A DNA stretch of 64,000 bases from an uncultured Sphingomonas sp. (GTDB taxonomy: Bacteria > Pseudomonadota > Alphaproteobacteria > Sphingomonadales > Sphingomonadaceae), in assembly GCF_913062585.1 (NCBI RefSeq), contig NZ_CAJXWX010000023.1, forward strand, positions 1 through 64,000, written 5' to 3'. The translations under genes were made by a program, and so were the position numbers. Below, one piece after another: positions 1-64,000 of the stretch (position 1 is the stretch's first letter; every line of letters begins with the position of its first letter). The notes below the pieces were generated by a model. It did not search any database. It worked only from the letters and a program-made list of their open reading frames with translations, and was not told where the DNA came from.

Positions 1-96
1 CGCCCGCGCCCTCGTCAAAGGCGACAAGCATCCCCGCTACCGGCGCCACCGCAAGGCGGCCTGCCGAACACGCTTACGACGATGCAATGGATGACT

Positions 97-114
97 GATA
101 TGGTATAACACCGC
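97..114. promoter_or_regulatory. candidate Zur operator upstream of ZnuD-like receptor
   Basis: The core TGGTATAACA (101-110) is an imperfect palindrome; 8 of 10 positions match its own reverse complement. It resembles the TGTTATAACA-type core of alphaproteobacterial Zur sites. It lies about 40 bases before the preferred start of a receptor with zinc-receptor features. The match was made by eye, so this is inference from context. Confidence 0.35.
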
Positions 115-149
115 AAATGGCGCCTTCGTTTCAGGGGGACAAGACACCG

Positions 150-2392
150 ATGCTACCGAATCTCATCCTGCTGGCGGTTGCCGCAGGACCGACTGCCGTA
201 CCGCCCGAGCCTGCCACGTCGCCATCGACGATCGTGGTCGAAGGACAGCGGGATCATTCCTCCACTGTCCAGCAACTGTCGAGCGCTTCGGGCGCCACGG
301 TCGACGGTGTGGAATTCGACCGGCGCAAGGCACCGACGCTGGGCGAGACGCTGGCGCGGGTACCGGGCATACAGAATGACTATTTCGGACCGGCGGTGGG
401 GCGTCCGACGATCCGGGGGCAGACCGGCGGCCGGGTCGCGGTCCTGATCGACGGCCTGCCGACGCAGGACGCATCGGGCCTGGGCGCGGAGCATGCCGCG
501 GCGGTCGAACCATTCCTTGCCGACCGGATCGAAGTGCTCAAGGGCAGCGCGGCGATACCCTATGGCGGTGGGGCGATCAGTGGCGCGGTGAATGTGGTCG
601 ATGGTCGCATCCCCACGCAGCGCCATGACGGCGCGCCAACGGGGCGGGCCGAAGTCCGCACCGGCGACAATGTCGGCGTGACGGCCATGGCGCGCCTCGA
701 TGGCGGTCGCGGCGCATTCGCGTGGCACCTCGACGGACTCTATCGCTATCAGGGGGATCAGGCGATACCGGGCCGGGCGAAGGCCGACGCATGCCGGATC
801 TGGTCGTCGCTTGTATCGGACGTCCCGCTCCAGGCCTTGTGCCAGGTCCGATTGGCGCGACCGACCTATGCCTATGATCCCGCCATCAAGCGCTATGTCG
901 ATGCGACGCCGCTCTCGGGACAGATCATCACGAACTTCGACCCCATGGGCGATGCCGATGGACGCCTGCCCAACAGCGCGCTCCGCACGACGGCGGTCAC
1001 GGCGGGTGGCAGCATCATCGTCGATGGCGGCTTTCTGGGCCTGTCGATCAGCCGCTACGACAACAGCTATGGCGTGCCCGGCTCACCCTCATCACCGCAT
1101 CGCGAACCGGCGCCAGCCCGATCGGCGTGACCGTGGGGCAGACGCGCTTCGATCTGAAGGGCGCGCTGTACGATCCGCTACCCGGTATCGCGGCGGTGAC
1201 GCTGCGCGCGGCGCATGTCCGGTCGCGCGACCGCGAACGCCTGCCCGATCGCGACTGGAGCCGGTTCGACGGCCATGGCGAGGAGATGCGGGTCGAGATC
1301 ACCCACCGTCCGCTCGGCCCCCTCAGCGGAACGATCGGCGGGCAGATCGCCGATCGCAGCCTGCGCACCGCCGAGACGACCTCTTATCTGCCCAGCGTCG
1401 CCACGGCAGAGCGGTCGGCGTTTCTGGCCGAACGGCTGGTGCTGGCACCGCTGACGCTCAGCGGGGGCATCCGCTATGACGCGGTGCGCTACGACCTTGA
1501 CGAAGCCAGCGTGCGCGCCGGTCGGGGACAAGGTGCGGCCTATGTGCGCGATACCGAATTCCATCTGCTGAGCGGGGATGTCGGCGCGCGCCTGTCGCTG
1601 TTCCGATCGCTCTATCTGCGGGGGCGCTGGTCGCATGCCGAGCGGGCGCCGGGGATCAACGAACTCTACGCCAACGGCAACCATTTCTCGATCCTAACCG
1701 AGGAGCAGGGCGACGCCCGGTTGCGCAAGGAGCGCGCCGAGACGGTCGAAGTCGGCGGCGGGATCGACACATCCTGGCTGTCGGCCTCGGTGTCCGCCTA
1801 CAGCACCAGGTTCGTGGACTATATCTATCTCGGCAATACCGGCGTGTCGCGGACCCTGCCGGTACGCGAATGGCGCCAGGGCGATACGCATTTTCGCGGT
1901 ATCGAGGGTGAGGCGACGCTCCGGGCGACGACGCGGCTCGGGCAATTCGCGCTGCACGGCTTCGGCGATTACGTGCAGGTCCGCCCGATCTTCACCCTGC
2001 CCGACGGGTATAGCCCGTTCGACAGCGGTTCGACGGCTGCCTTGGACCGACAATATTATCGGCAACGGCTCGACGGGGATTACCTGCCCCGCACGCCGAT
2101 GTCGCGTTACGGCGGTGATCTCGGTTGGGAAAATGGTGCGTTGCGCGCGTCGATCGGCGCGGTGCGCTATCTGCGGCAGGCCGATGTGGCGAAGGGCGAG
2201 CCGATCTCGAACGGCTTCACGCTGGTCGACGCCCATGCCGCCTATCGCTTTGGCGCGGCGGCTCGTTACGAGGCGTTTGTCGATGTCGCCAATCTGACGG
2301 ACGCAGAGGCGCGGGTGCACAATTCCTTCCTCCGGCTACGGGCACCTTTGCCCGGACGGGCGGTGGCGGTGGGCCTGCGCGCGGCGTTCTGA
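150..2392 (+). pseudogene. TonB-dependent receptor, ZnuD-like, interrupted by a frameshift
   Basis: Outer-membrane TonB-dependent receptor in two frames. The first part (to 1130) has a signal peptide (MLPNLILLAVAAG), a TonB-box-like STIVVEGQRD, and a plug with RVPGIQNDYFG, RPTIRGQTGG, VAVLIDG and RIEVLKG. It reaches YGVPG and stops at 1130. The barrel resumes one frame over from about 1100 (GVTVGQTRFDLKG) and runs to a normal C-terminus (GRAVAVGLRAAF) at 2392. YGVPG followed by a His-rich loop is typical of ZnuD-type zinc receptors, and a third frame here reads HPHHR. The start at 150 is preferred over 117 because of AGGGGG at 133-138 and the signal peptide. The net change is one lost base or two gained bases near 1090-1120. 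It may be a real pseudogene or a sequencing error. A Zur-like site lies upstream. Confidence 0.75.
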
Positions 2393-2422
2393 CGCCGACC
2401 CACCCGTCGCGCCGCCTGCTGA

Positions 2423-2450
2423 TGCGGCCGGGGGACAGCCCCCGGCCGCA
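2423..2450. terminator. hairpin between two convergent receptor genes
   Basis: A perfect 12-bp stem (TGCGGCCGGGGG / CCCCCGGCCGCA) closes an ACAG loop between the converging ends of the 2392 and 2456 genes. There is no T-tract on either strand, so it may act as a bidirectional transcription barrier rather than a classical intrinsic terminator. Confidence 0.55.
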
Positions 2451-2455
2451 CAGTG

Positions 2456-5365
2456 TCAGAACTTGAAGCCCAGCCGGGCATAGCCGAACTGGCCCGGAAG
2501 GTCGTAGGTGGTCGGGTCGAACCCGCCACAGCTCAGGCAGTCGGGCGCCCGCTGGCCTAGGATATTGTTGACGCCCATGGTCAGGGTCAGCCGCTGCGAC
2601 AACCAGGGCAGCGTCCAGCCGACCTGCGCATCCAGATATAGGATCGGCTTCATCTCGCGATTGTCATAGGCGGGCTCGACGACCTTGCCGATATAGCGGC
2701 CGGTCAGCGAGGCGAGGAACGTCTCGCTCGACCAGTCGATCGTCGCGGTGCTCTTGAAGCGCGGATAGGCCTGGTCGCCGCGTTCGGTGCCCTGGCGCGC
2801 CAGCGTGCTGCTGCCCGTCGCGGTCGGCAGCGTCGTCGAATATTCGAACAGGACGTTGCTCGCCCAGTTCAGGCCGAACGTTCCCGCCCCCACGCGCGGG
2901 CTGCGATAGAGGAGGGTGATGTCCAGCCCTTCGCTCTTCAGCGAGGCGATGTTCTGGAGCAGGCCGCGAATCTGGGTGATCTGGCCGCTGCCCGTCGCCG
3001 AGCGGGTGATCGCGCCGCAGCTGACCGCATCGCGCTGGTTGATGCAATTGGCCAGCAGCACGTCCGCCCCGACCGAGGCGATCGCGTCGTCCACCTTGAT
3101 CGTATAATAATCCACCTCCAGGCTCAGCTGGCTGGCGAACCCGGCCTCGCGCGCCCAGCTCGGGCTATAGACGCCGCCCAGCACCCAGCTTTCCGACTTT
3201 TCGGGCTTCAGGGCGCGGTTGCCGCCGGTCAGGATCGGCAGCTGCAACCCGTTCTGGACGTAATTGACCGGCACGCCCAGCGCGACGCAATTCTGTCGCA
3301 CCGTGCTGTTGGCGGGCAGGCTGGCCAGGCCGGAACAGGGGTCGATGACGTTGCCGTCGAAGCGCGACGGCGTGCCGAACAGCTCGCCGATGCTGGGTGC
3401 GCGGAACCCTTGCGCCCAGGTGCCGCGCAGGCGCAGGTCCTCGAACGGTTTCCAGCTGAGCCCACCCTTCATGACGGTACGGTTGCCGCTGGTCGAATAG
3501 TCCGAATAGCGTGCCGCGAACGATCCCTCGAGCAGGCGGAAGAAGGGTACGTTCTTGAGCACCGGGATGCTGAGTTCGCCGTAGACCTCGTTCACGTCGA
3601 ACCGGCCCGCGCTGGGCTGTGCGGGAATGTCCGAGCCCAGGCCCGCCGCGACGATCGCGTCGGGCTGGAACGCGCCCGTCTGGCGTCGGAACTCATAGCC
3701 GGTGGCCAGGCCGAGCGGTCCTGCGGGCAGCTGGAACAGGGTGCCGGTCAGGTTCAGCGTCGCGTCCGCCATGGTCTGTTCGGACCGGTCGCGCTGGGTG
3801 AAGGTGACATAGTTGATCATCGCCGGGGTGATCGACCCGGCCCCGCCGAAGATGTTGAACGGCACGCACGCGCCGGTGCAGTTCGCCACCGGGCCGAGCG
3901 CCTGGGCGAGATTGGCGGCGTTCACATTGCCATGCGCGACCTGCTTGGCATGGTTTTCGGCATAGATCAGGTTGGCGTCCCAGTACCAGGTGCCCTCGCC
4001 GAGCGCGAACTGGCCGTCCAGCGTGCCGGACATGTACATGGTGTCGACGCGCTGGCTGTAATGGCGCGGGCCATTTTCGACGAAGCGCCGCCCGATAAAG
4101 CCGTAATTGGCGGGCGTGCCGTTATTGCCCGCGCTGAGCGTCGCGCCGAACGGGTTGAACGGATTGGTGCGGTCGATCGAGATGGTGTCGAGCAGATTGC
4201 CGTTGCCGGCATCGGGTCCGACGAACAGCGGCAGCGGCGCGGCCTGATTGTCCGAGGTGCGGCGGTTGTAGATGATCTTGGTGCTCAGCCGCACATTGTC
4301 GGCCAGCTCGCCGGTGAAGTTGACGAACGCGCCGAACCGCTCCTGCGGCGTCAGCAGATAGTTGTACGGGCGGAAATTGAAGCGATCGGCGACGGTGAAC
4401 GCCTTGAAGTCGCTGTTCGCGCCGGTCGGGTCCGAGGGATCGAAGCGCGGCCGGGTCAGCGGGTTGCTCTTCAGCGTCAGGTTCATCGCCGCGCCCGTGA
4501 CCGGGTTGTTGATGATGAACCGGCCATTGGGCGTGCCCGAGCTGCAGCTGGTGGTGCAGGCGGTCGCACCCGGATCGGGGAAGGCATAATAGGGGCGGTC
4601 GCCCGCGAAGACCGAACCCTGATTGATATAGTTCGCGCCCGCCACGATCGAGACGCGGCCGTCCTGCGTCCGATGGCCCCAGCTGAGCTGGTAATTCTGG
4701 GTAACGCCGTCGCCCTTGTCATAGCCGCCGAGCTGGGCGGTGGCGAGGAAGCCGTTCTGGCGCTTCTTGGTGATGATGTTGACGACGCCCGCGATCGCGT
4801 CCGAGCCATAGATGGTGGAGGCACCGTCGCGCAGCACGTCGACGCGCTCGATCATGCCGTCGGGAATGGCGTTCAGGTCGACCGCGCCGGGAATGCCGCT
4901 GGCCGCGCTGCCGTTAATGAAGCGCAGGCCGTCGACCAGCACCAGGGTGCGGCGGCTGCCCAGATAGCGAAGGTCGATCTCGGCCGATCCGGCGCCCACG
5001 CCGCCGCCATCGGGCGGATTGCCGTTATTGCCCGAACGGTTGAAGCGCGAATTGAGCCCGCCCGCGGCGCCCGGCAACCTTTGGAGCACGTCGCCGATCG
5101 AGGAAAGGCCGGTGCGCGCGATATCGGCGCTGTCGATCGCGGTCAGCGGCGCGGTCTGATCCAGCGGATTGCGGCGGATGCGGGATCCGGTCACCACGAT
5201 GGTGTCGCCGGTCGTGTTCGAATCGTCGCCGACCGTGGTTCCGGCCGTACCGGTGGCGTTCGTCTGCTCGGCCTGCTGTGCCTGCGCCTGCACCGCCAGC
5301 ATGAGCGTGCTGACGGCCACGCCGGTCAGCGCCCATCGCCGCATAAGGCCTGGTGAATATGCCAT
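2456..5365 (-). CDS. TonB-dependent receptor (969 aa)
   Basis: Outer-membrane TonB-dependent receptor of the large sphingomonad type. It has an N-terminal signal sequence (LTGVAVSTLMLAVQAQA), a Thr/Asn/Gly linker, the TonB-box-like DTIVVTGSRI, a plug with GDVLQRLPG, YLGSRRTLVLVDG, RVDVLRDGASTIYGSDAIAGVVNIITKK, and a long beta-barrel ending in GYARLGFKF. The terminal Phe is the usual outer-membrane insertion signal. No STN domain precedes the plug, so there is no sign of anti-sigma signalling. The start is supported by GGGGGAAG four bases upstream. It stands alone, without an adjacent glycosidase or SusD-like partner, so the substrate cannot be assigned. Receptors of this class import oligosaccharides, peptides or chelated metals. 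Confidence 0.93.
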   Translation of the reverse strand: MAYSPGLMRRWALTGVAVSTLMLAVQAQAQQAEQTNATGTAGTTVGDDSNTTGDTIVVTGSRIRRNPLDQTAPLTAIDSADIARTGLSSIGDVLQRLPGAAGGLNSRFNRSGNNGNPPDGGGVGAGSAEIDLRYLGSRRTLVLVDGLRFINGSAASGIPGAVDLNAIPDGMIERVDVLRDGASTIYGSDAIAGVVNIITKKRQNGFLATAQLGGYDKGDGVTQNYQLSWGHRTQDGRVSIVAGANYINQGSVFAGDRPYYAFPDPGATACTTSCSSGTPNGRFIINNPVTGAAMNLTLKSNPLTRPRFDPSDPTGANSDFKAFTVADRFNFRPYNYLLTPQERFGAFVNFTGELADNVRLSTKIIYNRRTSDNQAAPLPLFVGPDAGNGNLLDTISIDRTNPFNPFGATLSAGNNGTPANYGFIGRRFVENGPRHYSQRVDTMYMSGTLDGQFALGEGTWYWDANLIYAENHAKQVAHGNVNAANLAQALGPVANCTGACVPFNIFGGAGSITPAMINYVTFTQRDRSEQTMADATLNLTGTLFQLPAGPLGLATGYEFRRQTGAFQPDAIVAAGLGSDIPAQPSAGRFDVNEVYGELSIPVLKNVPFFRLLEGSFAARYSDYSTSGNRTVMKGGLSWKPFEDLRLRGTWAQGFRAPSIGELFGTPSRFDGNVIDPCSGLASLPANSTVRQNCVALGVPVNYVQNGLQLPILTGGNRALKPEKSESWVLGGVYSPSWAREAGFASQLSLEVDYYTIKVDDAIASVGADVLLANCINQRDAVSCGAITRSATGSGQITQIRGLLQNIASLKSEGLDITLLYRSPRVGAGTFGLNWASNVLFEYSTTLPTATGSSTLARQGTERGDQAYPRFKSTATIDWSSETFLASLTGRYIGKVVEPAYDNREMKPILYLDAQVGWTLPWLSQRLTLTMGVNNILGQRAPDCLSCGGFDPTTYDLPGQFGYARLGFKF

Positions 5366-5523
5366 GATCTTCCCCCGTTTGCTGTCTGCCTGGACTCCCG
5401 TTCCTGCTGCTGACCTGGGCGACCTCTATCGGGTCGTCCCGAACTTCCACCGGGGACGGGTGGCGCGGCGCTGTCCCCTTCGCCTGACGCGCCGCACCAA
5501 CGCCCATACCGGCCCTATTCGGT

Positions 5524-5552
5524 ATACGGTATCAGCGACGAGTAATTGTCAA
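5524..5552 (-). promoter_or_regulatory. possible promoter of the 969-aa receptor gene
   Basis: On the minus strand a perfect -35 hexamer TTGACA (5547-5552) is followed after 17 bases by CCGTAT (5524-5529), a weak -10. The -10 area carries a repeated GTATAC/GTATC element that might bind a regulator. The -35 is convincing; the -10 is not. Confidence 0.35.
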
Positions 5553-5594
5553 TATGCCGCATGGAGAGGCGACCGAGCATTCGGGCCGCTGGTC

Positions 5595-6653
5595 TCAGTG
5601 CCGGCCTTTCCGGCGTCGGGCCCGGCGGATATTCGACCGGGTCCGCCAAAAGGCGTAGACCGACAGGCTGCCGAGCAGGGCCATGGCAATGCCCGACAGG
5701 CTTATCGCGAGTTTCCAGACCAAGCCGCCGGTCTTCGCCGCATGAACCGGGTACAGTTTCTCGCGAATCGAGGCGGCGGTGCCGCGCGTCGCCGGGTCGG
5801 CCACGCCGACCACGCGCAGCGTTGCCGGATCAACATAGAGGAAGGTCCGCCCGTTCGGCGTCCATTCAAAGGGCTGGCGAAGGCGCAAGGTGATCGGCTG
5901 ACCGGCCTTGCGCGGCCATTGCAGGCGGCGAATTTCGGCGCCGGGAAACCGGGTGGCGGCATAGCGGAAGAGCGGCGTCACATCCCGGGGAGGCCCTTCG
6001 GCCCGAATGGCCGCGAGCTTGGGCGGGCGGGGCGCCGTCTCGGCAAGCCATGATCCGCCCAGCGCCGGAAAGACCATCAGTACCCCGGTCAGCAGCGACA
6101 CGAGCAGCAAGGGCGCGGCCCCCACCCCCAGGTCGCGATGGTGATGCACGATCGCGCCCGGCTTCATCGAGGCGGGCCAGAGCCGCAGCCGGAAGCGGGT
6201 ACGGGTTCGCCACCACAGGATGATGCCGGTCGCCACGAAGACCAGGCCGACCAGCCCCGCCACACCGGTGATCGCCTCGCCCATATCGCCAAGCAGCAGA
6301 TGGTGATGAAGGTCGAACAGCCAGAGTTCCGGCCGCTGCCAGGATGTGGACCAGCGCGCGACGGTCTCGCCCGCCTGGCTGATATAGGCGCCGCTGCCAT
6401 CGGCGAAGACGAGCTGATGCACGCCCAGGCCGTCGCCGGCAAAGGTGATGCGATCGACCGGTTGCGGGCCGTCCGCCAGCCGATCGGCGATCCGCGCGAG
6501 GATCGCCGGGTCGGCGCGGACGGGATCGCCCGCATGGGGCACGAAGGTGAGCTGGTTCCGCCAGACCAGCAGCGCGCCGCTCACCCCGATCAGCGCGAGC
6601 AGCAGGCCGCCGATCGCGCCGACCCAGCGATGCAGCAGCGACAGCAGCCGCAT
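5595..6653 (-). CDS. PepSY-associated transmembrane protein
   Basis: Inner-membrane protein of the PepSY-TM family (352 aa). Members often lie beside siderophore receptors and are thought to help release or reduce iron from imported chelates. Visible: an N-terminal helix (LHRWVGAIGGLLLALIGVSGALLVW), a periplasmic PepSY-like stretch, a His-rich helix entrance (LFDLHHHLLLGDMGE), a WWRTRTR loop, a third hydrophobic segment (LLLVSLLTGVLMVF) and a C-terminal helix followed by a basic tail. Its start codon shares one base with the stop of the upstream receptor gene, so the two are almost certainly translationally coupled. Confidence 0.88.
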   Translation of the reverse strand: MRLLSLLHRWVGAIGGLLLALIGVSGALLVWRNQLTFVPHAGDPVRADPAILARIADRLADGPQPVDRITFAGDGLGVHQLVFADGSGAYISQAGETVARWSTSWQRPELWLFDLHHHLLLGDMGEAITGVAGLVGLVFVATGIILWWRTRTRFRLRLWPASMKPGAIVHHHRDLGVGAAPLLLVSLLTGVLMVFPALGGSWLAETAPRPPKLAAIRAEGPPRDVTPLFRYAATRFPGAEIRRLQWPRKAGQPITLRLRQPFEWTPNGRTFLYVDPATLRVVGVADPATRGTAASIREKLYPVHAAKTGGLVWKLAISLSGIAMALLGSLSVYAFWRTRSNIRRARRRKGRH

Positions 6654-8785
6654 CAGAACCCGGCTTGCCAGCTCAGCGTAAAGTTGCGGCCCCGGCCGGT
6701 ATAGAAGCGGGCATTGTCGGTCGGCCCCTGGGTATCGCTGTAATAGGTCACATAATCGGTATTACCGAGATTCTGCACGCTCAGCATTACGCGGCCTCCC
6801 GACACGTCATAGGCGATATAGGCGTCGAACAGCCGGTAGCCGACGAAATCATTGGCGATCGGCTGTCCCTGGAAGCGGCGCGACAGATAATAGCGGCCCT
6901 GCACGCGCGCGCTGAAGCGTCCGCGATTATAGTCGAGATTGAGGTTGAGCCGGTCGGGCGAGATATTGGCCCCGTCCAGGTCGGCGTCCATGATCCCGTC
7001 CCCGTTGGTGTCCGTGCGGCCGGTGACATGGCTGAAGCCGGTGCCGACCTTCAGGCCCGGCAGCGGGGTACGGACGGCTAGGTTCAGCTCGAGGCCGCTA
7101 ATGTCGATCGGCTGGCGCGAGACGTTGAAAAAGCCGTCGCTGTTGCGCACCAGAAGCTGGCCCAGATCGCTGGACGACCAGTAATAGGTGGCGCTGGCTT
7201 CCAGCGGGCCCCGGTTCACTTCCACTCCGATCTCGCGATTGTTCGAGATGACCGGGGTCAGATCGAGGAAATTGGCGATCCGGATGTTGGGCTGGCTGAT
7301 GCCGCGCAGGACGCGCCCGATATCCGCAATCGTATAGCCCTCGGCATAGCTGCCATAGGCGCGGATGCCCTTGACCGGCTCGAACACGACACCGCCATTC
7401 CACAGCGCCCGACGGAAGGAAGGCTTGCCGCCGATCACCGCGCGCGAGCCCGAGGTGGCCAGCGTGGTATAGTCGGGGATGTCGAGCTGTACATTCTCGT
7501 ACCGGACACCGCCGGCCAGCCGGACCAGGCCGTCGAACAGCTTCAGATTGGCCTGCCCGAACGGCGCCAGGCTGCGGAAATCGGTCTGCGGAACCCAGGC
7601 TCGCCCGGTCTGCACCAGTTCCTGCCGCGTGCGGTCGAACAGCGCGTCGAACCCGGCGGTCAGCGTCAGCGCCTCCAGGCCCGGCACGGCGCGCTCATAG
7701 CTGATCTTGCCGCCCAGTTTCCGGGACACGTTGCGCGACTGGTCGAACAGCGTGCCGACAGGTGCGATCCGGGCGTCCTGGAAGGTCGCGATGATCCCGC
7801 CGCCAAAGGTGTCGCTGGTGCGATTATAGAAACCCTGCAGCGTGAAGGCGCCCCCGGCCAGATCGCCATCGGTCAGCGAGGCCGAGACCATCTGGGCAAG
7901 GCCGGTCGACGGCTGCCCCGGTGACGTGCCCGGACGGCTGGTCGCGGGAATGCCGAGCGTCCGGTTGCCGTCCACCGGGACATAATGATTATTGCCCTCC
8001 AGCCGGAAGCGGTTGGCGATCACCTCGAACCGGGCGGTGTCGGACAGATCGACTCCGACCCGGCCGAAAAAGGACAGGCTGTCGGTATCCTGGATCTCGC
8101 TCTGGTTGCCGTCCAGGCCGATGCGGCGGTCCCGCCCGTCGAGAAAGACCCCGCGCCGCTCGAAGGCGACGCCGCCGGTGGCATCGAACCGACCGCTGCG
8201 AAGGCTGACCAGCCCGGCGACCTTGCCGCCGAGCGACGCGCCGGAGAAATCATTGCCGCTATTGCCCTGAATCAGGGTGCGTCCGCTCCAGCCATTTTCC
8301 TTGGGCGCCTGGACCGTGACCTGGTTGACCACGCCGCCGGTCGCACCGATGCCCTGCAGGGCGTTGGAGCCATAGATCACCTCGACCCGGTCGATGAAGA
8401 AGGGGTCGATCGTATAGCCGTCGCGCGCGCCGTCGCGGATCGGCGTCGTCTGCGGAATGCCGTTGATCGCATAAAGCGGCGAGCGGCCGCGAAGCGTCTC
8501 GCCAAAGCCGGTGATCTTCTCCCGCGTGGGCGAAAAGGCGGGCAGGAGCGCGGACACCGCATCGACCACCGATCCGGACACGGCGACCTGACGCGACAGG
8601 GTCTCGCGGTCGATCACATCGACCGTCAGGGGCAGCGCGCTGGCGGGAAGGATCGTCCGCGCGGCCGTCACGACGACGTCTTCCCGCTTGGCGTCCCCGG
8701 CCTCGTCGCGGGTCTGGCTGTCCTGCGCGCTGGCGCTGCCCGTCCACAGGGTGGCGGCGGCGATCATACCGATTGCGATCTTCAT
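6653..8785 (-). CDS. TonB-dependent siderophore-type receptor
   Basis: Outer-membrane receptor, about 710 aa. It has a signal peptide (MKIAIGMIAAATLWTGSASA), a DVVVTAAR TonB-box region, a plug with FGETLRGRSPLYAINGIPQT, FIDRVEVIYGSNALQG and GATGGVVNQVT, and a barrel ending in RNFTLSWQAGF with terminal Phe. An upstream in-frame ATG at 8845 exists. The start at 8785 is preferred because it begins a clean signal peptide and is preceded by GAAGGGGAAG. It is coupled to a PepSY membrane protein, which points to iron or another chelated metal. The exact ligand cannot be read from sequence. Confidence 0.92.
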   Translation of the reverse strand: MKIAIGMIAAATLWTGSASAQDSQTRDEAGDAKREDVVVTAARTILPASALPLTVDVIDRETLSRQVAVSGSVVDAVSALLPAFSPTREKITGFGETLRGRSPLYAINGIPQTTPIRDGARDGYTIDPFFIDRVEVIYGSNALQGIGATGGVVNQVTVQAPKENGWSGRTLIQGNSGNDFSGASLGGKVAGLVSLRSGRFDATGGVAFERRGVFLDGRDRRIGLDGNQSEIQDTDSLSFFGRVGVDLSDTARFEVIANRFRLEGNNHYVPVDGNRTLGIPATSRPGTSPGQPSTGLAQMVSASLTDGDLAGGAFTLQGFYNRTSDTFGGGIIATFQDARIAPVGTLFDQSRNVSRKLGGKISYERAVPGLEALTLTAGFDALFDRTRQELVQTGRAWVPQTDFRSLAPFGQANLKLFDGLVRLAGGVRYENVQLDIPDYTTLATSGSRAVIGGKPSFRRALWNGGVVFEPVKGIRAYGSYAEGYTIADIGRVLRGISQPNIRIANFLDLTPVISNNREIGVEVNRGPLEASATYYWSSSDLGQLLVRNSDGFFNVSRQPIDISGLELNLAVRTPLPGLKVGTGFSHVTGRTDTNGDGIMDADLDGANISPDRLNLNLDYNRGRFSARVQGRYYLSRRFQGQPIANDFVGYRLFDAYIAYDVSGGRVMLSVQNLGNTDYVTYYSDTQGPTDNARFYTGRGRNFTLSWQAGF

Positions 8786-9155
8786 GGTCTTCCCCTTCGG
8801 CGGGGCGCATAGAAGGTAGACGCTGTTTTTGCAACAGGCTCGCATTAGCGTTTGCGGGATGCTGCGAATCCTGTCGTGGATCGGTATGAACCGAACGGGC
8901 GCGAATCGCCTAGCTGCCCATTTCGGGCAGTGGCGAAAAGTTAAGGCAAGGCCGCAAAAAGACCCGATCTGGCAGGCCCGTGCTTCGATTCAGATTCCTC
9001 GATACGCGCCGCCTTCATGACGGGAAAGCGAGCCTTTTCGTCGTCGGCGATGCGACCGGGTTGATCATGGCCGGGGATCTTAACCAAAGGCTTTTACCAA
9101 CTGCGTTAGCGGCGTGTTTAACGTATGTTTATAAATGCCGCGTCTTGGAGGAGAG
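8786..9155. other. intergenic region, divergent promoters
   Basis: No convincing gene was seen in these 370 bases. The part next to 8785 holds TGCAACAGGCTCGCA (8830-8844), whose TGC-N9-GCA layout vaguely resembles a Fur-type box for the iron receptor. The part before 9156 holds AT-richer sequence around 9079-9133, which probably carries the promoter of the GGDEF-EAL gene. Neither site is firm. Confidence 0.4.
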
Positions 9156-11498
9156 ATGCGTTTTTTGACCTGTCTGACGCATGACCATGATCTGCGTCTG
9201 GTGCTGTTGGCTGCGGCATTCTGTCTGATCGGCTCGGTCGTCACGATACGGCTTATCCAGCGGATGCAGTCGGCCGATCCCGGAACCCATCTGGCCTGGG
9301 TGTTCATGGGTGGCGTATCGACCGGCGCGACCATCTGGTGCACGCATTTCATCGCGATGATCGCGTATCAGCCGGGGATGGCGGTCGCCTATGACCCGCT
9401 CATCACCGGTCTGTCCCTGCTTATCGCCATTATGGGCAGTTCGGTCGCGCTGGCCCTGGCGGTCCGGCCCCGGGCGTCCGCGCCGGCGCTGGGGGGCGCG
9501 CTCTTCGGCCTGGCGGTCACCGCCATGCACTATACCGGCATGATGGCCTTTGCGGCCAAGGGGTTGATCCAATGGTCGACCGCCTATGTCGCGGCATCGG
9601 TCCTGTTCGCCATGATCTTTGGCGCGATGGCCTTTGTTCGCGCCTTGTCGAGCGGCGAGCAGGGCGATGTGTGGTCCGCGACCACGCTGATGGTGACGAG
9701 CATCGTCCTGCTTCACTTCACCGGCATGGCCGCGCTGGCGATCGTGCCCCTGTCGCCGGAACTGGGGCAGCCGGACAGCCATAGCGCGACGATGATCATG
9801 GCATGGGCGGTCGCGGGGGTCGGCATGCTGGTGCTCGGCACGGGCTTTTCCACCTATGTCCTGGACATCTCCGCGCGCGTCACGTCGCAGCGCCGCCTGG
9901 CACGGGTGATGGAGGGCAGCGTCGACGCCATGATCGTTGCGAAGGACGGTGCGATCGTCGCCGCGAACGGCGCCTTTGGCGAGCTTCTGGGCATCGACGA
10001 CGATGTCGTGGGCCAGTCGCTCGGCCGCTGGGTGCGGGACATCGCCGCGATCGAGCCGGGTGCCCTGGCCCAGCGCACGCTCCAGGCCCCCGACGGCACC
10101 GCCATACCGGTCGAGATCGCCTTGCAGGTCGACCGCGAGCACGACACCGCCTATATGATCTATGCGCTTCGCGACGTGCGCCAGCGGCTGGCCCAGGAGC
10201 GTCGCATCGCGCATCTCGCGCGCAACGACAGCCTGACCGGACTGCCCAACCGCGCATCCTTCCTGGAATGGTCCCATCGCCAGACCGCGCCCGACGGGCC
10301 CGGCCAGCGCCTGGCGCTGCTGTCGATCGACCTCGATCGCTTCAAGGACGTCAACGACACGCACGGCCATGCCGCCGGCGATCATCTGCTGACGATCATC
10401 GGAACGCGCATGAAGCAGTTGCTGCGCCCCGGCGAGTTCATCGCCCGTCTGGGCGGGGACGAGTTCGTGGCGTTGATCCCCATCGTCGAGCATGAAGAGG
10501 CGATCGACCTGATCGACCGCCTGCGCGGCGCGATCACCCAGCCGGTCGATTACGATCACTCGTCGCTGAGTTGCGGCATGAGTGTCGGCGTCGCGCTCTG
10601 GCCGCAGGATGCCGGGGAGATATCGGCGCTGATCAACAATGCCGACCTGGCCATGTACCGGGCCAAATCGAGCATCGCGACCGACTTCTGCTTCTATGAG
10701 GAGGATATGGACCAGGCGGTCCGCGCCCGCCGTCGGATCGCGACCGAATTGCGCGACGCGCTGGACCAGGAGCAGTTCGCGCTCCACTGGCAGGTGCAGA
10801 CATCGGTCGAGACCGGCGCGATCACCGGTTACGAGGCGCTGCTGCGCTGGACCAAGCCCGACGGTACCCGGGTTTCGCCGTTCGAGTTCATCGGGATCGC
10901 CGAGCAGACCGGCCTGATCCTGCCGATCGGCGAATGGGTGCTTCGACGGGCCTGCCAGGAAGCGGCGGCCTGGCCGGAGCCGTGGAAGATCGCGGTGAAC
11001 CTGTCGCCGGTCCAGCTCGGCCATGTCGATCTGCCCCGGCTGGTCCATCAGATCCTGGTCGAGACCGGCATCGCGCCCACTCGGCTGGAACTGGAGATCA
11101 CCGAGTCCGCGATGATTTCGGACCCCGAGCGTACGACGCATGTGCTGCGCCAGTTGAAGGCGCTCGGCGTGTCGATCGCGATGGATGATTTCGGCACCGG
11201 CTATTCGTCGCTGTCGACGCTGCGCTCCTTCCCCTTCGACAAGATCAAGCTCGACCGCTCGTTCATGACCGAACTGGACATTGCGCCGCAATCGGCCGCG
11301 ATCATCCGGGCGGTGCTGGCGCTGGGCGAAAGCCTGTCGATCCCGATCCTGGCCGAGGGGGTCGAGACCACCGCGCAGCTCGACTTTCTCCGGGCCGAGG
11401 GCTGCAACGAGGCGCAGGGGTATCTGCTCGGCCGCCCCGGGCTGATCGACGTGGATGGGAGGGTCGTGGATCCCGGCGGCGCCCGGTGTGCCGCCTGA
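9156..11498 (+). CDS. MHYT-PAS-GGDEF-EAL cyclic-di-GMP protein
   Basis: Membrane-bound cyclic-di-GMP turnover protein (780 aa). About seven N-terminal helices form an MHYT sensor with the repeated motifs CTHFIAM, MHYTGM and LHFTGM; the family is proposed to sense O2, CO or NO through a metal. A PAS-like segment follows (about residues 245-330). The GGDEF domain has an intact RLGGDEF; its inhibitory site is RPGE rather than RxxD, exactly five residues before GGDEF. The EAL domain retains EALLRW, ITESAMI, DDFGTGYSSL, KLDRSFM and EGVE, so phosphodiesterase activity is likely. The start at 9156 is supported by GGAGGAGAG. Cyclic-di-GMP often controls EPS export, so a link to the downstream locus is possible but unproven. 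Confidence 0.93.
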   Translation: MRFLTCLTHDHDLRLVLLAAAFCLIGSVVTIRLIQRMQSADPGTHLAWVFMGGVSTGATIWCTHFIAMIAYQPGMAVAYDPLITGLSLLIAIMGSSVALALAVRPRASAPALGGALFGLAVTAMHYTGMMAFAAKGLIQWSTAYVAASVLFAMIFGAMAFVRALSSGEQGDVWSATTLMVTSIVLLHFTGMAALAIVPLSPELGQPDSHSATMIMAWAVAGVGMLVLGTGFSTYVLDISARVTSQRRLARVMEGSVDAMIVAKDGAIVAANGAFGELLGIDDDVVGQSLGRWVRDIAAIEPGALAQRTLQAPDGTAIPVEIALQVDREHDTAYMIYALRDVRQRLAQERRIAHLARNDSLTGLPNRASFLEWSHRQTAPDGPGQRLALLSIDLDRFKDVNDTHGHAAGDHLLTIIGTRMKQLLRPGEFIARLGGDEFVALIPIVEHEEAIDLIDRLRGAITQPVDYDHSSLSCGMSVGVALWPQDAGEISALINNADLAMYRAKSSIATDFCFYEEDMDQAVRARRRIATELRDALDQEQFALHWQVQTSVETGAITGYEALLRWTKPDGTRVSPFEFIGIAEQTGLILPIGEWVLRRACQEAAAWPEPWKIAVNLSPVQLGHVDLPRLVHQILVETGIAPTRLELEITESAMISDPERTTHVLRQLKALGVSIAMDDFGTGYSSLSTLRSFPFDKIKLDRSFMTELDIAPQSAAIIRAVLALGESLSIPILAEGVETTAQLDFLRAEGCNEAQGYLLGRPGLIDVDGRVVDPGGARCAA

Positions 11499-11563
11499 CG
11501 GGGTTCCCAACCCGCGCGCACCATGATCTGATGGCAGGATAAAAGCCGGGAGCGACCTGCAGC

Positions 11564-12259
11564 ATGAAGATGATCGGCCTGATCGGCGGAATGAGCTGGG
11601 AAAGTTCGGCCGAATATTACCGCATCATCAACCAGCGGGTGCGGGACCGGGTGGGGCCGACCGCATCGGCCCCCTGCCTCTTATGGTCGTTCGACTTCGC
11701 CGAGATCGAGGCGTTGCAGCACCGGGGCGACTGGGCGGGGCTGACGGCGCGGATGGTCGATGCGGCACGGCGGCTGGAGGCGGGCGGGGCGGAGGTGCTG
11801 CTGATCTGCACCAACACCATGCACCGCATGGCCGATGACGTTCAGGCGGCCGTGGGCGTGCCTTTGCTCCATATCGCCGATCCCACGGCGGAGCGGATCA
11901 AGGCCGCCGGTTTCGGCAGGGTCGGGTTGCTCGGCACCGCCTTCACGATGGAGCATGGCTTCTACAAGGGGCGGCTGGCCGACCGCCACGGGCTGGACGT
12001 CATCGTCCCCGGGCAAGAGGATCGGGCCACCGTCCATCGCATCATCTATGAGGAACTGGTCGCGGGAAAGGTCCTGCCCGCCTCGCGCGATGCGTACCGG
12101 GCGATCATCGCCCGCCTGGTCGAGGATGGCGCGCAAGCGGTGATCCTGGGCTGTACCGAGATCATGCTGCTGGTCCGACCCGAGGACAGTCCGGTGCCGA
12201 TCTTCGACACGACCGCGCTCCACGCCGCCGCGGCGATGGAATGGGCGCTGAGCGGGTGA
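11564..12259 (+). CDS. aspartate/glutamate racemase family protein
   Basis: Cytosolic cofactor-independent amino-acid racemase family protein (231 aa, normal length; YgeA-like). The N-terminal IGLIGGMSWESSAEYY is the family signature. The two catalytic Cys motifs are present as LICTNTMH and LGCTEI, so a two-base racemase mechanism is plausible. The substrate could be aspartate, glutamate or another amino acid. It stands alone and converges on the next gene with a 16-base gap. Confidence 0.88.
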   Translation: MKMIGLIGGMSWESSAEYYRIINQRVRDRVGPTASAPCLLWSFDFAEIEALQHRGDWAGLTARMVDAARRLEAGGAEVLLICTNTMHRMADDVQAAVGVPLLHIADPTAERIKAAGFGRVGLLGTAFTMEHGFYKGRLADRHGLDVIVPGQEDRATVHRIIYEELVAGKVLPASRDAYRAIIARLVEDGAQAVILGCTEIMLLVRPEDSPVPIFDTTALHAAAAMEWALSG

Positions 12260-12275
12260 TAGACCGCTCGAGGGA

Positions 12276-13478
12276 TCAGAAATATTTGAGCCAGCCGATA
12301 TCCCGGCGGCGCGCCTTCAGTTCGGCGAACCAGCGCGTGGGCAGATAGAGCGGGACGATCAGCGCGATCCACAAAAGCCAGACGGCGGGGATGGAGGGCA
12401 GGCCGAAGACCGATCCGTGATTGGCGCCCCACAGGCCGAGGCACAGCAGATAGAACCCGCGCAGCACATAGAGGTGGAACAGGTAGAAGAACATCGGCGC
12501 CCCGCCCAGCACCGCCAGCCAACCGACCGGCCGCGCGCCGGCGATCCCCTCGAACCACGCCAGCAGCAGCAGCCCGACTCCCAGTGTCGACAACAGGAAC
12601 AGCAGCGACGGCGGATATTTGGTCAGTGCCAGGAAGCTCATGGCCGAACGGAGGGGCGATCCCGGCACCACGAACCATGGCGCGTCGCCATAGATGTTGA
12701 GCACGCGCAGCATGACGAACGCGATCAGCATCGCCGATCCCGCCCGCACCAGCCGCCGACGGCGCATCGCGGCGTCGCCCGACACGAACCAGGGACCGGC
12801 CGCCCAGCCCAGGCAGATGACGCCGAACCAGGGCAGCACCGGATAGCTGAACCGCACGGGGAAGCCGCCGAAATGGACGATGTCGCGATCGTGCAGCAGC
12901 GCCCATGGCAGATGGAGGGGATGGCCGGCCGACACGGCGATCGGATCGAGCAGGTTATGGCCCGCCACGACGATCAGCCCGATCGCCGCGACCATGGCAT
13001 GGGGCAGCCGGATCAGCGCCGCCAGCACGATCATGCTGAGCCCGATCGCCCAGATGACCTGCAGATACAGGATCGTCGGCGGAAACTGTGCCCGCCACAC
13101 GAAATTGACCAGCGTGAGTTCGAGCAGCACCAGGAACGCGCCCCGTTTCAGCAGGAAGGCGCTGGTTTCCGCCCGGCTGTGCTTCTGGGCGTAGAGATAG
13201 GCGCTGAGCCCGGTCAGCGCGACGAAGACCGGCGCGCACACGGTGCTCGTCAGCCGGGTGAAGAAATAGACGGGCCCGGTGGTCAGCGCGTCGACGGGAT
13301 CGCCGACGGGAACCCATAGCAGGAACGTCTCGCGCACATGGTCGAGCAGCATCAGCAGCATGACGAAGCCGCGTAGCGCATCGATGCTCGTCACCCGCGA
13401 CGTCGCCCGGGCGAGGACGGTGGACGGCGTTTGGGCGAGGGTGGCGGGGCGGCCTGGCACCGTCGAGATGCTCGCCAT
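12276..13478 (-). CDS. membrane acyltransferase-like protein (DUF1624/HGSNAT type)
   Basis: Polytopic inner-membrane protein of about 400 aa. The opening SIDALRGFVMLLMLLDHVRETFL is the hallmark of the DUF1624/heparan-glucosaminide acetyltransferase-like superfamily. About ten hydrophobic helices follow, with a PVFVALTGLSAYLYAQ segment. A longer frame to 13631 exists. The start at 13478 is preferred because GGAG lies eight bases upstream and the protein then begins just before the conserved region. The acceptor is unknown; EPS or lipid acylation is possible. Confidence 0.8.
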   Translation of the reverse strand: MASISTVPGRPATLAQTPSTVLARATSRVTSIDALRGFVMLLMLLDHVRETFLLWVPVGDPVDALTTGPVYFFTRLTSTVCAPVFVALTGLSAYLYAQKHSRAETSAFLLKRGAFLVLLELTLVNFVWRAQFPPTILYLQVIWAIGLSMIVLAALIRLPHAMVAAIGLIVVAGHNLLDPIAVSAGHPLHLPWALLHDRDIVHFGGFPVRFSYPVLPWFGVICLGWAAGPWFVSGDAAMRRRRLVRAGSAMLIAFVMLRVLNIYGDAPWFVVPGSPLRSAMSFLALTKYPPSLLFLLSTLGVGLLLLAWFEGIAGARPVGWLAVLGGAPMFFYLFHLYVLRGFYLLCLGLWGANHGSVFGLPSIPAVWLLWIALIVPLYLPTRWFAELKARRRDIGWLKYF

Positions 13479-13661
13479 AAGCGGGACTCCAGCAAGATGA
13501 TCGCATCCGCCAATGACATGGAATAACATCACGTTCAACGCCGGAAGGACATGGTGCATTTCTACCCCGCGCCGCCGGTGATCGGTCCCGATGACTCCAT
13601 CTCGGGGCGCATTGAGGCGATTTTGGTACAAGACTACCCAGGGCTACCTGCAAAAATACCA

Positions 13662-13686
13662 GGAACGGCTTAACCTATCATAGGTT
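13662..13686 (+). promoter_or_regulatory. EcfG-type stress promoter with embedded palindrome
   Basis: GGAAC (13662-13666), a 16-base spacer and GGTT (13683-13686) closely match the alphaproteobacterial general-stress promoter GGAAC-N16/17-CGTT. Overlapping the -10 is a perfect inverted repeat AACCTATCATAGGTT (13672-13686), a plausible operator for a dimeric regulator. The following genes (CsbD, PAS-LuxR, entericidin) are of the kind driven by EcfG. Confidence 0.6.
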
Positions 13687-13738
13687 TATGCGGCCTGATC
13701 GGTTGCATCTTCGCCGCCGGTCGCACGGGAGACACCGG

Positions 13739-14071
13739 GTGGCCAAGTCCGCCGCAAAGACTGGCGCAAGCATCGGCCTCACCCTTGTGGTGATGGCCTG
13801 CACGCCGCCGTCGACGCGGATCGCCACCGGGCTGGAGCGTTATGGCCTGGACAGCCAGCGTTCGACCTGTGTCGGCCAGCGGCTGGAGCGCAACCTGTCG
13901 CTCGGCCAGTTGCAGCAGCTGGGCAACGCCGCAGCGGCCTATCGCGGTGACGATCCGAACCCCGCGCAACTGAGCGTCGGCGACCTGATCCGGGTTGCTG
14001 GCGAGATCAAGGATCCGAAGGTCGCGCTGGAAGTCGGCAAGGCCGCCGCGGGATGCGGCATTGCGCCCTGA
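13739..14071 (+). CDS. small lipoprotein, unknown function
   Basis: Predicted lipoprotein of about 110 aa from a GTG start preceded by GGGAGA. The signal sequence ends in LVVMAC, an acceptable lipobox. The mature part contains two further Cys (STCVGQ, AGCGIA), which may pair, and a helical region NLSLGQLQQLGNAAAAYRGDDP. The longer frame from 13688 begins with an Arg-rich stretch that would spoil the signal. It is the first gene after the EcfG-like promoter. I do not recognise a named family. Confidence 0.7.
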   Translation: MAKSAAKTGASIGLTLVVMACTPPSTRIATGLERYGLDSQRSTCVGQRLERNLSLGQLQQLGNAAAAYRGDDPNPAQLSVGDLIRVAGEIKDPKVALEVGKAAAGCGIAP

Positions 14072-14109
14072 TCCCCGCAATCTCTTCCTTCTTCATACGG
14101 AGACGAACG

Positions 14110-14487
14110 ATGAACAAGCATGAACTGCATGGCAATGCGCGCCATCTGGGGGGCAAGGTGGAGAAGGCCGTCGGGGATCTGGTCGACAGCCGCGACTGGA
14201 AGGTGGCGGGCGTCACCGACCAGGTCGCGGGCAGCGCCGAGCATCTGTTCGGCCGCGCCCAGTCGGTTGCTGGGGAGGTGGCGGACGCGACCCCCAGCCT
14301 GATCGAGGAGGCACGCGAACGCATCGGCGACGCCACCGATCGCTCGGTCGCTGCCGCCCGTCGCGGCTCGGACAAGGCGCTGAAGGCGGTGCGCGCCAAT
14401 AACGGCAATAACGGCGTTGTCTGGGCAGTCGTCGCGGCGCTGGGCGGCTATGCGCTCGCCGCGCTGCTCCACGGGCGCCGGGACTGA
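14110..14487 (+). CDS. CsbD family stress protein with C-terminal helix
   Basis: A 125-aa protein whose N-terminus (NKHELHGNARHLGGKVEKAVGDLVDSRDWKVAG) has the CsbD/YjbJ pattern. A long amphipathic Ala-rich helix follows, then a C-terminal membrane segment (GVVWAVVAALGGYALAALL). CsbD proteins are general-stress markers of unknown biochemical role. The start at 14110 has CGGAGA upstream. It lies 38 bases after the lipoprotein gene and is probably co-transcribed. Confidence 0.85.
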   Translation: MNKHELHGNARHLGGKVEKAVGDLVDSRDWKVAGVTDQVAGSAEHLFGRAQSVAGEVADATPSLIEEARERIGDATDRSVAAARRGSDKALKAVRANNGNNGVVWAVVAALGGYALAALLHGRRD

Positions 14488-14497
14488 GTCCAACGCC

Positions 14498-16006
14498 TTG
14501 GCCCCCTCGCTCGCCACCTTGCGGGATACGCTCGACTTCCGGCACCTGCGACAGATCGTCGCGGGGCTGGACGAGGGCGTGATCCTGATCGATCCCGACC
14601 AGAGCCTGCTCTGGGCGAACGAGGCTGCGCTCCGGATGCACGGCGTCGAGCGTCTGGAGCAGCTCGGCCGGTCGGTGGACGAGTATCGCGACCGGTTCCG
14701 CCTGCGCTATCGCAACAACCATCGGCTGGAGGCCGACGACTATCCCGTCGAGCGGGTGGCGGCGGGCGAGTCCTTCTCCGAGGTCGTGGTCGAGGTGATG
14801 GTGGCGGGCGAGACGGCGCCGCGCTGGGTCCATCAGGTGCGCAGCCTGGTGCTCAATGACCGCGATGATGGCGCGCCGACGTGCGTCGTGCTCGTCATCC
14901 AGGACGTCACCACCCGCTATGAGGCGGAGGACCGGTTCGAACAGTCGTTCAACGCCAATCCCGCGCCCGCCGTCATCTGCCGCCTGGCCGACCTGCGCTT
15001 CGTCAAGGTCAACCAGGGTTTCGTCGAGATGACCGGCTATCCACGCGACCAGGTGCTGTGCCGGACCGTCTATGACATCAACGTGCTGCGCGGGGCCGAG
15101 CGCCAGGAACTGGCCAAGGAAAGGCTGGCCGAGGGGCGGACCATCCCGCAGATGGAGGCCGAGCTGACGCTGCCCGGCGGCGGCACCAAGCTGGTCATCG
15201 TCGCCGGCCAGCCGATCGACATGGGCGACCAGCCCTGCATGTTGTTCACCTTCGCCGATCTGGAACCGCGCCGAAAGGCCGAGTCCGCCCTGCGCCACAG
15301 CGAGGAGCGGTTCACCCGCACCTTCCAGATGGCGCCGGTGCCGATGGCGATCGGCGCGCGCGACGGGCATGTGCTGTGCGAGGCCAATGCCAGCTTCACC
15401 GCGCTGACCGGCTATGGCCCGGCGGAGATCGTCGGGCGGTCGCTGGCCGATGTCGGCCTGTGGGCCAATGACACGGCCCGGGCCGAGATCGAGGCGGCGA
15501 TCAATGACGGCCGCGACCTGCGCGGGGTCGAGGCGCGGATCGTCGCCAAGGACGGCGGGTGCAGCGACTGTCAGGTGTCGACCGAGCTGATCACGCTGGG
15601 CGACGATAGCTGCGTCCTCTGGGCGTTCCAGGACATCACCCAGCGCAAGGCGACCGAGCTGGAGCTGGTCGAGGCGATCGACGCGGTGATGAAGGACACC
15701 AGCTGGTTCAGCCGCTCGATCATGGACAAACTCGCCCGGCTGCGCGCCCCGCAGGAGGATCTGGGCGGTGCGGGTCTCGACGACCTGACCGCGCGCGAGC
15801 GCGAGGTGCTGGGCCTGATCTGCCGCGGGCTGGACGACAAGAGCATCGCGCGGACGCTGGGCGTGTCGGGCAATACCGTGCGCAACCATGTCGCGCGCAT
15901 CTATGCCAAGATCGGCGTGAGCCGTCGCACCGCCGCGGCCGCCTGGGCCCATGCCCGCGGTTTCGACGGCGAGGGCGTGGTCGGCCGCCGGGAGGTCGCC
16001 GCATGA
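14498..16006 (+). CDS. triple-PAS LuxR-type transcriptional regulator
   Basis: Cytosolic sensor-regulator of about 500 aa. Three successive PAS domains are visible (about residues 15-140, 145-265 and 275-390 in this frame), each ending in a PAC-like strand (VIQDVT, FADLEP, AFQDIT). The C-terminal LuxR/GerE helix-turn-helix reads LTAREREVLGLICRGLDDKSIA...GNTVRNHVARIYAKIGVS. No kinase or receiver domain is present, so one-component sensing is likely. The start is uncertain: TTG at 14498 avoids overlap with the CsbD gene, while in-frame ATG 14450 or TTG 14417 would overlap it. It could bind the palindrome upstream of the island, but that is inference. Confidence 0.85.
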   Translation: MAPSLATLRDTLDFRHLRQIVAGLDEGVILIDPDQSLLWANEAALRMHGVERLEQLGRSVDEYRDRFRLRYRNNHRLEADDYPVERVAAGESFSEVVVEVMVAGETAPRWVHQVRSLVLNDRDDGAPTCVVLVIQDVTTRYEAEDRFEQSFNANPAPAVICRLADLRFVKVNQGFVEMTGYPRDQVLCRTVYDINVLRGAERQELAKERLAEGRTIPQMEAELTLPGGGTKLVIVAGQPIDMGDQPCMLFTFADLEPRRKAESALRHSEERFTRTFQMAPVPMAIGARDGHVLCEANASFTALTGYGPAEIVGRSLADVGLWANDTARAEIEAAINDGRDLRGVEARIVAKDGGCSDCQVSTELITLGDDSCVLWAFQDITQRKATELELVEAIDAVMKDTSWFSRSIMDKLARLRAPQEDLGGAGLDDLTAREREVLGLICRGLDDKSIARTLGVSGNTVRNHVARIYAKIGVSRRTAAAAWAHARGFDGEGVVGRREVAA

Positions 16007-16185
16007 CCAGGAAGAATTCCGGAACTCCGATCGACCGCGTTCGCCACGCCCAGGGGGCGGCGCGCGAGACGATCGGCAAGCTCATCGGCGATGATGCCGA
16101 GATCCGTCAGGGGCGGAAACAACAGGAGGCCGCCGGTCGCAAGACGTCGACCGATGCCGCCCAAGAACCGAAAGAACAGGAGTGA
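16003..16185 (+). CDS. mini CsbD-like protein (60 aa)
   Basis: Small hydrophilic protein. GAARETIGKLIGDDAEIRQGRKQ matches the core of CsbD proteins (KEAVGKLTGDD-type pattern). Its ATG overlaps the stop of the PAS-LuxR gene (ATGA), so translation is coupled, and a purine-rich GGGAGG precedes the start. This gives the cluster a second CsbD-type member. Confidence 0.75.
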   Translation: MTRKNSGTPIDRVRHAQGAARETIGKLIGDDAEIRQGRKQQEAAGRKTSTDAAQEPKEQE

Positions 16186-16187
16186 AT

Positions 16188-17069
16188 ATGGCAACGCACG
16201 CAACCCCCGGCTTCGTACCGGCAGAGGAGGGCGCGATCCTGCGCACCGCCCGTCGCATATCCTGGGGCGCGATCTTCGCCGGTGTGGTGATCGCGGTCGC
16301 GGTCCAGCTGGTGATGGGCATATTGGGCACGGGCATCGGCCTGTCGATGGTCGATCCGGTTCAGGGATCGACGCCGGGGGCGACCGGCTTCGGCATCGGG
16401 GCCGGGCTCTACTGGCTGATCACCACGATCGTGTCGCTGGGTGCCGGCGGCTGTGCCGCGGCGCGCGTCTCGGGCGTGACCGAAAAGTTCGATGCGCTGG
16501 TCCACGGCCTGGTCGTGTGGGGCGTCACCCTGATCCTGACGCTGTATTTGCTGACCTCGGCGGTCGGCGGGATCATCGGCGGCGCGTTCCGCACCGTCGG
16601 TGCGGTCGCCAGCGCCGCCGGTTCGACCGTGGGTGCTGCTGCGCCGAAGGTGGCGCAGGTCGCGGGTGTCGACCAGAATGACGTGCAGGCCGAAGCGGCG
16701 AAATATCTGACCGAAACCCCCGCCGACCCGGCGCAGATGACGCCCGAGCAGGCGCAGAAGGAAATCGCCAAGCAGCTGCCTGCCATGGCGCGCGGCGGCG
16801 TGGACGGCGCACGGGCCGAGGCGCGGGTAGTCGATATCGTCGCCGCACAGCGCAAGATCAGCCGCGACCAGGCTCAGGCCCAGGTCAATCAGGCCAAGGC
16901 CGACTTCGTGAAGGCCAAGACCGACGCGGTCCAGACCGCCAAGACGGCCGCGGATGCGGCTGCCGGCGCGGCGTCCAAGACCTCCTTCATCCTGGTGCTC
17001 GCGCTGCTGGTCGGCGCCGGTGCCGCCGCCTTTGGCGCAACGTCGGCCACGCGCCGCCGCCTGCGCTGA
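16188..17069 (+). CDS. membrane protein of the PhnA-like/YrzE type
   Basis: A 293-aa protein. Three N-terminal membrane helices (SWGAIFAGVVIAVAVQLVMGILGTGIGLS, GLYWLITTIVSLGAGGCAAARVSG, LVVWGVTLILTLYLLTSAVGG) are followed by a long Ala/Gln/Lys-rich soluble region, probably coiled coil, and a last C-terminal helix. The first helices resemble the YrzE/TIGR04086-type domain often labelled PhnA-like in alphaproteobacteria. ATG 16188 is chosen over GTG 16182 because AGGAG lies five bases upstream. Function is unknown; it is co-transcribed with stress genes. Confidence 0.75.
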   Translation: MATHATPGFVPAEEGAILRTARRISWGAIFAGVVIAVAVQLVMGILGTGIGLSMVDPVQGSTPGATGFGIGAGLYWLITTIVSLGAGGCAAARVSGVTEKFDALVHGLVVWGVTLILTLYLLTSAVGGIIGGAFRTVGAVASAAGSTVGAAAPKVAQVAGVDQNDVQAEAAKYLTETPADPAQMTPEQAQKEIAKQLPAMARGGVDGARAEARVVDIVAAQRKISRDQAQAQVNQAKADFVKAKTDAVQTAKTAADAAAGAASKTSFILVLALLVGAGAAAFGATSATRRRLR

Positions 17070-17078
17070 GTAGCCGCG

Positions 17079-17115
17079 GCGGGCCGGCGTATCGGGCCCG
17101 CTGCACCCCTTTTTC
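17079..17115 (+). terminator. hairpin with delayed T-run, possible partial terminator
   Basis: A 7-bp stem (GCGGGCC at 17079-17085, GGCCCGC at 17095-17101) with a 9-base loop is followed nine bases later by TTTTT. The distance to the T-run makes it a weak terminator or processing site between the membrane protein and entericidin genes. Confidence 0.3.
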
Positions 17116-17133
17116 CGAAAAGAGGAGATCGTC

Positions 17134-17280
17134 ATGACCAGGAAGATCGCGCTGGGTGCCACCTTGTTGGCCGTGCTGACGCTGACGGCCTGCAACACCG
17201 TCGTCGGCGCGGGCCGCGACCTTCGCTCGGCAGGCTCGGCCATTTCCGATGCGTCGGGCCAGGAAAAGCCGAAGAGGTGA
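17134..17280 (+). CDS. entericidin-family small lipoprotein
   Basis: A 48-aa lipoprotein with AGAGGAG just upstream. The signal sequence ends in LTLTAC (lipobox), followed by NTVVGAGRDLRSAGSAISDAS, the entericidin EcnA/EcnB pattern. Entericidins are membrane-active stress lipoproteins, in enterobacteria a toxin/antidote pair. Only one is present here, as is usual in alphaproteobacteria. It closes the stress island. Confidence 0.85.
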   Translation: MTRKIALGATLLAVLTLTACNTVVGAGRDLRSAGSAISDASGQEKPKR

Positions 17281-17355
17281 GGATCGGGGCAGGGACCAGG
17301 GGTTCCTGCCTCGTCTTTATTTGGCCCGATCGACGTTCAGGGTGGCCTATTCTTC

Positions 17356-17562
17356 CCTCGCCCCTCGCAGAGGGGAGAGGGTTGCGCAGACTTAGGCTTT
17401 GCGAAAGCAAAGGCTTAGTCGGAGCTGGGTGAGGGGTGGGCGCTCGCTGGGGGCGAGCGCGCGAGCCCTTCGGGCTCGCTCAACCCCTCACCCAAGCTGC
17501 GCTAGCCAGCAAAGCTGGCAAGCTCCGCTAACCCTCTCCCCTGTCCAGGGGAGAGGGATGAA
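17356..17562. repeat. nested inverted repeat, dispersed-element type
   Basis: The outer arms AGAGGGGAGAGGGTT (near 17369) and AACCCTCTCCCCTG (17530-17543) enclose inner arms AGCTGGGTGAGGGGT and ACCCCTCACCCAAGCT, then a GC-rich central stem. The whole 200-bp stretch can fold into a long hairpin. Such CTCTCCCC/GGGGAGAG elements are widely scattered between genes of sphingomonads. It separates the entericidin gene from a convergent outer-membrane protein gene; no gene was seen in 17281-17587. Confidence 0.7.
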
Positions 17563-17587
17563 TGACCGAATTGAATGCCGATCCGGC

Positions 17588-18358
17588 CTAGAGCCGCACC
17601 CCCAGCCGCAACCCTGCACCGACATCGGGCGCGCCCTTGCTGACCCCGGCGCTGCCCTGCAGGCCCAGCGACAGGCGCTGCGACAGGGCGGTGTCCAGCC
17701 CGGCGCCGATCTCCTGCCGGTCGGCCACCTGGTCGCTGACCCGCGAGGCGTAATTATACGACACGCTGACCTCGCTCGCCTTGCCGATGCCGACCGCGAC
17801 GCCGCCGCGCGCGCTGGTTACGTCGCGCAGACGATAGCCGTCGGGCTGGCCGACAAAGGTGTGGCCGATCGCGGCAAAGGGCGTGATCTTGCCGGGCACC
17901 GCGGCCTCCGCCACCACCGAATAATCCGCCTTGCCCGTGCCCAGTCCGCGCGAGGCCGATGCGGTGGGCAGCTTCGCGCTGCCGGTCAGGGCCAGCGCCA
18001 GATGATGGCGGCGCGGCGGTACGACCTGCACCGAGGCGCCGACGACTGCATCGCCCAGCCCGCTGCGCTTCACGCGCGTGGCGGGGCGGGTGGGGTCGAC
18101 CAAGATGGGCAGGCCCAGCGGCCCGCCCGGCGCGACGACATTGCCCGGTGCGTCGACCTGCACATAGGGCAGCGCGGCGAACACCGTCACGCGTTTGTGC
18201 TTGGCGCGCAGCGACGCGGTGGAACTGGCGCTGCGCACCTCCTGGGTCGTGCCGTACTTGCCCGAGGCATAGTCCGCGCCCACCGAGGCCGTGACCTGCG
18301 CGGTTGCAGGGGCCGCCAGCATCAGCGTCAGGCCAGTCGCGGCGAAAAGCGTCTTCAT
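17588..18358 (-). CDS. outer-membrane beta-barrel protein, unknown function
   Basis: Exported protein of 256 aa with a clear signal peptide (MKTLFAATGLTLMLAAPATAQ). The mature part is made of alternating amphipathic strands (ASVGADYASGKYG, VTVFAALPYVQVD, HHLALALTGSAKLP, EVSVSYNYASRVSD, LRLGVRL), as in small transporter-like or porin-like barrels. The start at 18358 is chosen because it begins the signal peptide; the open frame to 18772 overlaps the divergent gene. The substrate is unknown. Confidence 0.75.
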   Translation of the reverse strand: MKTLFAATGLTLMLAAPATAQVTASVGADYASGKYGTTQEVRSASSTASLRAKHKRVTVFAALPYVQVDAPGNVVAPGGPLGLPILVDPTRPATRVKRSGLGDAVVGASVQVVPPRRHHLALALTGSAKLPTASASRGLGTGKADYSVVAEAAVPGKITPFAAIGHTFVGQPDGYRLRDVTSARGGVAVGIGKASEVSVSYNYASRVSDQVADRQEIGAGLDTALSQRLSLGLQGSAGVSKGAPDVGAGLRLGVRL

Positions 18359-18426
18359 ACCCTTTGTCCCTCGGTATCGTGTTCGACGGGGCAACGGATG
18401 CGAAACGGGGTTTAATCCCGGGAAAT

Positions 18427-18510
18427 TCCGCCCCGGCACGGGGAGGGCGCTATCGAAAGGGCGATACCCCTCCGTCGCGCTGCGCGCGCCACCGCCCCTT
18501 ACCGGGGAGG
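18427..18510. repeat. GC-rich dispersed repeat
   Basis: Two related blocks (CCGCCCCGGCACGGGGAGG and CCGCCCCTTACCGGGGAGG) flank CCCCTCCGTCGCGCTGCGCG, giving several overlapping hairpins. The composition is typical of short interspersed repeats of sphingomonads. It lies between two divergent genes and may hide a promoter. Confidence 0.45.
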
Positions 18511-18556
18511 AATGCAATGCTCGCCTTTCGCCCCCCGCCCCGGTATCGCCCGTGGC

Positions 18557-19450
18557 ATGACCGCGCGCCCGTCCCCCGTCATCGCCTTTGGCGCCGCCGC
18601 GCTCGGCATTGCGATCTATTCGGTGATGGACACGCTGATGAAGCGGCTGTCGATCGACAGCGGCGCCTATAGCGCGGTGCTCTGGCGGTCCTGGGTCGGG
18701 GTCGCGATCACGGGCGCACTGTTCCTCGCCCAGCGCGGGCGCTGGCCGGGACGCCACGCGCTGACCCTGCATATCGCGCGCGGGGCGACCGGCGGCGCGT
18801 CGGTGCTGCTGTTCTTCTGGGGACTGGCACGCGTGCCCATGGCGCAGAGCATCGCGCTGACCTTTCTCGCGCCGCTGATCGCGCTGTTCCTGGCGGCCTT
18901 CGCGCTGGGCGAGACGATCCGGCGGGCGGCGATCCTGGGCTCGCTGGTGGCGGGGGCGGGGGTGTTGGTGATCGCGACCGGGGAGGTACAGGCGCAGGCC
19001 TCTACCCAGGTGGTGCTGGGGTCGCTCGCCATCCTGGCCGCCTCGATCCTCTACGCGGTCAGCCTGGTGCTGCTGCGGCGGCAGGCGCAGGTGGCGGGCC
19101 CGGCCGAAGTCGCGCTGTTCACCATGCTGGTGATCGCGGTGCTGATGACGCCCGCCGCGCCCTTCCTATCCGGCTGGCCCGCCGTGCAGCAATGGCCGAG
19201 CATCGTCATCGCCGCCGCGCTGGGCAGCCTGTCCGCGCTGCTCCTCGCCTGGGCCTATGCGCGGGCGGAGGCGCAAGTGCTGGCGCCGGTCGAATATACC
19301 GCCTTCGTCTGGGCGGCGTGCCTGGGCTATGCGGTGTTCGGCGAGCATGTGTCGCCCTTCACGCTGGTCGGGGCGGCGCTGATTATCGGGGGCTGCGTCG
19401 TCGCGGTCCGCCAGCCTGGCCCCGGGCCGCAGAGCGAGGCAGGATTATGA
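18557..19450 (+). CDS. EamA/DMT-family transporter
   Basis: Inner-membrane drug/metabolite exporter family protein (about 297 aa, ten helices in two EamA repeats). The first repeat starts IAFGAAALGIAIYSVMDTLMKRL and the second near SLAILAASILYAVSLVLLRRQA. ATG 18557 is used because the alternative ATG 18512 lies in the repeat element. The substrate is unknown; relatives export amino acids or metabolites. The stop overlaps the ATG of the next gene (ATGA). Confidence 0.87.
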   Translation: MTARPSPVIAFGAAALGIAIYSVMDTLMKRLSIDSGAYSAVLWRSWVGVAITGALFLAQRGRWPGRHALTLHIARGATGGASVLLFFWGLARVPMAQSIALTFLAPLIALFLAAFALGETIRRAAILGSLVAGAGVLVIATGEVQAQASTQVVLGSLAILAASILYAVSLVLLRRQAQVAGPAEVALFTMLVIAVLMTPAAPFLSGWPAVQQWPSIVIAAALGSLSALLLAWAYARAEAQVLAPVEYTAFVWAACLGYAVFGEHVSPFTLVGAALIIGGCVVAVRQPGPGPQSEAGL

Positions 19451-19926
19451 GCATCACCCTCCGCGCGGCCGCGCCCGCCGACACCGCTACCATATTGGGC
19501 TTCGTCCGCGAACTGGCCGCCTTCGAGCGCGAGCCCGATGCGGTGGTCGCCACCGTGCCGATGCTGGCCGAGGCCCTGTTCGGTACCCGTCCGGCGGCCG
19601 AAGCGGTGATCGCCGAGCGGGATGGAGAGCCGGTCGGCTTCGCGCTGTTCTTCGCCAATTTCTCGACCTGGACGGGACGGCAGGGCCTGTATCTGGAGGA
19701 CCTGTATGTCACGCCCGCCGCACGCGGGGCCGGGGTGGGTAAGGCCTTGCTGATCCATCTGGCGGGCATCGCGCGCGATCGCGGCTGGGCACGGTTCGAA
19801 TGGTCGGTGCTCGACTGGAATAGGCCCGCGGTGGAATTCTACCGCGCGATGGGGGCGCAGGCGATGGACGAATGGACCGTCCAGCGGGTGTCCGGCGCGG
19901 CGTTGGAGCGGCTGGCGGGGCGGTAG
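19447..19926 (+). CDS. GNAT family N-acetyltransferase
   Basis: Cytosolic GNAT acetyltransferase of 159 aa. It shows LRAAAPADTATILGFVRELAAFE at the N-terminus, the conserved acetyl-CoA loop LEDLYVTPAARGAGVGKALL (motif A, RGxGxG/K variant) and WSVLDWNRPAVEFYRAMGA (motif B). The pattern is that of diamine/spermidine acetyltransferase-like proteins. The start overlaps the EamA transporter stop, so both are made together. Confidence 0.9.
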   Translation: MSITLRAAAPADTATILGFVRELAAFEREPDAVVATVPMLAEALFGTRPAAEAVIAERDGEPVGFALFFANFSTWTGRQGLYLEDLYVTPAARGAGVGKALLIHLAGIARDRGWARFEWSVLDWNRPAVEFYRAMGAQAMDEWTVQRVSGAALERLAGR

Positions 19927-20080
19927 GTTTGAGGTTCGCACGGAGGCGCGGAGGTGTCTGGCTTCCGGGTGTGCCGCATTCATTTTCCCTCGGCGGATGA
20001 ATCCGCATTGCGCTCTAGGTCGGCGGCGGGCGAGCCACCTCTGCATCTCAGTGCGAACCGATCGTCCGAGCCGCCGCACA

Positions 20081-20190
20081 CCCCCGCTCCGTTCGGCCTG
20101 AGCGAAGTCGAAGGCCAAGGGATTCCTGTCGCCAAGCCGCGATGATGGACCGTGCGCTTCGACTTCGCTCAGCGTGAACGGAGGAGGGGG
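20081..20190. repeat. inverted repeat, GAGCGAAGTCGAAG family, copy 1
   Basis: The left arm (20081-20117, core CTGAGCGAAGTCGAAGG) and right arm (20153-20190, core CTTCGACTTCGCTCAG) are near-perfect inverted copies with GTTCGG/GAACGG outer ends. The same arms occur at 63591-63698. It sits in the 350-base gap 19927-20276, in which no gene was seen. Confidence 0.75.
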
Positions 20191-20221
20191 AGCGTATTCG
20201 GGGCGCGCGACGGGCAAACAA

Positions 20222-20254
20222 AAACGCCCCGGTGCGGGTGGCACCGGGGCGTTT
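20222..20254 (-). terminator. intrinsic terminator of ppa
   Basis: AAACGCCCCGGTGC (20222-20235) pairs with GCACCGGGGCGTTT (20241-20254), a 14-bp stem with a short loop. Read on the minus strand it ends in a T-rich tail (TTTTTGTTTG), directly after the ppa stop codon. Confidence 0.85.
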
Positions 20255-20276
20255 CTCAAACCGAAACCGGAAAGGA

Positions 20277-20855
20277 TCAGGCGCGGCCGGGCACGTCGTG
20301 GTCGTGCGGCTCTTCGCCCTTGGCCTTGGCCTCTTCATAGCGCTCGATCGCCTCGACGACGATGCGACGCGCTTCGTCACGGTCGCCCCAGGTGCCGATA
20401 CGCACCCACTTCTTCTTCTCCAGATCCTTGTAATGGGTGAAGAAGTGCTCGATCTGCTGGAACACGATCTCGGGCAGGTCGTCGCGACCGCCGACATTCG
20501 AATAGTAAGGGAAGGTCGAGTCGACCGGCACGCAGACCAGCTTCTCGTCGCCGCCGGCTTCGTCTTCCAGGTTCAGGACGGCGATCGGGCGGGCGCGCAC
20601 GACGCAGCCCGGAATGAACGGGGTGCGCGACACGACCAGCGCGTCCAGGGGGTCGCCATCGGGGCTCAGCGTGTGCGGCACGAAGCCGTAATTGGCCGGA
20701 TAGCGCATCGGCGTGTGCAGGATGCGGTCGACGAACAGCGCGCCGGACGCCTTGTCGAACTCGTACTTCACGGGCTCGCCGCCGGTCGGCACTTCGATCA
20801 CGACGTTGATGTCGTCGGGCGGGCTCTTGCCGACGGGAATGAGGTCGATGCGCAT
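20277..20855 (-). CDS. ppa: inorganic pyrophosphatase
   Basis: Soluble family I inorganic pyrophosphatase (192 aa) that hydrolyses PPi to phosphate and drives biosynthetic reactions, including nucleotide-sugar synthesis. Family features: NVVIEVPTGGEPVKYEFDK, RYPANYGFVPHT, the metal-binding signature DGDPLDALV and the C-terminal KKWVRIGTWGDRDEA. It has normal length and its own terminator. Confidence 0.96.
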   Translation of the reverse strand: MRIDLIPVGKSPPDDINVVIEVPTGGEPVKYEFDKASGALFVDRILHTPMRYPANYGFVPHTLSPDGDPLDALVVSRTPFIPGCVVRARPIAVLNLEDEAGGDEKLVCVPVDSTFPYYSNVGGRDDLPEIVFQQIEHFFTHYKDLEKKKWVRIGTWGDRDEARRIVVEAIERYEEAKAKGEEPHDHDVPGRA

Positions 20856-20897
20856 CGAATCGGTCTTTCTTGCCTAGAAGCCGGAAGAGTTCCGGTG

Positions 20898-20934
20898 AAA
20901 AAACAATGGCGGGCGCGATAGCGCAACCCGCCAT
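20898..20934 (-). terminator. intrinsic terminator of the M61 peptidase gene
   Basis: On the minus strand ATGGCGGG (from 20927-20934) pairs with CCCGCCAT (from 20906-20913) and is followed by a T-run from the A-tract at 20898-20903. It lies 31 bases after the peptidase stop. Confidence 0.75.
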
Positions 20935-20965
20935 GTCGTGTCGATAGATGTCGGTTGGAACGGGC

Positions 20966-22891
20966 TCAGCGTGCCGTCAGCAGACGGTCGAGGCCGGTCT
21001 CGCCGCTGCCCACCTTCTCCAGATGCGGGTAACGCGGGCCACCGGTATAGTTCAGCGTCACGTCGCGGAACACATCCTGGTTCTTTATCACCAACTTGAC
21101 CGGCTTGTTCGGATCCTTTGCCGCCACGATCGCCGCCTTCAGCCGGTCGCCGGTATAGGCTTCGCCGTTCACCGCCTGAATCTGGGTGCCGACGTCGATC
21201 CCGGCCTTGAAGGCGGGGCTGTCCCAAATTGAGCTGGTCACGTCGCCGCCGTTCGACACGATCATGCCCAACGAATAGCTGACATTGGTGCTGCCCTTCT
21301 CGCCCTGCTTGAAGGTCGGGGTCGGCTGGTCGGTATAGACCAGCTTGTAGCCGTTCATGGCAAAGCCCTGGATCGGCGCGGGCTGGCCGGTCTCGGTGAT
21401 CCGCTGGCGCAGGAAGCCCGCCCAGTCATAGGGCACGATCTTGTTCAGCGTGTCGGCGACATCCTGGAAGGTGTACGTCACCTCGCCCCAGTCGCCATTG
21501 CGGATGCCGAAGAACGCCTTGGCGAAATCGTCGATCGACTTGGTGCCGCCCGACTTCTGGCGGAGCATCGCATCGACCTCCATCCACACCATCAGGCCTT
21601 CGTTGTAATAATCCTCCGACCGCTGCCAGCTGGTCCAGCCCTTGGGCTTGCGGGACGAGATGACGGGATCGTTGGTGGTGTCGAGCAGATTGCGCCACTG
21701 CCGCGCGGGCGCGGTGTCGTAGATGGCGAGGATCGCGGCATATTGGTCCAGCGTATCCTGCTTGGACACCATGCCCGACCGCGCCTGGAGCACATAGCCC
21801 CAGAACTGGGTCTGCCCCTCATAGACCCATAGCAGCGAGTCGCGCATCGGTGTGCGGAAATCGGGCGTCCACAGGTCGGCGCCGCGCCGGAACTTGCCGT
21901 CCCAGCTATGGGTGAATTCGTGCGGCAACAGGTTGCGGCGCCCCGGCCCGGCATCCCATTCGGTGAAATAGCCCGGCGTCACGCCGTTTTCGGACGAGCG
22001 ATGATGTTCCAGGCCGATGCCGCCCAGCTGGTCGCTGATCGACAGCAGGAACTCGTAACGGTCGAAATGATGCGCGCCGAAGGTCTTTTCGGCCTGCTCG
22101 ACCAGGCGGCTATGTGCCGCGATCTGCTCGGGCTTGGCGTTCAGCTCGGCGGCGTTGTCGGCAAAGACGTTCAGGTCGACATTGGGCGTCAGCGGAAAGA
22201 CCTTGCCGTACTTGCCCGCCAGCACGGGGGAGTCGACCAGGACCTCGTAATTGGTCGTGTCATAGGTGTAGGTCGATCCCGAGGCCTTGGCCGGGACCGC
22301 GCCCGCCGCCGTCCAGCCCGCGGGGAAGGTCGCGGTCATCTGGATCGGGATCTGGCGGGTATAATAGCCCGCCGGATACAGGCTGACCGAATTGGGCTGC
22401 AGCGAGATCATCGTCGGGGTGACGGCGATGCGGCCCTGGTCGGGCTTGGTCGCCGACAGGAACTGGAACTCCAGGTCGAGCGCCTTCGCGCCCGAGGGCA
22501 CGTCGATATGGAAGGCGAAGACGTCCACCGGGTCGCGCGTCCAGGGCAGGATGCGGCCATTCGCCTTGATGACCAGGCCCGCGAGCTTCTCGATCTCGCC
22601 GCGTGGGGAGTGGGCGCCGGGCAGCCATTTGGGGAAGAGCAGCGCCATCGGCCCCGCCTTGGCGACGGGGATCGTCTCCTTCACGCGGAAGATGCCGCGT
22701 TGCGTGTCGGTGGCGTCGACGACCAGCTTGATCGTGCCCGGATAGGGCGTGTCGACCGCATCCGGAATGGTGTTGACGAAGGGTTCCTGCGCGGCCGGGG
22801 CCGAATTGCCCGGTGGAACCTGTGCGATAGCGGCGGCGGTGGAGGCGAGCAGCCCGGCGACGAACACGGAACGAAACGCGGTGAGGAGCAT
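20966..22891 (-). CDS. M61 family metallopeptidase with PDZ domain
   Basis: Exported zinc peptidase of the M61 (glycyl aminopeptidase) family, 641 aa. It has a signal peptide (MLLTAFRSVFVAGLLASTAAAIAQ), an N-terminal beta domain, the zinc motif HEFTH in LLPHEFTHSWDGKFRRG, the downstream Glu ligand region WVYEGQTQFWG, and a C-terminal PDZ domain (SLGMIVSNGGDVTSSIWDSP...GTQIQAVNGEAY). It probably acts in the periplasm on peptides with N-terminal Gly or Ala. It is monocistronic with its own terminator. Confidence 0.93.
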   Translation of the reverse strand: MLLTAFRSVFVAGLLASTAAAIAQVPPGNSAPAAQEPFVNTIPDAVDTPYPGTIKLVVDATDTQRGIFRVKETIPVAKAGPMALLFPKWLPGAHSPRGEIEKLAGLVIKANGRILPWTRDPVDVFAFHIDVPSGAKALDLEFQFLSATKPDQGRIAVTPTMISLQPNSVSLYPAGYYTRQIPIQMTATFPAGWTAAGAVPAKASGSTYTYDTTNYEVLVDSPVLAGKYGKVFPLTPNVDLNVFADNAAELNAKPEQIAAHSRLVEQAEKTFGAHHFDRYEFLLSISDQLGGIGLEHHRSSENGVTPGYFTEWDAGPGRRNLLPHEFTHSWDGKFRRGADLWTPDFRTPMRDSLLWVYEGQTQFWGYVLQARSGMVSKQDTLDQYAAILAIYDTAPARQWRNLLDTTNDPVISSRKPKGWTSWQRSEDYYNEGLMVWMEVDAMLRQKSGGTKSIDDFAKAFFGIRNGDWGEVTYTFQDVADTLNKIVPYDWAGFLRQRITETGQPAPIQGFAMNGYKLVYTDQPTPTFKQGEKGSTNVSYSLGMIVSNGGDVTSSIWDSPAFKAGIDVGTQIQAVNGEAYTGDRLKAAIVAAKDPNKPVKLVIKNQDVFRDVTLNYTGGPRYPHLEKVGSGETGLDRLLTAR

Positions 22892-22983
22892 GGAGGGCCT
22901 TTTGCGGCGAAAGGAGAGGCGCGCAAGTTAGGCATCCGATAGGCCAGTCGTCCAGACCTTTCGCGGGCAACCCCGAACCGGCT

Positions 22984-24456
22984 CTACACCTCGGGCGTCG
23001 CGGTTTCGCTGTCCTGTCGGGCGCGTTGGCGGCGGCGCATCGTGCGCATGACGTCGTCGCCTTCGGTCCGTTGCCGGGCCGCGGTCGCAGGCGCGCGGAA
23101 GGACAGGACGGTCGTGCCGTCGGTGCCATATTGCGCCAGCGCGGCGACAAGGAACAGGATCGTGCTGACGATGCCGTCGCGCTCGAACAGGCCGGACTCG
23201 GTGACGTTGTGGCCGATGCAGAACAACAGCATCGCCGCGATCAGCCCGCCCTGGCCCGGCGCCAGCCGGTTGCTCGCCAGCAGCCGCGCGAGCGGCCAGG
23301 CGGCGACCGCCAGCACCATCAGGACGACGCCGGGCACACCCACCGCGACCAGCTGGTCCAGATAGCCCGAATGGCCCACCGTGATCTGGCGGACATAGCC
23401 GATGCCATATTGGAAGATCGGGCTGGTCGCGTCGATGTTCCAGAAGGATCCGAATCCCGCGCCCAGCATCGGGTGGTCGCTCGCATATTTCAGCAGCGCC
23501 GACCAGATCAGCCCCCGCCCGGTAAAGGCCGAGGGGTTGAGCACGGTGGTCACGAACATGTCCTGATAGGCGCTGGTCAGCCCCCCGATCACCGCGGTCG
23601 CCACCGCCAGGATCGGCATCAGATAGGCACGCAGCCGAAAATTGACCGTCTCGAACACATAGCCGCCGAGCACCGCCATGACCAACATGCCCATCGAGGT
23701 CTTGGATTGCGAACGATAGAGGAAATAGCCCGCCGCCAGCACGACGAACAGCCGCAGCAGGCCCGGCAGGCGCCGGGCGTCGAACAGGAACATGATGATG
23801 CACAGCGCGCAGACCGCGCCGGCGAAATTCTTGTGGCCCAGGAAACCGCGCCAGTTGCCGACCAGCGCGGTCGGCATCTGCGTGTCGACCAGCAGGTGGA
23901 TGCCGGTCGCGGGCAGAAGGACCACGACGCCGTAGGAGATCAGGACGGTCGCCAGCAGCGTATAGCGCAGCGTCTCCGTCGTGGTGCGATAGCCGCCCGC
24001 GCGGACCAGGTTGAACACCATCCAGGCGATCAGGTTGGTCAGGATCAGGCGGCGCACGGCGATGCTGGGGTCGAGCGCCCAGCCGATGCTGAGCCAGCAC
24101 CATCCGAAAGCGATCAGGAGCGGCCCGCTGAGCGCGATCGCGTTGCGCCGGTTCAGCGTGGGCCAGGTGGCGTAGAGCGAGAAGGCCAGGATCAGCAGAT
24201 AGCCGATCTGGCGCACCGCATTGCCCTCCGCCGAAATATTGCCGCCGCTGATCGTCATCAGCGGGCCGAGCATGACCATGGCGAGCAGGGCGACCAGTGC
24301 GGCGCGGATGGCGCCGTCGCGCGGCGGCGCGGCGGCATAGGTCGCATCGGCCGACGCGCCGCTCAGCCGACGCAGCCACTCATCGACACGCACCGAACCC
24401 CCGGGCGCCGGACGGGCCAAGGCCGATGGGAGCAGGGGGTCGGAAGAAGAGGGCAA
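22984..24456 (-). CDS. O-antigen ligase/ExoQ-type polymerase (A)
   Basis: Polytopic membrane protein (about 490 aa, roughly twelve helices) of the Wzy/O-antigen ligase (Wzy_C) family, expected to polymerise or transfer lipid-linked repeat units at the periplasmic face. The signature is GFLGHKNFAGAV, and the late periplasmic loop has GAGFGSFWNID...GHSGYLD. It is close to the protein at 36057-37493. The frame is open to 24636, but a start there would overlap the upstream gene by 110 bases. TTG 24456, with GAGG seven bases upstream, is preferred; the exact start is uncertain. It is the last gene of the first minus-strand EPS run. Confidence 0.85.
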   Translation of the reverse strand: MPSSSDPLLPSALARPAPGGSVRVDEWLRRLSGASADATYAAAPPRDGAIRAALVALLAMVMLGPLMTISGGNISAEGNAVRQIGYLLILAFSLYATWPTLNRRNAIALSGPLLIAFGWCWLSIGWALDPSIAVRRLILTNLIAWMVFNLVRAGGYRTTTETLRYTLLATVLISYGVVVLLPATGIHLLVDTQMPTALVGNWRGFLGHKNFAGAVCALCIIMFLFDARRLPGLLRLFVVLAAGYFLYRSQSKTSMGMLVMAVLGGYVFETVNFRLRAYLMPILAVATAVIGGLTSAYQDMFVTTVLNPSAFTGRGLIWSALLKYASDHPMLGAGFGSFWNIDATSPIFQYGIGYVRQITVGHSGYLDQLVAVGVPGVVLMVLAVAAWPLARLLASNRLAPGQGGLIAAMLLFCIGHNVTESGLFERDGIVSTILFLVAALAQYGTDGTTVLSFRAPATAARQRTEGDDVMRTMRRRQRARQDSETATPEV

Positions 24457-24526
24457 GTCGGACCTCGAACTGGCGTATCGCCGCCGATACGTTACCCTTC
24501 TGCTATATCCCGGCGCCGGGGGCGCG

Positions 24527-25834
24527 TCATGCGCGCAAATTGCGCCCCTTTGGGACAGCTGGGGCGAGGGTGGCGAGCCTATCGTCATCCGCCGCGTCCC
24601 CCTCGTCCTCGTCACCCGCGTCCTCGACCATCTCATCCATGGTCCGGCGATAGCTGACGATCAGCATCAGCCAGGCGATGATCTGCAGCGACCACAGGAT
24701 ATTCTCCCGCATGAAGCTGGTCTCCTGCAGATTGTAGAACATCAGCGAGACGGTCAGCATCATGCCCGAGCGGAACAGGCCGTAATCGACCGACACGGTG
24801 CGCCCGACATCACGCAGCATCTTGCCCAGGATCAGCAGCAGCGCGACCCCGGCGATGACGCCGCCCTTGGCGGTGACGTCGAGATAACCGTCGTGGAAAT
24901 GGGTGTATTTCTCGGGCGCATTGATCGTGCTGCGCGCCCAATAGGCGGTCAGATTGTCGTTGGAGATGCCGAAGGGGTGGTTCAGGATCGTGTCGATCCC
25001 CGCCGCCCAGATCTCCGGTCGACCCGATAGCGAATCGGTCGCGCCCTCGCGAACCCCGAAAAAGGGCAGGTTCATGCCCAGCGCCGACAGCGTGACCGCG
25101 CCGAAGCCGACCAGGCACAGGGCGATGACGAGCCGGGTGGCGATCGACGCTGGTCTCAGTCGCGATCCGCCCAGGATCCAGAACAGCGCGACCATCACCG
25201 CAATGGTCAACTGCGAGGTGCGGCTGTCGCTGAGGACCGTCGGGATCAGGATGACGATCGCCGCTATCCCGCCGCGCAACATGCTCCCCATGGTCCAGCG
25301 GTGGCGCGCCGCCAGCGACAGCAGCGCCCACATGCCCGCGATCCCGATCGCGCCCAGCAGATTGGGATGCCCCGTCACGCCGACCCAGCGCAGATTGTTC
25401 CACGCCGGATTGACCATGCCGCGGGCGGGCAGGACGATGACCGTCACGATCGACAGCGCCATGCAGGTCAGGCAGAACCAGAGCATCACGCGCAGGAACC
25501 GGTCATAATCCCCGCGAAAGGCCAGGTCGGCGCATACCGCCATCAGGAAGAGACCCAGGACATGGCCGCCGCGCAGCAGCGAGACGCTGCTGTCGCCGTT
25601 GAACGAGGTAGCGAAGACGATGACGCACAGCATCACGAAGGGCCACAGGCGCAGCAGGGTGCGTTCCAGCGTGCGATAATGGACGACCGCCATCGCGGCG
25701 GCAAAGGCATAGCTGGCGAAGAGGAGCGCCGTCTTCACCGGCGTTTCCTCGAACTGGGTCGCGGGCGCGATCGACAGCTGCACCGACCGCGCGGTCAGGT
25801 AGATCAGGAAGACGATGGTGGAGAAAAAGGGCAT
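24527..25834 (-). CDS. O-antigen ligase/polymerase-like protein (B)
   Basis: Membrane protein of 435 aa with about eleven helices and a periplasmic loop typical of Wzy/ligase proteins (GVTGHPNLLGAIGIAG, SGRPEIWAAGIDTILNHPFGISNDN, FHDGYLDVTAKGG). Unlike A and C it has GHPN instead of GHKN. The C-terminus is strikingly acidic (EDAGDEDEGDAADDD). It lies directly upstream of polymerase A. Its role, polymerase or ligase, cannot be decided from sequence. Confidence 0.85.
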   Translation of the reverse strand: MPFFSTIVFLIYLTARSVQLSIAPATQFEETPVKTALLFASYAFAAAMAVVHYRTLERTLLRLWPFVMLCVIVFATSFNGDSSVSLLRGGHVLGLFLMAVCADLAFRGDYDRFLRVMLWFCLTCMALSIVTVIVLPARGMVNPAWNNLRWVGVTGHPNLLGAIGIAGMWALLSLAARHRWTMGSMLRGGIAAIVILIPTVLSDSRTSQLTIAVMVALFWILGGSRLRPASIATRLVIALCLVGFGAVTLSALGMNLPFFGVREGATDSLSGRPEIWAAGIDTILNHPFGISNDNLTAYWARSTINAPEKYTHFHDGYLDVTAKGGVIAGVALLLILGKMLRDVGRTVSVDYGLFRSGMMLTVSLMFYNLQETSFMRENILWSLQIIAWLMLIVSYRRTMDEMVEDAGDEDEGDAADDDRLATLAPAVPKGRNLRA

Positions 25835-25965
25835 CGCGCCGTGATTATCCTCGGGACAGGTTAATGGCCCATAAGCGTGGTTGCCTGACGTTTATCGGTC
25901 GCCCCTGTTCGTAACTAGTGTGGATCGTGGCCGATCGCCGCCAAAGGGTAGCCGGTTCGACATCC

Positions 25966-26907
25966 TCAGTAATGCAGGTTGTGTCGGTCGTCGCGTTGAA
26001 AAACGCGGACCGATTTCAGTCGGATAGGCGTCGAATTGCTGCCCGCGATCAGGACCAGATGCTGGTCGTCCAGCGCCGCGAACGCTTGCCCTCCTCCCAA
26101 CTGGGGTAGGCGGGTCGGGTCGCCCTTCGCCCAAGTGAAGGGGGCGGCGATCGGTTTGCCGTCGAAGAAATATTGCACATGGCCCGGCCGTCGATTCGTC
26201 GCGGGGCGCCACACCGCGCCCACCCGGTGCCAGTCGCGCCAGTCGGTGTCTTTCGGCACGATGCCCGGCATGGTGTCGAACGAGCGCTCGACGTCGCAGA
26301 AGGAGCGGCCCGGACATGTCCGGCGATACTGGCCGTACCAGTCGTGCATCGTGCCCAGATAGTCGGGCAGGGGACGTTTGAACGCCTCCATGATGTCCAT
26401 CTCGATGAAATGCTCGAACCCGGCGGGTTGTCCGGGCATCTGGGCGCGGGCGCCATGCTGGTCGAGATGTTCGACCGCCATGGCCCAAAAGGCGGGAAAC
26501 CCCTTGGCGGTGTCGATCGCGTCGGGATCGAACGCCATATCGGCCTCGACGCAGAAGCCGCCGCCAAAGGCGGTGCCCACCATATAGGGCGCGGTCGGGA
26601 TCGCGGCCGCGGTCGCGATCTGGCCATTGGGGCCGCTGCGACCCGACACCGCGATCGTCCCGTCGCTGGCCGGGCTCAGCGTGTCGCTCGCGTGACCGCC
26701 GGAGAACCAGTTCCACCGATACCAGGAAAAGCCGGGGCGGTGGCTGTTCGCCAGATCGACCGACGTGGTGTCGAAGCGGTCCGTGGCGAAGGTCTGCATC
26801 TTATAGTCATTGGGGCAGATGCCGGGGGACGCGGGGCGGTCCGGCCGCTCGGGATAGGGCGTCGCCGGGGTCGGGGTCAGGAATGAGGACAAAATGGCGA
26901 GCAGCAT
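25966..26907 (-). CDS. GH16-like glycoside hydrolase or lyase in the EPS locus
   Basis: A 313-aa protein beginning with a short hydrophobic export-like stretch (MLLAILSSFLTPTPATP). The central HFIEMDIMEAF carries EMDIME, matching the GH16 catalytic pattern E-x-D-x-x-E on a concanavalin-A-like fold. Trp/Tyr-rich strands (WYRWNWFSGGH, DWRDWHRVGAVWRP, VQYFFDGKP) fit substrate binding. ATG 26907 with an upstream AAGGA is chosen; the longer frame to 27156 overlaps the neighbouring transferase gene. It may trim or release the polymer made by this locus. Confidence 0.75.
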   Translation of the reverse strand: MLLAILSSFLTPTPATPYPERPDRPASPGICPNDYKMQTFATDRFDTTSVDLANSHRPGFSWYRWNWFSGGHASDTLSPASDGTIAVSGRSGPNGQIATAAAIPTAPYMVGTAFGGGFCVEADMAFDPDAIDTAKGFPAFWAMAVEHLDQHGARAQMPGQPAGFEHFIEMDIMEAFKRPLPDYLGTMHDWYGQYRRTCPGRSFCDVERSFDTMPGIVPKDTDWRDWHRVGAVWRPATNRRPGHVQYFFDGKPIAAPFTWAKGDPTRLPQLGGGQAFAALDDQHLVLIAGSNSTPIRLKSVRVFQRDDRHNLHY

Positions 26908-26986
26908 GCCGCGATGATCCTTCAGGAAAGTGACGGCGCGGCGCGGCGCGGCGCGAAGACGCGTTCGCCCCGTCAACCGCCGGTCG

Positions 26987-28069
26987 TCACGCCGGTGTCC
27001 GCCGGGCGTTCGCCAGGCCGTCGCGATAGGCCGCCAGATGCTGCCGGGCGGCCAGGTCCGGCGCGAAGGCCGACAGGTCGCAGGTCGCGCCCTCGCGCCG
27101 CCGCGCCACGACCGTCCGCGCGCGCCGCAATATGTCGGTCGACAGCGGACCGTCATAGAGGAACAGCCATTCCTCGCCGACCAGGGCCTGTATCTCGCTG
27201 TTCACCGGGCTGCGCACCGCGATGACGGGCACGTTCAGCGACAGCGCGGTATAGATGGTGCCCGAGTTGAAATAATCGGTCCCCGGAAAGACGAGCACGT
27301 CCGAACAGGCGTGAAGCCGCGCCATCTCGTCCTCGGGGATGCGGTCATAGCGGCGCAGGCTGTTGGGATTGTCGGCCAGTATGGCCTCCAATTGCTCGCG
27401 CATATCGTCGGTGGCGCCGCCCGCCAGGATCAGGAAATTGCCGTCCTGCTCCAGGCCGCGAAACGCCTCGGCCAGGATCTCGGGCGACTTGTTGGCGCGC
27501 ATCCGGCCCAGAAAGGCATAGACGAACTGCCCCTCGGCCGCACCGTAGCGGGCCAGCCCGGCGGTGTCGAAGGGCTGCGGCGGATAGACCGTGCGATAAT
27601 GCGGGTGGCGTCCCAGATGGAACGGCTTGTCGCGCAGCATGGGCAATGCGGCCTTTACCGGGGCGATACCCGCCTCGGTCAGGCTGATGACCGCGTCCAC
27701 CTCGTTCAGGAAACGGGCGAGCAGGCGGCTGGTGAAGGGATCGTCGCGCAGCCGCTGTTCGTGGGGCGTGATGTCATGCGCGGTCCAGACGAGCTTGCCG
27801 CCGCCGCGCTTGACCCGCCGGATCGTCCACCAGAGCAGTTGCGCCGCCCACCAGCCGCGCAGGCCCTGGCCGCGCCGGGCATGGATATGGCCCAGCACCT
27901 CGGGCCAATGGACGTGGAAGACGTCGGCAGGCCCTGAGGGAACCGCCTTTTTCCAGGGGCGGACCTCGACGTCCAGCGCGCGCAGACCGTCGACCAGCAC
28001 GTCCAGATAGCGGTTCTCGCTGGCATTGCCCTGGGCGGGGAACATCAGGACGCGAAGGGGTTCAGGCAC
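26987..28069 (-). CDS. glycosyltransferase (GT-B type)
   Basis: Cytosolic or membrane-associated glycosyltransferase of 360 aa. LRVLMFPAQGNASENRYLDVLVDGL opens an N-terminal Rossmann domain with DVFHVHWPEVLGH. The C-terminal domain begins FVYAFLGRMRANKSPEILAEAF and holds a donor-site region FPGTDYFNSGTIYTALSLNVPVIA. It belongs to the retaining GT4-like group. Its start overlaps the flippase stop by eight bases. Donor and acceptor are unknown. Confidence 0.85.
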   Translation of the reverse strand: MPEPLRVLMFPAQGNASENRYLDVLVDGLRALDVEVRPWKKAVPSGPADVFHVHWPEVLGHIHARRGQGLRGWWAAQLLWWTIRRVKRGGGKLVWTAHDITPHEQRLRDDPFTSRLLARFLNEVDAVISLTEAGIAPVKAALPMLRDKPFHLGRHPHYRTVYPPQPFDTAGLARYGAAEGQFVYAFLGRMRANKSPEILAEAFRGLEQDGNFLILAGGATDDMREQLEAILADNPNSLRRYDRIPEDEMARLHACSDVLVFPGTDYFNSGTIYTALSLNVPVIAVRSPVNSEIQALVGEEWLFLYDGPLSTDILRRARTVVARRREGATCDLSAFAPDLAARQHLAAYRDGLANARRTPA

Positions 28070-29399
28070 GGCCTTGCCTCCAGATGACGGGCATCAGGCC
28101 CGCGAGTCCCGCCCGCCAGTCGGGCAGGATGTCGAGTTGCAGCTTGCGGCTGTTGGCCAGCACCGGGAACAGCCCCGCCGTCGCCGATGCGCACAGCACG
28201 CTGACCGCGACGCCCTCCCCGCCGAAGAGCCACCCGGCCGGGATGCCCAGGACCAGCATGACGACCAGGGCCGAGATCGTGCCGATCGCATTGTAGCGCA
28301 GCACCCCTTGCGCGACGGCGGCATTTTCCACCGGCATGGCCCAGATATGGATGGCGGCGCCGATCGCGGTCAGCGCGGCGAACAGCAGATAATGGCTATG
28401 GATGCCGCCGAGCATGATCCAGGCGGCGAGCGGCGAGGTGAGTATGACGCCCACCGCCACCGCCGCCGCGCCCAGGCTGAAACGGGCATAGGTCAGCCGG
28501 TAGAAGGCGGCGAAGGCCGCCCGCCCCTCCGCCGCGCGATTGACGAGCGCCGGGCCCAGCGGCTGGGCGATATAGACGAACAGGACACGCGGCTGGTTGG
28601 CCAGGCGATAGGCGATCTCATACTGTCCCAGCAGCGCGGCGCCGCCGAAGCGCGACATCAGGAACCGGATCGAGGTTTCGAAGCCCGCCCACGCGATGGA
28701 GGGAATCTGCAACCCGGCGCCGAACCGTATGACCTCGCGCGCCAGCGTCGCGTCGAAGCGGAACAGCCGGCGCAGCCGCACGCCGCCCGAGAATTTGAGC
28801 AGGACGAACGTCCCCGCCAGCACGAAGCAATAGCCGACGATCTGGGCATGGGCGAGGCCGACCAGCCCCCTTTGCCCGATCCAGATCCACGACAATATGC
28901 CCTGCACCACCATGCCGGTCATCACCAGCTGGCTCTTGCGGAACCCCAGATGCAGGCCCGTCAGGCAGCCCGAGCAGGTCAGGGAGATGACCAGCAGGAA
29001 ATAGCAGGCGGAGGAAAAGGGCAGGATCGCGCGTGCTTCGGCCAGCATGTCGGCCTGTACGATCGCGGGCAGCGCGACATACATGATCGCATAGATCGCG
29101 GCGGACACCAGCAGATAGAAGGGGATGGTGACGAACACGACGATCGCGATCACCTTTTCGATATCGTCGCGCAGGCCCTTGGCATGGGCGCGGGCCAGAT
29201 AGCGGCTGATCCCGCCGGTCAGCCCGAAATCGAAGAACCCCGCCACCTGCGCGGCGGCCATCAGCACCGCCCACAGCCCCATCTGCGCCGTACCCAGCGT
29301 GCCGACGATATAGCGCATGACCAATAGCTGGATCGCGGTCACGGAGGCGAATTCCGCGACCACCCAGATCATGTTCGTCTTGAAGCTGGCCAGCCGCAT
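28062..29399 (-). CDS. oligosaccharide flippase (Wzx type)
   Basis: Polytopic membrane protein of 445 aa with about twelve to fourteen helices and the MATE-like opening FKTNMIWVVAEFASVTAIQLLVMRYIVGTLGTAQMGLW...VAGFFDFGLTGGISRYLA. Such proteins flip undecaprenyl-linked repeat units to the periplasm. It is the only flippase-like gene in the window. It overlaps the following transferase gene by eight bases and follows another by 97 bases. Confidence 0.88.
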   Translation of the reverse strand: MRLASFKTNMIWVVAEFASVTAIQLLVMRYIVGTLGTAQMGLWAVLMAAAQVAGFFDFGLTGGISRYLARAHAKGLRDDIEKVIAIVVFVTIPFYLLVSAAIYAIMYVALPAIVQADMLAEARAILPFSSACYFLLVISLTCSGCLTGLHLGFRKSQLVMTGMVVQGILSWIWIGQRGLVGLAHAQIVGYCFVLAGTFVLLKFSGGVRLRRLFRFDATLAREVIRFGAGLQIPSIAWAGFETSIRFLMSRFGGAALLGQYEIAYRLANQPRVLFVYIAQPLGPALVNRAAEGRAAFAAFYRLTYARFSLGAAAVAVGVILTSPLAAWIMLGGIHSHYLLFAALTAIGAAIHIWAMPVENAAVAQGVLRYNAIGTISALVVMLVLGIPAGWLFGGEGVAVSVLCASATAGLFPVLANSRKLQLDILPDWRAGLAGLMPVIWRQGRA

Positions 29400-29496
29400 A
29401 AATGGTCTTCAGTGCTCGGGATCATCGCTGTGTCGCACCTGGCGGCGATGATCGGCAAGGCGGCAAAACCGGCGCACCGTCCGGTTTCGACACGCT

Positions 29497-30654
29497 TCAG
29501 GCGGCGCTATGGCGATGAAAGGGGGCGGGGCGGGGGCCACGCGCATAGACATGCGCCATGATGTCCAACAGATAATGCGCACCCGCCTCGGCGCTGATAC
29601 GCGACATCGCCCATTGGCGGCGGCGTTCGCGCATCGCGGGTGTCAGGCGATCGGGCTGGCCCGCCCTGACGATGGCATCGGCCAGCGCCCCCGGCGATCC
29701 TGCGGGCACGACTTCGCCGCGCAGCGGATCGTCGAGGCAGATCGACCCGCCGACCCGCTCGCTCGCCACCACCAGCGTGCCGGACATCAGCCCCTCGCTG
29801 ACGACCGCCGCCCAGCCGTCGTTCATGGTCGTCGACGGCACGACCAATATGTCGAGCGCGTGCAGGAAGGCGGGGATCGCCGACATCGGCAGGACACCCG
29901 CATAGTCCAGCAGGCCCTGGTCCGCCGCCGCCATGACCGCCGGCTCCCGTTCGCCGCGCCCCGCGACGCGTGCGGCGAAACGGCCGGGCAGCCGGCGCAG
30001 CGCGGCCAGGAAGACGTCGATGCCCTTGCTCGGCGTCAACCGCCCGACATAGCCGATGCGGACGCGATCCGGATCCACCTGTCGGTCGGGACGGCGGACA
30101 AGGCCGGTGACGAAATAGGCGAAGTCGAAAATCCTGGCGCGGGAATAGCCCCCCAGCCGGAACCAGCGCGGGCCGTGTCGCCCCACCGCCAGCACGAAAT
30201 CGGCCGAGCGACGCAGCCGTCCCTCGGTCAACCAGGTCTGGGCCAGGCGCGCCATGCCCGAAATCCCCTCCAGCACGCGGGGTTCGGAGAACAGGCCATA
30301 GCGGGCGCCGCGCTTCTGCGCCTCGGCCAGGGCGGCGACGATGACGGGCACGCGGCGCATCCCCATCATGATATGGATGGCATCGGCGGGCGCCGTGTCG
30401 AAGATATGGGCGATCGCGGCCGCATCCGGGGCGATCGTGACATCGACGCCCTGATGATCCGGTATCTGCCATCCCTGATCGACCCGCTCCGGCGCCAGAT
30501 CGCATTGCGCGATCGACCGGATGGCGTTCACGCGCGGATCGCGGGACAAGGCCAGCGCCAGCGGCATCATGTGCGCCGATACTTCGGGTTCCCAGATGAT
30601 GAACGTCCAGCCGCCCCCCGACCCCGCCCGCATGTCAGTCGCCCCCTTCAGCAT
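29497..30654 (-). CDS. glycosyltransferase (GT-B type)
   Basis: A 385-aa glycosyltransferase. The C-terminal donor domain starts RIGYVGRLTPSKGIDVFLAAL and contains FLHALDILVVPSTTMNDGWAAVVSEGLMSGTLVVAS, the GT4-like E-x7-E region. The N-terminal domain (WTFIIWEPEVSAHMMPLALALSR) is less standard. ATG 30654 is preferred because GGAGG lies six bases upstream. It is part of the minus-strand EPS run. Confidence 0.85.
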   Translation of the reverse strand: MLKGATDMRAGSGGGWTFIIWEPEVSAHMMPLALALSRDPRVNAIRSIAQCDLAPERVDQGWQIPDHQGVDVTIAPDAAAIAHIFDTAPADAIHIMMGMRRVPVIVAALAEAQKRGARYGLFSEPRVLEGISGMARLAQTWLTEGRLRRSADFVLAVGRHGPRWFRLGGYSRARIFDFAYFVTGLVRRPDRQVDPDRVRIGYVGRLTPSKGIDVFLAALRRLPGRFAARVAGRGEREPAVMAAADQGLLDYAGVLPMSAIPAFLHALDILVVPSTTMNDGWAAVVSEGLMSGTLVVASERVGGSICLDDPLRGEVVPAGSPGALADAIVRAGQPDRLTPAMRERRRQWAMSRISAEAGAHYLLDIMAHVYARGPRPAPFHRHSAA

Positions 30655-30753
30655 AACTGGCCTCCGCCCTAATCGGCACATGATGACCCGACCATGAGGG
30701 ATTGATCCATATTAGGAGAAAGTGACCAAAGTGGGTACTTCGACCGAAATATT

Positions 30754-31902
30754 CTAAAGCGTCCCTTCATACATGGCCAAAAGCGTCCGACCGACGCGTT
30801 CGGACGAATAAGTCCCTGCAATCAATCGGCGACTGGCCGCGGCACGTTCGGCATGGCGTTCCGGGCCTTCGTCCGCCGCCTGTGCCAGGGCCGATGCGAT
30901 CCCATCAGGGGAGACATCGCAGCATATCGCCGCGCCGGTCGAAAAGCCCAGCGGCAGGTTGCATTCCTGCGTCATGATCGTCGGTACGCCGCCGCTCCAC
31001 GACTCGAGGATCGCCAGCGGCAGGCCCTCGCTCTTCGAGGGCAGCAGCATGTAATCGGCGGCGGCGAAGGATCGCCATTTGTCCGCGCCATATTGCGGCC
31101 CGGCATAAAGAACGCTGCCGGTCTCGGATTGCGCCTCGGCCACCAGCGCCTCGAACTCGGGGAAATCATCGACCCAGCCGCAAAAGACCAGCAGCGCCTC
31201 GTCCCGCCATCCGCTGCGCGCGGCCGCCAGCCGGCGCCAGGCCTGAACCAACTCCTCCACGCCCTTCTTGCGGTGGATCCGGCCGAAGAACAGGAAGATC
31301 TTGCGACCGGCATGGCTGTCCGCCCACCAGCCGGGATGTTGCCCGTCATGCGGCGGTGCGGGGGGCACCAGATTGGGCACCTCGTCCAGCCGCGCCTGCG
31401 GGTATAGCGCGCGAACGTCGCGCCCTTCATTGTCGGTCAGGACGTGAACCGTTGCCGCCCGGCGGAACAGATCGTCCTGGAACAGCCGCGACACCCAATG
31501 CTTCAGCCGGGGCGACCGCTTCAGGATCCAGGGCTCGACCATGCCATGGGGGGCGATGACCACCGGCTTGCCGGTGCGCCGATGCCAGCGCAGCGCCGAC
31601 CAGCCATGCGCGGCCCAGATGCCATGGACGTGCAGGACGTCGAGATCCGCGGCCTCCATCAGGCCCGCCAGACGCGGTGCGACGGGAAAGCGGCGCACGC
31701 CATAGGCCTTGGCCAGATGGACGGTCGCCAGGCCGTCGAAGCGGCGGCTGTCCTCCCGCGAATAGGCGTCCTCGGCGGCGAAGATGTGAAGCGCATGGCC
31801 TTCGCCGCGATCGGCGATCGCCTCGCAGAAGCGATGCATGGCCTCGCTGACGCCGCCATTGGCCCGGCTCATGCTCTGGGCGACCATTCCGATCCGCATC
31901 AT
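30754..31902 (-). CDS. glycosyltransferase family 4-like
   Basis: A 382-aa GT4-like enzyme. The acceptor domain has ANGGVSEAMHRFCEAI and DVLHVHGIWAAHGWSAL; the donor domain begins FLFFGRIHRKKGVEELVQAW and has LLPSKSEGLPLAILESWSGGVP. A poly-G Shine-Dalgarno precedes ATG-ATG. It follows the next upstream transferase gene by 19 bases. The substrate is not assignable. Confidence 0.88.
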   Translation of the reverse strand: MMRIGMVAQSMSRANGGVSEAMHRFCEAIADRGEGHALHIFAAEDAYSREDSRRFDGLATVHLAKAYGVRRFPVAPRLAGLMEAADLDVLHVHGIWAAHGWSALRWHRRTGKPVVIAPHGMVEPWILKRSPRLKHWVSRLFQDDLFRRAATVHVLTDNEGRDVRALYPQARLDEVPNLVPPAPPHDGQHPGWWADSHAGRKIFLFFGRIHRKKGVEELVQAWRRLAAARSGWRDEALLVFCGWVDDFPEFEALVAEAQSETGSVLYAGPQYGADKWRSFAAADYMLLPSKSEGLPLAILESWSGGVPTIMTQECNLPLGFSTGAAICCDVSPDGIASALAQAADEGPERHAERAAASRRLIAGTYSSERVGRTLLAMYEGTL

Positions 31903-31921
31903 TCCCCCCTTTGTGGCTCGC

Positions 31922-33061
31922 CTAGGTCACGCTGCGCCGGGCGTTCACGACCCGGTGCAGCGCCTCGGACAGGATCCGCGCCTGCGCCTTGGGATTCCAC
32001 CGGTCGCGGGTCGTCGCCCGACAGGCCGCGCGCACCGTCGCGCGGTCGGGCGCCTGCGCCAGCCAGTCGGCGATCGTATCGGCCAGGCTCCCCGCATCGC
32101 CGTTGGTGAAAAAGGCGCCGGTCCGCCCCGGCTCGATCGCCTCCACCTCCGGCATCTGGTCGTCCAGCGTACCGTGGGTGATGGCGGGCGTGCCGTACAT
32201 CAGCGAATGCAGCGCGGTCAGCCCGATCTTGCCCGGCGAGACGGTCAGGTCGGCATGATAGAGCAGCGGCCCGGTGATCGTCTCGTCATAACAGGCGCCG
32301 TGGAAGATCGCCGCGATGCTAAGGCGTCGCGCCTGGTCCTCCAGCGCCTGCCGCTCGGGCCCGTCGCCCAGCAGCAGGATGTTGATCGGCCGGCCCCGCT
32401 CGGCCAGCCGCGCGGCGGCGTCGAGCAGCAGGTGGAACCGGCATTTGTCGGTCAGCCGCGCGGTGCATACGATCAGCGGGCGATCGGGGTCGGCGAAGCG
32501 GCGCTGCGGGATATGGTCGTCCAGTTCGCCCCGTTCGATCCGGGCGATGATGGCGTCGGCCTGGTCCACCGACAGGCTGTTATAGACGACGGTGATATCC
32601 TCGTCCTTCCACCCCGCCGCCATGCCCAGCCGCTTTCCGCGCTCGGCATAGAGCAGCAGGTGATCGGCCAGGCGATAAAAACCATGGCGGAACAGGCGCT
32701 TCGGCCCTGTGTCCTGGCGCAGCCAGCCATGGCCCCAGAACAGGACGGGAATGCCGCGCAGCCGCGCCAGCGGGGCGGCGATCCATGTCGACAGGTGATT
32801 GGGATTGGCCAGCAGGACGATCGCGTCATAGCGTCCGGTCAGCGCAGCCCGAACCGCGCCTCCCTGCCACAACAGACGACCGATCGACGTCGACCGCGCG
32901 ATCACGAACCGGCCGAGGCGCGATATGTCGAGATGCTCGATCCCCTCCAGCCGCTCGCCGCTTCCATAGAAGCTATAGGCGATGGCCGGGTCGGCATCCA
33001 TTTCGAGCGCGACGGGCAGCCGGTAATGGGGCCATACCTGATAGATGACCGCTACCCGCAT
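31922..33061 (-). CDS. glycosyltransferase (GT-B type)
   Basis: A 379-aa enzyme starting MRVAVIYQVWPHYRLPV, typical of transferases acting near the membrane (LFWGHGWLRQDTGPKRLFRHGFYRLADHL is an amphipathic basic segment). Donor domain: LIVCTARLTDKCRFHLLLDAA, LLLGDGPERQALE and PGKIGLTALHSLMYGTPAI. ATG 33061 is chosen because GGAGG lies six bases upstream; the frame extends upstream without coding character. Confidence 0.85.
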   Translation of the reverse strand: MRVAVIYQVWPHYRLPVALEMDADPAIAYSFYGSGERLEGIEHLDISRLGRFVIARSTSIGRLLWQGGAVRAALTGRYDAIVLLANPNHLSTWIAAPLARLRGIPVLFWGHGWLRQDTGPKRLFRHGFYRLADHLLLYAERGKRLGMAAGWKDEDITVVYNSLSVDQADAIIARIERGELDDHIPQRRFADPDRPLIVCTARLTDKCRFHLLLDAAARLAERGRPINILLLGDGPERQALEDQARRLSIAAIFHGACYDETITGPLLYHADLTVSPGKIGLTALHSLMYGTPAITHGTLDDQMPEVEAIEPGRTGAFFTNGDAGSLADTIADWLAQAPDRATVRAACRATTRDRWNPKAQARILSEALHRVVNARRSVT

Positions 33062-33258
33062 CCTCGCATCCTCCGCCCCGACATGGGCATATTCTGAAGT
33101 CGGGAAGACGGCATCGCAATGACGCGATGGGCCATGTTCGGGACGGAATAGGCGACTTGTCCCCATTTCGGGACGATCCCGGCACCTGTCTGCCATAGAC
33201 GCCCGTCCCGACCGGCGGGTTGCCAAGGCTCGGACAGGCCGGGCGATGGAGGTTGCGG

Positions 33259-33840
33259 TCATGCGGCGTCGAACCGGATATGCCGCGGGCGGAGCGGCCG
33301 GGCCGGGTTGCCCGCCGCGATGGTCCAGGCGGCGATGTCGCGCATCGCCACCGCGCGCGCGCCCAGCACCGCACCGTCGCCGATCGTCACGCCCGGGCCG
33401 ACAAAGGCCTCTGCCGCCACCCAGGCGCGGGTGCCGATGACGATCGGGCGGGTATGAAGCTGGAAGGCCGGGCTTTCGACGTCATGCGTGCCCGCGCACA
33501 GATGCGCGCCCTGCGACACGATCGCATAGGCGCCCAGCCGGATCGGCGCCATCGCATAGATGGTCGTGCGCGGCCCGATCACCGAATGATCCTCCATGGT
33601 CAGATTGGCGGGCGACCAGATCCGCGCGCTGCCATAGACGATCGCGGTCGGCGCGATCCGGGCGCCGAACAAACGCAGGATCAGGCGGCGCCAGCCGCGC
33701 AGCGGCGGCGGCGTCCAGGCGGCGAGCAACCCCCAGGTGACGATGAAGGCCAGCCGGTAGAGCCGATTGCGCCGTGAAAAGCTGGCCCCGCCGTCCCAGA
33801 TGGTCTTGTCCCGCGTTTCCAGCGGCGTACCGGCTACCAT
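33259..33840 (-). CDS. WcaF-like hexapeptide acetyltransferase
   Basis: A 193-aa left-handed beta-helix acetyltransferase of the colanic-acid WcaF/NodL type, expected to O-acetylate a sugar of the repeat unit with acetyl-CoA. It shows an N-terminal Trp/Arg-rich segment (SRRNRLYRLAFIVTWGLLAAW), hexapeptide repeats (IAPTAIVYGSARIWSPANLTMEDHSVIGP, VVIG-type turns), the catalytic His region CAGTHDVESPAF and GAVAMRDI-like final coils. The start is uncertain: MVAGTPLE at 33840 is used. It appears to be the first gene of the minus-strand run. Confidence 0.83.
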   Translation of the reverse strand: MVAGTPLETRDKTIWDGGASFSRRNRLYRLAFIVTWGLLAAWTPPPLRGWRRLILRLFGARIAPTAIVYGSARIWSPANLTMEDHSVIGPRTTIYAMAPIRLGAYAIVSQGAHLCAGTHDVESPAFQLHTRPIVIGTRAWVAAEAFVGPGVTIGDGAVLGARAVAMRDIAAWTIAAGNPARPLRPRHIRFDAA

Positions 33841-34149
33841 GATCGTGCGATGCTCCCGGCCGCGACCGGGGGCGGCCGGGCGGCGGCGTACCGGTCCGAA
33901 GACGCCCTGCGCCTTCGTCGGATCGCTGCCCGCCCCTACCCCCCGGTTTCCACGGTGACGAAAGGGATCGCGTGCGGGCCGGACCCTGTCAACCGACGGC
34001 AGGACGCGGCTGTCCCTGAATGAGGCGGCCTGCCCATCCGGTCGGCCTTCGTCATTTTGTTGGATCGGCCAGACGGTCATGCGCTTGTCGTGTTGGAAAT
34101 CCGGTTATAGATGGTTGCGCTAGAACAAATGGCGAACAAGGGGCGCGAT
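33841..34149. other. divergent intergenic region
   Basis: About 309 bases between the WcaF-like gene (minus) and the phage-tail-like pair (plus). No gene was recognised. Promoters for both directions are expected here; AT-richer sequence at 34050-34115 precedes the plus-strand genes, but no clear hexamers were found. Confidence 0.4.
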
Positions 34150-34578
34150 ATGGCTGGCCTGATCGATCAACCCGCGGAATATGTACCGCTTCACGCGCTC
34201 GCCTTCGGGGCGCTCGGCACGCCCGGCGTCGTGGTGGATGCGGGCAACCCGCTGCCCGTACGCGTCGCGGGCACGGCGTCTCCGGCGACACCGCTGGCCG
34301 GCGTGGCGACCGGCGCGGCGATCCTGGGGCCGTTTCTGCCCGCGCTGTCCTGGCCGATCTGGGTCAGCCTGTCCGGCGCATGGACGGGGCAGGTACAATT
34401 GCTGCGTTCGGTCGATGGCGGTGCGACGAAGCTGCCGCTGACCGTCGCGGGACAGCCCTGGGCCAGCTATACCGCGCCGGCCAACGAGATCGCCGTCGAG
34501 GAGACGGTTGCGGGCGCCAGCTATTATCTGTCGGTCGCGCTGACCGGCGGCACGCTGACCTATCGGGTGGCGCAATGA
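34150..34578 (+). CDS. phage-tail-like hypothetical protein
   Basis: A 142-aa protein without signal peptide or membrane helix, rich in small residues and beta-strand patterns (VVVDAGNPLPVRVAG, WPIWVSLSGAWTGQVQLLRSVDGGATKLPLTVAGQPWASYTA, YYLSVALTGGTLTYRVAQ). This wording recalls small proteins encoded next to tail-fibre hydrolases in phages of alphaproteobacteria; that is from memory, not a search. AAGGGGCG precedes ATG 34150; ATG 34129 and 34111 are alternatives. It overlaps the next gene (ATGA). Confidence 0.65.
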   Translation: MAGLIDQPAEYVPLHALAFGALGTPGVVVDAGNPLPVRVAGTASPATPLAGVATGAAILGPFLPALSWPIWVSLSGAWTGQVQLLRSVDGGATKLPLTVAGQPWASYTAPANEIAVEETVAGASYYLSVALTGGTLTYRVAQ

Positions 34579-36020
34579 GCGCGGACGTCATCGCACGCGG
34601 GCTGGTGGCGCAGGCGCGACAGAGCGCCGCGACCGACCTGGCGCTGACCCGGTTGCGCGGGGCGATGCGCCAGGCGCGGGACGGCGCCGTCTTCGCCCAG
34701 CCGCCGCTGATCGCACCGCCTGCCTGGAGCGCCTCCACCGCCTATGCCAAGGGGCAGATGGTGGCCGCCAACGGCAATTGCTATGTCGCGGTGACGGCCG
34801 GGACGAGCGCATCGAGCGGCGCCGGCCCCGCCGCCCGGACGGTCAATGGCGGCGGCGCGATCGCGGATGGCGGTGTGCTCTGGACCTATTTCGGGCCGGT
34901 GCGGATCACCGTGAACGACGCCGCTGCGCCGACCCTGACCCAGAGCGCGACCGACCCGGCCTTCGGCATCACTATCACCTACAAGGCCTATCCGCAATCG
35001 TTCGCGCTCTACGGCGCCTATGGCTCGAGTTTCGACGGGGCAAACCGGCTGATCCCGAACGGCTTCGGTGCGAAGCCGGGCCAGCCCGGACCGGCGGCGG
35101 GGCGGCGGATCGAATTCTGTTCGGACGGCGCGAACGTGATGGTCAGTCTGGCCGGATCGAATGCCGCCAGCTTCTGCCGCGTGGCGGTCGACCAATATGA
35201 CGGCCGGGGGCTTCGCCTCGTGACGCCGGGATCGCTGCTCAGCGCGTCGCCCTTCATCCGGCTGGGCTGGGCGACCGCGGAGAAGCGTCGTTACGTCGTC
35301 TTTCTGAGTACGGCCAATTACGATGTCTTTGCGGGCGTCCAGGTCGATAATGGCGCGACCGTCTGGGCGCCCGTGGTCGCCGATCCGCTGCGCGCCGTGC
35401 TGATTGCGGACAGTATCGTGGCGGGATCGGGCTTCGGGCCGTTCCTGGCGGGCAACGACATCGCCACGCGACTGGCGCTGGGCCTGGGCATCGCCGACAT
35501 CTGGGGTTTCGCGGCTGGCGGCACGGGTGAGTTGAACCCCGGCGCGGCGGGGCTGTCCACCTTCGTGCAGCGACTGCCCGAGGCGATGGCGCTGAAGCCC
35601 GATCTGTGGCTGATTCTGGGGTCGTGCAATGATCGCAGCGCCAATGGCTATACGGGAGCGGCGCTGAGCGCGCAGGTGACCGCGACGATGCAGGCGATTC
35701 GCAGCGGCGGCGCGACCGCGCCGATCATTCGCGGCGGGGCGTGGCCGATCGCAGACAGCGCCGACATCGCGGCGTGCGAGGCGGCGATCAAGGCGGGCTA
35801 TGACGCCTTCGCCGCGACCGATCCCTATCCGCATGGCTATGTGCCCGTCAGCGCCGCGACCCCGCCGATCATCACGCGCGGCTATAATAATGGCGGCGGC
35901 GTGCTGATGAGCAATGTGAACCAGTATCTGGGCGGTGACGGTCATCCCACCGACTGGGGCATCGCCCATGCCGCGAACCGCCTGGTCGAGGGGATTGCGG
36001 GCGCGCCGGGCACGGCATGA
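34575..36020 (+). CDS. SGNH/GDSL hydrolase with phage-tail-like N-terminus
   Basis: A 481-aa protein. Residues about 50-110 (PAWSASTAYAKGQMVAANGNCYVAVTAG...GGVLWTYFG) form a carbohydrate-binding-like module common in phage tail proteins. After a beta region, the SGNH fold shows block I LIADSIVAGSGFG, block III LILGSCND and block V GDGHPTDWG, so Ser, Asn and Asp/His are in place. Likely activity is an esterase or deacetylase on a polysaccharide. It has no signal peptide, which is odd for an EPS enzyme and fits a phage origin. It converges on the polymerase gene with a 36-base gap. Confidence 0.8.
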   Translation: MSADVIARGLVAQARQSAATDLALTRLRGAMRQARDGAVFAQPPLIAPPAWSASTAYAKGQMVAANGNCYVAVTAGTSASSGAGPAARTVNGGGAIADGGVLWTYFGPVRITVNDAAAPTLTQSATDPAFGITITYKAYPQSFALYGAYGSSFDGANRLIPNGFGAKPGQPGPAAGRRIEFCSDGANVMVSLAGSNAASFCRVAVDQYDGRGLRLVTPGSLLSASPFIRLGWATAEKRRYVVFLSTANYDVFAGVQVDNGATVWAPVVADPLRAVLIADSIVAGSGFGPFLAGNDIATRLALGLGIADIWGFAAGGTGELNPGAAGLSTFVQRLPEAMALKPDLWLILGSCNDRSANGYTGAALSAQVTATMQAIRSGGATAPIIRGGAWPIADSADIAACEAAIKAGYDAFAATDPYPHGYVPVSAATPPIITRGYNNGGGVLMSNVNQYLGGDGHPTDWGIAHAANRLVEGIAGAPGTA

Positions 36021-36056
36021 CCTCTCCCCGCACCGGTGCTGGCGACGATCCGTGCG

Positions 36057-37493
36057 TCAGCGCCGCGTGGGCCGGTCAAGCGTCGCCCGGCCGTTGCGCG
36101 AACGGCGGCGCAGGATTGGGTCGATGGTGGGGACGGTTTCGTCCCGGCGCACCGCCCGGGGGCGGGCCGACATGCCGTTGCGGCGCAACAGCGCCGCGAT
36201 CAGGCCCAGCGCCATCATCGCGAAGACCTGCGGCACCTGGTCGCCATCGAACAGGCTGGTCTCGGCCATGTTGTTCAGGAGGAAGAAGAGCAGCAGGGCA
36301 AAGCATAGTGCCCCCGTCCTCTTGTCCGCCTTCATCGCCTTGGCCAGCAGGTCGAGCGGCCAGGCGATGACCGCGAACAGCGCGATCAACAGGCCGGGCA
36401 GGCCGATCTGCACCGCCAGGTCCAGATAGCCGTTATGCCCCTGGGTCACGCCGCTCCACCGGCTGGCGTCGCGGATCATGCCCGGCGCGCCGGGATCGGC
36501 CGACGACCAGAAGGCGCCGAAACCCGCCCCCGACCAGGGATGCGACAGATAGGACAGGACCATCGGCTGCCAGATCTCGCCCCGGTTCGACCAGAGCGCG
36601 GGATTGGCGACCAGCTGTACGAACCAGTCGCCGCGCAGGGTGAGGAGGATCGGAAGGATCGCGGTCGTTGCCCAGGCGAGGGGACCGATCCGCCGGAACC
36701 ATGTCGCCTCGTCTTGATCGCCCTTGCGCGCGATCGCATCGCCGTGACGGTGCAGCACGAAGGCGAGGATCAGGGCCAGGGCCGTGCCGATCATCGAGGC
36801 GCGCGAGCTGGTCAGCCCCAGGAACACCAGCGCGGCGAGCGCCACGCCGTAGCGCAGCCAGCGGGTCCGGACCGTGCCGTACAGCGCGAACATCAGCACG
36901 GTGATGCCCGATACCGTGCCCGCGATATTCTTGTGCCCCATGATCCCGCGCCAGGGGTTGTTCTGGTCGACGCCGTAATTGTGGATGCCCAGCCACGGAT
37001 CGACCAGGACGGTGGCGTAATCGACGACCAGGGCGATCAGCAGCATCGCCTGGATCAGGCGGATCGACCGCCGCGCGCCCAGCCGGTCGGTGCACAGGAA
37101 ACAGGTCCACACGACGATGGCGGTCAGCGCCCATTTGGCCAGCGACGTGGCGGGCGTCACCGACCATAACAGGCTCAGGCCTGCCCAGCCCATGGTGAGG
37201 AGGATGGGCAGGGGCAACACCATCCATTGCCGCTTGCCCGGCCCGGTCCACAGGGTAATCGCGGTCAGCGCCAGCAATCCGGCATAGGCCATCTGCCGCG
37301 CGGTACTGGTCACGCCGTGGTCGAACGCGCCGGTCAGGGTCAGCAGGGGGCGGGTCAGCGTCAGGCCGAACAGGATCGCGAGCGCGACCTGCAACAGGAT
37401 CTTTTCCAGCCGGTCGTGCACCGGGCGTCCCGCCGGCCCGGCACCGATAGTGCGGTCCGGGGCGTCGGCTTCGGTGGGGGACGGCGCGGTCAT
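36057..37493 (-). CDS. O-antigen ligase/ExoQ-type polymerase (C)
   Basis: Membrane protein of 478 aa with about twelve helices. It shares with polymerase A the signature GIMGHKNIAGTV, SSRASMIGTALALIL, and the loop GAGFGAFWSSADPG...GHNGYLDLAVQIGLPGLL. It is expected to be the Wzy polymerase for the fucose-containing repeat made by the same operon. A much longer open frame (to 38615) runs upstream antisense-free through the transferase gene in another frame; MTAPSPTEAD at 37493 is taken as the start, 17 bases after that gene. The C-terminus is Arg-rich. Confidence 0.87.
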   Translation of the reverse strand: MTAPSPTEADAPDRTIGAGPAGRPVHDRLEKILLQVALAILFGLTLTRPLLTLTGAFDHGVTSTARQMAYAGLLALTAITLWTGPGKRQWMVLPLPILLTMGWAGLSLLWSVTPATSLAKWALTAIVVWTCFLCTDRLGARRSIRLIQAMLLIALVVDYATVLVDPWLGIHNYGVDQNNPWRGIMGHKNIAGTVSGITVLMFALYGTVRTRWLRYGVALAALVFLGLTSSRASMIGTALALILAFVLHRHGDAIARKGDQDEATWFRRIGPLAWATTAILPILLTLRGDWFVQLVANPALWSNRGEIWQPMVLSYLSHPWSGAGFGAFWSSADPGAPGMIRDASRWSGVTQGHNGYLDLAVQIGLPGLLIALFAVIAWPLDLLAKAMKADKRTGALCFALLLFFLLNNMAETSLFDGDQVPQVFAMMALGLIAALLRRNGMSARPRAVRRDETVPTIDPILRRRSRNGRATLDRPTRR

Positions 37494-37510
37494 CGGCGAA
37501 AATGGGTCGG

Positions 37511-38752
37511 TCAGGATATCGCGACGGCGGGGCGCGGGGCCAGCGCGGCGACGTCGCGTTCCAGCTTGGCCAGGATGGCGCGCTTGCTCCACCGTTCTTC
37601 GGCCCGGGCCCGCGCCGCAGCGCCGAAGGCGATCCGCGCGGGTTCGTCGTCGATCAATTGCGCGATCGCCCCGGCAAAGGCCGCGGCATCGCCCGGCGGC
37701 GTCGCCAGGCCACAACCCTCCACCTCCTGCGCCAGGCTGGTCCCCGCCGTCGCGGTCGCGACCACCGGACGGCCCGAGGCGAGCATGTTGGTCAGCTTGG
37801 ACGGGAGCAGCAGGTCGGCCGCGCCCGCGATCTGCGGGAGCAGATGGACGGTCGCCAGCCCGACCAGTTCGGGCAGCAGTTCGACGGGCTGCAGGTCGAA
37901 GAAGCGGATATTGTCCAGCCCCTCGGCCATCGCCATCAGGTTGGCGCGATTGGGCCCGCCGCCGCAGATGGCGAACATCAGGTCGCGCCGATGCGTCAGC
38001 AGTCGTGCCGCCTCGACGATGATCTCGATGCCCTGCTTGTTGGCGATATTGCCCGAATAAAGCGCGACATGCGGCCGGTCGATGCCCCATTGTTCGCGCA
38101 GGACCGAGGGGCGCTGGAGTGGGCGCACCCGGTCGATATCGGCCCAGTTGCGGAATTCGATCACCCGCTCGGGCGAGATGCCGCGCTCGATCAGCTTGCG
38201 GCACATTTGCGGCGAGATGGTGCTGATCCGGTCGGCCTTCAGATTCCACCCCTCGAATCGGCGCGCCAGCCGCGCGACGACCCCCGTGGGCGCGAGCAGG
38301 CCGGTGGCGAAGGCGGCCTCCACCTCGAAATCCTGGAGATGGATCCAGTAGCGTGCGCCCGACAGCGCCGCGCCGATCCGCCCGGCGGTCAGCGAGATCA
38401 GCGAGGGCGCGATGCCGATGATCAGGTCGGGCCGGTCGCGCAGGATCTCGCCCAGCAGCATCGGCAGCGCATAGGCGGTGAAGCTGGCGTGATGGACCAG
38501 CCGTCGCGCGCCGCTGGGATGCGCGGGCACGTAATGCGGCAGGCGGATGACCTGGACACCCTCCTCGACCGAGCGCCGCGCGCCGCCCCCGGCAAAGGCG
38601 GGGTCCGCCTTCCACGCCGGATAATAGGGTTTGCCGCAGACGACCCGGACCTCATGCCCCGCCTCGACCAGCGACTGGGCGAGCCCGGTCGTATAGGGGC
38701 CGATCCCGACCGGCTCGGGGGCATAGTTGATGCCGAGGATGAGGATTTTCAC
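37511..38752 (-). CDS. WcaI-like glycosyltransferase
   Basis: A 413-aa GT4-family enzyme of the colanic-acid WcaI type. MKILILGINYAPEPVGIGPYTTGLAQSL is diagnostic, followed by VVCGKPYYPAWK and WIHLQDFEVEAAF. The donor domain has VALYSGNIANKQGIEIIVEAARLL and LLPSKLTNMLASGRPVVATA. WcaI is thought to transfer fucose in colanic acid, which fits the neighbouring fcl and gmd genes. Gaps to its neighbours are 16 and 17 bases. Confidence 0.88.
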   Translation of the reverse strand: MKILILGINYAPEPVGIGPYTTGLAQSLVEAGHEVRVVCGKPYYPAWKADPAFAGGGARRSVEEGVQVIRLPHYVPAHPSGARRLVHHASFTAYALPMLLGEILRDRPDLIIGIAPSLISLTAGRIGAALSGARYWIHLQDFEVEAAFATGLLAPTGVVARLARRFEGWNLKADRISTISPQMCRKLIERGISPERVIEFRNWADIDRVRPLQRPSVLREQWGIDRPHVALYSGNIANKQGIEIIVEAARLLTHRRDLMFAICGGGPNRANLMAMAEGLDNIRFFDLQPVELLPELVGLATVHLLPQIAGAADLLLPSKLTNMLASGRPVVATATAGTSLAQEVEGCGLATPPGDAAAFAGAIAQLIDDEPARIAFGAAARARAEERWSKRAILAKLERDVAALAPRPAVAIS

Positions 38753-38768
38753 GGCCGTCCTCCCCCGC

Positions 38769-39716
38769 TCAGGCCAGGGGCGAGTCGAGGAAGGTCCGAT
38801 AGACCGCCTCCACCCCCTCGCGCAGGGCGATGCGCGGTTTCCACCCCATGGCCGCGAGCTTGTCGCCCGACATCAGCTTGCGCGGCGTGCCGTCGGGCTT
38901 GGTCAGGTCATGGGTGATCTCGCCCTCGAAACCGACCACCTCGGCGACCAGACGGACCAGGTCGATGATCGCGATGTCCTCGCCCGAGCCGGCATTGACA
39001 TGCTCGTCGTCGGAATAGGTCTTCATCAGGAAGACGCAGGCATCGGCGAGATCGTCGACATGCAGGAATTCGCGGCGCGGCGTGCCCGTGCCCCAGATCT
39101 CGATAGCGGGCGCGCCGGCCTTTTTGGCGTCATGCGCCTTGCGGATCAGCGCAGGCAGCACATGGCTGGACGCCAGGTCGAAATTGTCGCCCGGGCCGTA
39201 AAGGTTGGTCGGCATCGCCGAGATGAAGTCGCGGCCATGCTGGCGGCGATAGGCCTGGGCCAGCTTGATCCCGGCGATCTTGGCGATGGCATACCATTCG
39301 TTGGTCGGCTCGAGCGCGCCGGTCAGCAGCGCGCCCTCGACGATCGGCTGCTCGGCGAACTTCGGATAGATGCACGACGATCCCAGGAACAGCAGCTTGG
39401 CGACATCGCTGCGGTGCGCCGCCTCGATGATGTTCGCCTCGATCATCAGATTGTCGTAGAGGAAATCGGCCGGATAGCTGTCATTGGCCAGGATGCCGCC
39501 GACCTTGGCCGCCGCCAGGAACACCGCGTCGGGCCGCTGTTCGTCGAACCAGCGCCGCGTCGCCGCCTGGTCCTTAAGATCGAGTTCGGCCCGCCCCGCG
39601 GTCAGTATCTCGCAGCCCTCGCCGCCCAGGCGCCGCACGATGGCCGAGCCGACCATCCCGCGATGACCCGCGACGAAGACCCGCTTGCCGGTCAGATCGA
39701 AGGGCTGTCCGATCAT
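38769..39716 (-). CDS. fcl: GDP-L-fucose synthase
   Basis: Cytosolic NADPH-dependent epimerase/reductase (315 aa, normal length) converting GDP-4-keto-6-deoxymannose to GDP-L-fucose. VFVAGHRGMVGSAIVRRL is the nucleotide-binding loop, FLAAAKVGGILAN and FLGSSCIYPK are family signatures, and NEWYAIAKIAG holds the catalytic Tyr and Lys. GTPRREFLHVDDLA and the C-terminal part are intact. It begins one base after the gmd stop, in the same operon. Confidence 0.95.
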   Translation of the reverse strand: MIGQPFDLTGKRVFVAGHRGMVGSAIVRRLGGEGCEILTAGRAELDLKDQAATRRWFDEQRPDAVFLAAAKVGGILANDSYPADFLYDNLMIEANIIEAAHRSDVAKLLFLGSSCIYPKFAEQPIVEGALLTGALEPTNEWYAIAKIAGIKLAQAYRRQHGRDFISAMPTNLYGPGDNFDLASSHVLPALIRKAHDAKKAGAPAIEIWGTGTPRREFLHVDDLADACVFLMKTYSDDEHVNAGSGEDIAIIDLVRLVAEVVGFEGEITHDLTKPDGTPRKLMSGDKLAAMGWKPRIALREGVEAVYRTFLDSPLA

Positions 39717-39717
39717 C

Positions 39718-40830
<1,113 letters not shown>

Positions 40831-41054
40831 TCATCCCCGTGATACCAATGCCCGCAATCGGCGCGGTTCGGGCCATCCGATCCGCGCGCCGCTGCTCCGC
40901 TCCCCCGCCATAAGGTCGAACAGGTTCGCCGGGCCTTGTCCAGTATCCGTGTTGCACCTGCGTCCCAAAATGAAAGAGGCGGGGCAGACTCGAGGGGCGC
41001 GGGGCATTTCTGACCGATTGCTACCCTGCAGCATCTCTGACACTGTCGCGCGTC

Positions 41055-41477
41055 ATGGCAGATCACCGACCCGAGGGCGTGTTCCGTTCGCGATGGCCCG
41101 GATGGATCGGCCGGACCATCGACATGATCTGCCTGGGCGCGTTGCTGCTGGTGATCGGCACCGTCATCTATGGCTTCTGGCTGCGTGCGACCTGGGCGCA
41201 TGGCTATTATCTGGCGGTCGTGGTCGCGGTGATGGGGGCGCTCGTGATCCTGATCGGCCTGGCGCAGCAGGCGATCGCCGCGCGCGACGCACAGACCTGG
41301 CGCGCCATGGCCGAATGGCAGGTGCACGCCGCTCGACGGCGGATCGGCGACGGGGCGCATGACGAGGATGTCGATCCGGCCTCGACCGAATATTATGAAC
41401 TGCTGATCGGCACGCTAGTCCGCCAGGCGGCGGATGGGCCGGATGGGGCGGGCATCAGGGCCGGGGGGCAGGGATGA
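41055..41477 (+). CDS. membrane protein, unknown function
   Basis: A 140-aa protein with two membrane helices (IDMICLGALLLVIGTVIYGFWL and YYLAVVVAVMGALVILIGLAQ) and a charged C-terminal domain. No known family was recognised. Its last bases overlap the ATG of the next gene, and the three plus-strand genes from here to 42930 look translationally coupled. Confidence 0.7.
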   Translation: MADHRPEGVFRSRWPGWIGRTIDMICLGALLLVIGTVIYGFWLRATWAHGYYLAVVVAVMGALVILIGLAQQAIAARDAQTWRAMAEWQVHAARRRIGDGAHDEDVDPASTEYYELLIGTLVRQAADGPDGAGIRAGGQG

Positions 41478-41770
41478 GCGACAATCCGCATCTCGAACTG
41501 GGCGAAAGCCTGCCGCGATTCCTGTCGCACTGGCTGGCCGCCTGTTTCGGCCATTTCCTGATGGTCCTCCTGCCGCTGATCACCAACTGGGTCGAGGTGC
41601 GCGATGCGACCTGGCCCGCCTGGTGGTATCTGCTGCTTTTCGCCAGCGTCACCTCGCTGATCGCGGCGGTCATCAACGCCAATCTGCCGGTCACCCCGCG
41701 CGAGCTGATCAAGAGCGTGGCGCTGGGCTTCGCGCTGAACGCCACCCTGACGATGCTCCGCATCGCGTGA
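41474..41770 (+). CDS. small membrane protein, unknown function
   Basis: A 98-aa protein with two to three helices (WLAACFGHFLMVLLPLITNWVEV, AWWYLLLFASVTSLIAAVINA, a third at the C-terminus). It overlaps genes on both sides by four bases (ATGA and GTGA junctions), which argues it is real and made with the acyltransferase. I do not recognise a family. Confidence 0.7.
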   Translation: MSDNPHLELGESLPRFLSHWLAACFGHFLMVLLPLITNWVEVRDATWPAWWYLLLFASVTSLIAAVINANLPVTPRELIKSVALGFALNATLTMLRIA

Positions 41771-42930
41771 GCCTGCGCGACCGGCTGTGGCGCGGGCCGG
41801 CCGATCCGGCGCAGATCGTGCCCCTGCAATGGCTGCGCGGCCTGGCCGCCTGCGCCGTCGTCGTCGAGCATCTGATCGAGCGTTATGCCAGGCGGGGCAT
41901 CCTGCCGCTAGACACCCCCGATTTCGCGGGGCGCATGGGCCAGACGGGCGTGTTCGCCTTCTTCGCGATCAGCGGCTTCATCATGGTCCATATCTCGCTG
42001 CGATCGGAAAGCGGCGGGGGCTGGCGCGCGGGCGTGCGGTTCCTGCGCAACCGCTATCTGCGGGTCGCACCGCTTTATTATCTGACGACCCTGCTGATGA
42101 TCCTGTTCGCGGGTGCGACCCGTTCGCTGGGCACGCATGGCGATTACCGGGCGCCGGGCGTGCGCGAGCTGATCCTGTCCTTCGCCTTCGTGCCGCATCG
42201 TGGGACCGAGGGGAATCTCCAGCCGGTCTATGGCCTGGGCTGGACGCTGAATTACGAGATGTTCTTCTATCTGCTGTTCGCGGGCGGCCTGATGCTGGGC
42301 GCGCGGCGAGGGGCCTGGGCGGTGCTGGCGCTGCTCGCCGTGCTGATCGCGATGGGCGTGGGATGGCGCGCGCCGGTCGAGGCGGTCGGCTGGCCGGTCC
42401 TGGCGTATGTCTATACCCGGCCGGTCATGCTCTATTTCGCGATCGGCATCCTGGTCGCGCTGCTTTGCGACCGGCTGAAGGTGCGGACGCCTGCATGGCC
42501 CGCCTGGGTCATGGCGCTGGGCGCCGCGGTCGCGCTGGCGATCGCGGTGGTCGGGCCGGGTGGCCCCGGCGGGTCGGAGATGGACCGCGCCCAGCCCGCG
42601 ACATTGGCGGCAATCACCCTGGGGCTGATGCTCTGTACGATCCCGACCGTGCGACCCGGCGGCGCGCCGTGGCTGGAGCGGCTGTCGCGCGCCTTGGGCG
42701 ACAGTTCCTACAGCATCTATCTGACCCACAGTTTCCTGCTCGGCGCGCTGGCAGCGCTGTCGGCACCGCTCATCGTCAAGGGCGGGATCGTGGCGCTGGT
42801 CGCCATGGCGCTGCTCGCCAGCCTGATCTGTTTCGTGGCCGGATGGCTGGTCTGGCGGCTGGTCGAGCGGCCGATCAGCGATGCGCTGCGGCATCGGCGG
42901 CTAAACCCGGCAGAGGCGGTGGCGCCCTGA
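41767..42930 (+). CDS. acyltransferase 3 family protein (ExoZ/OafA-like)
   Basis: Polytopic membrane acyltransferase (387 aa, about ten helices). VPLQWLRGLAACAVVVEHLIERY carries the RGxA and His of the family; FFAISGFIMVHIS and FLRNRYLRVAPLYYLTTL are further signatures. It probably O-acetylates EPS sugars at the membrane. The GTG start at 41767 overlaps the stop of the upstream small membrane protein gene (GTGA). It converges with the SleB-type gene, one base apart. Confidence 0.9.
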   Translation: MSLRDRLWRGPADPAQIVPLQWLRGLAACAVVVEHLIERYARRGILPLDTPDFAGRMGQTGVFAFFAISGFIMVHISLRSESGGGWRAGVRFLRNRYLRVAPLYYLTTLLMILFAGATRSLGTHGDYRAPGVRELILSFAFVPHRGTEGNLQPVYGLGWTLNYEMFFYLLFAGGLMLGARRGAWAVLALLAVLIAMGVGWRAPVEAVGWPVLAYVYTRPVMLYFAIGILVALLCDRLKVRTPAWPAWVMALGAAVALAIAVVGPGGPGGSEMDRAQPATLAAITLGLMLCTIPTVRPGGAPWLERLSRALGDSSYSIYLTHSFLLGALAALSAPLIVKGGIVALVAMALLASLICFVAGWLVWRLVERPISDALRHRRLNPAEAVAP

Positions 42931-42931
42931 T

Positions 42932-43966
42932 CTAATGCCCGGCCGGGGCCTCGGCCATCGGCAGGATCCGGCGCTCGTCCAGGCCCACGATCGGCGCTGC
43001 GGCTTGCGGTGCGGTGGGCCGCATCGGTAGGATGGGACGGTCCGGCGTCGCCACCAAGGCGCCGGGTTCTTTCCGGCTCTCGTCCGGCTTTGCTTCGGTC
43101 GCCGGGACCTGCGCAATCAGCGAGCCCAAAGCGGGTTCGCCGCCCCGATAGCGGCCGCGAAAGGCCTGCGCCTCGCCCCAGCCGCCGGGCCAGCGATAGA
43201 AGATATGTGCGCCGATCGTCGCGACCTTCGACAGGCGGGCCGCCCAATAGGGGACGATCCAGTCGGCATGATAATGGGTCGCCCAGCCGACCGGCGCGAA
43301 CACAGCGCCGCCCAGCGCCGAGGCCGCGATCCGCGAGGCGCGCCGCCACCCGGTGGCGGAGGGCGGCCGGGCGAGCGAGCCGTCGCAGGCGAAGCTGAAC
43401 TGGCACCCGGTGCGCCGGGTCGCACCCTCGAACACCACGCCGCACACCGTCTTGGGATAGGCGGGGTGGCGCAGCCGGTTCAGCACGACCTGCGCGACCG
43501 CCCGCTCGCCATCGTCGCTCTCGCTCGCCGCCTCGTAATAGATGGCGGAGGTCAGGCATTGCAGCGAGCGGGCATAGTCGCTGCCCTGGGCGCCCTGCAG
43601 CAGGAACATGGCGGCGGGGACGGTGGGCGCGGCGCTGATCGCGACCCGCCGGTTCCAGACCCGCGCCTGTTCCTGCGACAAGGGGCGCAGCGTCGTGGGG
43701 GCAAAGGGGGCGTCGATCCGGGGCGGCAGGGCCCCTGTCGGATGCGTCTGCCCCGGAGCAGCGGGATCGGTATCCCGGGCGGTCAGCACCCGGAATGCCA
43801 CGGCGCCCAGCCCGATCAGAAACACCAGCACCAGCGCCGCCGGAATCGCCACCCGCCAGGACCGCCGGGCCGGGGCCTCCACGATGATCGCGCGGTCCGC
43901 CACGGCCCGCGCCGCCAGGCGACGGTCGATCCGATCAGGCGAGGATGGGGCGGGCTGCGTCGTCAT
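42932..43966 (-). CDS. cell wall hydrolase, SleB/Hydrolase_2 family
   Basis: A 344-aa membrane-anchored hydrolase. A cytoplasmic N-terminus is followed by one helix (VAIPAALVLVFLIGLGAVAF) and a Pro-rich linker. The SleB domain contains LTSAIYYEAASESDDGERAVAQVVLNRLRHPAYPKTVCGVVFEG and CQFSFACDG, with the catalytic Glu expected in YYEAA. SleB-type enzymes are peptidoglycan lytic transglycosylases. ATG 43966 is chosen; MAWPAF at 43990 is possible. The C-terminal tail is Pro-rich and low-complexity. Confidence 0.87.
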   Translation of the reverse strand: MTTQPAPSSPDRIDRRLAARAVADRAIIVEAPARRSWRVAIPAALVLVFLIGLGAVAFRVLTARDTDPAAPGQTHPTGALPPRIDAPFAPTTLRPLSQEQARVWNRRVAISAAPTVPAAMFLLQGAQGSDYARSLQCLTSAIYYEAASESDDGERAVAQVVLNRLRHPAYPKTVCGVVFEGATRRTGCQFSFACDGSLARPPSATGWRRASRIAASALGGAVFAPVGWATHYHADWIVPYWAARLSKVATIGAHIFYRWPGGWGEAQAFRGRYRGGEPALGSLIAQVPATEAKPDESRKEPGALVATPDRPILPMRPTAPQAAAPIVGLDERRILPMAEAPAGH

Positions 43967-44032
43967 GGTGGCGAATGCTGGCCAAGCCATAATGGATTGC
44001 CGGTCGGGCCACCAGCGCGTAACGCGGACACC

Positions 44033-44431
44033 ATGGTTTCGTCCGCCGCGATCCTGTTGTCCCTGGTGTCGATGCCGGTCCAGTCCGCGCCCGCCGCCGC
44101 TCAGGCGACCGAGTCGTCGGTGGCGGGCGGGCTGTTCACCGCCAATCAGCTGCGGGATCGGTGCAATGCCTCCAGCGCCGCCGACATCTCTTATTGTTTC
44201 GCCTATGTCACCGGCGTCCATGACAGCGCGCGCGCCTATGAGGTGTGGCTCGGCAAGCGCGAATTCTGCGCGCCGCCGCGCATCCCGCAGGGCGAGCTGC
44301 GCCACGCCTTTCTGGACTATCTGACCGAGCATCCGGGCAACGGCCCGGCCGCGGCTGCCTCGGTCGTGGTCGTGGCGTTCAAGCTGCGCTTCCCGTGCGA
44401 GGCCGACGCGAAGCCGGAGCCTGCCCGTTAG
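44033..44431 (+). CDS. Rap1a/Tai-like domain protein
   Basis: Exported protein of 132 aa: a signal peptide (MVSSAAILLSLVSMPVQSAPAAA), then a small helical domain with paired Cys (DRCNASSAADISYCFAYVTGVHD, REFCAPPRIPQGELRHAFLDYLTEHP, FPCEAD). This is the Rap1a/Tai immunity-protein pattern. No type VI effector partner is visible, so an immunity role is not supported here. It is divergent from the SleB gene. Confidence 0.75.
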   Translation: MVSSAAILLSLVSMPVQSAPAAAQATESSVAGGLFTANQLRDRCNASSAADISYCFAYVTGVHDSARAYEVWLGKREFCAPPRIPQGELRHAFLDYLTEHPGNGPAAAASVVVVAFKLRFPCEADAKPEPAR

Positions 44432-44452
44432 CGCGGATCGCGGTTCCCGATA

Positions 44453-44507
44453 GTTTCCTTTCCCTCTCTCTCCTCAGGAAGGGGAGAAGGGGAAAGGCTC
44501 ATTCGAC
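44453..44507. terminator. possible terminator between convergent genes
   Basis: An imperfect inverted repeat (CTTTCCC...CTCC / GGGGAG...GGGAAAG) occupies the gap between the Rap1a-like gene and the wzc gene. Its pyrimidine/purine strand bias recalls dispersed sphingomonad repeats. It is weak, without a clear T-run. Confidence 0.3.
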
Positions 44508-44516
44508 ATATGGCTC

Positions 44517-46715
44517 TCAGGCTGAGGCATCCTCGTAGCGATAGCGGTAATAGTCCTGCGACCCGCTATAGCCCGCCCGCTTGGCGCTATATTTGGTGAT
44601 GACCACGCCGATGACATTGCCGCCCGCCCGGGTCAGGCGCGACACCGCGGTGCGGACCTGCCCGAACAGCGCGCCGCCCGCCTGGGCGACGAAGACGGTC
44701 GCCTGCGCGATCGCGGTCAGCTGGGTCGCGTCGGCCAGCGCCAGCACGGGCAGCGCGTCGATCACGATCACCTCGTAATCCTCGCCCAGCCGGTCGAGCA
44801 GCGCGCGCATCGCATCGCCCGCGAACAAGGTGGCGGGATCGGGGGGCAGGCGTCCGGCGGGCAGGAAGCTCAGCCCTGTAAATTGGGTCGGCTGGATCGC
44901 CGATTCGGCGGGGTTCAGCTGGGCCAGGACGGTCGACAGGCCCCGATCGGGCAACGGCACCCCGAACACGCGGTGGAGCGACGGGCGCCGCAGATCGGCG
45001 TCGATGATCAGCACCCGCCGCCCCAGGCTGGCGAAATCGCGGGCGAGCGCGACCGAGGTGGTCGACTTGCCCTCCGACTTGTTGCTGCCGGTGACCAGGA
45101 TCGAGCGCAGCAGACCCTGGTTCGACGACAATTCGATCGCGGCGCGGATCGCGTGATAGGCCTCGGCGATCTCCGACTTGGGATCGTCGAGCGCACCGAC
45201 CGCGTCGCCGCTCCCCGCATCGGGCACCACGCCCAGCAGCGGCAGGTGCAGCTTGGCCTCGACATCCTGCGGATCGCGGATCGAGTCGTCGATATAGTCG
45301 CGGCCGATCGCGTAGAGCGCGGCGAGTGCGATACCGCCGGCCAGCGCGATCACCATGTTGAGCAGCGGCCGGGGCGAGGTGGGGCGGCGCGGCTGTTCGG
45401 CGGTGTCGACGATCGTGACGTTGTTGGACGCGACGCCCGCCTCGGCACTGACTTCCTTGAATCGCTGGAGCAGGCTTTCGTACAGCTGGCGATTGGTATC
45501 CACATCCCGCTTCAGGATGTTGTAGCGGATACCGCGATCCTGTTCGGCCAGCGTCGAGCTCTTGAGCAGCTGGACCTGCCCGGCGATCGCCCCCGCCTGG
45601 CGCGCGGCCGTGTCATACTGGCTGCGGATCGCGTTGCGGATCTCCAGGGCCTGGGTGCGTATTTCCTGGTCGAGCCCGGCGATTTCGGCCATCGCCTGGA
45701 TGACGACGGGATGCTCGGGCTTCAGGCGGCGGCGGGTTTCGGCCAGTTCGGCGCGCGCCTCGGATCGCTTCTGCATCAGCCGCTGGATCGCTTCGTTCGC
45801 CTGGACCTCGGGCAGGGCCATCAGCGGCGTCGACCGGGCCTGTTCCCAGCGTGCGCCCGCCTTCAGTCGGTTGGCCTCGGCGATGGACAGATCGGCGTTC
45901 AGCTGGACCAGTTGGGACGTGACCAGCGAGCGCGGCCCCTCTGTCCCCTCTGCCCGTGTGCCCGCGCTGGCGTCGATCAGCCGGGCGCTGCGCGAATAGC
46001 CGATCAGGTCCCGCTCCGACCCCTCCAGCCGGGTCTTGGCGAGCGCCAGCTGGTTCTGGAGGAACTGGCGCGAATAGGCGGAGGTGGAGAATTTGCGCTG
46101 GATATTCCCCTCGATGAAATTCGCGGCATAGCTGTTGGCGATCTCGGCGGCGAGCGCGGGGTCGCGGCTGGCGAAGCTGACGTTCACGACACGCGAATTG
46201 CGGCGCAACTCGACGCTGAGGTTGTGCTGCAGCGTATCGAGCACCAGCGTTTCCAGCCCGCCATCCTCGGGCTTCACCTTGATCTCGCGCGCGCCGGTCA
46301 TGCGGCGCAGGAAGCTGTCATTGCCCGTCAGGCCCAGGCTGTCCGACACGCGGCGCGCCATCGCGCGGCTGGTGAAGACGTCGATCTGGGTCTGGAGGAA
46401 CCGGTCGGTATCGGGATTGCCCGCTTGCGGATCGCGATCCTCGGTGCCCAGCACGCGGGCGACCTGCTGGTCGATCTGGACGCTGGCATGGGCGGTATAG
46501 ATGCGCGGCATCAGCACCGCCGAGGCCAGGCCGAGCAGCAGCGATATGCCGATGATCGCCGCCATCATCACCCGGTTGCGATAGAGCGTCGCCCAGAGTG
46601 CGCGGACGTCGATGACCGGCGCATCCTCTTCGTCCCGCAGGTCGTCGATGCCGACCGGAGCGGGACGATCCACCGGCCCCCCGGCCGTGGCGATCATGCC
46701 GTTGCCCATACCCAT
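44517..46715 (-). CDS. Wzc-type polysaccharide co-polymerase/tyrosine autokinase (set 1)
   Basis: Inner-membrane co-polymerase fused to a BY-kinase (732 aa). The N-terminal Wzz domain is bounded by helices (VMMAAIIGISLLLGLASAVLM; LLNMVIALAGGIALAALYAIG) with a long periplasmic coiled coil. The kinase has Walker A TGSNKSEGKSTT, Walker A' VLIIDADLRRPSL and a C-terminal Tyr cluster DYYRYRYED for autophosphorylation. It controls chain length and couples synthesis to export through Wza. The upstream AGGGGAAT supports the start. It follows wza by 27 bases. Confidence 0.93.
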   Translation of the reverse strand: MGMGNGMIATAGGPVDRPAPVGIDDLRDEEDAPVIDVRALWATLYRNRVMMAAIIGISLLLGLASAVLMPRIYTAHASVQIDQQVARVLGTEDRDPQAGNPDTDRFLQTQIDVFTSRAMARRVSDSLGLTGNDSFLRRMTGAREIKVKPEDGGLETLVLDTLQHNLSVELRRNSRVVNVSFASRDPALAAEIANSYAANFIEGNIQRKFSTSAYSRQFLQNQLALAKTRLEGSERDLIGYSRSARLIDASAGTRAEGTEGPRSLVTSQLVQLNADLSIAEANRLKAGARWEQARSTPLMALPEVQANEAIQRLMQKRSEARAELAETRRRLKPEHPVVIQAMAEIAGLDQEIRTQALEIRNAIRSQYDTAARQAGAIAGQVQLLKSSTLAEQDRGIRYNILKRDVDTNRQLYESLLQRFKEVSAEAGVASNNVTIVDTAEQPRRPTSPRPLLNMVIALAGGIALAALYAIGRDYIDDSIRDPQDVEAKLHLPLLGVVPDAGSGDAVGALDDPKSEIAEAYHAIRAAIELSSNQGLLRSILVTGSNKSEGKSTTSVALARDFASLGRRVLIIDADLRRPSLHRVFGVPLPDRGLSTVLAQLNPAESAIQPTQFTGLSFLPAGRLPPDPATLFAGDAMRALLDRLGEDYEVIVIDALPVLALADATQLTAIAQATVFVAQAGGALFGQVRTAVSRLTRAGGNVIGVVITKYSAKRAGYSGSQDYYRYRYEDASA

Positions 46716-46742
46716 ATTCCCCTATCCCCGCCGTCGGGCCGA

Positions 46743-47480
46743 TCAGAATCGCGTGAAGACGCCAAACACGTTGAGCAGCGGTGCCGCGCGCAGCAGGTCG
46801 TGCCAGGCCGACTTGCTCGACGAATTGCCGACGATGATCGAATCGCGCGGCAGGATCGCCGGGTCGGGATCGTCGCCGCGCCGGATCCGCCGCATGTCGA
46901 ACACCGCCCCCATACGCTGGCCGTTGACGTAGCGGACCACGATCACCTGGCGCAGCGCGGCATTCTCGTCCTCGCCCTTGGCCAGCGCCACCGCATCGAG
47001 CAACGTCATGGGGCCCGAGATCGGATAGATGCCCGGCTCCTTCACCTGGCCCTCGACCGTGATCCGCTGCGCCACCGACCGTGCGATCGACACCGTCACC
47101 TGCGGGTCGACATAGAATCGCTCGGCCAGCTTGGCGCGGAGTTCGTCGGCGAGCTGTGTGGTGGTCCGCCCCGCCGCCTGCACGCGCCCGATCAGCGGCA
47201 TCGAGATCAGCCCGGCGGCATCCACCTGCGCCCCGCGCGTCGAGATATCGGCTTCCTGATAGACGGTGATGTCCAGCGCATCGAGCGGACCGATACGGTA
47301 ATCCTCGACCTTGGGCTCGCCCTGCGGCGCGGGGATCAGGGCATAGGCCTTATCCCCGGTGCGAAGATTGGGGCCGACATTGGAATCGGCGCAGCCCGAC
47401 AGGGCCGCCGCCGCCATGGCTGGCCCCAACAGGGCCGATCGGACCCATGGCACGACCCTCACCCGGTCGGTGCTCCGCAT
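46743..47480 (-). CDS. Wza-type polysaccharide export lipoprotein (set 1)
   Basis: Outer-membrane polysaccharide export protein, 245 aa. The signal sequence ends in AAALSGC (lipobox). The Poly_export domain has YRIGPLDALDITVYQEADIS and a SLBB-like part QRITVEGQVKEPGIYPISGPMTLLDAVALAKG. It forms the outer-membrane channel with the Wzc encoded downstream. ATG 47480 is chosen because it starts the signal peptide; the frame continues upstream to 47729. Confidence 0.9.
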   Translation of the reverse strand: MRSTDRVRVVPWVRSALLGPAMAAAALSGCADSNVGPNLRTGDKAYALIPAPQGEPKVEDYRIGPLDALDITVYQEADISTRGAQVDAAGLISMPLIGRVQAAGRTTTQLADELRAKLAERFYVDPQVTVSIARSVAQRITVEGQVKEPGIYPISGPMTLLDAVALAKGEDENAALRQVIVVRYVNGQRMGAVFDMRRIRRGDDPDPAILPRDSIIVGNSSSKSAWHDLLRAAPLLNVFGVFTRF

Positions 47481-47536
47481 CGCTCGTTCCCCACCCATCC
47501 CCGAAGCCCCCACATCACATCGCGGCTCGCACAGCG

Positions 47537-50131
47537 TCAAGCCTGCGGCACGCGTCCTATCCGAACAGTATCGACAAACCATTTCACCGGCTGGCCCTCG
47601 CCCGCCGTCAGCACGACCCCGATCCGCTGTGCGACGCACCCCTGCGGCACCATCACCGCGCCCGACAAAGCGCGCCAATCGCGGCCGCCGGGGAAGGGCA
47701 GGGTCATGACCGGCGTCCCGTCGGCGCACAGCAGGACGAGCGCGGCGCGGTTGGCCGTGCCGTCCGCCATCGGCGCGTCCGTCATGTCGCCACCCCCCCG
47801 GACCCGCACCGCGATCCGGTAGCGTCCCGGCGTCAGCAGCAGCGGTTGTTGAAGCGCCATGCCGCTCGTCAGCCCATCGGCGGCGATTCGTACCCCCTTG
47901 CCCTCGGTACCGCGCTCGTCGGACGTGACATGCACCCCGGCCAGCGGCGGCGCGGACCAGCCATAGGGAATGGCATAGTCGGGCACGGGATCGGGCAGCG
48001 CCTCGAACCCGCCATCCTCGATCAGGCCGCGCCCACCGCTCGCGAGCCAGACGGCGCGGGCGCCGGCCATATCGCCATGCTCGGCCAGCTTCGCGCGCGC
48101 GCGGGCGGTCTCGGCGGGCGTCGCGGCCAGGCCCGCGCTCGCCAGTGCGCGCAGGAAGCCGGTCAGGCGGGCAGGATCGGCGACACCGTCATCGGCCAGC
48201 ATCGCCAGGAATCCGCCGCGCCAGCCCGGCCGGTCGTCCAGCCGCTCGACCAGCGCCGCCGGACCGCCGGGCAGGCGATAGACGGCGAGCAAGCCCTGCA
48301 TCGCCGCCTCGGGCGACTCGCGGCGCCGGAGCATCGCGTCGATCTGTTGCGCGGCCAGCGTCGCATCGCCGTTGGTCAGCGCGGTCTGCGCCAGCCAGCG
48401 CGCGATCAGCGTATCCTGCCAGCCCAGCCCGGCCCCGATGCGCAGCAGCGCCGCGCCCCGCTTCGGCGCACCGTTCAGCAGATCGGCATAGCCCTGCGCC
48501 CGCACCGCCCCGGCATCCAGCGGCGAAATGGCGAGCGCGCGGGTGGCGGCGGCGCGCATTGCGGTGCCGCCATGGCCCGCGCCCGTCGCATCGGCCAGCG
48601 CGGTCCAGGCCGCCGACGACCAGGGCGCGACCCGGGTGGCGGCCAGCGGCTGGCGACGGGCGACCAGCGCCTGGGCCAGGCCGTCCCCGGTCGCGACCAG
48701 GCCGATCAGCAGCGCGACCGCGCCGCTCGCATAGAGGGCGATCCGGCCGCCCTGCGCACGCACGCTCGGCGCGCGTCCGGTCATCGCGATGACGGCGACC
48801 ATCGCGCCCGCGAGTCCCGCGATGGCGGGCATGCGCAGCGGATAGTCGACCAGCGAGAATAGCAGGATCATCGCCAAAGCGGCGACCGCGGCGACCAGGG
48901 GCTTGCGCTCCGTATCGCGCACAGTGCGTCGCCACGCCCGGGCGATCATGACGATCAGGACGACCAGCCCGGCGATCATCAGCAGCGCGCCCGCCAGCCC
49001 CGCCTCCATCAGCCATTCCAGCGCGTCGTTATGCGCATGGTTGACGGTCAGCGGCCCCACCTCGGCCAGCGGCTCGACGGTGCGATAGACGCGGTCGAAG
49101 CTGCCCAGCCCGGTCCCCCAGGGAAAGGTGCCGCGCACGACGAACCAGCTATTGTCCCAATATTGGTAGCGCGCCTCGGTCCCGATCCCCGCGAAACGCG
49201 CCAGGATCCGCTGCATCAGGTCGGTGCGCGACAGAATGAGGGCGCCCAGGCCATAGCCCAGCGCCAACCCCAGCGCCGAACGCCCGGCGCGCCGCCCGCC
49301 CGCGATCAGCCAGCCCGCCGCCAGCAGGACCAGCGGCAACAGGAGGAGCGCCGTGCGCGACCGGGTCGCCAACACGCCGAGCGTCAGAAAGGCGATCAGC
49401 GCGGCGCCGATCGCGCGCCGCCGCCCGAACAGGTCCGGGATCGCCGCGATCGCGATGGCGGCCAGCAGGAAGGTCGCCTGATGGTTGCGATTGACGAACA
49501 GGCCGATGCCGTCGCCCTGATGCGCGCTGTCATAGAGAAGCGGCGCGTCGCCCGCCCCGAGGCCCGCCTGCACCATCCCGATCGCGGCCCCGATCGCGGC
49601 GATGATGACGATCAGGCGCAGCGCGGCCATGCGGTCGGCGGCGGAAACCAGCGCCATGCCGGTCATCGCCGCAAAGGGCACCGCCAGCGCAGGCAGCATC
49701 GCCAACGTCGCATCGGGCGTCAGGCTCAGCGGACGCCACGGTGCCGCCTGGGCCAGCAGCGCGTCGATCGCCACGACCACCGCGCGGCCGGGCAAGGCGT
49801 GCCACAGGCCGGGGGGCAGGGGGACGATCTGGAGCAGGATCAGCAGCACGGTCGCGCCGAACAGGATGATCGGCGCGCGCAACGCCCGCGCCGTCTCCGC
49901 CTGGCGGGCCAGTTGCGAACCGGCGATGGCGGCGACGATCAGCGCCAGCCACTGGCCGATCATCGCGATCAGCGGATAGCTGCGCCCCGCGCCGCCGCCG
50001 ATCCCCAGCGCGAGAAGCAGGGCAAGCGCGAACAGCCGCAGCCGCGCCTCGCGACCGAATAGCACCATCGACAGGATCGGCGTCGGACGTTCGGACCGAT
50101 GGAAACCACGCCTGATGCTGCGACCGCTCAT
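47537..50131 (-). CDS. O-antigen polymerase-like protein with long C-terminal domain (D)
   Basis: Large protein of about 864 aa. The N-terminal half has about twelve helices with the Wzy/ligase signature FVNRNHQATFLLA, SRTALLLLPLVLL and GTGLGSFDRVYR...NHAHNDALEWLMEAGL. After the last helix (near residue 480) come Ala-rich helical repeats that look TPR-like, then a beta-rich C-terminal module (GGFEALPDP...RYRIAVRVRGGG...) resembling a carbohydrate-binding sandwich. This is roughly twice the usual polymerase length. ATG 50131 or ATG 50068 may be the start. It heads the operon polymerase D-wza-wzc. Confidence 0.82.
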   Translation of the reverse strand: MSGRSIRRGFHRSERPTPILSMVLFGREARLRLFALALLLALGIGGGAGRSYPLIAMIGQWLALIVAAIAGSQLARQAETARALRAPIILFGATVLLILLQIVPLPPGLWHALPGRAVVVAIDALLAQAAPWRPLSLTPDATLAMLPALAVPFAAMTGMALVSAADRMAALRLIVIIAAIGAAIGMVQAGLGAGDAPLLYDSAHQGDGIGLFVNRNHQATFLLAAIAIAAIPDLFGRRRAIGAALIAFLTLGVLATRSRTALLLLPLVLLAAGWLIAGGRRAGRSALGLALGYGLGALILSRTDLMQRILARFAGIGTEARYQYWDNSWFVVRGTFPWGTGLGSFDRVYRTVEPLAEVGPLTVNHAHNDALEWLMEAGLAGALLMIAGLVVLIVMIARAWRRTVRDTERKPLVAAVAALAMILLFSLVDYPLRMPAIAGLAGAMVAVIAMTGRAPSVRAQGGRIALYASGAVALLIGLVATGDGLAQALVARRQPLAATRVAPWSSAAWTALADATGAGHGGTAMRAAATRALAISPLDAGAVRAQGYADLLNGAPKRGAALLRIGAGLGWQDTLIARWLAQTALTNGDATLAAQQIDAMLRRRESPEAAMQGLLAVYRLPGGPAALVERLDDRPGWRGGFLAMLADDGVADPARLTGFLRALASAGLAATPAETARARAKLAEHGDMAGARAVWLASGGRGLIEDGGFEALPDPVPDYAIPYGWSAPPLAGVHVTSDERGTEGKGVRIAADGLTSGMALQQPLLLTPGRYRIAVRVRGGGDMTDAPMADGTANRAALVLLCADGTPVMTLPFPGGRDWRALSGAVMVPQGCVAQRIGVVLTAGEGQPVKWFVDTVRIGRVPQA

Positions 50132-50298
50132 GCGCTTGGCATGGCACAGCAAGTTTACGATTTCACGCGCAAGTCCCGGTGGTGGCGAGCCCGGAGCGGG
50201 ACAGTTTGCCGACTGTCGCGCAGGCCGCCAAGGCTTTACGATCGGACGCGGGGCATGGGGGAAGGCGGACCGAGGTGACGACCGGGCGGGGCGGCAGG

Positions 50299-51765
50299 AT
50301 GCGGGCAATCGCGGTGGTAGCCATGGCCGCGCTGCTGCTGACGGCCAATCTGGCCTATCAATGGCCGGGCGCACTCAACCCCGACAGCCAGGGGCAGATG
50401 GCGCAGATCGCCAGCGGGCGGCTGCACGACTGGCATCCACCCGCCATGACCCGGCTGTGGCAGGCGCTGGGCCTGATATTCGGGCCGGGCCCTGCGCCGA
50501 TGCTGGTCTTCGACCTCGCCACCTATTGGGCGGGGCTGGCGATCGTCGCGCTGCTGCTGGTTCGCGCCGGGCGTCCGCTCGGCCACGCGGCGGCGGTGCT
50601 GGCGGCGGGGGCGGTGCCGCTGTTCCTGATGCTCAACATCGCGATCGGCAAGGATGCGAGTTTTTGCGGGGCGTTCCTCCTGGGGGCGGCGCTGCTGATC
50701 GCGGCGCGGACCGTGCGCCGGTGGCGGGGGGCGGCATTGGCGGGCGGGGCAGCGATGCTCGGGCTGGCGGTGCTGATGCGGCACAATGCGCTGTTCGTGG
50801 CGGGGCCGCTGATCGCCTATGCCGTCGCGCCTGCGGCGTTGCGGCGACCGTTCTGGACGATGATCGGCTCGGTCCTGCTGGGGCTGGCGCTCGTGCCCGT
50901 GGCGGGGTGGGTCAATCATCGGCTGCTGGGTGCGGCGGATGCGCGGGCCATCGCCTCGCTGCAATATTTCGACCTGGCCGGGATCGCCGCCGCAACCGGC
51001 GACACAGGCGTGTTCGGAGCGGGCACCCGATTGACGGAGCGGGACGTGCGCTCCTGCTTCGCGGTCGAGATGTGGGATACGCTGTCGCCCTGGGGCCGAT
51101 GCCCCTGGTTCACGGCCAAGGCGGGCGATCCGGTGCCTGCGTCGGTCGGGGCGGGGCAGGAAACCAGGTCGCCGATCAGTCTGGATCGCCTGTGGATCGC
51201 CGCGATCCTGCGCCATCCGTTCGCCTATGCCGGGGTGCGGCTTCGCCATTTCAATTCCGAGACCTATTTCTTCGTCCCCGAAGGCCATGTCCGCGCGGTT
51301 CGCGACAATCCCAAGGAGGATGTCGCCGCGCGGCGTTACCGGGGATCGCGCCTCTTCTATGCGCTGCGCGCCGCGCCGGTCTTCATGCCCGGGTTTTTCC
51401 TGGCGATCGCGCTGGCGGTGGTCGGGGTGTCCGCCGGGCGGCGGGACAGTGATACCGCCCTGGGGCAGGCCGCGCCGATGCTGGCGATGGCCAGCCTGTT
51501 GTACGGCGCGTCCTATCTGGTGGTCGGGGTGGCGACCGACCTGCGCTATTTCCTGACGAGCGATCTGGCCGCCCTGGTCTCGGCGATCCTCGCCTGGGGC
51601 GATCCGGGGACGCGCGGGGCCCTGCGGCGGGACGGGTGGCGCCGGGCGATGGCGATCGGCCTCCCCGTCCTCGCGCTCGTGGCGATGCTGCTCGGGCGGG
51701 TGATCCTGCCGGTACCGACGGTGCCGCCGCCGGTCCCGTCTTGTGTATCCGTAACGCAAACGTAA
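50299..51765 (+). CDS. GT-C-like polytopic membrane protein
   Basis: About 488 aa with roughly eleven helices. The early periplasmic loop has YQWPGALNPDSQGQMAQIASGRLHDWHPPAMTRLW. DSQGQ and DWHPP recall the acidic first loop and second-loop motif of lipid-phosphosugar-dependent (GT-C) glycosyltransferases and related membrane enzymes. ATG 50299 is preferred (purine-rich GGCGGCAGG just before); the frame starts at 50179. It is divergent from polymerase D. The role is inferred, perhaps adding a side group or modifying lipid-linked sugar. Confidence 0.7.
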   Translation: MRAIAVVAMAALLLTANLAYQWPGALNPDSQGQMAQIASGRLHDWHPPAMTRLWQALGLIFGPGPAPMLVFDLATYWAGLAIVALLLVRAGRPLGHAAAVLAAGAVPLFLMLNIAIGKDASFCGAFLLGAALLIAARTVRRWRGAALAGGAAMLGLAVLMRHNALFVAGPLIAYAVAPAALRRPFWTMIGSVLLGLALVPVAGWVNHRLLGAADARAIASLQYFDLAGIAAATGDTGVFGAGTRLTERDVRSCFAVEMWDTLSPWGRCPWFTAKAGDPVPASVGAGQETRSPISLDRLWIAAILRHPFAYAGVRLRHFNSETYFFVPEGHVRAVRDNPKEDVAARRYRGSRLFYALRAAPVFMPGFFLAIALAVVGVSAGRRDSDTALGQAAPMLAMASLLYGASYLVVGVATDLRYFLTSDLAALVSAILAWGDPGTRGALRRDGWRRAMAIGLPVLALVAMLLGRVILPVPTVPPPVPSCVSVTQT

Positions 51766-51848
51766 CGAGTGGACAGGGAGGGCCGAATCGGTTAACCATA
51801 TTGTCCGCACCCGGCCCGTCCGGGGGCTTTGAGCGGGATGGTACGAAC

Positions 51849-52088
51849 ATGATGTGGGCGATCGCATTATCGGGTATCGCCGCCGGGATGGTCGCGGCGG
51901 CCATCGTGGCTCGCGGCGCGGCCCAGCAGCGTCATCGTCGCCAAAGCCAGCGGGCGCGCAGACGGATCGACCGCGATGCCAACGCGCGGCTGAACGGCTG
52001 GCTCTACGAATGGCTATGGGCGCGTCATCGCCGCAAGCGGTTGACCTACAGGCCCGAGGGGCAGGCCTGGGACCGCATCGCCGACTGA
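51849..52088 (+). CDS. small membrane-anchored basic protein
   Basis: A 79-aa protein: one N-terminal helix (MMWAIALSGIAAGMVAAAIVARG) and a strongly basic Arg/His-rich tail with WLYEWLWARHRRKRL. No known family was recognised. Two adjacent ATG codons give the start. The gene may be co-transcribed with the 35-codon gene downstream. Confidence 0.55.
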   Translation: MMWAIALSGIAAGMVAAAIVARGAAQQRHRRQSQRARRRIDRDANARLNGWLYEWLWARHRRKRLTYRPEGQAWDRIAD

Positions 52089-52149
52089 TTCGCTCCGATC
52101 CGGCCGTTTACCGCCTGTTCATTTTTTTTCGACATAAGGGCACCTGTTC

Positions 52150-52173
52150 GGGAGAAGCGTCTCCCGCGGGAGG
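52150..52173 (+). promoter_or_regulatory. alternating hairpins around a Shine-Dalgarno sequence
   Basis: TCTCCC (52160-52165) can pair with upstream GGGAGA (52150-52155, AGCG loop), or its CTCCC part with the downstream GGGAG of the Shine-Dalgarno (52168-52173). The two structures exclude each other, one freeing and one hiding the ribosome site of the 52179 gene. Confidence 0.35.
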
Positions 52174-52178
52174 CTGCT

Positions 52179-52286
52179 ATGGAATCGCACGTCGAACATT
52201 CCTCGGTGGTGCAGGGCATCGTCCTGGCGATTCCGCTGTCGATGCTGATGTGGGGTGTGATCCTCGGGGCGATCCTGCGCCTCTGA
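52179..52286 (+). CDS. 35-aa single-helix membrane protein
   Basis: ATG follows a strong GGGAGG by five bases. The product begins MESHVEHSSVVQ and continues as one hydrophobic helix (GIVLAIPLSMLMWGVILGAIL) ending in Arg-Leu. Small proteins of this type often modulate larger membrane complexes. It lies inside the EPS locus; no homolog was recognised. Confidence 0.55.
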   Translation: MESHVEHSSVVQGIVLAIPLSMLMWGVILGAILRL

Positions 52287-52346
52287 CGCACGTCCCCTCC
52301 GGCGCGAAAGGCGACGCTCGTGGCCGATCCCCGGCGACCCTTTTGC

Positions 52347-53102
52347 TCAGCGGCGGGCCGCACCGTCCCGAAATGGAGCGGGTGCGGCGCTGACCGACAG
52401 GATTTCCTGCCGATCATCTTCCAAATAAATCGCGGTCAGTGTTCCACTTCGGTACGCTCCGGTGTCGATCCCGATCCGGTTGGCGCGCCGGTCTGCGGTG
52501 CGCGTCACGCTGTGGCCATGGACGACGACCGCGCCATGATCGCGCGGGTCCTCGAGGAAATCCTCGCGAATCCAGAGCAGGTCCCGGCGCGCCTGGCGGT
52601 GCAGCGGAATGCCGGGACGGACCCCGGCATGGGCGAAGAAATAATCCCCCGATTCCGCGCTCAGCGGCAGGCCCGCCAGCCAGCTCAACCACGGCGCCGG
52701 AATGGCCCGGCGCGCCCGGCGCAGAAAGGCGCGGGAGGGCTCGCCGGGCTGTGGCGGCGCCACGTCGAAGCTCGCCAGCGTCTCCATGCCGCCCACCGCC
52801 AGCCAGGTGCGCAGCATATCCTCGTCGCCGTCCAGCGCCTGGACCATCGCCTCTTCGTGATTGCCCATCAGGGCGAGCACCTGGCCATTGCGGCGTTGCA
52901 GGTCGTGGACCAGCGCCAGAACGCCCGCGCTGTCGGGTCCGCGATCGACCAGATCGCCCAGGAATACCAGGTGCAGCGCGCGCGGCGCGGGGCGTTCGTC
53001 GCTATGCGCGCCGATCCGGTCGAGCATCTTCTGGAGCAGGTCCAGCCGCCCGTGAACGTCGCCGATCGCATAGATTCGCTCGCCCGAAATCGTGCTTGGC
53101 AA
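52347..53102 (-). CDS. PPP-family metallophosphatase (ApaH/PrpA-like)
   Basis: Cytosolic serine/threonine-phosphatase-like metalloenzyme of 251 aa. The metal-ligand motifs are all present: YAIGDVHGRLDLL, FLGDLVDRGPDS, LMGNHEEAM, then FAHAGVRPG and VVHGHSVT. The substrate could be phosphoprotein or dinucleotide polyphosphate. The start is TTG (53100-53102) with GGAGG seven bases upstream. Whether it counteracts the Wzc kinases is unknown; PPP enzymes are usually Ser/Thr-specific. Confidence 0.9.
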   Translation of the reverse strand: MPSTISGERIYAIGDVHGRLDLLQKMLDRIGAHSDERPAPRALHLVFLGDLVDRGPDSAGVLALVHDLQRRNGQVLALMGNHEEAMVQALDGDEDMLRTWLAVGGMETLASFDVAPPQPGEPSRAFLRRARRAIPAPWLSWLAGLPLSAESGDYFFAHAGVRPGIPLHRQARRDLLWIREDFLEDPRDHGAVVVHGHSVTRTADRRANRIGIDTGAYRSGTLTAIYLEDDRQEILSVSAAPAPFRDGAARR

Positions 53103-53442
53103 CGAAAATCCTCCAGTATAGCGTTTTCAAGCGATTGGGCGCGTGGGGGCGGCTCGAACCATAGCGGCGGGGGCTGGCGGCGATCAATCGCCGGTTGCGC
53201 CATCGTGGCATCGGATGGGCGGGCATTCCATGGCGGATGATCGATTTTCGGGAGCGGAATGCGGGCCGGGGCTTGGGTCCGGGCGCGATCATTGGGGCGG
53301 TCACGGGGGATGCGGCAAGGGAAGGAATGCCGGTTCTGGCCCGGTGACGGCGCACATGGCGACATGGCCGCCGGTATCGGCCGCGACCATGACGCGGATC
53401 GGCATGGCCAGCTGGCGCACGCCGTTCGTGGCGGATGTGGCC
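53103..53442. other. divergent intergenic region upstream of the second EPS export operon
   Basis: About 340 bases. Frames in it lack domain-like sequence and are Gly/Arg/His-biased, so I read it as non-coding. The plus-strand operon promoter should lie here, but no convincing hexamers were found. A GGAGG at its left edge belongs to the phosphatase gene. Confidence 0.4.
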
Positions 53443-53946
53443 ATGGCGGCTGACCGACAGGCGGATCACGACGGTGGGCATGGTCTGGATGCGCGGCCCT
53501 TGCGCGTCCTGCTGGTCGCGTCTGCCGGGGGGCATTGGATCGAGCTGACCCGGCTGGTCGATGCCTTTGCCGGATGCGATTGCCAGTTCGTCAGCACCGC
53601 GTGCGGCATGACGCCGCCGCTGGGCACGCGGCCGGTGATTGTGGTCGCCGACACCGCGCGGGATGCGAAAGCCACGATCCTGGGGGCGATCCGCGGCTTG
53701 TGGGGCGCCTTTCGCCGGTTCGATCCCGATCTGGTCGTCTCGACCGGGGCGGCGCCGGGCGCGCTGGCGCTTTATGTCGCGCGTCTGTTCGGCGCGCGCA
53801 CCATCTGGATCGACAGCATCGCCAATAGCGAGCGGCTGTCCCTGTCCGGTTCGCTGGTGCGGCCGGTCGCCGACCTGACCGTCACCCAGTGGCCCGAAGT
53901 GGCGGCGCGCCATCCCCGGCTGCGCTATCTGGGGCAGATCCTGTGA
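53443..53946 (+). CDS. PssD/Alg14-type glycosyltransferase subunit
   Basis: A 167-aa protein: RVLLVASAGGHWIELTRLVDAF is the Alg14/PssD/CpsF signature, with VVSTGAAPGALALYVARLFGARTIWIDSIANSERLSLSG completing the fold. Alg14-type proteins anchor and complete the donor-binding partner; PssD/PssE transfers glucuronate onto lipid-linked glucose in rhizobial EPS. The start is uncertain (ATG 53443 here; ATG 53404 possible). The stop overlaps the GTG of the partner gene. Confidence 0.87.
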   Translation: MAADRQADHDGGHGLDARPLRVLLVASAGGHWIELTRLVDAFAGCDCQFVSTACGMTPPLGTRPVIVVADTARDAKATILGAIRGLWGAFRRFDPDLVVSTGAAPGALALYVARLFGARTIWIDSIANSERLSLSGSLVRPVADLTVTQWPEVAARHPRLRYLGQIL

Positions 53947-54500
53947 TCCTGTTGTCGGTGGGAACCCAGTTGCCGTTCGACCGGCTGGTCGGCGCGGTCG
54001 ACCGCTGGGCCGAGGCGCGGGGACGCGACGACGTTGTCGCCCAGATCGGGCCGACCACCTACCGCCCGCGCGCGCTGCAGGCCTTCGCCCATGCCGATCA
54101 CGACCGGTTCCGCGAATTGCAGGCCGAATGCGCGCTGATGGTCAGCCATGCGGGCACGGGGTCGATCATCGCGGCGATGGAACTGGGCAAGCCCATCATC
54201 ATCATGCCGCGCGATCACCGGCGCGGCGAGCATCGCAACGGCCATCAGCTGGCGACGTTGCGCGAATTCGGCACGCGCCAGGGCGTCTATCCGGCCGAGG
54301 ACGAGGCGACGTTGGTCGACTTGCTCGACCGGGCCGACAGCCTGCAGGGCTGTCCCTGCCTGACCCCACGCGCGCCCGCCGATTTCGTCGCGCATCTGGC
54401 GGCGCATGTCCGGGCGCCGTCGCCGCCCACGCTGGTTCGGCGAATACGAAATCTTTGGCAGGGCAGTACTATTTCGGGGCAGGTCGGCCCGTGGAACTGA
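53943..54500 (+). CDS. PssE/Alg13-type glycosyltransferase subunit
   Basis: A 185-aa protein starting VILLSVGTQLPFDRLVGAVDRW, the Alg13/PssE motif. It has the nucleotide-sugar site LMVSHAGTGSIIAAMELGKPIIIMPRDHRRGEHRNGHQ, as in the C-terminal half of MurG-like enzymes. The GTG start overlaps the PssD-like stop (GTGA), the usual arrangement for a two-subunit enzyme. The donor is probably UDP-glucuronate or UDP-glucose by analogy. Confidence 0.88.
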   Translation: MILLSVGTQLPFDRLVGAVDRWAEARGRDDVVAQIGPTTYRPRALQAFAHADHDRFRELQAECALMVSHAGTGSIIAAMELGKPIIIMPRDHRRGEHRNGHQLATLREFGTRQGVYPAEDEATLVDLLDRADSLQGCPCLTPRAPADFVAHLAAHVRAPSPPTLVRRIRNLWQGSTISGQVGPWN

Positions 54501-54575
54501 TTTCAGGCCAACTTGATGCAGTGCGGCACGACTGATAGCCCTGATGCAATCATCCTGGGGCGGGGGCCAACCAAA

Positions 54576-55160
54576 GTGAGGAAAACAGCAGTCGTCCTGG
54601 TGGGCGTGCTCGCGACGCTGGCAGGTTGCTCGCATGGCGGATTGCCACCGATCTCGACCGGCGAGCGCTATGCCGCCGATGGGCCTTGCAACGAAAGCTA
54701 TCCGCTGGCGCCGGGCGACAAGGTCCGGCTCGCCGTCTATAACGAAGGGCAGTTCAACGGCGATTACGCGGTCAGCAGCGACGGCAAATTGTCGCTGCCG
54801 TTGATCGGCGACGTGCCGGTGGCGGGCCATACGGTCGAGGATGTGGTGCGCGACGTCCGTGCCCGGCTGGCCGATGGCTATCTGCTCAATCCGCGGGTCA
54901 GCATGGAGGTGCAGACCTATCGCCCGTTCTTCGTGATGGGCGAGGTCAAGATGCCGGGGCAATATCCCTATTCGAACTGCCTGACGCTGTTCAACGCGAT
55001 CGCGACCGCGCAAGGCGCCACGCCGCGCGCCAGCCTGAAGAGCGGGTCGCGGGTGGTCATCCAGCGTGCTGGCGAAACCTTCGCGCGCGAATATGTCGTG
55101 AAGCCCAATCTGCGCATCTATCCCGGTGATACGGTGCGCGTGAAGGAGCGGCTCTTCTGA
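54576..55160 (+). CDS. Wza-type polysaccharide export lipoprotein (set 2)
   Basis: A 194-aa outer-membrane export lipoprotein with GTG start. The lipobox is LATLAGC, then a Poly_export domain (YPLAPGDKVRLAVYNEGQFNGDYAVSSDGKLSLPLIGDVPV) and a SLBB-like part (FFVMGEVKMPGQYPYSNCLTLFNAIATAQG). It is shorter than the set 1 protein and clearly not a close duplicate. It is in one operon with a beta-barrel protein and a Wzc. Confidence 0.9.
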   Translation: MRKTAVVLVGVLATLAGCSHGGLPPISTGERYAADGPCNESYPLAPGDKVRLAVYNEGQFNGDYAVSSDGKLSLPLIGDVPVAGHTVEDVVRDVRARLADGYLLNPRVSMEVQTYRPFFVMGEVKMPGQYPYSNCLTLFNAIATAQGATPRASLKSGSRVVIQRAGETFAREYVVKPNLRIYPGDTVRVKERLF

Positions 55161-55228
55161 TCCAGCGCCGCGCCGTCGCGGCGGCTCGTGATCGGCGGAG
55201 CGTCGCCCCGGTGCGGCGTCGGCGGATC

Positions 55229-56533
55229 ATGGCCAGGCCCATCGCCTGCACGCTGGTCGCGGGCGCGATCGCAGGCGGGGTGGTGATTCCCGGCATCGCC
55301 TGGGGCCAGGCGAACACGCTGCTGCTGCCGTCCGAGACCGCGAACACGCTCTATGATCGCGGCCACAATATCAGCGTGGCCGAGCGTCCGCGTCCCGAAT
55401 ATGATCCGCTGGGCATCCGCCTGGGCAGCTTCGTCGCCACCACCCAGTTGTCGACGTCCTGGGCCTATAGCAGCAACGTCTTCAACGATAACACCAACCG
55501 CCGGGCGGACAGCCTCCTGATCCTGCAGCCCTATGTCGGCATCTATTCCGACTGGAAGGCGCATCAGGCGCAACTGGTCGCGACGGGCGACCTGCGGCGC
55601 TATGCCAATACCACGATCCGCAACCAGAATGCCTGGTCGCTGGCACCGTCCGGGCGGCTCGATATCTCCGACGCGCTCAAGGTGCGGGTCGAGGGGCAGG
55701 TCGAGCGTGGTTACGAATCGCCCTTTTCGGGGGACGTGATCGCCAATCTGACCGTCCCGTCGCGGTTCCTGCACAGCAGCCTGGCGACGCGGGCGGTGTA
55801 CGGCGTGGGCCGCTCGCGGATCAGCACGGCGCTGGAGCGCAACGCCTATAGCTTCGACGACCTGGTGTTCGCGGACGGCACCGTGCGGCAGCAGAATTAT
55901 CGCGACCGGGTCGGCTATAAGGGGTCGCTGACCTACGAATATGGCTTTTCGCCCAGCGTCTCGCTCTATGCCCGGGCGGAGGCCGATCGACTGCGCTATT
56001 CCTTCCTGTCCTTTGGCCAGCCAAACCGCGATTCGAACGGCTATCGGCTGCTGGGGGGCGCCAATTTCGACCTGGCGGGCGTGGCGCGCGGGACGATCGG
56101 CATCGGTTATGGCGTGCGCAATTTCGATGCGTCCTATCTCTACCAGAATCTGCGCGGCTTTTCGGCCGAGGCGCGGGGCGACTGGTTTCCCAGCGAGCTG
56201 ACCACGGTCAGTTTCCAGTTGCAGCGCGTGCTGTCCGATACCGAACTGACCAATGTCGGGGCGATGTGGACCAACCGGGCGCATGTCTCGGTCGACCATG
56301 AACTGCTCTACAACCTGATCCTCACCGGCATGGTCGAGGCGGAGCGCCGCGATTATCCGCAGCGCCAGCTCGCGACCAATGTGTACCAAGGCGAGATTGG
56401 CGCGCGCTATCAGGCCAGACGGGGCCTCGGTTTCCAGGCGGCCATCGGCTACGGTTCCAGCCGTCCGGCACGGGGGTTGGCCAATTCTTTCGACGAGTTG
56501 CGGGCGCGCGTCTCGGTAATCCTGCGACGTTGA
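55229..56533 (+). CDS. outer-membrane beta-barrel protein of EPS operon (BBP2-type)
   Basis: A 434-aa exported barrel. It has a signal peptide (VAGAIAGGVVIPGIAWGQA), the typical N-terminal RPEYDPLGIRLGSFVATTQLSTSWAYSSNVFNDNTNRRADS of the BBP2/VpsM-like EPS barrels, many amphipathic strands and a C-terminal LRARVSVILRR. Such barrels accompany Wza/Wzc genes and are thought to help polymer pass the outer membrane or stay on the surface. ATG 55229 is used; GTG 55211 is possible. Confidence 0.83.
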   Translation: MARPIACTLVAGAIAGGVVIPGIAWGQANTLLLPSETANTLYDRGHNISVAERPRPEYDPLGIRLGSFVATTQLSTSWAYSSNVFNDNTNRRADSLLILQPYVGIYSDWKAHQAQLVATGDLRRYANTTIRNQNAWSLAPSGRLDISDALKVRVEGQVERGYESPFSGDVIANLTVPSRFLHSSLATRAVYGVGRSRISTALERNAYSFDDLVFADGTVRQQNYRDRVGYKGSLTYEYGFSPSVSLYARAEADRLRYSFLSFGQPNRDSNGYRLLGGANFDLAGVARGTIGIGYGVRNFDASYLYQNLRGFSAEARGDWFPSELTTVSFQLQRVLSDTELTNVGAMWTNRAHVSVDHELLYNLILTGMVEAERRDYPQRQLATNVYQGEIGARYQARRGLGFQAAIGYGSSRPARGLANSFDELRARVSVILRR

Positions 56534-56593
56534 TGGGGGACAAGGTGATGACCTTGGCATGGGTCGCCGACTGGCGGTTGGGGGATCGTTGAC

Positions 56594-58708
56594 ATGAAAG
56601 TGGTGAAGACGGCCGGCTATGAGACCCGGCTCGGCGATCTGGTCCGCGATGCGCGCGATCTGCTGCGCCGCCGGTATCTGATGCTGCTGGCGATCGCGGC
56701 GGTCGTGACCGTCATCGGCGTGGCGCTGACCACCCGTATCACGCCGATCTACAAGGGCACGGCGCGGGTCCAGATCGACCCCAGCCGCAACCCGCTTCTG
56801 CGCGCACAGAGCGAGGAGCAGGCGCAGCTGGCCAATGAGGCGATCGAGACGGAAGTCTCCGCCATGTCGTCGGGCGACCTGGTGCGCGACGTGGTCAAGC
56901 GGCTGAACCTGGCCAACGACCCCGAATTCGTGCCGGCCCCGGCCAGCGGCAAGCCCCCGCTCACCCCCGAGCAGAAGATGGCCGCCGCGATCGGCGCGGT
57001 GCGCGGCCGGGTCGACGCATCGCGCGAACGCCTGACCTATGTGATCACCGTCAGCTTCCGCTCGCGCGATCCGGGCAAGGCCGCGCTGGTCGCCAACACC
57101 TTTGCCCAGGCCTATCTGGACAAGAAGGTCGGCGACAAGATCGGCACCGCCGAGCGCCAGTCGCAATGGCTGCAGAAGCGGATGGACGAGCTGGCTAACG
57201 AGATTCGCCAGGCCGACGAGCGGGTTGCCCAATATCAGGCGCAGAGCGGCATCGTGCGCGGCGCCGCCAGCCAGCAGGGCACCATCGTCGACCAGCAGAT
57301 CACACCGTTGTCGCTCCAGCTCGCCGCAGCCGAAGCGACTGCGGCCGAGGCGCGGTCGAAGGAACAGTCGGCACGCGATCAGGTCCGGCGCGGCCAACTC
57401 GACGCGATTTCCGACGTGCGCCAGTCGGTGACGGTTCAGGATCTGAAGCGCCAGGAGGCCATGCTCCAGCAGACGATGGAAGACATGCGCAGCCGGTACG
57501 GGCCGCGCCATCCCGACTTCATCAAGACCGAGGAGCAGCTGTCGGCGATCAGGAAGCTGATGCGCAGCGAAGAGGTGGGTGTGATCGGCTCGCTCAAGGC
57601 CAATGCCAATGCGGCCGAGGCACAGGCGGGCAGCCTGCGCGGGGCGATCGCGAAGCTCGAGCAGAAGCAGGGTGACAATGCGCGCGCCTCGGTGATCGCC
57701 GACAGCCTGCAGCGCGATGCCGACAGCAAGCACGCCGCCTATGACAAGATGGCCTCGCAAGCGCTCGAATCGCGTCAGGCGGCGCAGAACTCGATCGCCC
57801 AGGCGCGCATCGTCGACCAGGCGGATATGCCCACCGCGCCCAGCTGGCCCAACCGCAAGCTGCTCTATGCGCTGTCGCTGATGGCGGGTCTGGGCATCGG
57901 TATCGCGGTGATCGTGACCCAGGAAATGATGGTCACCGGCCTGCGCAGCGTCGACGATGTCGAGGAAGAGGTCGGCGTGCCGCTGATCGCCGCCATCCCG
58001 CAGGTCGGGGGCAAGCGTCCGGCGGATATCGTGGTCGAAAAGCCGACCTCGCAATTCGCGGAGGCGTTGCGCAACGCCCGCGCCTCGCTGATCGGTGTTC
58101 GGGGCCAGGCGCGGCCCAAGGTGATCGCGCTGACCTCCGCACTGCCGGGCGAGGGCAAGACGACCACCGCCTTCGCGCTCGCGCGGGTCATGGCGATGAA
58201 CGGCGACCGCACGATCGTGATCGACACCGACGTGCGCCGCGCCCAGCTGCGCAACATCGTCGAGACGCCGATGCCGCGCTTCGGCCTGGTTCAGTATCTG
58301 CACGGCGAAGGGTCGATCGAGGATGCGATCGAGCCCAGCGGTACGCCCAATCTCGACCAGATCCTGGTCACCGAGCCCTATTTCTCCTCGGAGAATTTGT
58401 TCGGCAACGACCAGATGCCGGACCTGCTCGACAAGCTGTCGGAGCGGTATGACGCGATCATCCTCGACTTGCCGCCGTTGATCGGCCTGGCCGATGGCCG
58501 TTTCCTGGCGGCGCTGGCCGATGCCGTGGCGCTGGTGATCCGGTGGAACACGACGCCCAAACATGCGGTCGCGACGGCGGCGGCCTCGCTGAAGGCCGAC
58601 AATGCCAATCTGGTCGGCACGATCTTCACCATGGTGGACACCAACTCGAACAGCATCGGCGCCTATTATTATTCGGAACAATATTCCAAATATTATCAGG
58701 GCGAGTAA
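56594..58708 (+). CDS. Wzc-type polysaccharide co-polymerase/tyrosine autokinase (set 2)
   Basis: A 704-aa co-polymerase with BY-kinase. Helix 1 is LMLLAIAAVVTVIGVALTT, the periplasmic region is a long coiled coil (SQWLQKRMDELANEIRQADERVAQYQ), helix 2 is LLYALSLMAGLGIGIAVIV. The kinase has Walker A SALPGEGKTTTA, Walker A' IVIDTDVRRAQLR and a C-terminal Tyr cluster YYYSEQYSKYYQGE. All parts are intact, unlike sphingan loci where the two halves are split. It ends the operon. Confidence 0.93.
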   Translation: MKVVKTAGYETRLGDLVRDARDLLRRRYLMLLAIAAVVTVIGVALTTRITPIYKGTARVQIDPSRNPLLRAQSEEQAQLANEAIETEVSAMSSGDLVRDVVKRLNLANDPEFVPAPASGKPPLTPEQKMAAAIGAVRGRVDASRERLTYVITVSFRSRDPGKAALVANTFAQAYLDKKVGDKIGTAERQSQWLQKRMDELANEIRQADERVAQYQAQSGIVRGAASQQGTIVDQQITPLSLQLAAAEATAAEARSKEQSARDQVRRGQLDAISDVRQSVTVQDLKRQEAMLQQTMEDMRSRYGPRHPDFIKTEEQLSAIRKLMRSEEVGVIGSLKANANAAEAQAGSLRGAIAKLEQKQGDNARASVIADSLQRDADSKHAAYDKMASQALESRQAAQNSIAQARIVDQADMPTAPSWPNRKLLYALSLMAGLGIGIAVIVTQEMMVTGLRSVDDVEEEVGVPLIAAIPQVGGKRPADIVVEKPTSQFAEALRNARASLIGVRGQARPKVIALTSALPGEGKTTTAFALARVMAMNGDRTIVIDTDVRRAQLRNIVETPMPRFGLVQYLHGEGSIEDAIEPSGTPNLDQILVTEPYFSSENLFGNDQMPDLLDKLSERYDAIILDLPPLIGLADGRFLAALADAVALVIRWNTTPKHAVATAAASLKADNANLVGTIFTMVDTNSNSIGAYYYSEQYSKYYQGE

Positions 58709-59301
58709 CGACGGGTTCGCGAGCGGCGGATGGCCAGGCGTCGTCCGCCGCCGCTGTTTCCTCCCCCGAGTCGCGTCTCTTGGCGAATCGGGCGATGCGG
58801 TTCATGCGCAATGGCCATAAATTTGCCGAAGCCCATAGCGCATCAGGGGCGCGCCGCTCCGGCGAAATGCCTGCACAAAGCGGCCCTTTTCGCGGGCCTT
58901 GGCAGCACCGATCGACCCGATGGCGCCGCGCCAGCCCGGTTTTCGACCCGATAAACCCACTCAAAACTTAACGCGCCTTTCCCGCCGGGATTGCCCGTCC
59001 TGCGGAGGATGCGCCGTGTCTCCGATGGGCAAGCGGCATCGCCGGGGGCGCAAATCCGCCATGCGCTGCCCCGATCGGCCCGCATTGGCGGCTAAGTCGG
59101 CGGTTCCGCCGCCGTCAAGGTCGGCGCGCCATATACCCTAATCGCAGCGGTAAACGCACCGATAACCAATAAGTATCGGCGGCGCAATCATGGCTAACGA
59201 TCGCTTAAACATCCCCGGAAGGTTCGCGCTGACCATGTTGATCAGCAAAATGGTTAAGTTGTCACGTGTATCTAGTTCGTGCCCAAACAGGATGATTGGT
59301 C
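58709..59301. other. 593-base intergenic region
   Basis: No convincing gene. Short frames lack domain character or a proper ribosome site. The right part (59140-59290) is AT-richer than its surroundings and probably holds the promoter of the M48 peptidase gene. No terminator with a clear stem and T-run was found after wzc. Confidence 0.4.
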
Positions 59302-60717
59302 ATGAACAGGGATTGTCGCTCCAACTCTGCCCGGCTTATGCTGGCAACAGGTGCGTTGATGCTTTCGGTGATGGGGTCGGCGGCACAGGCCGAGTCCGTC
59401 AAACCGGTGGATGATCTGGCCCAGGCCGATGCCCGGCTGGCGTCGATCGGCTATCGGCTGGCGGAGGCCAGTGCCAATCGTTGCGAGCGGCCCGAGATGA
59501 TGACCGGCCTCTCCTTTCACGATATCGCCGGTTACGACGCGGACGCGCGGGCGCTGGTGCTGAAGGCGCATGGCCTGACTCAGGGGTTCGGCATCCAGGC
59601 GACCCTTCCCGAGGGGGCGGGCGCGCGGTCCGGCCTGCGTCGCGGGGATGAGATCGTCGCGGTCAACGGCACCGACATGCAGAGTTTCGGCACCGCGCTC
59701 ATCACGCGCCGGGCGAGCTATCGTCGGGTCGAGGCATTTCTGGCGCTGCTGGACACCGCCCTGCGCGCCGGCCCCGCCACGGTGACGATCCGCCGCGACG
59801 GCCAGACCCAGGACCTGACGCTGACCGGCGATGCCGGGTGCGGCGGCCAGTTTACGGTCCAGCCCGGCCGCGCCTTCAACGCCTGGTCCGACGGTCATTA
59901 TGTCGCCGTCACCACGCGCATGATGGCGTCCATCCCCGATGACGACGAGCTGGCCTTTGTCGTGGCGCACGAGATGGCGCACAACATCCTGCGTCATAGT
60001 GAGATATTGGCGGGCAAGTCGGGCTTCTTCGCCGAACTCGGGATCGGATCGGCCAAGGTGAAGGCGACCGAGATCGCCGCCGATCAGCTCGCCGTCCGGC
60101 TGATCGCCAGCGCCGGTTTCGATCGCGCCGCGCCGGAGCGTTTCCTGCGCCATTCGGCATCCTTCCGTTTCGGCGATCTGGCGATCTCGCATCCCGGGCT
60201 CAACACCCGTATCCGGCTGGTCGACGCCGAACTGGCGAGCCTCGCTCCGCAGACCGTGCCTGTGCCGGGCAATGCCCCGGCGCTGGCACCGGGCTGGGTG
60301 CGGATCGGGCAGGCGGTGCTCACCCGCTGGGCGCTCGACCCGCTGCCGGCGTCGCTGGCGGGCTTCGTGGCGCCGAATGGGGCGACACCGGCCGTCTTGC
60401 CAGGAATGGTGGTCAAGGCATCGTTCGCTGCCGCTCCTGGCGAACGCGCTGCGACGTCCCAAGGGGCGGACCCATGGCGGATCAGCCTGGCGAGCCTCAA
60501 CCTGGGCGTCCGGTCGGAGGTGGCGACGACCCGGTGCGAACCTGCCGCACCGGCCCTTCTGGTGGCGCTGGATGGCGGCGCTTTCCGCGCAGGCGAGGGC
60601 GCGCTGTCCTTGTCTGCTCCGGCCTGGGCGACCGCGATCCCGATCGCGGTCGATCTGGCAGCGATCAGCCGGGGCAATGCCGCGGCATCCGTCGGCCAGG
60701 CCCTCGCACACAGCTGA
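59302..60717 (+). CDS. exported M48-family metallopeptidase with PDZ region
   Basis: A 471-aa exported protein. A signal peptide (ARLMLATGALMLSVMGSAAQA) is followed by a PDZ-like region (GFGIQATLPEGAGARSGLRRGDEIVAVNGTDM) placed before the protease part. The zinc site is HEMAHNILRH with the third ligand in KATEIAADQLAVRL (ExxxD), as in M48 (Oma1/BepA-type) peptidases. The C-terminal 150 residues are unassigned. ATG 59302 with AGGA upstream is chosen over TTG 59296. It may do quality control of periplasmic or outer-membrane proteins. Confidence 0.88.
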   Translation: MNRDCRSNSARLMLATGALMLSVMGSAAQAESVKPVDDLAQADARLASIGYRLAEASANRCERPEMMTGLSFHDIAGYDADARALVLKAHGLTQGFGIQATLPEGAGARSGLRRGDEIVAVNGTDMQSFGTALITRRASYRRVEAFLALLDTALRAGPATVTIRRDGQTQDLTLTGDAGCGGQFTVQPGRAFNAWSDGHYVAVTTRMMASIPDDDELAFVVAHEMAHNILRHSEILAGKSGFFAELGIGSAKVKATEIAADQLAVRLIASAGFDRAAPERFLRHSASFRFGDLAISHPGLNTRIRLVDAELASLAPQTVPVPGNAPALAPGWVRIGQAVLTRWALDPLPASLAGFVAPNGATPAVLPGMVVKASFAAAPGERAATSQGADPWRISLASLNLGVRSEVATTRCEPAAPALLVALDGGAFRAGEGALSLSAPAWATAIPIAVDLAAISRGNAAASVGQALAHS

Positions 60718-60727
60718 CCCTCAAGCC

Positions 60728-60758
60728 AAAAAAAAGCCCGCATGATGCGGGCTTTTTT
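60728..60758. terminator. bidirectional intrinsic terminator
   Basis: AGCCCGCATGATGCGGGCT forms a compact hairpin flanked by eight A on the left and six T on the right, so it works on both strands. It lies between the converging ends of the M48 peptidase gene and the 60780 gene. Confidence 0.9.
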
Positions 60759-60779
60759 CGGCAAGGGTGCAGACCGCTC

Positions 60780-61055
60780 TTATTGCGGGCTGGCCGTGCC
60801 GCCCGTCGCGGCCGCCGCAGCGCCGGCCGCGCCGCCCGCGAGCAGCAGGCCGAGGAGCGGCAGACCGAAGAACGAGCTCTTCTTCTTCGGGGTCGGGCGG
60901 GCCGCGGTCGGCACCGGGGTCGCGGCCTGATCGGCCGGAGCCGCCGTGGCGGGGGCGGTCTGGGTCTGGCCAGCCATCGACGGACGCACCGTGGTCGCCA
61001 TCGCGGAGGAGGCGGTAAAGGCGCAAGCCGCCGTCATCAGTACCAGCTTCTTCAT
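60780..61055 (-). CDS. small exported Ala/Pro/Thr-rich protein
   Basis: A 91-aa protein with a signal peptide (MKKLVLMTAACAFTASSAMA), a low-complexity Ala/Thr/Pro linker, a basic KKKSSFFG stretch and a C-terminal hydrophobic segment (LPLLGLLLAGGAAGAAAAATGG). AAGGGG lies eight bases before the ATG. No known family is recognised; similar small proteins with a glycine-zipper-like tail occur in sphingomonads. Confidence 0.7.
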   Translation of the reverse strand: MKKLVLMTAACAFTASSAMATTVRPSMAGQTQTAPATAAPADQAATPVPTAARPTPKKKSSFFGLPLLGLLLAGGAAGAAAAATGGTASPQ

Positions 61056-61728
61056 ATTCAGACCCCTTGAAATGCCGCGGTTTGTCTATTCCCTGACGCC
61101 AAGCTTACCTGTTCGGCGATTTTCCGTCAAACCCGTTCATGGCGCGCTAGTCCTCGATCGGGACGCTTCTGTATCGCTTGTGCCGATTCAGGACGAGGCT
61201 GAGTCGGGTCTGGAACATCATCTTGGGCAAGTTCGGCGATGTGACATGGATGTCATCTCGAATTCCAAGAATATCCGGCGGTTTGACTCAGGCTTCATTC
61301 TTTCATCATCAAGACATCCTATGATGTATCAAGATTGATGCGTCGCACAATCCGGCCGTATCATGGCGCGTGATAGGAAAAATTCCGCGCATTACGCGAA
61401 GCGGACGCCTTCATGCCCCGGATCTTCGTCGGATGCGTTCTGACAGGGGGTGGCGTCACACTTGCGATCCAGCAAGGCGGGGCAGGGCATTTTCCGGAGT
61501 GCGATCCCGCAAACCACCCGACCGTCCCGCCCCCGGCGGGCGACCTCGCCCGATTCCCGTCTCTTTGCTGCCTGAAAAATAGGCAGGCTGCAGAGTCTGC
61601 CTAAAAATTGATGGGGTCGTGGCGCGGCATTGCCTTCGCCACACCACGGTAGACCTGAAAAGTCACAAAAACGTAAACTGGCACGTCCTTTGCTAGGCTG
61701 CTCCCAGGGTAACGCAAAGGGGGCGTAG
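61056..61728. other. 673-base regulatory region upstream of glnK
   Basis: No convincing gene. Apart from the sigma-54 promoter listed separately, it holds two near-identical dyads TGCGATCCAGCAA (61463-61475) and TGCGATCCCGCAA (61500-61512), spaced 37 bases, which may be enhancer sites. It also holds an alternating CTGCCT/AGGCAG/CTGCCT element at 61568-61602. Confidence 0.5.
61679..61695 (+). promoter_or_regulatory. sigma-54 (RpoN) promoter of glnK-amtB
   Basis: TGGCACGTCCTTTGCTA matches the -24/-12 consensus TGGCACG-N4-TTGCW at every defined position, with GG and GC exactly 12 bases apart. Transcription should start near 61705, about 24 bases before the glnK GTG. NtrC activation under nitrogen limitation is expected from known glnK-amtB operons. 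Confidence 0.92.
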
Positions 61729-62067
<339 letters not shown>

Positions 62068-62081
62068 GAGGGGGGATTTCG

Positions 62082-63446
62082 ATGAAGCACGTCACCAAAT
62101 TGGCGACCGGCGCGGCGGGCCTCGGCCTGTCGCTCTTCGCCGCGCTGCCCGCCTGGGCCCAGGACGCCGCGCTCCAGGCGCCGACGGCCGCCGCTCCGGC
62201 CGCGACCGTGAACAAGGGCGATACCGCCTGGATGCTCACCTCGACCGTGCTGGTCATGATGATGATCCTGCCGGGCCTGGCGCTGTTCTATGGCGGCCTG
62301 ACCCGCGCGAAGAACATGCTGTCGACGATGACGCAGATCGGCGCGGCGGCCTGCCTCGCGATGCTGATCTGGGTGATGTACGGCTATAGCGTCGCCTTCG
62401 GTCCCGACGTGCCGGGCTTCGCGTCCAACTTCGTCTCCGGCCTCGGCAAGGCGTTCCTGAAGGGTGTCACGCCCGCCAGCCAGGCGGCGACCTTCACCGC
62501 GGGCGTCGAAATCCCCGAATATGTCTTCATCTGCTTCCAGATGACCTTCGCCGCGATCACCGCCGCGCTGGTGCTGGGCTCGGTCGTCGAGCGGATGAAG
62601 TTCTCGGCGGTCATGGCGTTCACCGCCGTGTGGCTGACCATCGTCTATTTCCCGATCGCGCACATGGTGTGGGCATCGTCGGGCCTGTTCTTCAAGGCGG
62701 GCGCGCTCGACTTTGCGGGCGGCACGGTGGTGCACATCAACGCCGGTGTCTCGGCGCTGGTCGCCGCGCTGATCCTGGGCAAGCGCATGGGCTATCCGAC
62801 GACCCCGATGCCCCCGCACTCGCTGACGCTGACGGGTGTCGGCACCGGCCTGCTGTGGGTCGGCTGGTTCGGGTTCAACGCCGGTTCGGCGCTGGAGGCC
62901 AATGGCTCGGCGGGTCTGGCGATGATCAACACCTTCGTCGCGACCGCCAGCGGCGGCCTGTTCTGGATGCTGGCCGAGCGTGTCGCGGGTCACAAGGGTT
63001 CGGCGCTGGGCTTCTGCTCGGGCATCGTCGCGGGTCTGGTCGCGGTCACCCCGGCGGCGGGCAATTCGGGCCCGTTCGGTGCGATCGTGCTGGGCGCCAT
63101 CGCCAGCGTGGTCTGCTTCTATGCCGTGTCGGTCCTCAAGCCCAAGCTCGGCTATGACGATGCGCTCGACGCCTTCGGTGTCCACGGCATCGGTGGCATG
63201 ATCGGCGCGATCGGCACCGCGGTGGTCTATGCGCCGTCGCTGGGCGGTCCGGGTGCGGCGGATTACGCCATCGGCCCGAAGCTGCTCGTGCAGATCGAGG
63301 CGGTCGCCACCACCATCGTCTGGGCCGCCATCGGCACCATCATTGCCATGTTCGTCGCCAAGGCCCTGACCGGCCTGCGGGTCTCGAAGGAAGTCGAGCA
63401 GGAAGGCCTCGACCTCGGCGAGCACGGCGAGCGCGCCTACAACTGA
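62082..63446 (+). CDS. amtB: ammonium transporter
   Basis: Trimeric inner-membrane ammonium channel (454 aa) with a cleavable signal peptide (LSLFAALPAWAQ), as usual for AmtB, and eleven helices. Key residues: the twin-His pore in GGTVVHINAGVSAL and DAFGVHGIGGMIGAIG, the Trp/Phe gate region and the GLFYGGLTRAKN-like opening (LALFYGGLTRAKNMLS). It shares the sigma-54 promoter with glnK and is followed by a strong terminator. Confidence 0.96.
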   Translation: MKHVTKLATGAAGLGLSLFAALPAWAQDAALQAPTAAAPAATVNKGDTAWMLTSTVLVMMMILPGLALFYGGLTRAKNMLSTMTQIGAAACLAMLIWVMYGYSVAFGPDVPGFASNFVSGLGKAFLKGVTPASQAATFTAGVEIPEYVFICFQMTFAAITAALVLGSVVERMKFSAVMAFTAVWLTIVYFPIAHMVWASSGLFFKAGALDFAGGTVVHINAGVSALVAALILGKRMGYPTTPMPPHSLTLTGVGTGLLWVGWFGFNAGSALEANGSAGLAMINTFVATASGGLFWMLAERVAGHKGSALGFCSGIVAGLVAVTPAAGNSGPFGAIVLGAIASVVCFYAVSVLKPKLGYDDALDAFGVHGIGGMIGAIGTAVVYAPSLGGPGAADYAIGPKLLVQIEAVATTIVWAAIGTIIAMFVAKALTGLRVSKEVEQEGLDLGEHGERAYN

Positions 63447-63506
63447 TCGGGAGCGGGGGCAGCAGAACCCCCGCACCCCACGACGTTCCTCCTGCGGACG
63501 ACCTAA

Positions 63507-63538
63507 GCCCGGTGCGGCAACGCACCGGGCCTTTTTTT
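63507..63538 (+). terminator. intrinsic terminator of glnK-amtB
   Basis: GCCCGGTGCG (63507-63516) pairs perfectly with CGCACCGGGC (63521-63530) around a GCAA tetraloop, followed by seven T. It lies 60 bases after the amtB stop. Confidence 0.93.
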
Positions 63539-63590
63539 GTGTTTTGCGGGAAGACAGCACCGCCATGGCGAAGGCCGGGGTGGAAAGTCA

Positions 63591-63698
63591 GCCCACCCTC
63601 CGTTCGCACTGAGCGAAGTCGAAGTGCTCGGGATTTGCTTACCCGGAGGGTGGGGCGTGGCCTTCGACTTCGCTCAGGCTGAACGGAGGTTGGGAGGA
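63591..63698. repeat. inverted repeat, GAGCGAAGTCGAAG family, copy 2
   Basis: The left arm (63591-63625, CCCTCCGTTCGCACTGAGCG then AAGTCGAAG) and right arm (63660-63698, CTTCGACTTCGCTCAG then GCTGAACGGAGG) are inverted copies separated by about 35 bases. The arms match those at 20081-20190 with the same order and spacing, so this is a dispersed mobile-type palindrome. Confidence 0.75.
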
Positions 63699-63716
63699 TG
63701 GTAGGGGGCGGGTGCC

Positions 63717-64000
63717 TTACCGCCCCTTCGGACCCGCCGCCGGACCCGCCTGCTGCGCCTGCGCCGCCTTGGCCGCCTCATATTCGTCGAAGGTGCGCGA
63801 CAGCAGCGCCTGGGCTTCGGCCTCCGTCACCTTGCCGTCCTTGTTGGCATCGGCCTTGCCGAACCACAGGTCGGCGAGGCGTGCGGCATGGACGTCGTCG
63901 ATCTTCCGCTGGCCATTGCCCATCTTCATGATCGCGGCCTTCACCTCCGCCTTGGTCAGCACGCCGTCATGATTGGTGTCGCGCGCCTTGAACTCGCGCG
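63717..64000 (-). CDS. EF-hand domain protein, 5' end outside the window
   Basis: C-terminal part of a calcium-binding EF-hand protein. Two loops are visible: DTNHDGVLTKAE near the window edge and DANKDGKVTEAE after it, each with the D-x-N/D-x-D-G pattern. A tail AAKAAQAQQAGPAAGPKGR follows. The coding frame continues through the right edge, so the signal peptide and any earlier EF-hands lie outside. Such proteins are usually periplasmic in sphingomonads. Confidence 0.85.
   Translation of the reverse strand, partial: REFKARDTNHDGVLTKAEVKAAIMKMGNGQRKIDDVHAARLADLWFGKADANKDGKVTEAEAQALLSRTFDEYEAAKAAQAQQAGPAAGPKGR

Follow-up and report, generated by a model that had tools for sequence, protein, structure and literature searches.

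The window analysed here is a 64,000-nucleotide stretch of contig C23 from a 3.9-Mb genome of the genus Sphingomonas. Within it, two overlapping plus-strand genes, referred to here as A and B, lie between minus-strand genes of an EPS locus. Gene A (34150..34578, plus strand) encodes 142 amino acids and is described as spike-base-like on the strength of an alignment with 13 EPS-locus homologues, profile searches, and a structural model with its fold matches. Gene B (34575..36020, plus strand) encodes 481 amino acids, predicted to form a CE2-like SGNH esterase, and is a candidate fibre. Both open reading frames were confirmed, as was the arrangement described in the initial annotation, namely an overlapping plus-strand pair set among minus-strand EPS genes. 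The reading frame of A is open from 34111, with possible starts at 34111, 34129 and 34150. The last of these is favoured because the conserved part of the protein begins there and because a purine-rich AAGGGG is found at 34138-34143. A and B overlap by 4 nt (ATGA), the same overlap as in 12 of the 14 pairs measured. On one side of the pair lies a hexapeptide (LbH) acetyltransferase gene (33259..33840, minus strand; Pfam Hexapep), a possible source of O-acetyl groups, and on the other a Wzy_C-type gene (36057-37493, minus strand), with Pfam-identified glycosyltransferases around them. The neighbours are thus EPS genes and not a phage structural region. All gene calls were made using our own codon-score script rather than a standard caller, and the start positions of some B genes were adjusted. 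A hydropathy count, used in place of a dedicated predictor, detected neither in window A nor in window B an N-terminal hydrophobic stretch of the signal-peptide type, in line with the earlier claim that the pair lacks a secretion signal.

Protein B can be divided into several parts. Residues 1-16 (34575..34622, plus strand) form an N-terminal segment of the type seen in EPS-locus copies, as judged by identity comparison. A CBM_5_12-like stretch follows at residues 50-78 (34722..34808, plus strand), and residues 131-481 (34965..36017, plus strand) comprise a beta domain and an SGNH domain with a predicted CE2/SsfX3-like fold. The SGNH blocks are represented by S280, G316/G318, N352 and D455/H457, all of which are invariant in 13 aligned sequences, window included, so the complete SGNH triad that had been claimed is upheld. 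On the plus strand, the codon for the predicted catalytic serine S280 lies at 35412..35414, that for the predicted oxyanion-hole residue N352 at 35628..35630, and those for D455 and H457 of the predicted triad at 35937..35945. Window B scores below the Pfam gathering cut-offs, with 27.8 bits against 32.9 for Lipase_GDSL_2 and 21.1 bits against 26.2 for CBM_5_12. Its relatives in loci L020 (49.5 bits), L019 (33.7 bits) and L052 (56 bits) do pass the GDSL cut-off, which a prophage copy (21.4 bits; discussed below) and others do not reach. The carbohydrate-binding-like module proposed earlier therefore has a match in the form of the CBM_5_12-like stretch, but at a sub-threshold score. Phage-like regions contain this stretch too, and head-decoration proteins show weak matches to it.

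The structural model of B, which has moderate confidence (mean pLDDT 62.8), shows a long N-terminal helix, then the beta domain, then the SGNH domain. Comparison to solved structures using VIA-align gave matches to SsfX3 (Z 22.1) and to CE2 esterases (Z 18.0-20.6), in each case over approximately 300 residues and with the same combination of beta-sandwich and SGNH fold, although sequence identity is only 14-17%. By this model, B has an esterase-type, CE2-like fold. The CE2 enzymes with solved structures are mostly plant-polysaccharide deacetylases. Among viral models, the best matches to B were a phage tail fibre and phage SGNH esterases. The prophage protein L051_12, the SGNH proteins of Caulobacter phage DMCA_024 and Bradyrhizobium phage BDU-MI-1, and the tail fibre of Clavibacter phage CN1A all combine a beta domain with an SGNH domain, as B does, but they are phage-encoded while window B resides in an EPS locus. 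L051_12, the prophage copy, also has the CBM-like part in common with B but lacks the EPS-type N-terminal segment. Tail-fibre-like wording had been noted for the pair, and homology to a prophage gene supports it, but a PHROG search matched no family for A and gave only weak matches for B, at the CBM-like stretch.

The model of protein A is confident only from around residue 45, with residues 46-142 forming a beta-sandwich or jelly-roll. The closest fold matches of this C-terminal part are YomS (Z 10.9) and XepA (Z 10.5) from Bacillus prophages, a likeness seen in the predicted fold. YomS and XepA belong to lytic cassettes. Below these two the list is mixed, as the next matches (Z 8-9) are a phage baseplate protein, a GOLD domain, a phage cement protein and a protease domain. 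A jelly-roll or beta-sandwich base followed by an ATGA-overlapping B is the arrangement expected of a spike base and its fibre, with B as the presumed fibre.

Profile searches separate the two ends of A. A profile of the N-terminal tag (approximately residues 1-45; 34150..34284, plus strand), built from the first 45 residues of the window copy and 11 other Sphingomonas copies, was run against 952 called proteins. It recovered all seven EPS-locus A proteins outside the training set (E 3e-8 to 1.5e-3), and these were the best non-training matches, one of them appearing twice through an overlapping locus. It matched none of three phage A proteins. Conversely, a profile of the remainder of A matched three phage A proteins (from L051, a Microcystis phage and the viral contig L122) along with those of L054 and L059, but none of the five short A proteins. 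This indicates that in this set the N-terminus is EPS-locus-specific, and that the C-terminal domain is of an exchangeable phage type. The five short A proteins instead all match NCBIfam NF048002, the family of the RcGTA spike base Rcc01079 (E<=0.012). That of L019 does so above the cut-off of 28 (32.4 bits, E 8.5e-8), and those of L053 (24.1 bits), L031 (20.0), L056 (19.9) and L052 (15.8) fall below it; as controls, Rhodobacter phages RcapNL and RcapMu gave 106 and 75 bits. Protein 29 of RcapNL also aligns to L019 A with 39% identity over 75 residues. The A proteins of the window, L020, L051, L054 and L059 gave no match to NF048002. Neither the PDB matches by sequence nor the VIA-align results for A included a chain bearing the name of a GTA spike, an outcome that does not exclude kinship.

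The pair recurs in polysaccharide loci. Using B alone as the search query, we found 19 EPS loci, and A lies directly upstream of B in every one. They comprise the window, 11 other Sphingomonas loci, one in G424, and one in each of six genera other than Sphingomonas (G027, G015, G037, G002, G132 and G032). Polysaccharide genes accompany the pair in all 19, as determined by Pfam for the window and by mutual and window homology for the others. The gene adjoining A is of glycosyltransferase type in 18 loci and is the acetyltransferase in the window. A homologue of this acetyltransferase is found in 15 of the 18 other loci; for two of the remaining three the available stretch ends at a contig end, and in G027 there is none in 33 kb. 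A-B thus turns up repeatedly in EPS loci across the family. The pair is carried by a minority of genomes. A match to B was found in 16 of 295 genomes of the genus (12 full length, one broken in two, three partial) and in two of 149 genomes of the family, with the window's own genome counted in both cases. A B profile matched in 14 of 296 genomes of the order, and in the class there were matches in three of 385, namely the window's own genome and two that have only the CBM-like stretch in common. The literature searched yielded no publication that reports spike genes from EPS loci of sphingomonads, which is no proof of their absence from the record.

In all eight pairs compared from the 11 other Sphingomonas loci, dN/dS (Nei-Gojobori) was 0.09-0.26 for A and 0.10-0.16 for B, resembling values for neighbouring EPS genes; the window copy, which has no close relative, was not among these pairs. 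The gene pair is thus conserved under purifying selection in the relatives compared, beyond chance. The initial annotation had suggested that the pair might be a remnant, and such an inert phage leftover has only phage kinship in its favour. Constraint of this strength (dN/dS 0.09-0.26) points to a maintained function in the relatives instead, and a broken B, interrupted by a stop, occurs in G424 alone among the 19 loci. Together with the recurrence of the pair, this makes an inert remnant very improbable indeed. Composition, which had been put forward as a check, is not decisive. Mean GC3 over 44 window genes is 0.861 (s.d. 0.032), and A stands at 0.80 and B at 0.84. By codon score, A ranks second lowest of 46 genes and B 15th lowest; in both GC3 and codon use B is ordinary for the window.

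A homology search among phages had been proposed as a check, and phage homologues do exist. The closest relative of window B that we found is in a prophage of genome G600 (54% identity over 453 residues), where an A-B pair lies directly after tail and endolysin-type genes. The contig is listed in IMG/VR as IMGVR_UViG_2900186868_000002, with B as gene L051_12. By comparison, window B is 33-40% identical to the EPS copies, by differing measures. For window B and the prophage gene, dN is 0.44 and dS 1.12, near saturation. Further phage copies include the IMG/VR viral contig L122, with an A-B-like pair in which both proteins have signal-peptide-like start segments, the viral contig L123, with B among structural-looking genes, and a small phage-like cluster containing B in Kaistia hirudinis. 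Searches of a phage collection returned three partial and distant records for window B, one Microcystis phage protein for window A, and no match for L019 A; IMG/VR gave no match to window B, nor to profiles of B and A. The initial annotation had reasoned that homologues restricted to EPS loci, with signal peptides and never in phages, would speak against a phage connection. What we find is EPS copies without a signal peptide, and phage copies as well.

Trees of B place the window copy and the prophage copy as sisters with full support (100/100). The data reject (p 5e-31) a clade made up of window B and the 12 EPS copies L019-L030. A second tree, to which the viral contigs L122 and L123 were added, rejects the same 13 rows as a clade (p 2e-44), as well as a clade of the window with the 11 Sphingomonas copies (p 3e-5). 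The 12 EPS copies without the window are also rejected as a clade (p 0.018) because L019 of G027 groups with phage copies. The broken B of G424 was left out of the B alignment and both trees. The second tree also omits the B proteins of L052, L053, L054, L056 and L059, which are the five most divergent ones from EPS loci. Phage copies fall on several branches of that tree. Because the root was not inferred and phage sampling is thin, we do not read the direction of exchange between phages and EPS loci from these trees. A further reading is that phages acquired an old EPS-locus enzyme for use as a tail or head fibre. In its favour, EPS copies are found repeatedly in the family, and the G600 prophage lies between sugar-nucleotide-enzyme-like genes, recognised by eye and by one BLAST match, with a dehydrogenase-like gene at the contig start and epimerase- and dehydrogenase-like genes on the opposite side. 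The stretches around this prophage contain no tRNA. Nevertheless, phages infecting hosts as distant as Microcystis, Caulobacter and Bradyrhizobium possess domains of A and B, and the phage copies are spread over several (unrooted) tree branches, so we regard an EPS-to-phage origin as unlikely.

Window B is, on comparison of its parts, a mosaic, with residues 1-16 of EPS type and a body of prophage type. Over residues 1-16, its identity to 11 EPS copies has a mean of 0.65 and a best value of 0.81, and six of 16 residues are identical in the prophage, bearing in mind that the stretch is short. Over residues 61-481 the relationship is reversed, with 48-62% identity per block to the prophage and a mean of 24-50% to the EPS copies. 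The body of B, rather than the whole pair, may have been exchanged with phage more recently. The earlier proposal of a captured phage module can accordingly be kept in part. Phage kinship is supported by the prophage sister of B and the phage-type C-terminus of A, but local capture of the whole pair, as by insertion of a phage at this site, is rejected in view of its recurrence in 19 EPS loci.

The body of B also appears to vary with its setting. Between the window and the 11 other Sphingomonas loci, identity is 63-75% for the acetyltransferase and 50-58% for A, but only 33-37% for B. The polymerase and flippase are not in common, and one further glycosyltransferase is shared with four of the 11 loci (50-56%). 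Comparing the other ten loci to L020, polymer genes are 59-84% identical where present, and B is 71-77% identical. The body of B thus differs where the polymer genes differ, a pattern that fits a body matched to the polymer, although there are few independent cases. Near the start of B, within the first 45 residues, we noted a motif, AR[GA][LMIV]..A. The 14 B proteins that accompany a long A in EPS loci all carry it, as do the prophage B, in the form ARAL, and the gene following the Microcystis phage base. None of the four intact B proteins that accompany a GhsA-like A has the motif, nor does that of L122, whose A domain is of the long-A type. The motif occurs in 22 of 789 proteins, eight of which are neither B-type nor the Microcystis phage gene. 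We do not rely on it, since the copies are related and since a profile of the B N-terminal segment is weak outside its training set, finding L059 at E 0.066 only and not listing L054.

A precedent for such a pair comes from RcGTA. According to the structural account in PMC7296036, five copies of Rcc01079 form the base of its spike and join the capsid through their N-termini, and residues 2-10 of a single Rcc01080 bind to this base. The spike genes are described as adjoining and co-regulated with capsule genes in Rhodobacter capsulatus, the capsule cluster being rcc01081-86, and the spike fibre as binding more to cells that have a capsule (PMC10218006). Homologues of rcc01079 and rcc01080 are reported from phages (PMC8601537), RcGTA-like clusters from Sphingomonadales (PMC9765227), and degradation of biofilm by an RcGTA tailspike (PMC13420450). 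Set against these descriptions, A-B resembles GhsA/GhsB (Rcc01079/Rcc01080) in consisting of consecutive genes for a small base and a fibre, both predicted in the case of A-B, and in its position in polysaccharide loci, much as the RcGTA spike genes adjoin capsule genes outside the GTA head-tail cluster. There are also differences. Five EPS-locus A proteins resemble the GhsA family, one above the cut-off, but window A does not match it. B is a 481-aa SGNH protein, whereas Rcc01080 has 325 residues and a lectin-like model, and the alternating Leu/Gly repeat described for the start of Rcc01080 is lacking in window B, which begins MSADVIARGLVAQAR. Moreover, RcGTA spikes sit on particles, whereas GTA carriage of A-B is a proposal.

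Our tentative preference, held at close to but short of an even chance, is that A-B is a two-part phage-type spike kept by the host in its EPS locus and matched to its own polymer, with the GTA as the most likely carrier. In this proposal, A would be the base. Its conserved N-terminus would dock on some invariable feature of these bacteria, and its beta-sandwich head would carry B. B would be the fibre, attached to A by its N-terminal helix, with its CE2-like SGNH domain binding the EPS made by the same locus and removing O-acetyl groups, possibly those added by the neighbouring acetyltransferase. In a strain switching to a different polymer, B might exchange its body with receptor-binding genes of phages and retain its docking end. 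The carrier would be the host's GTA, as for the RcGTA head spikes GhsA/GhsB encoded beside capsule genes. The parts of this proposal differ in strength. That the module is made up of a base (A) and a CE2-like esterase fibre (B) is likely, the action of B as an esterase on the strain's own EPS is plausible, and carriage of A-B on a GTA is possible, though challenged by occurrence of the pair in genomes without a GTA marker. We infer the esterase activity and its substrate, the contact between A and B, the docking, the re-keying of the fibre and the GTA carriage. Counted against a GTA spike are the lack of a spike-base match for window A, the lack of a Leu/Gly start in B, and the match to B in just 16 of 295 genus genomes. 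Further points against the proposal are that relatives of B are also found outside EPS loci and phages (G534 and G026), that the short motif of B finds no backing from its profile beyond the training set, and that the model of B has moderate confidence.

The window's genome does carry a GTA-type head-tail cluster, on contig C9. Here, a capsid gene (333 bits) and a g12 gene of the Rcc01695 family (171 bits) both score above cut-off. The start of a megatron-type gene gives 218 bits against a whole-protein cut-off of 800, the gene being cut by the end of the stretch analysed, and other genes of the cluster were recognised by eye. PF13547 (GTA_TIM) was rejected as a GTA marker, with 0 of 20 genomes matching and one of 149 matching below the cut-off. 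Because the window's genome has a megatron-type gene without PF13547, g12 and the capsid family PF05065 were used instead. PF05065 was found in 15 of 20 genomes, and is absent from G332, G295, G256, G015 and G002. Of the 19 genomes with an EPS-locus pair, five have no match to g12 (G256, G295, G385, G015 and G002), two have it in two pieces (G332 and G132), and one has a partial match (G236). For comparison, 51 Sphingomonas genomes in which B has no match were examined; g12 goes unmatched in 12 of them, and five of the other 39 have a partial or weak match. With g12 missing at a like rate with and without the pair, there is no association between the pair and a GTA.

These data bring in the possibility that A-B, though of phage ancestry, acts as an independent EPS-editing enzyme and belongs to no particle, trimming O-acetyl groups from lipid-linked repeats in the cytoplasm or from polymer after lysis. 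The pair is intact in genomes without a g12 match, and in loci L021 and L022 (G332 and G295, both without an intact g12) its constraint is the same as elsewhere, although loss of the GTA may be recent there. A glycosyltransferase gene of the same orientation precedes the pair in the 11 other Sphingomonas loci, in operon-like fashion, and the frequent acetyltransferase homologues (15 of 18 other loci) would suit such an enzyme. It would, however, leave unexplained the spike-base-like A, the phage modular build and the docking-like N-termini, and no signal peptide is seen that would allow action outside the cell. We consider this a distinct possibility, if on the unlikely side. The initial annotation had also raised phage exclusion, in which a phage-derived factor would alter or mask the EPS receptor such that phages using the same esterase fail to adsorb. 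The presence of the same enzyme body in a prophage is compatible with this, and the signal-peptide-like starts of the L122 pair are as expected for lysogenic conversion. Yet the EPS-locus copies lack a secretion signal, and purifying selection in the relatives is ordinary, unlike that of a fast-evolving defence gene, so that exclusion seems decidedly improbable.

Returning to the spike proposal, its broader form would be that the enzymatic head spikes of the host's GTA are encoded in the EPS loci of sphingomonads, such that key (the fibre) and lock (the polymer genes) are inherited together, and that re-keying proceeds by swapping fibre bodies with prophages while the docking ends are kept. 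We put this forward as speculation, doubtful in its full extent. If true, the joint inheritance of fibre and polymer genes would confine gene transfer to cells with the same EPS, and kin-restricted gene exchange via a common EPS would become testable. It would be the second example, and an enzyme-bearing one, of spike genes tied to polysaccharide loci, this time from outside Rhodobacter, and would explain how phage-like particles of a host keep up with a changing surface polymer. Even without GTA carriage, A-B is a recurrent phage-type module of Sphingomonas EPS loci, a predicted esterase that may set polymer acetylation.

Finally, a number of weaker or more distant matches were kept apart from the set of EPS loci. 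The weak hits G214, G215 and G376 were excluded from it; in G215 and G376 only the CBM-like stretch is in common, in regions that look phage-like by eye. Mainly this same stretch is shared by the order and class hits G461, G453, G740 and G685, and the weak hits G1103 and G1148 were left out. A plasmid search returned only distant SGNH genes from Streptomyces, Cupriavidus and Rhodococcus. Outside EPS loci and phages, SGNH genes in G534 and G026 match the B profile and are not accompanied by A, and G624 is similar, judging from common neighbours.

The three Wzy_C (polymerase/ligase) genes of the window, located at 22984-24393, 36057-37493 and 47537-50131, suggest that it holds more than one polysaccharide system. 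On another stretch of the same genome (L110/L111, G000:C9:33000-66000) we see a head-tail cluster of genes like those of the Rhodobacter capsulatus gene transfer agent (GTA), comprising terminase, portal, capsid, tail and megatron types, with no match to Pfam GTA_TIM in this stretch.

Among the 19 EPS loci in which spike-base-like gene A directly precedes B, the gene for a predicted CE2-like SGNH esterase, B is broken only in genome G424 (L031 1455-2863, G424:C66), with an internal stop and split frames; the GTA marker is present in that genome.

In Kaistia hirudinis (L080 9000-12139), a B homologue, a second SGNH gene and two small phage-like genes form a small phage-like cluster amid ordinary-looking genes. 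An integrated prophage on G600:C5 (L051/L117/L118) bears A-B of the phage type; its flanking genes look sugar-nucleotide dehydrogenase-like and epimerase-like, and no tRNA was found in the surrounding stretches. On IMG/VR contig L122 (7114-9359), both proteins of an A-B-like pair start with signal-peptide-like segments, and the pair could represent a secreted lysogenic-conversion esterase. Phage RcapMu (L125, 36554-38182 and on) has a tail-spike gene annotated DUF303, an acetylesterase-type domain, directly upstream of its spike-base homologue and a fibre gene.
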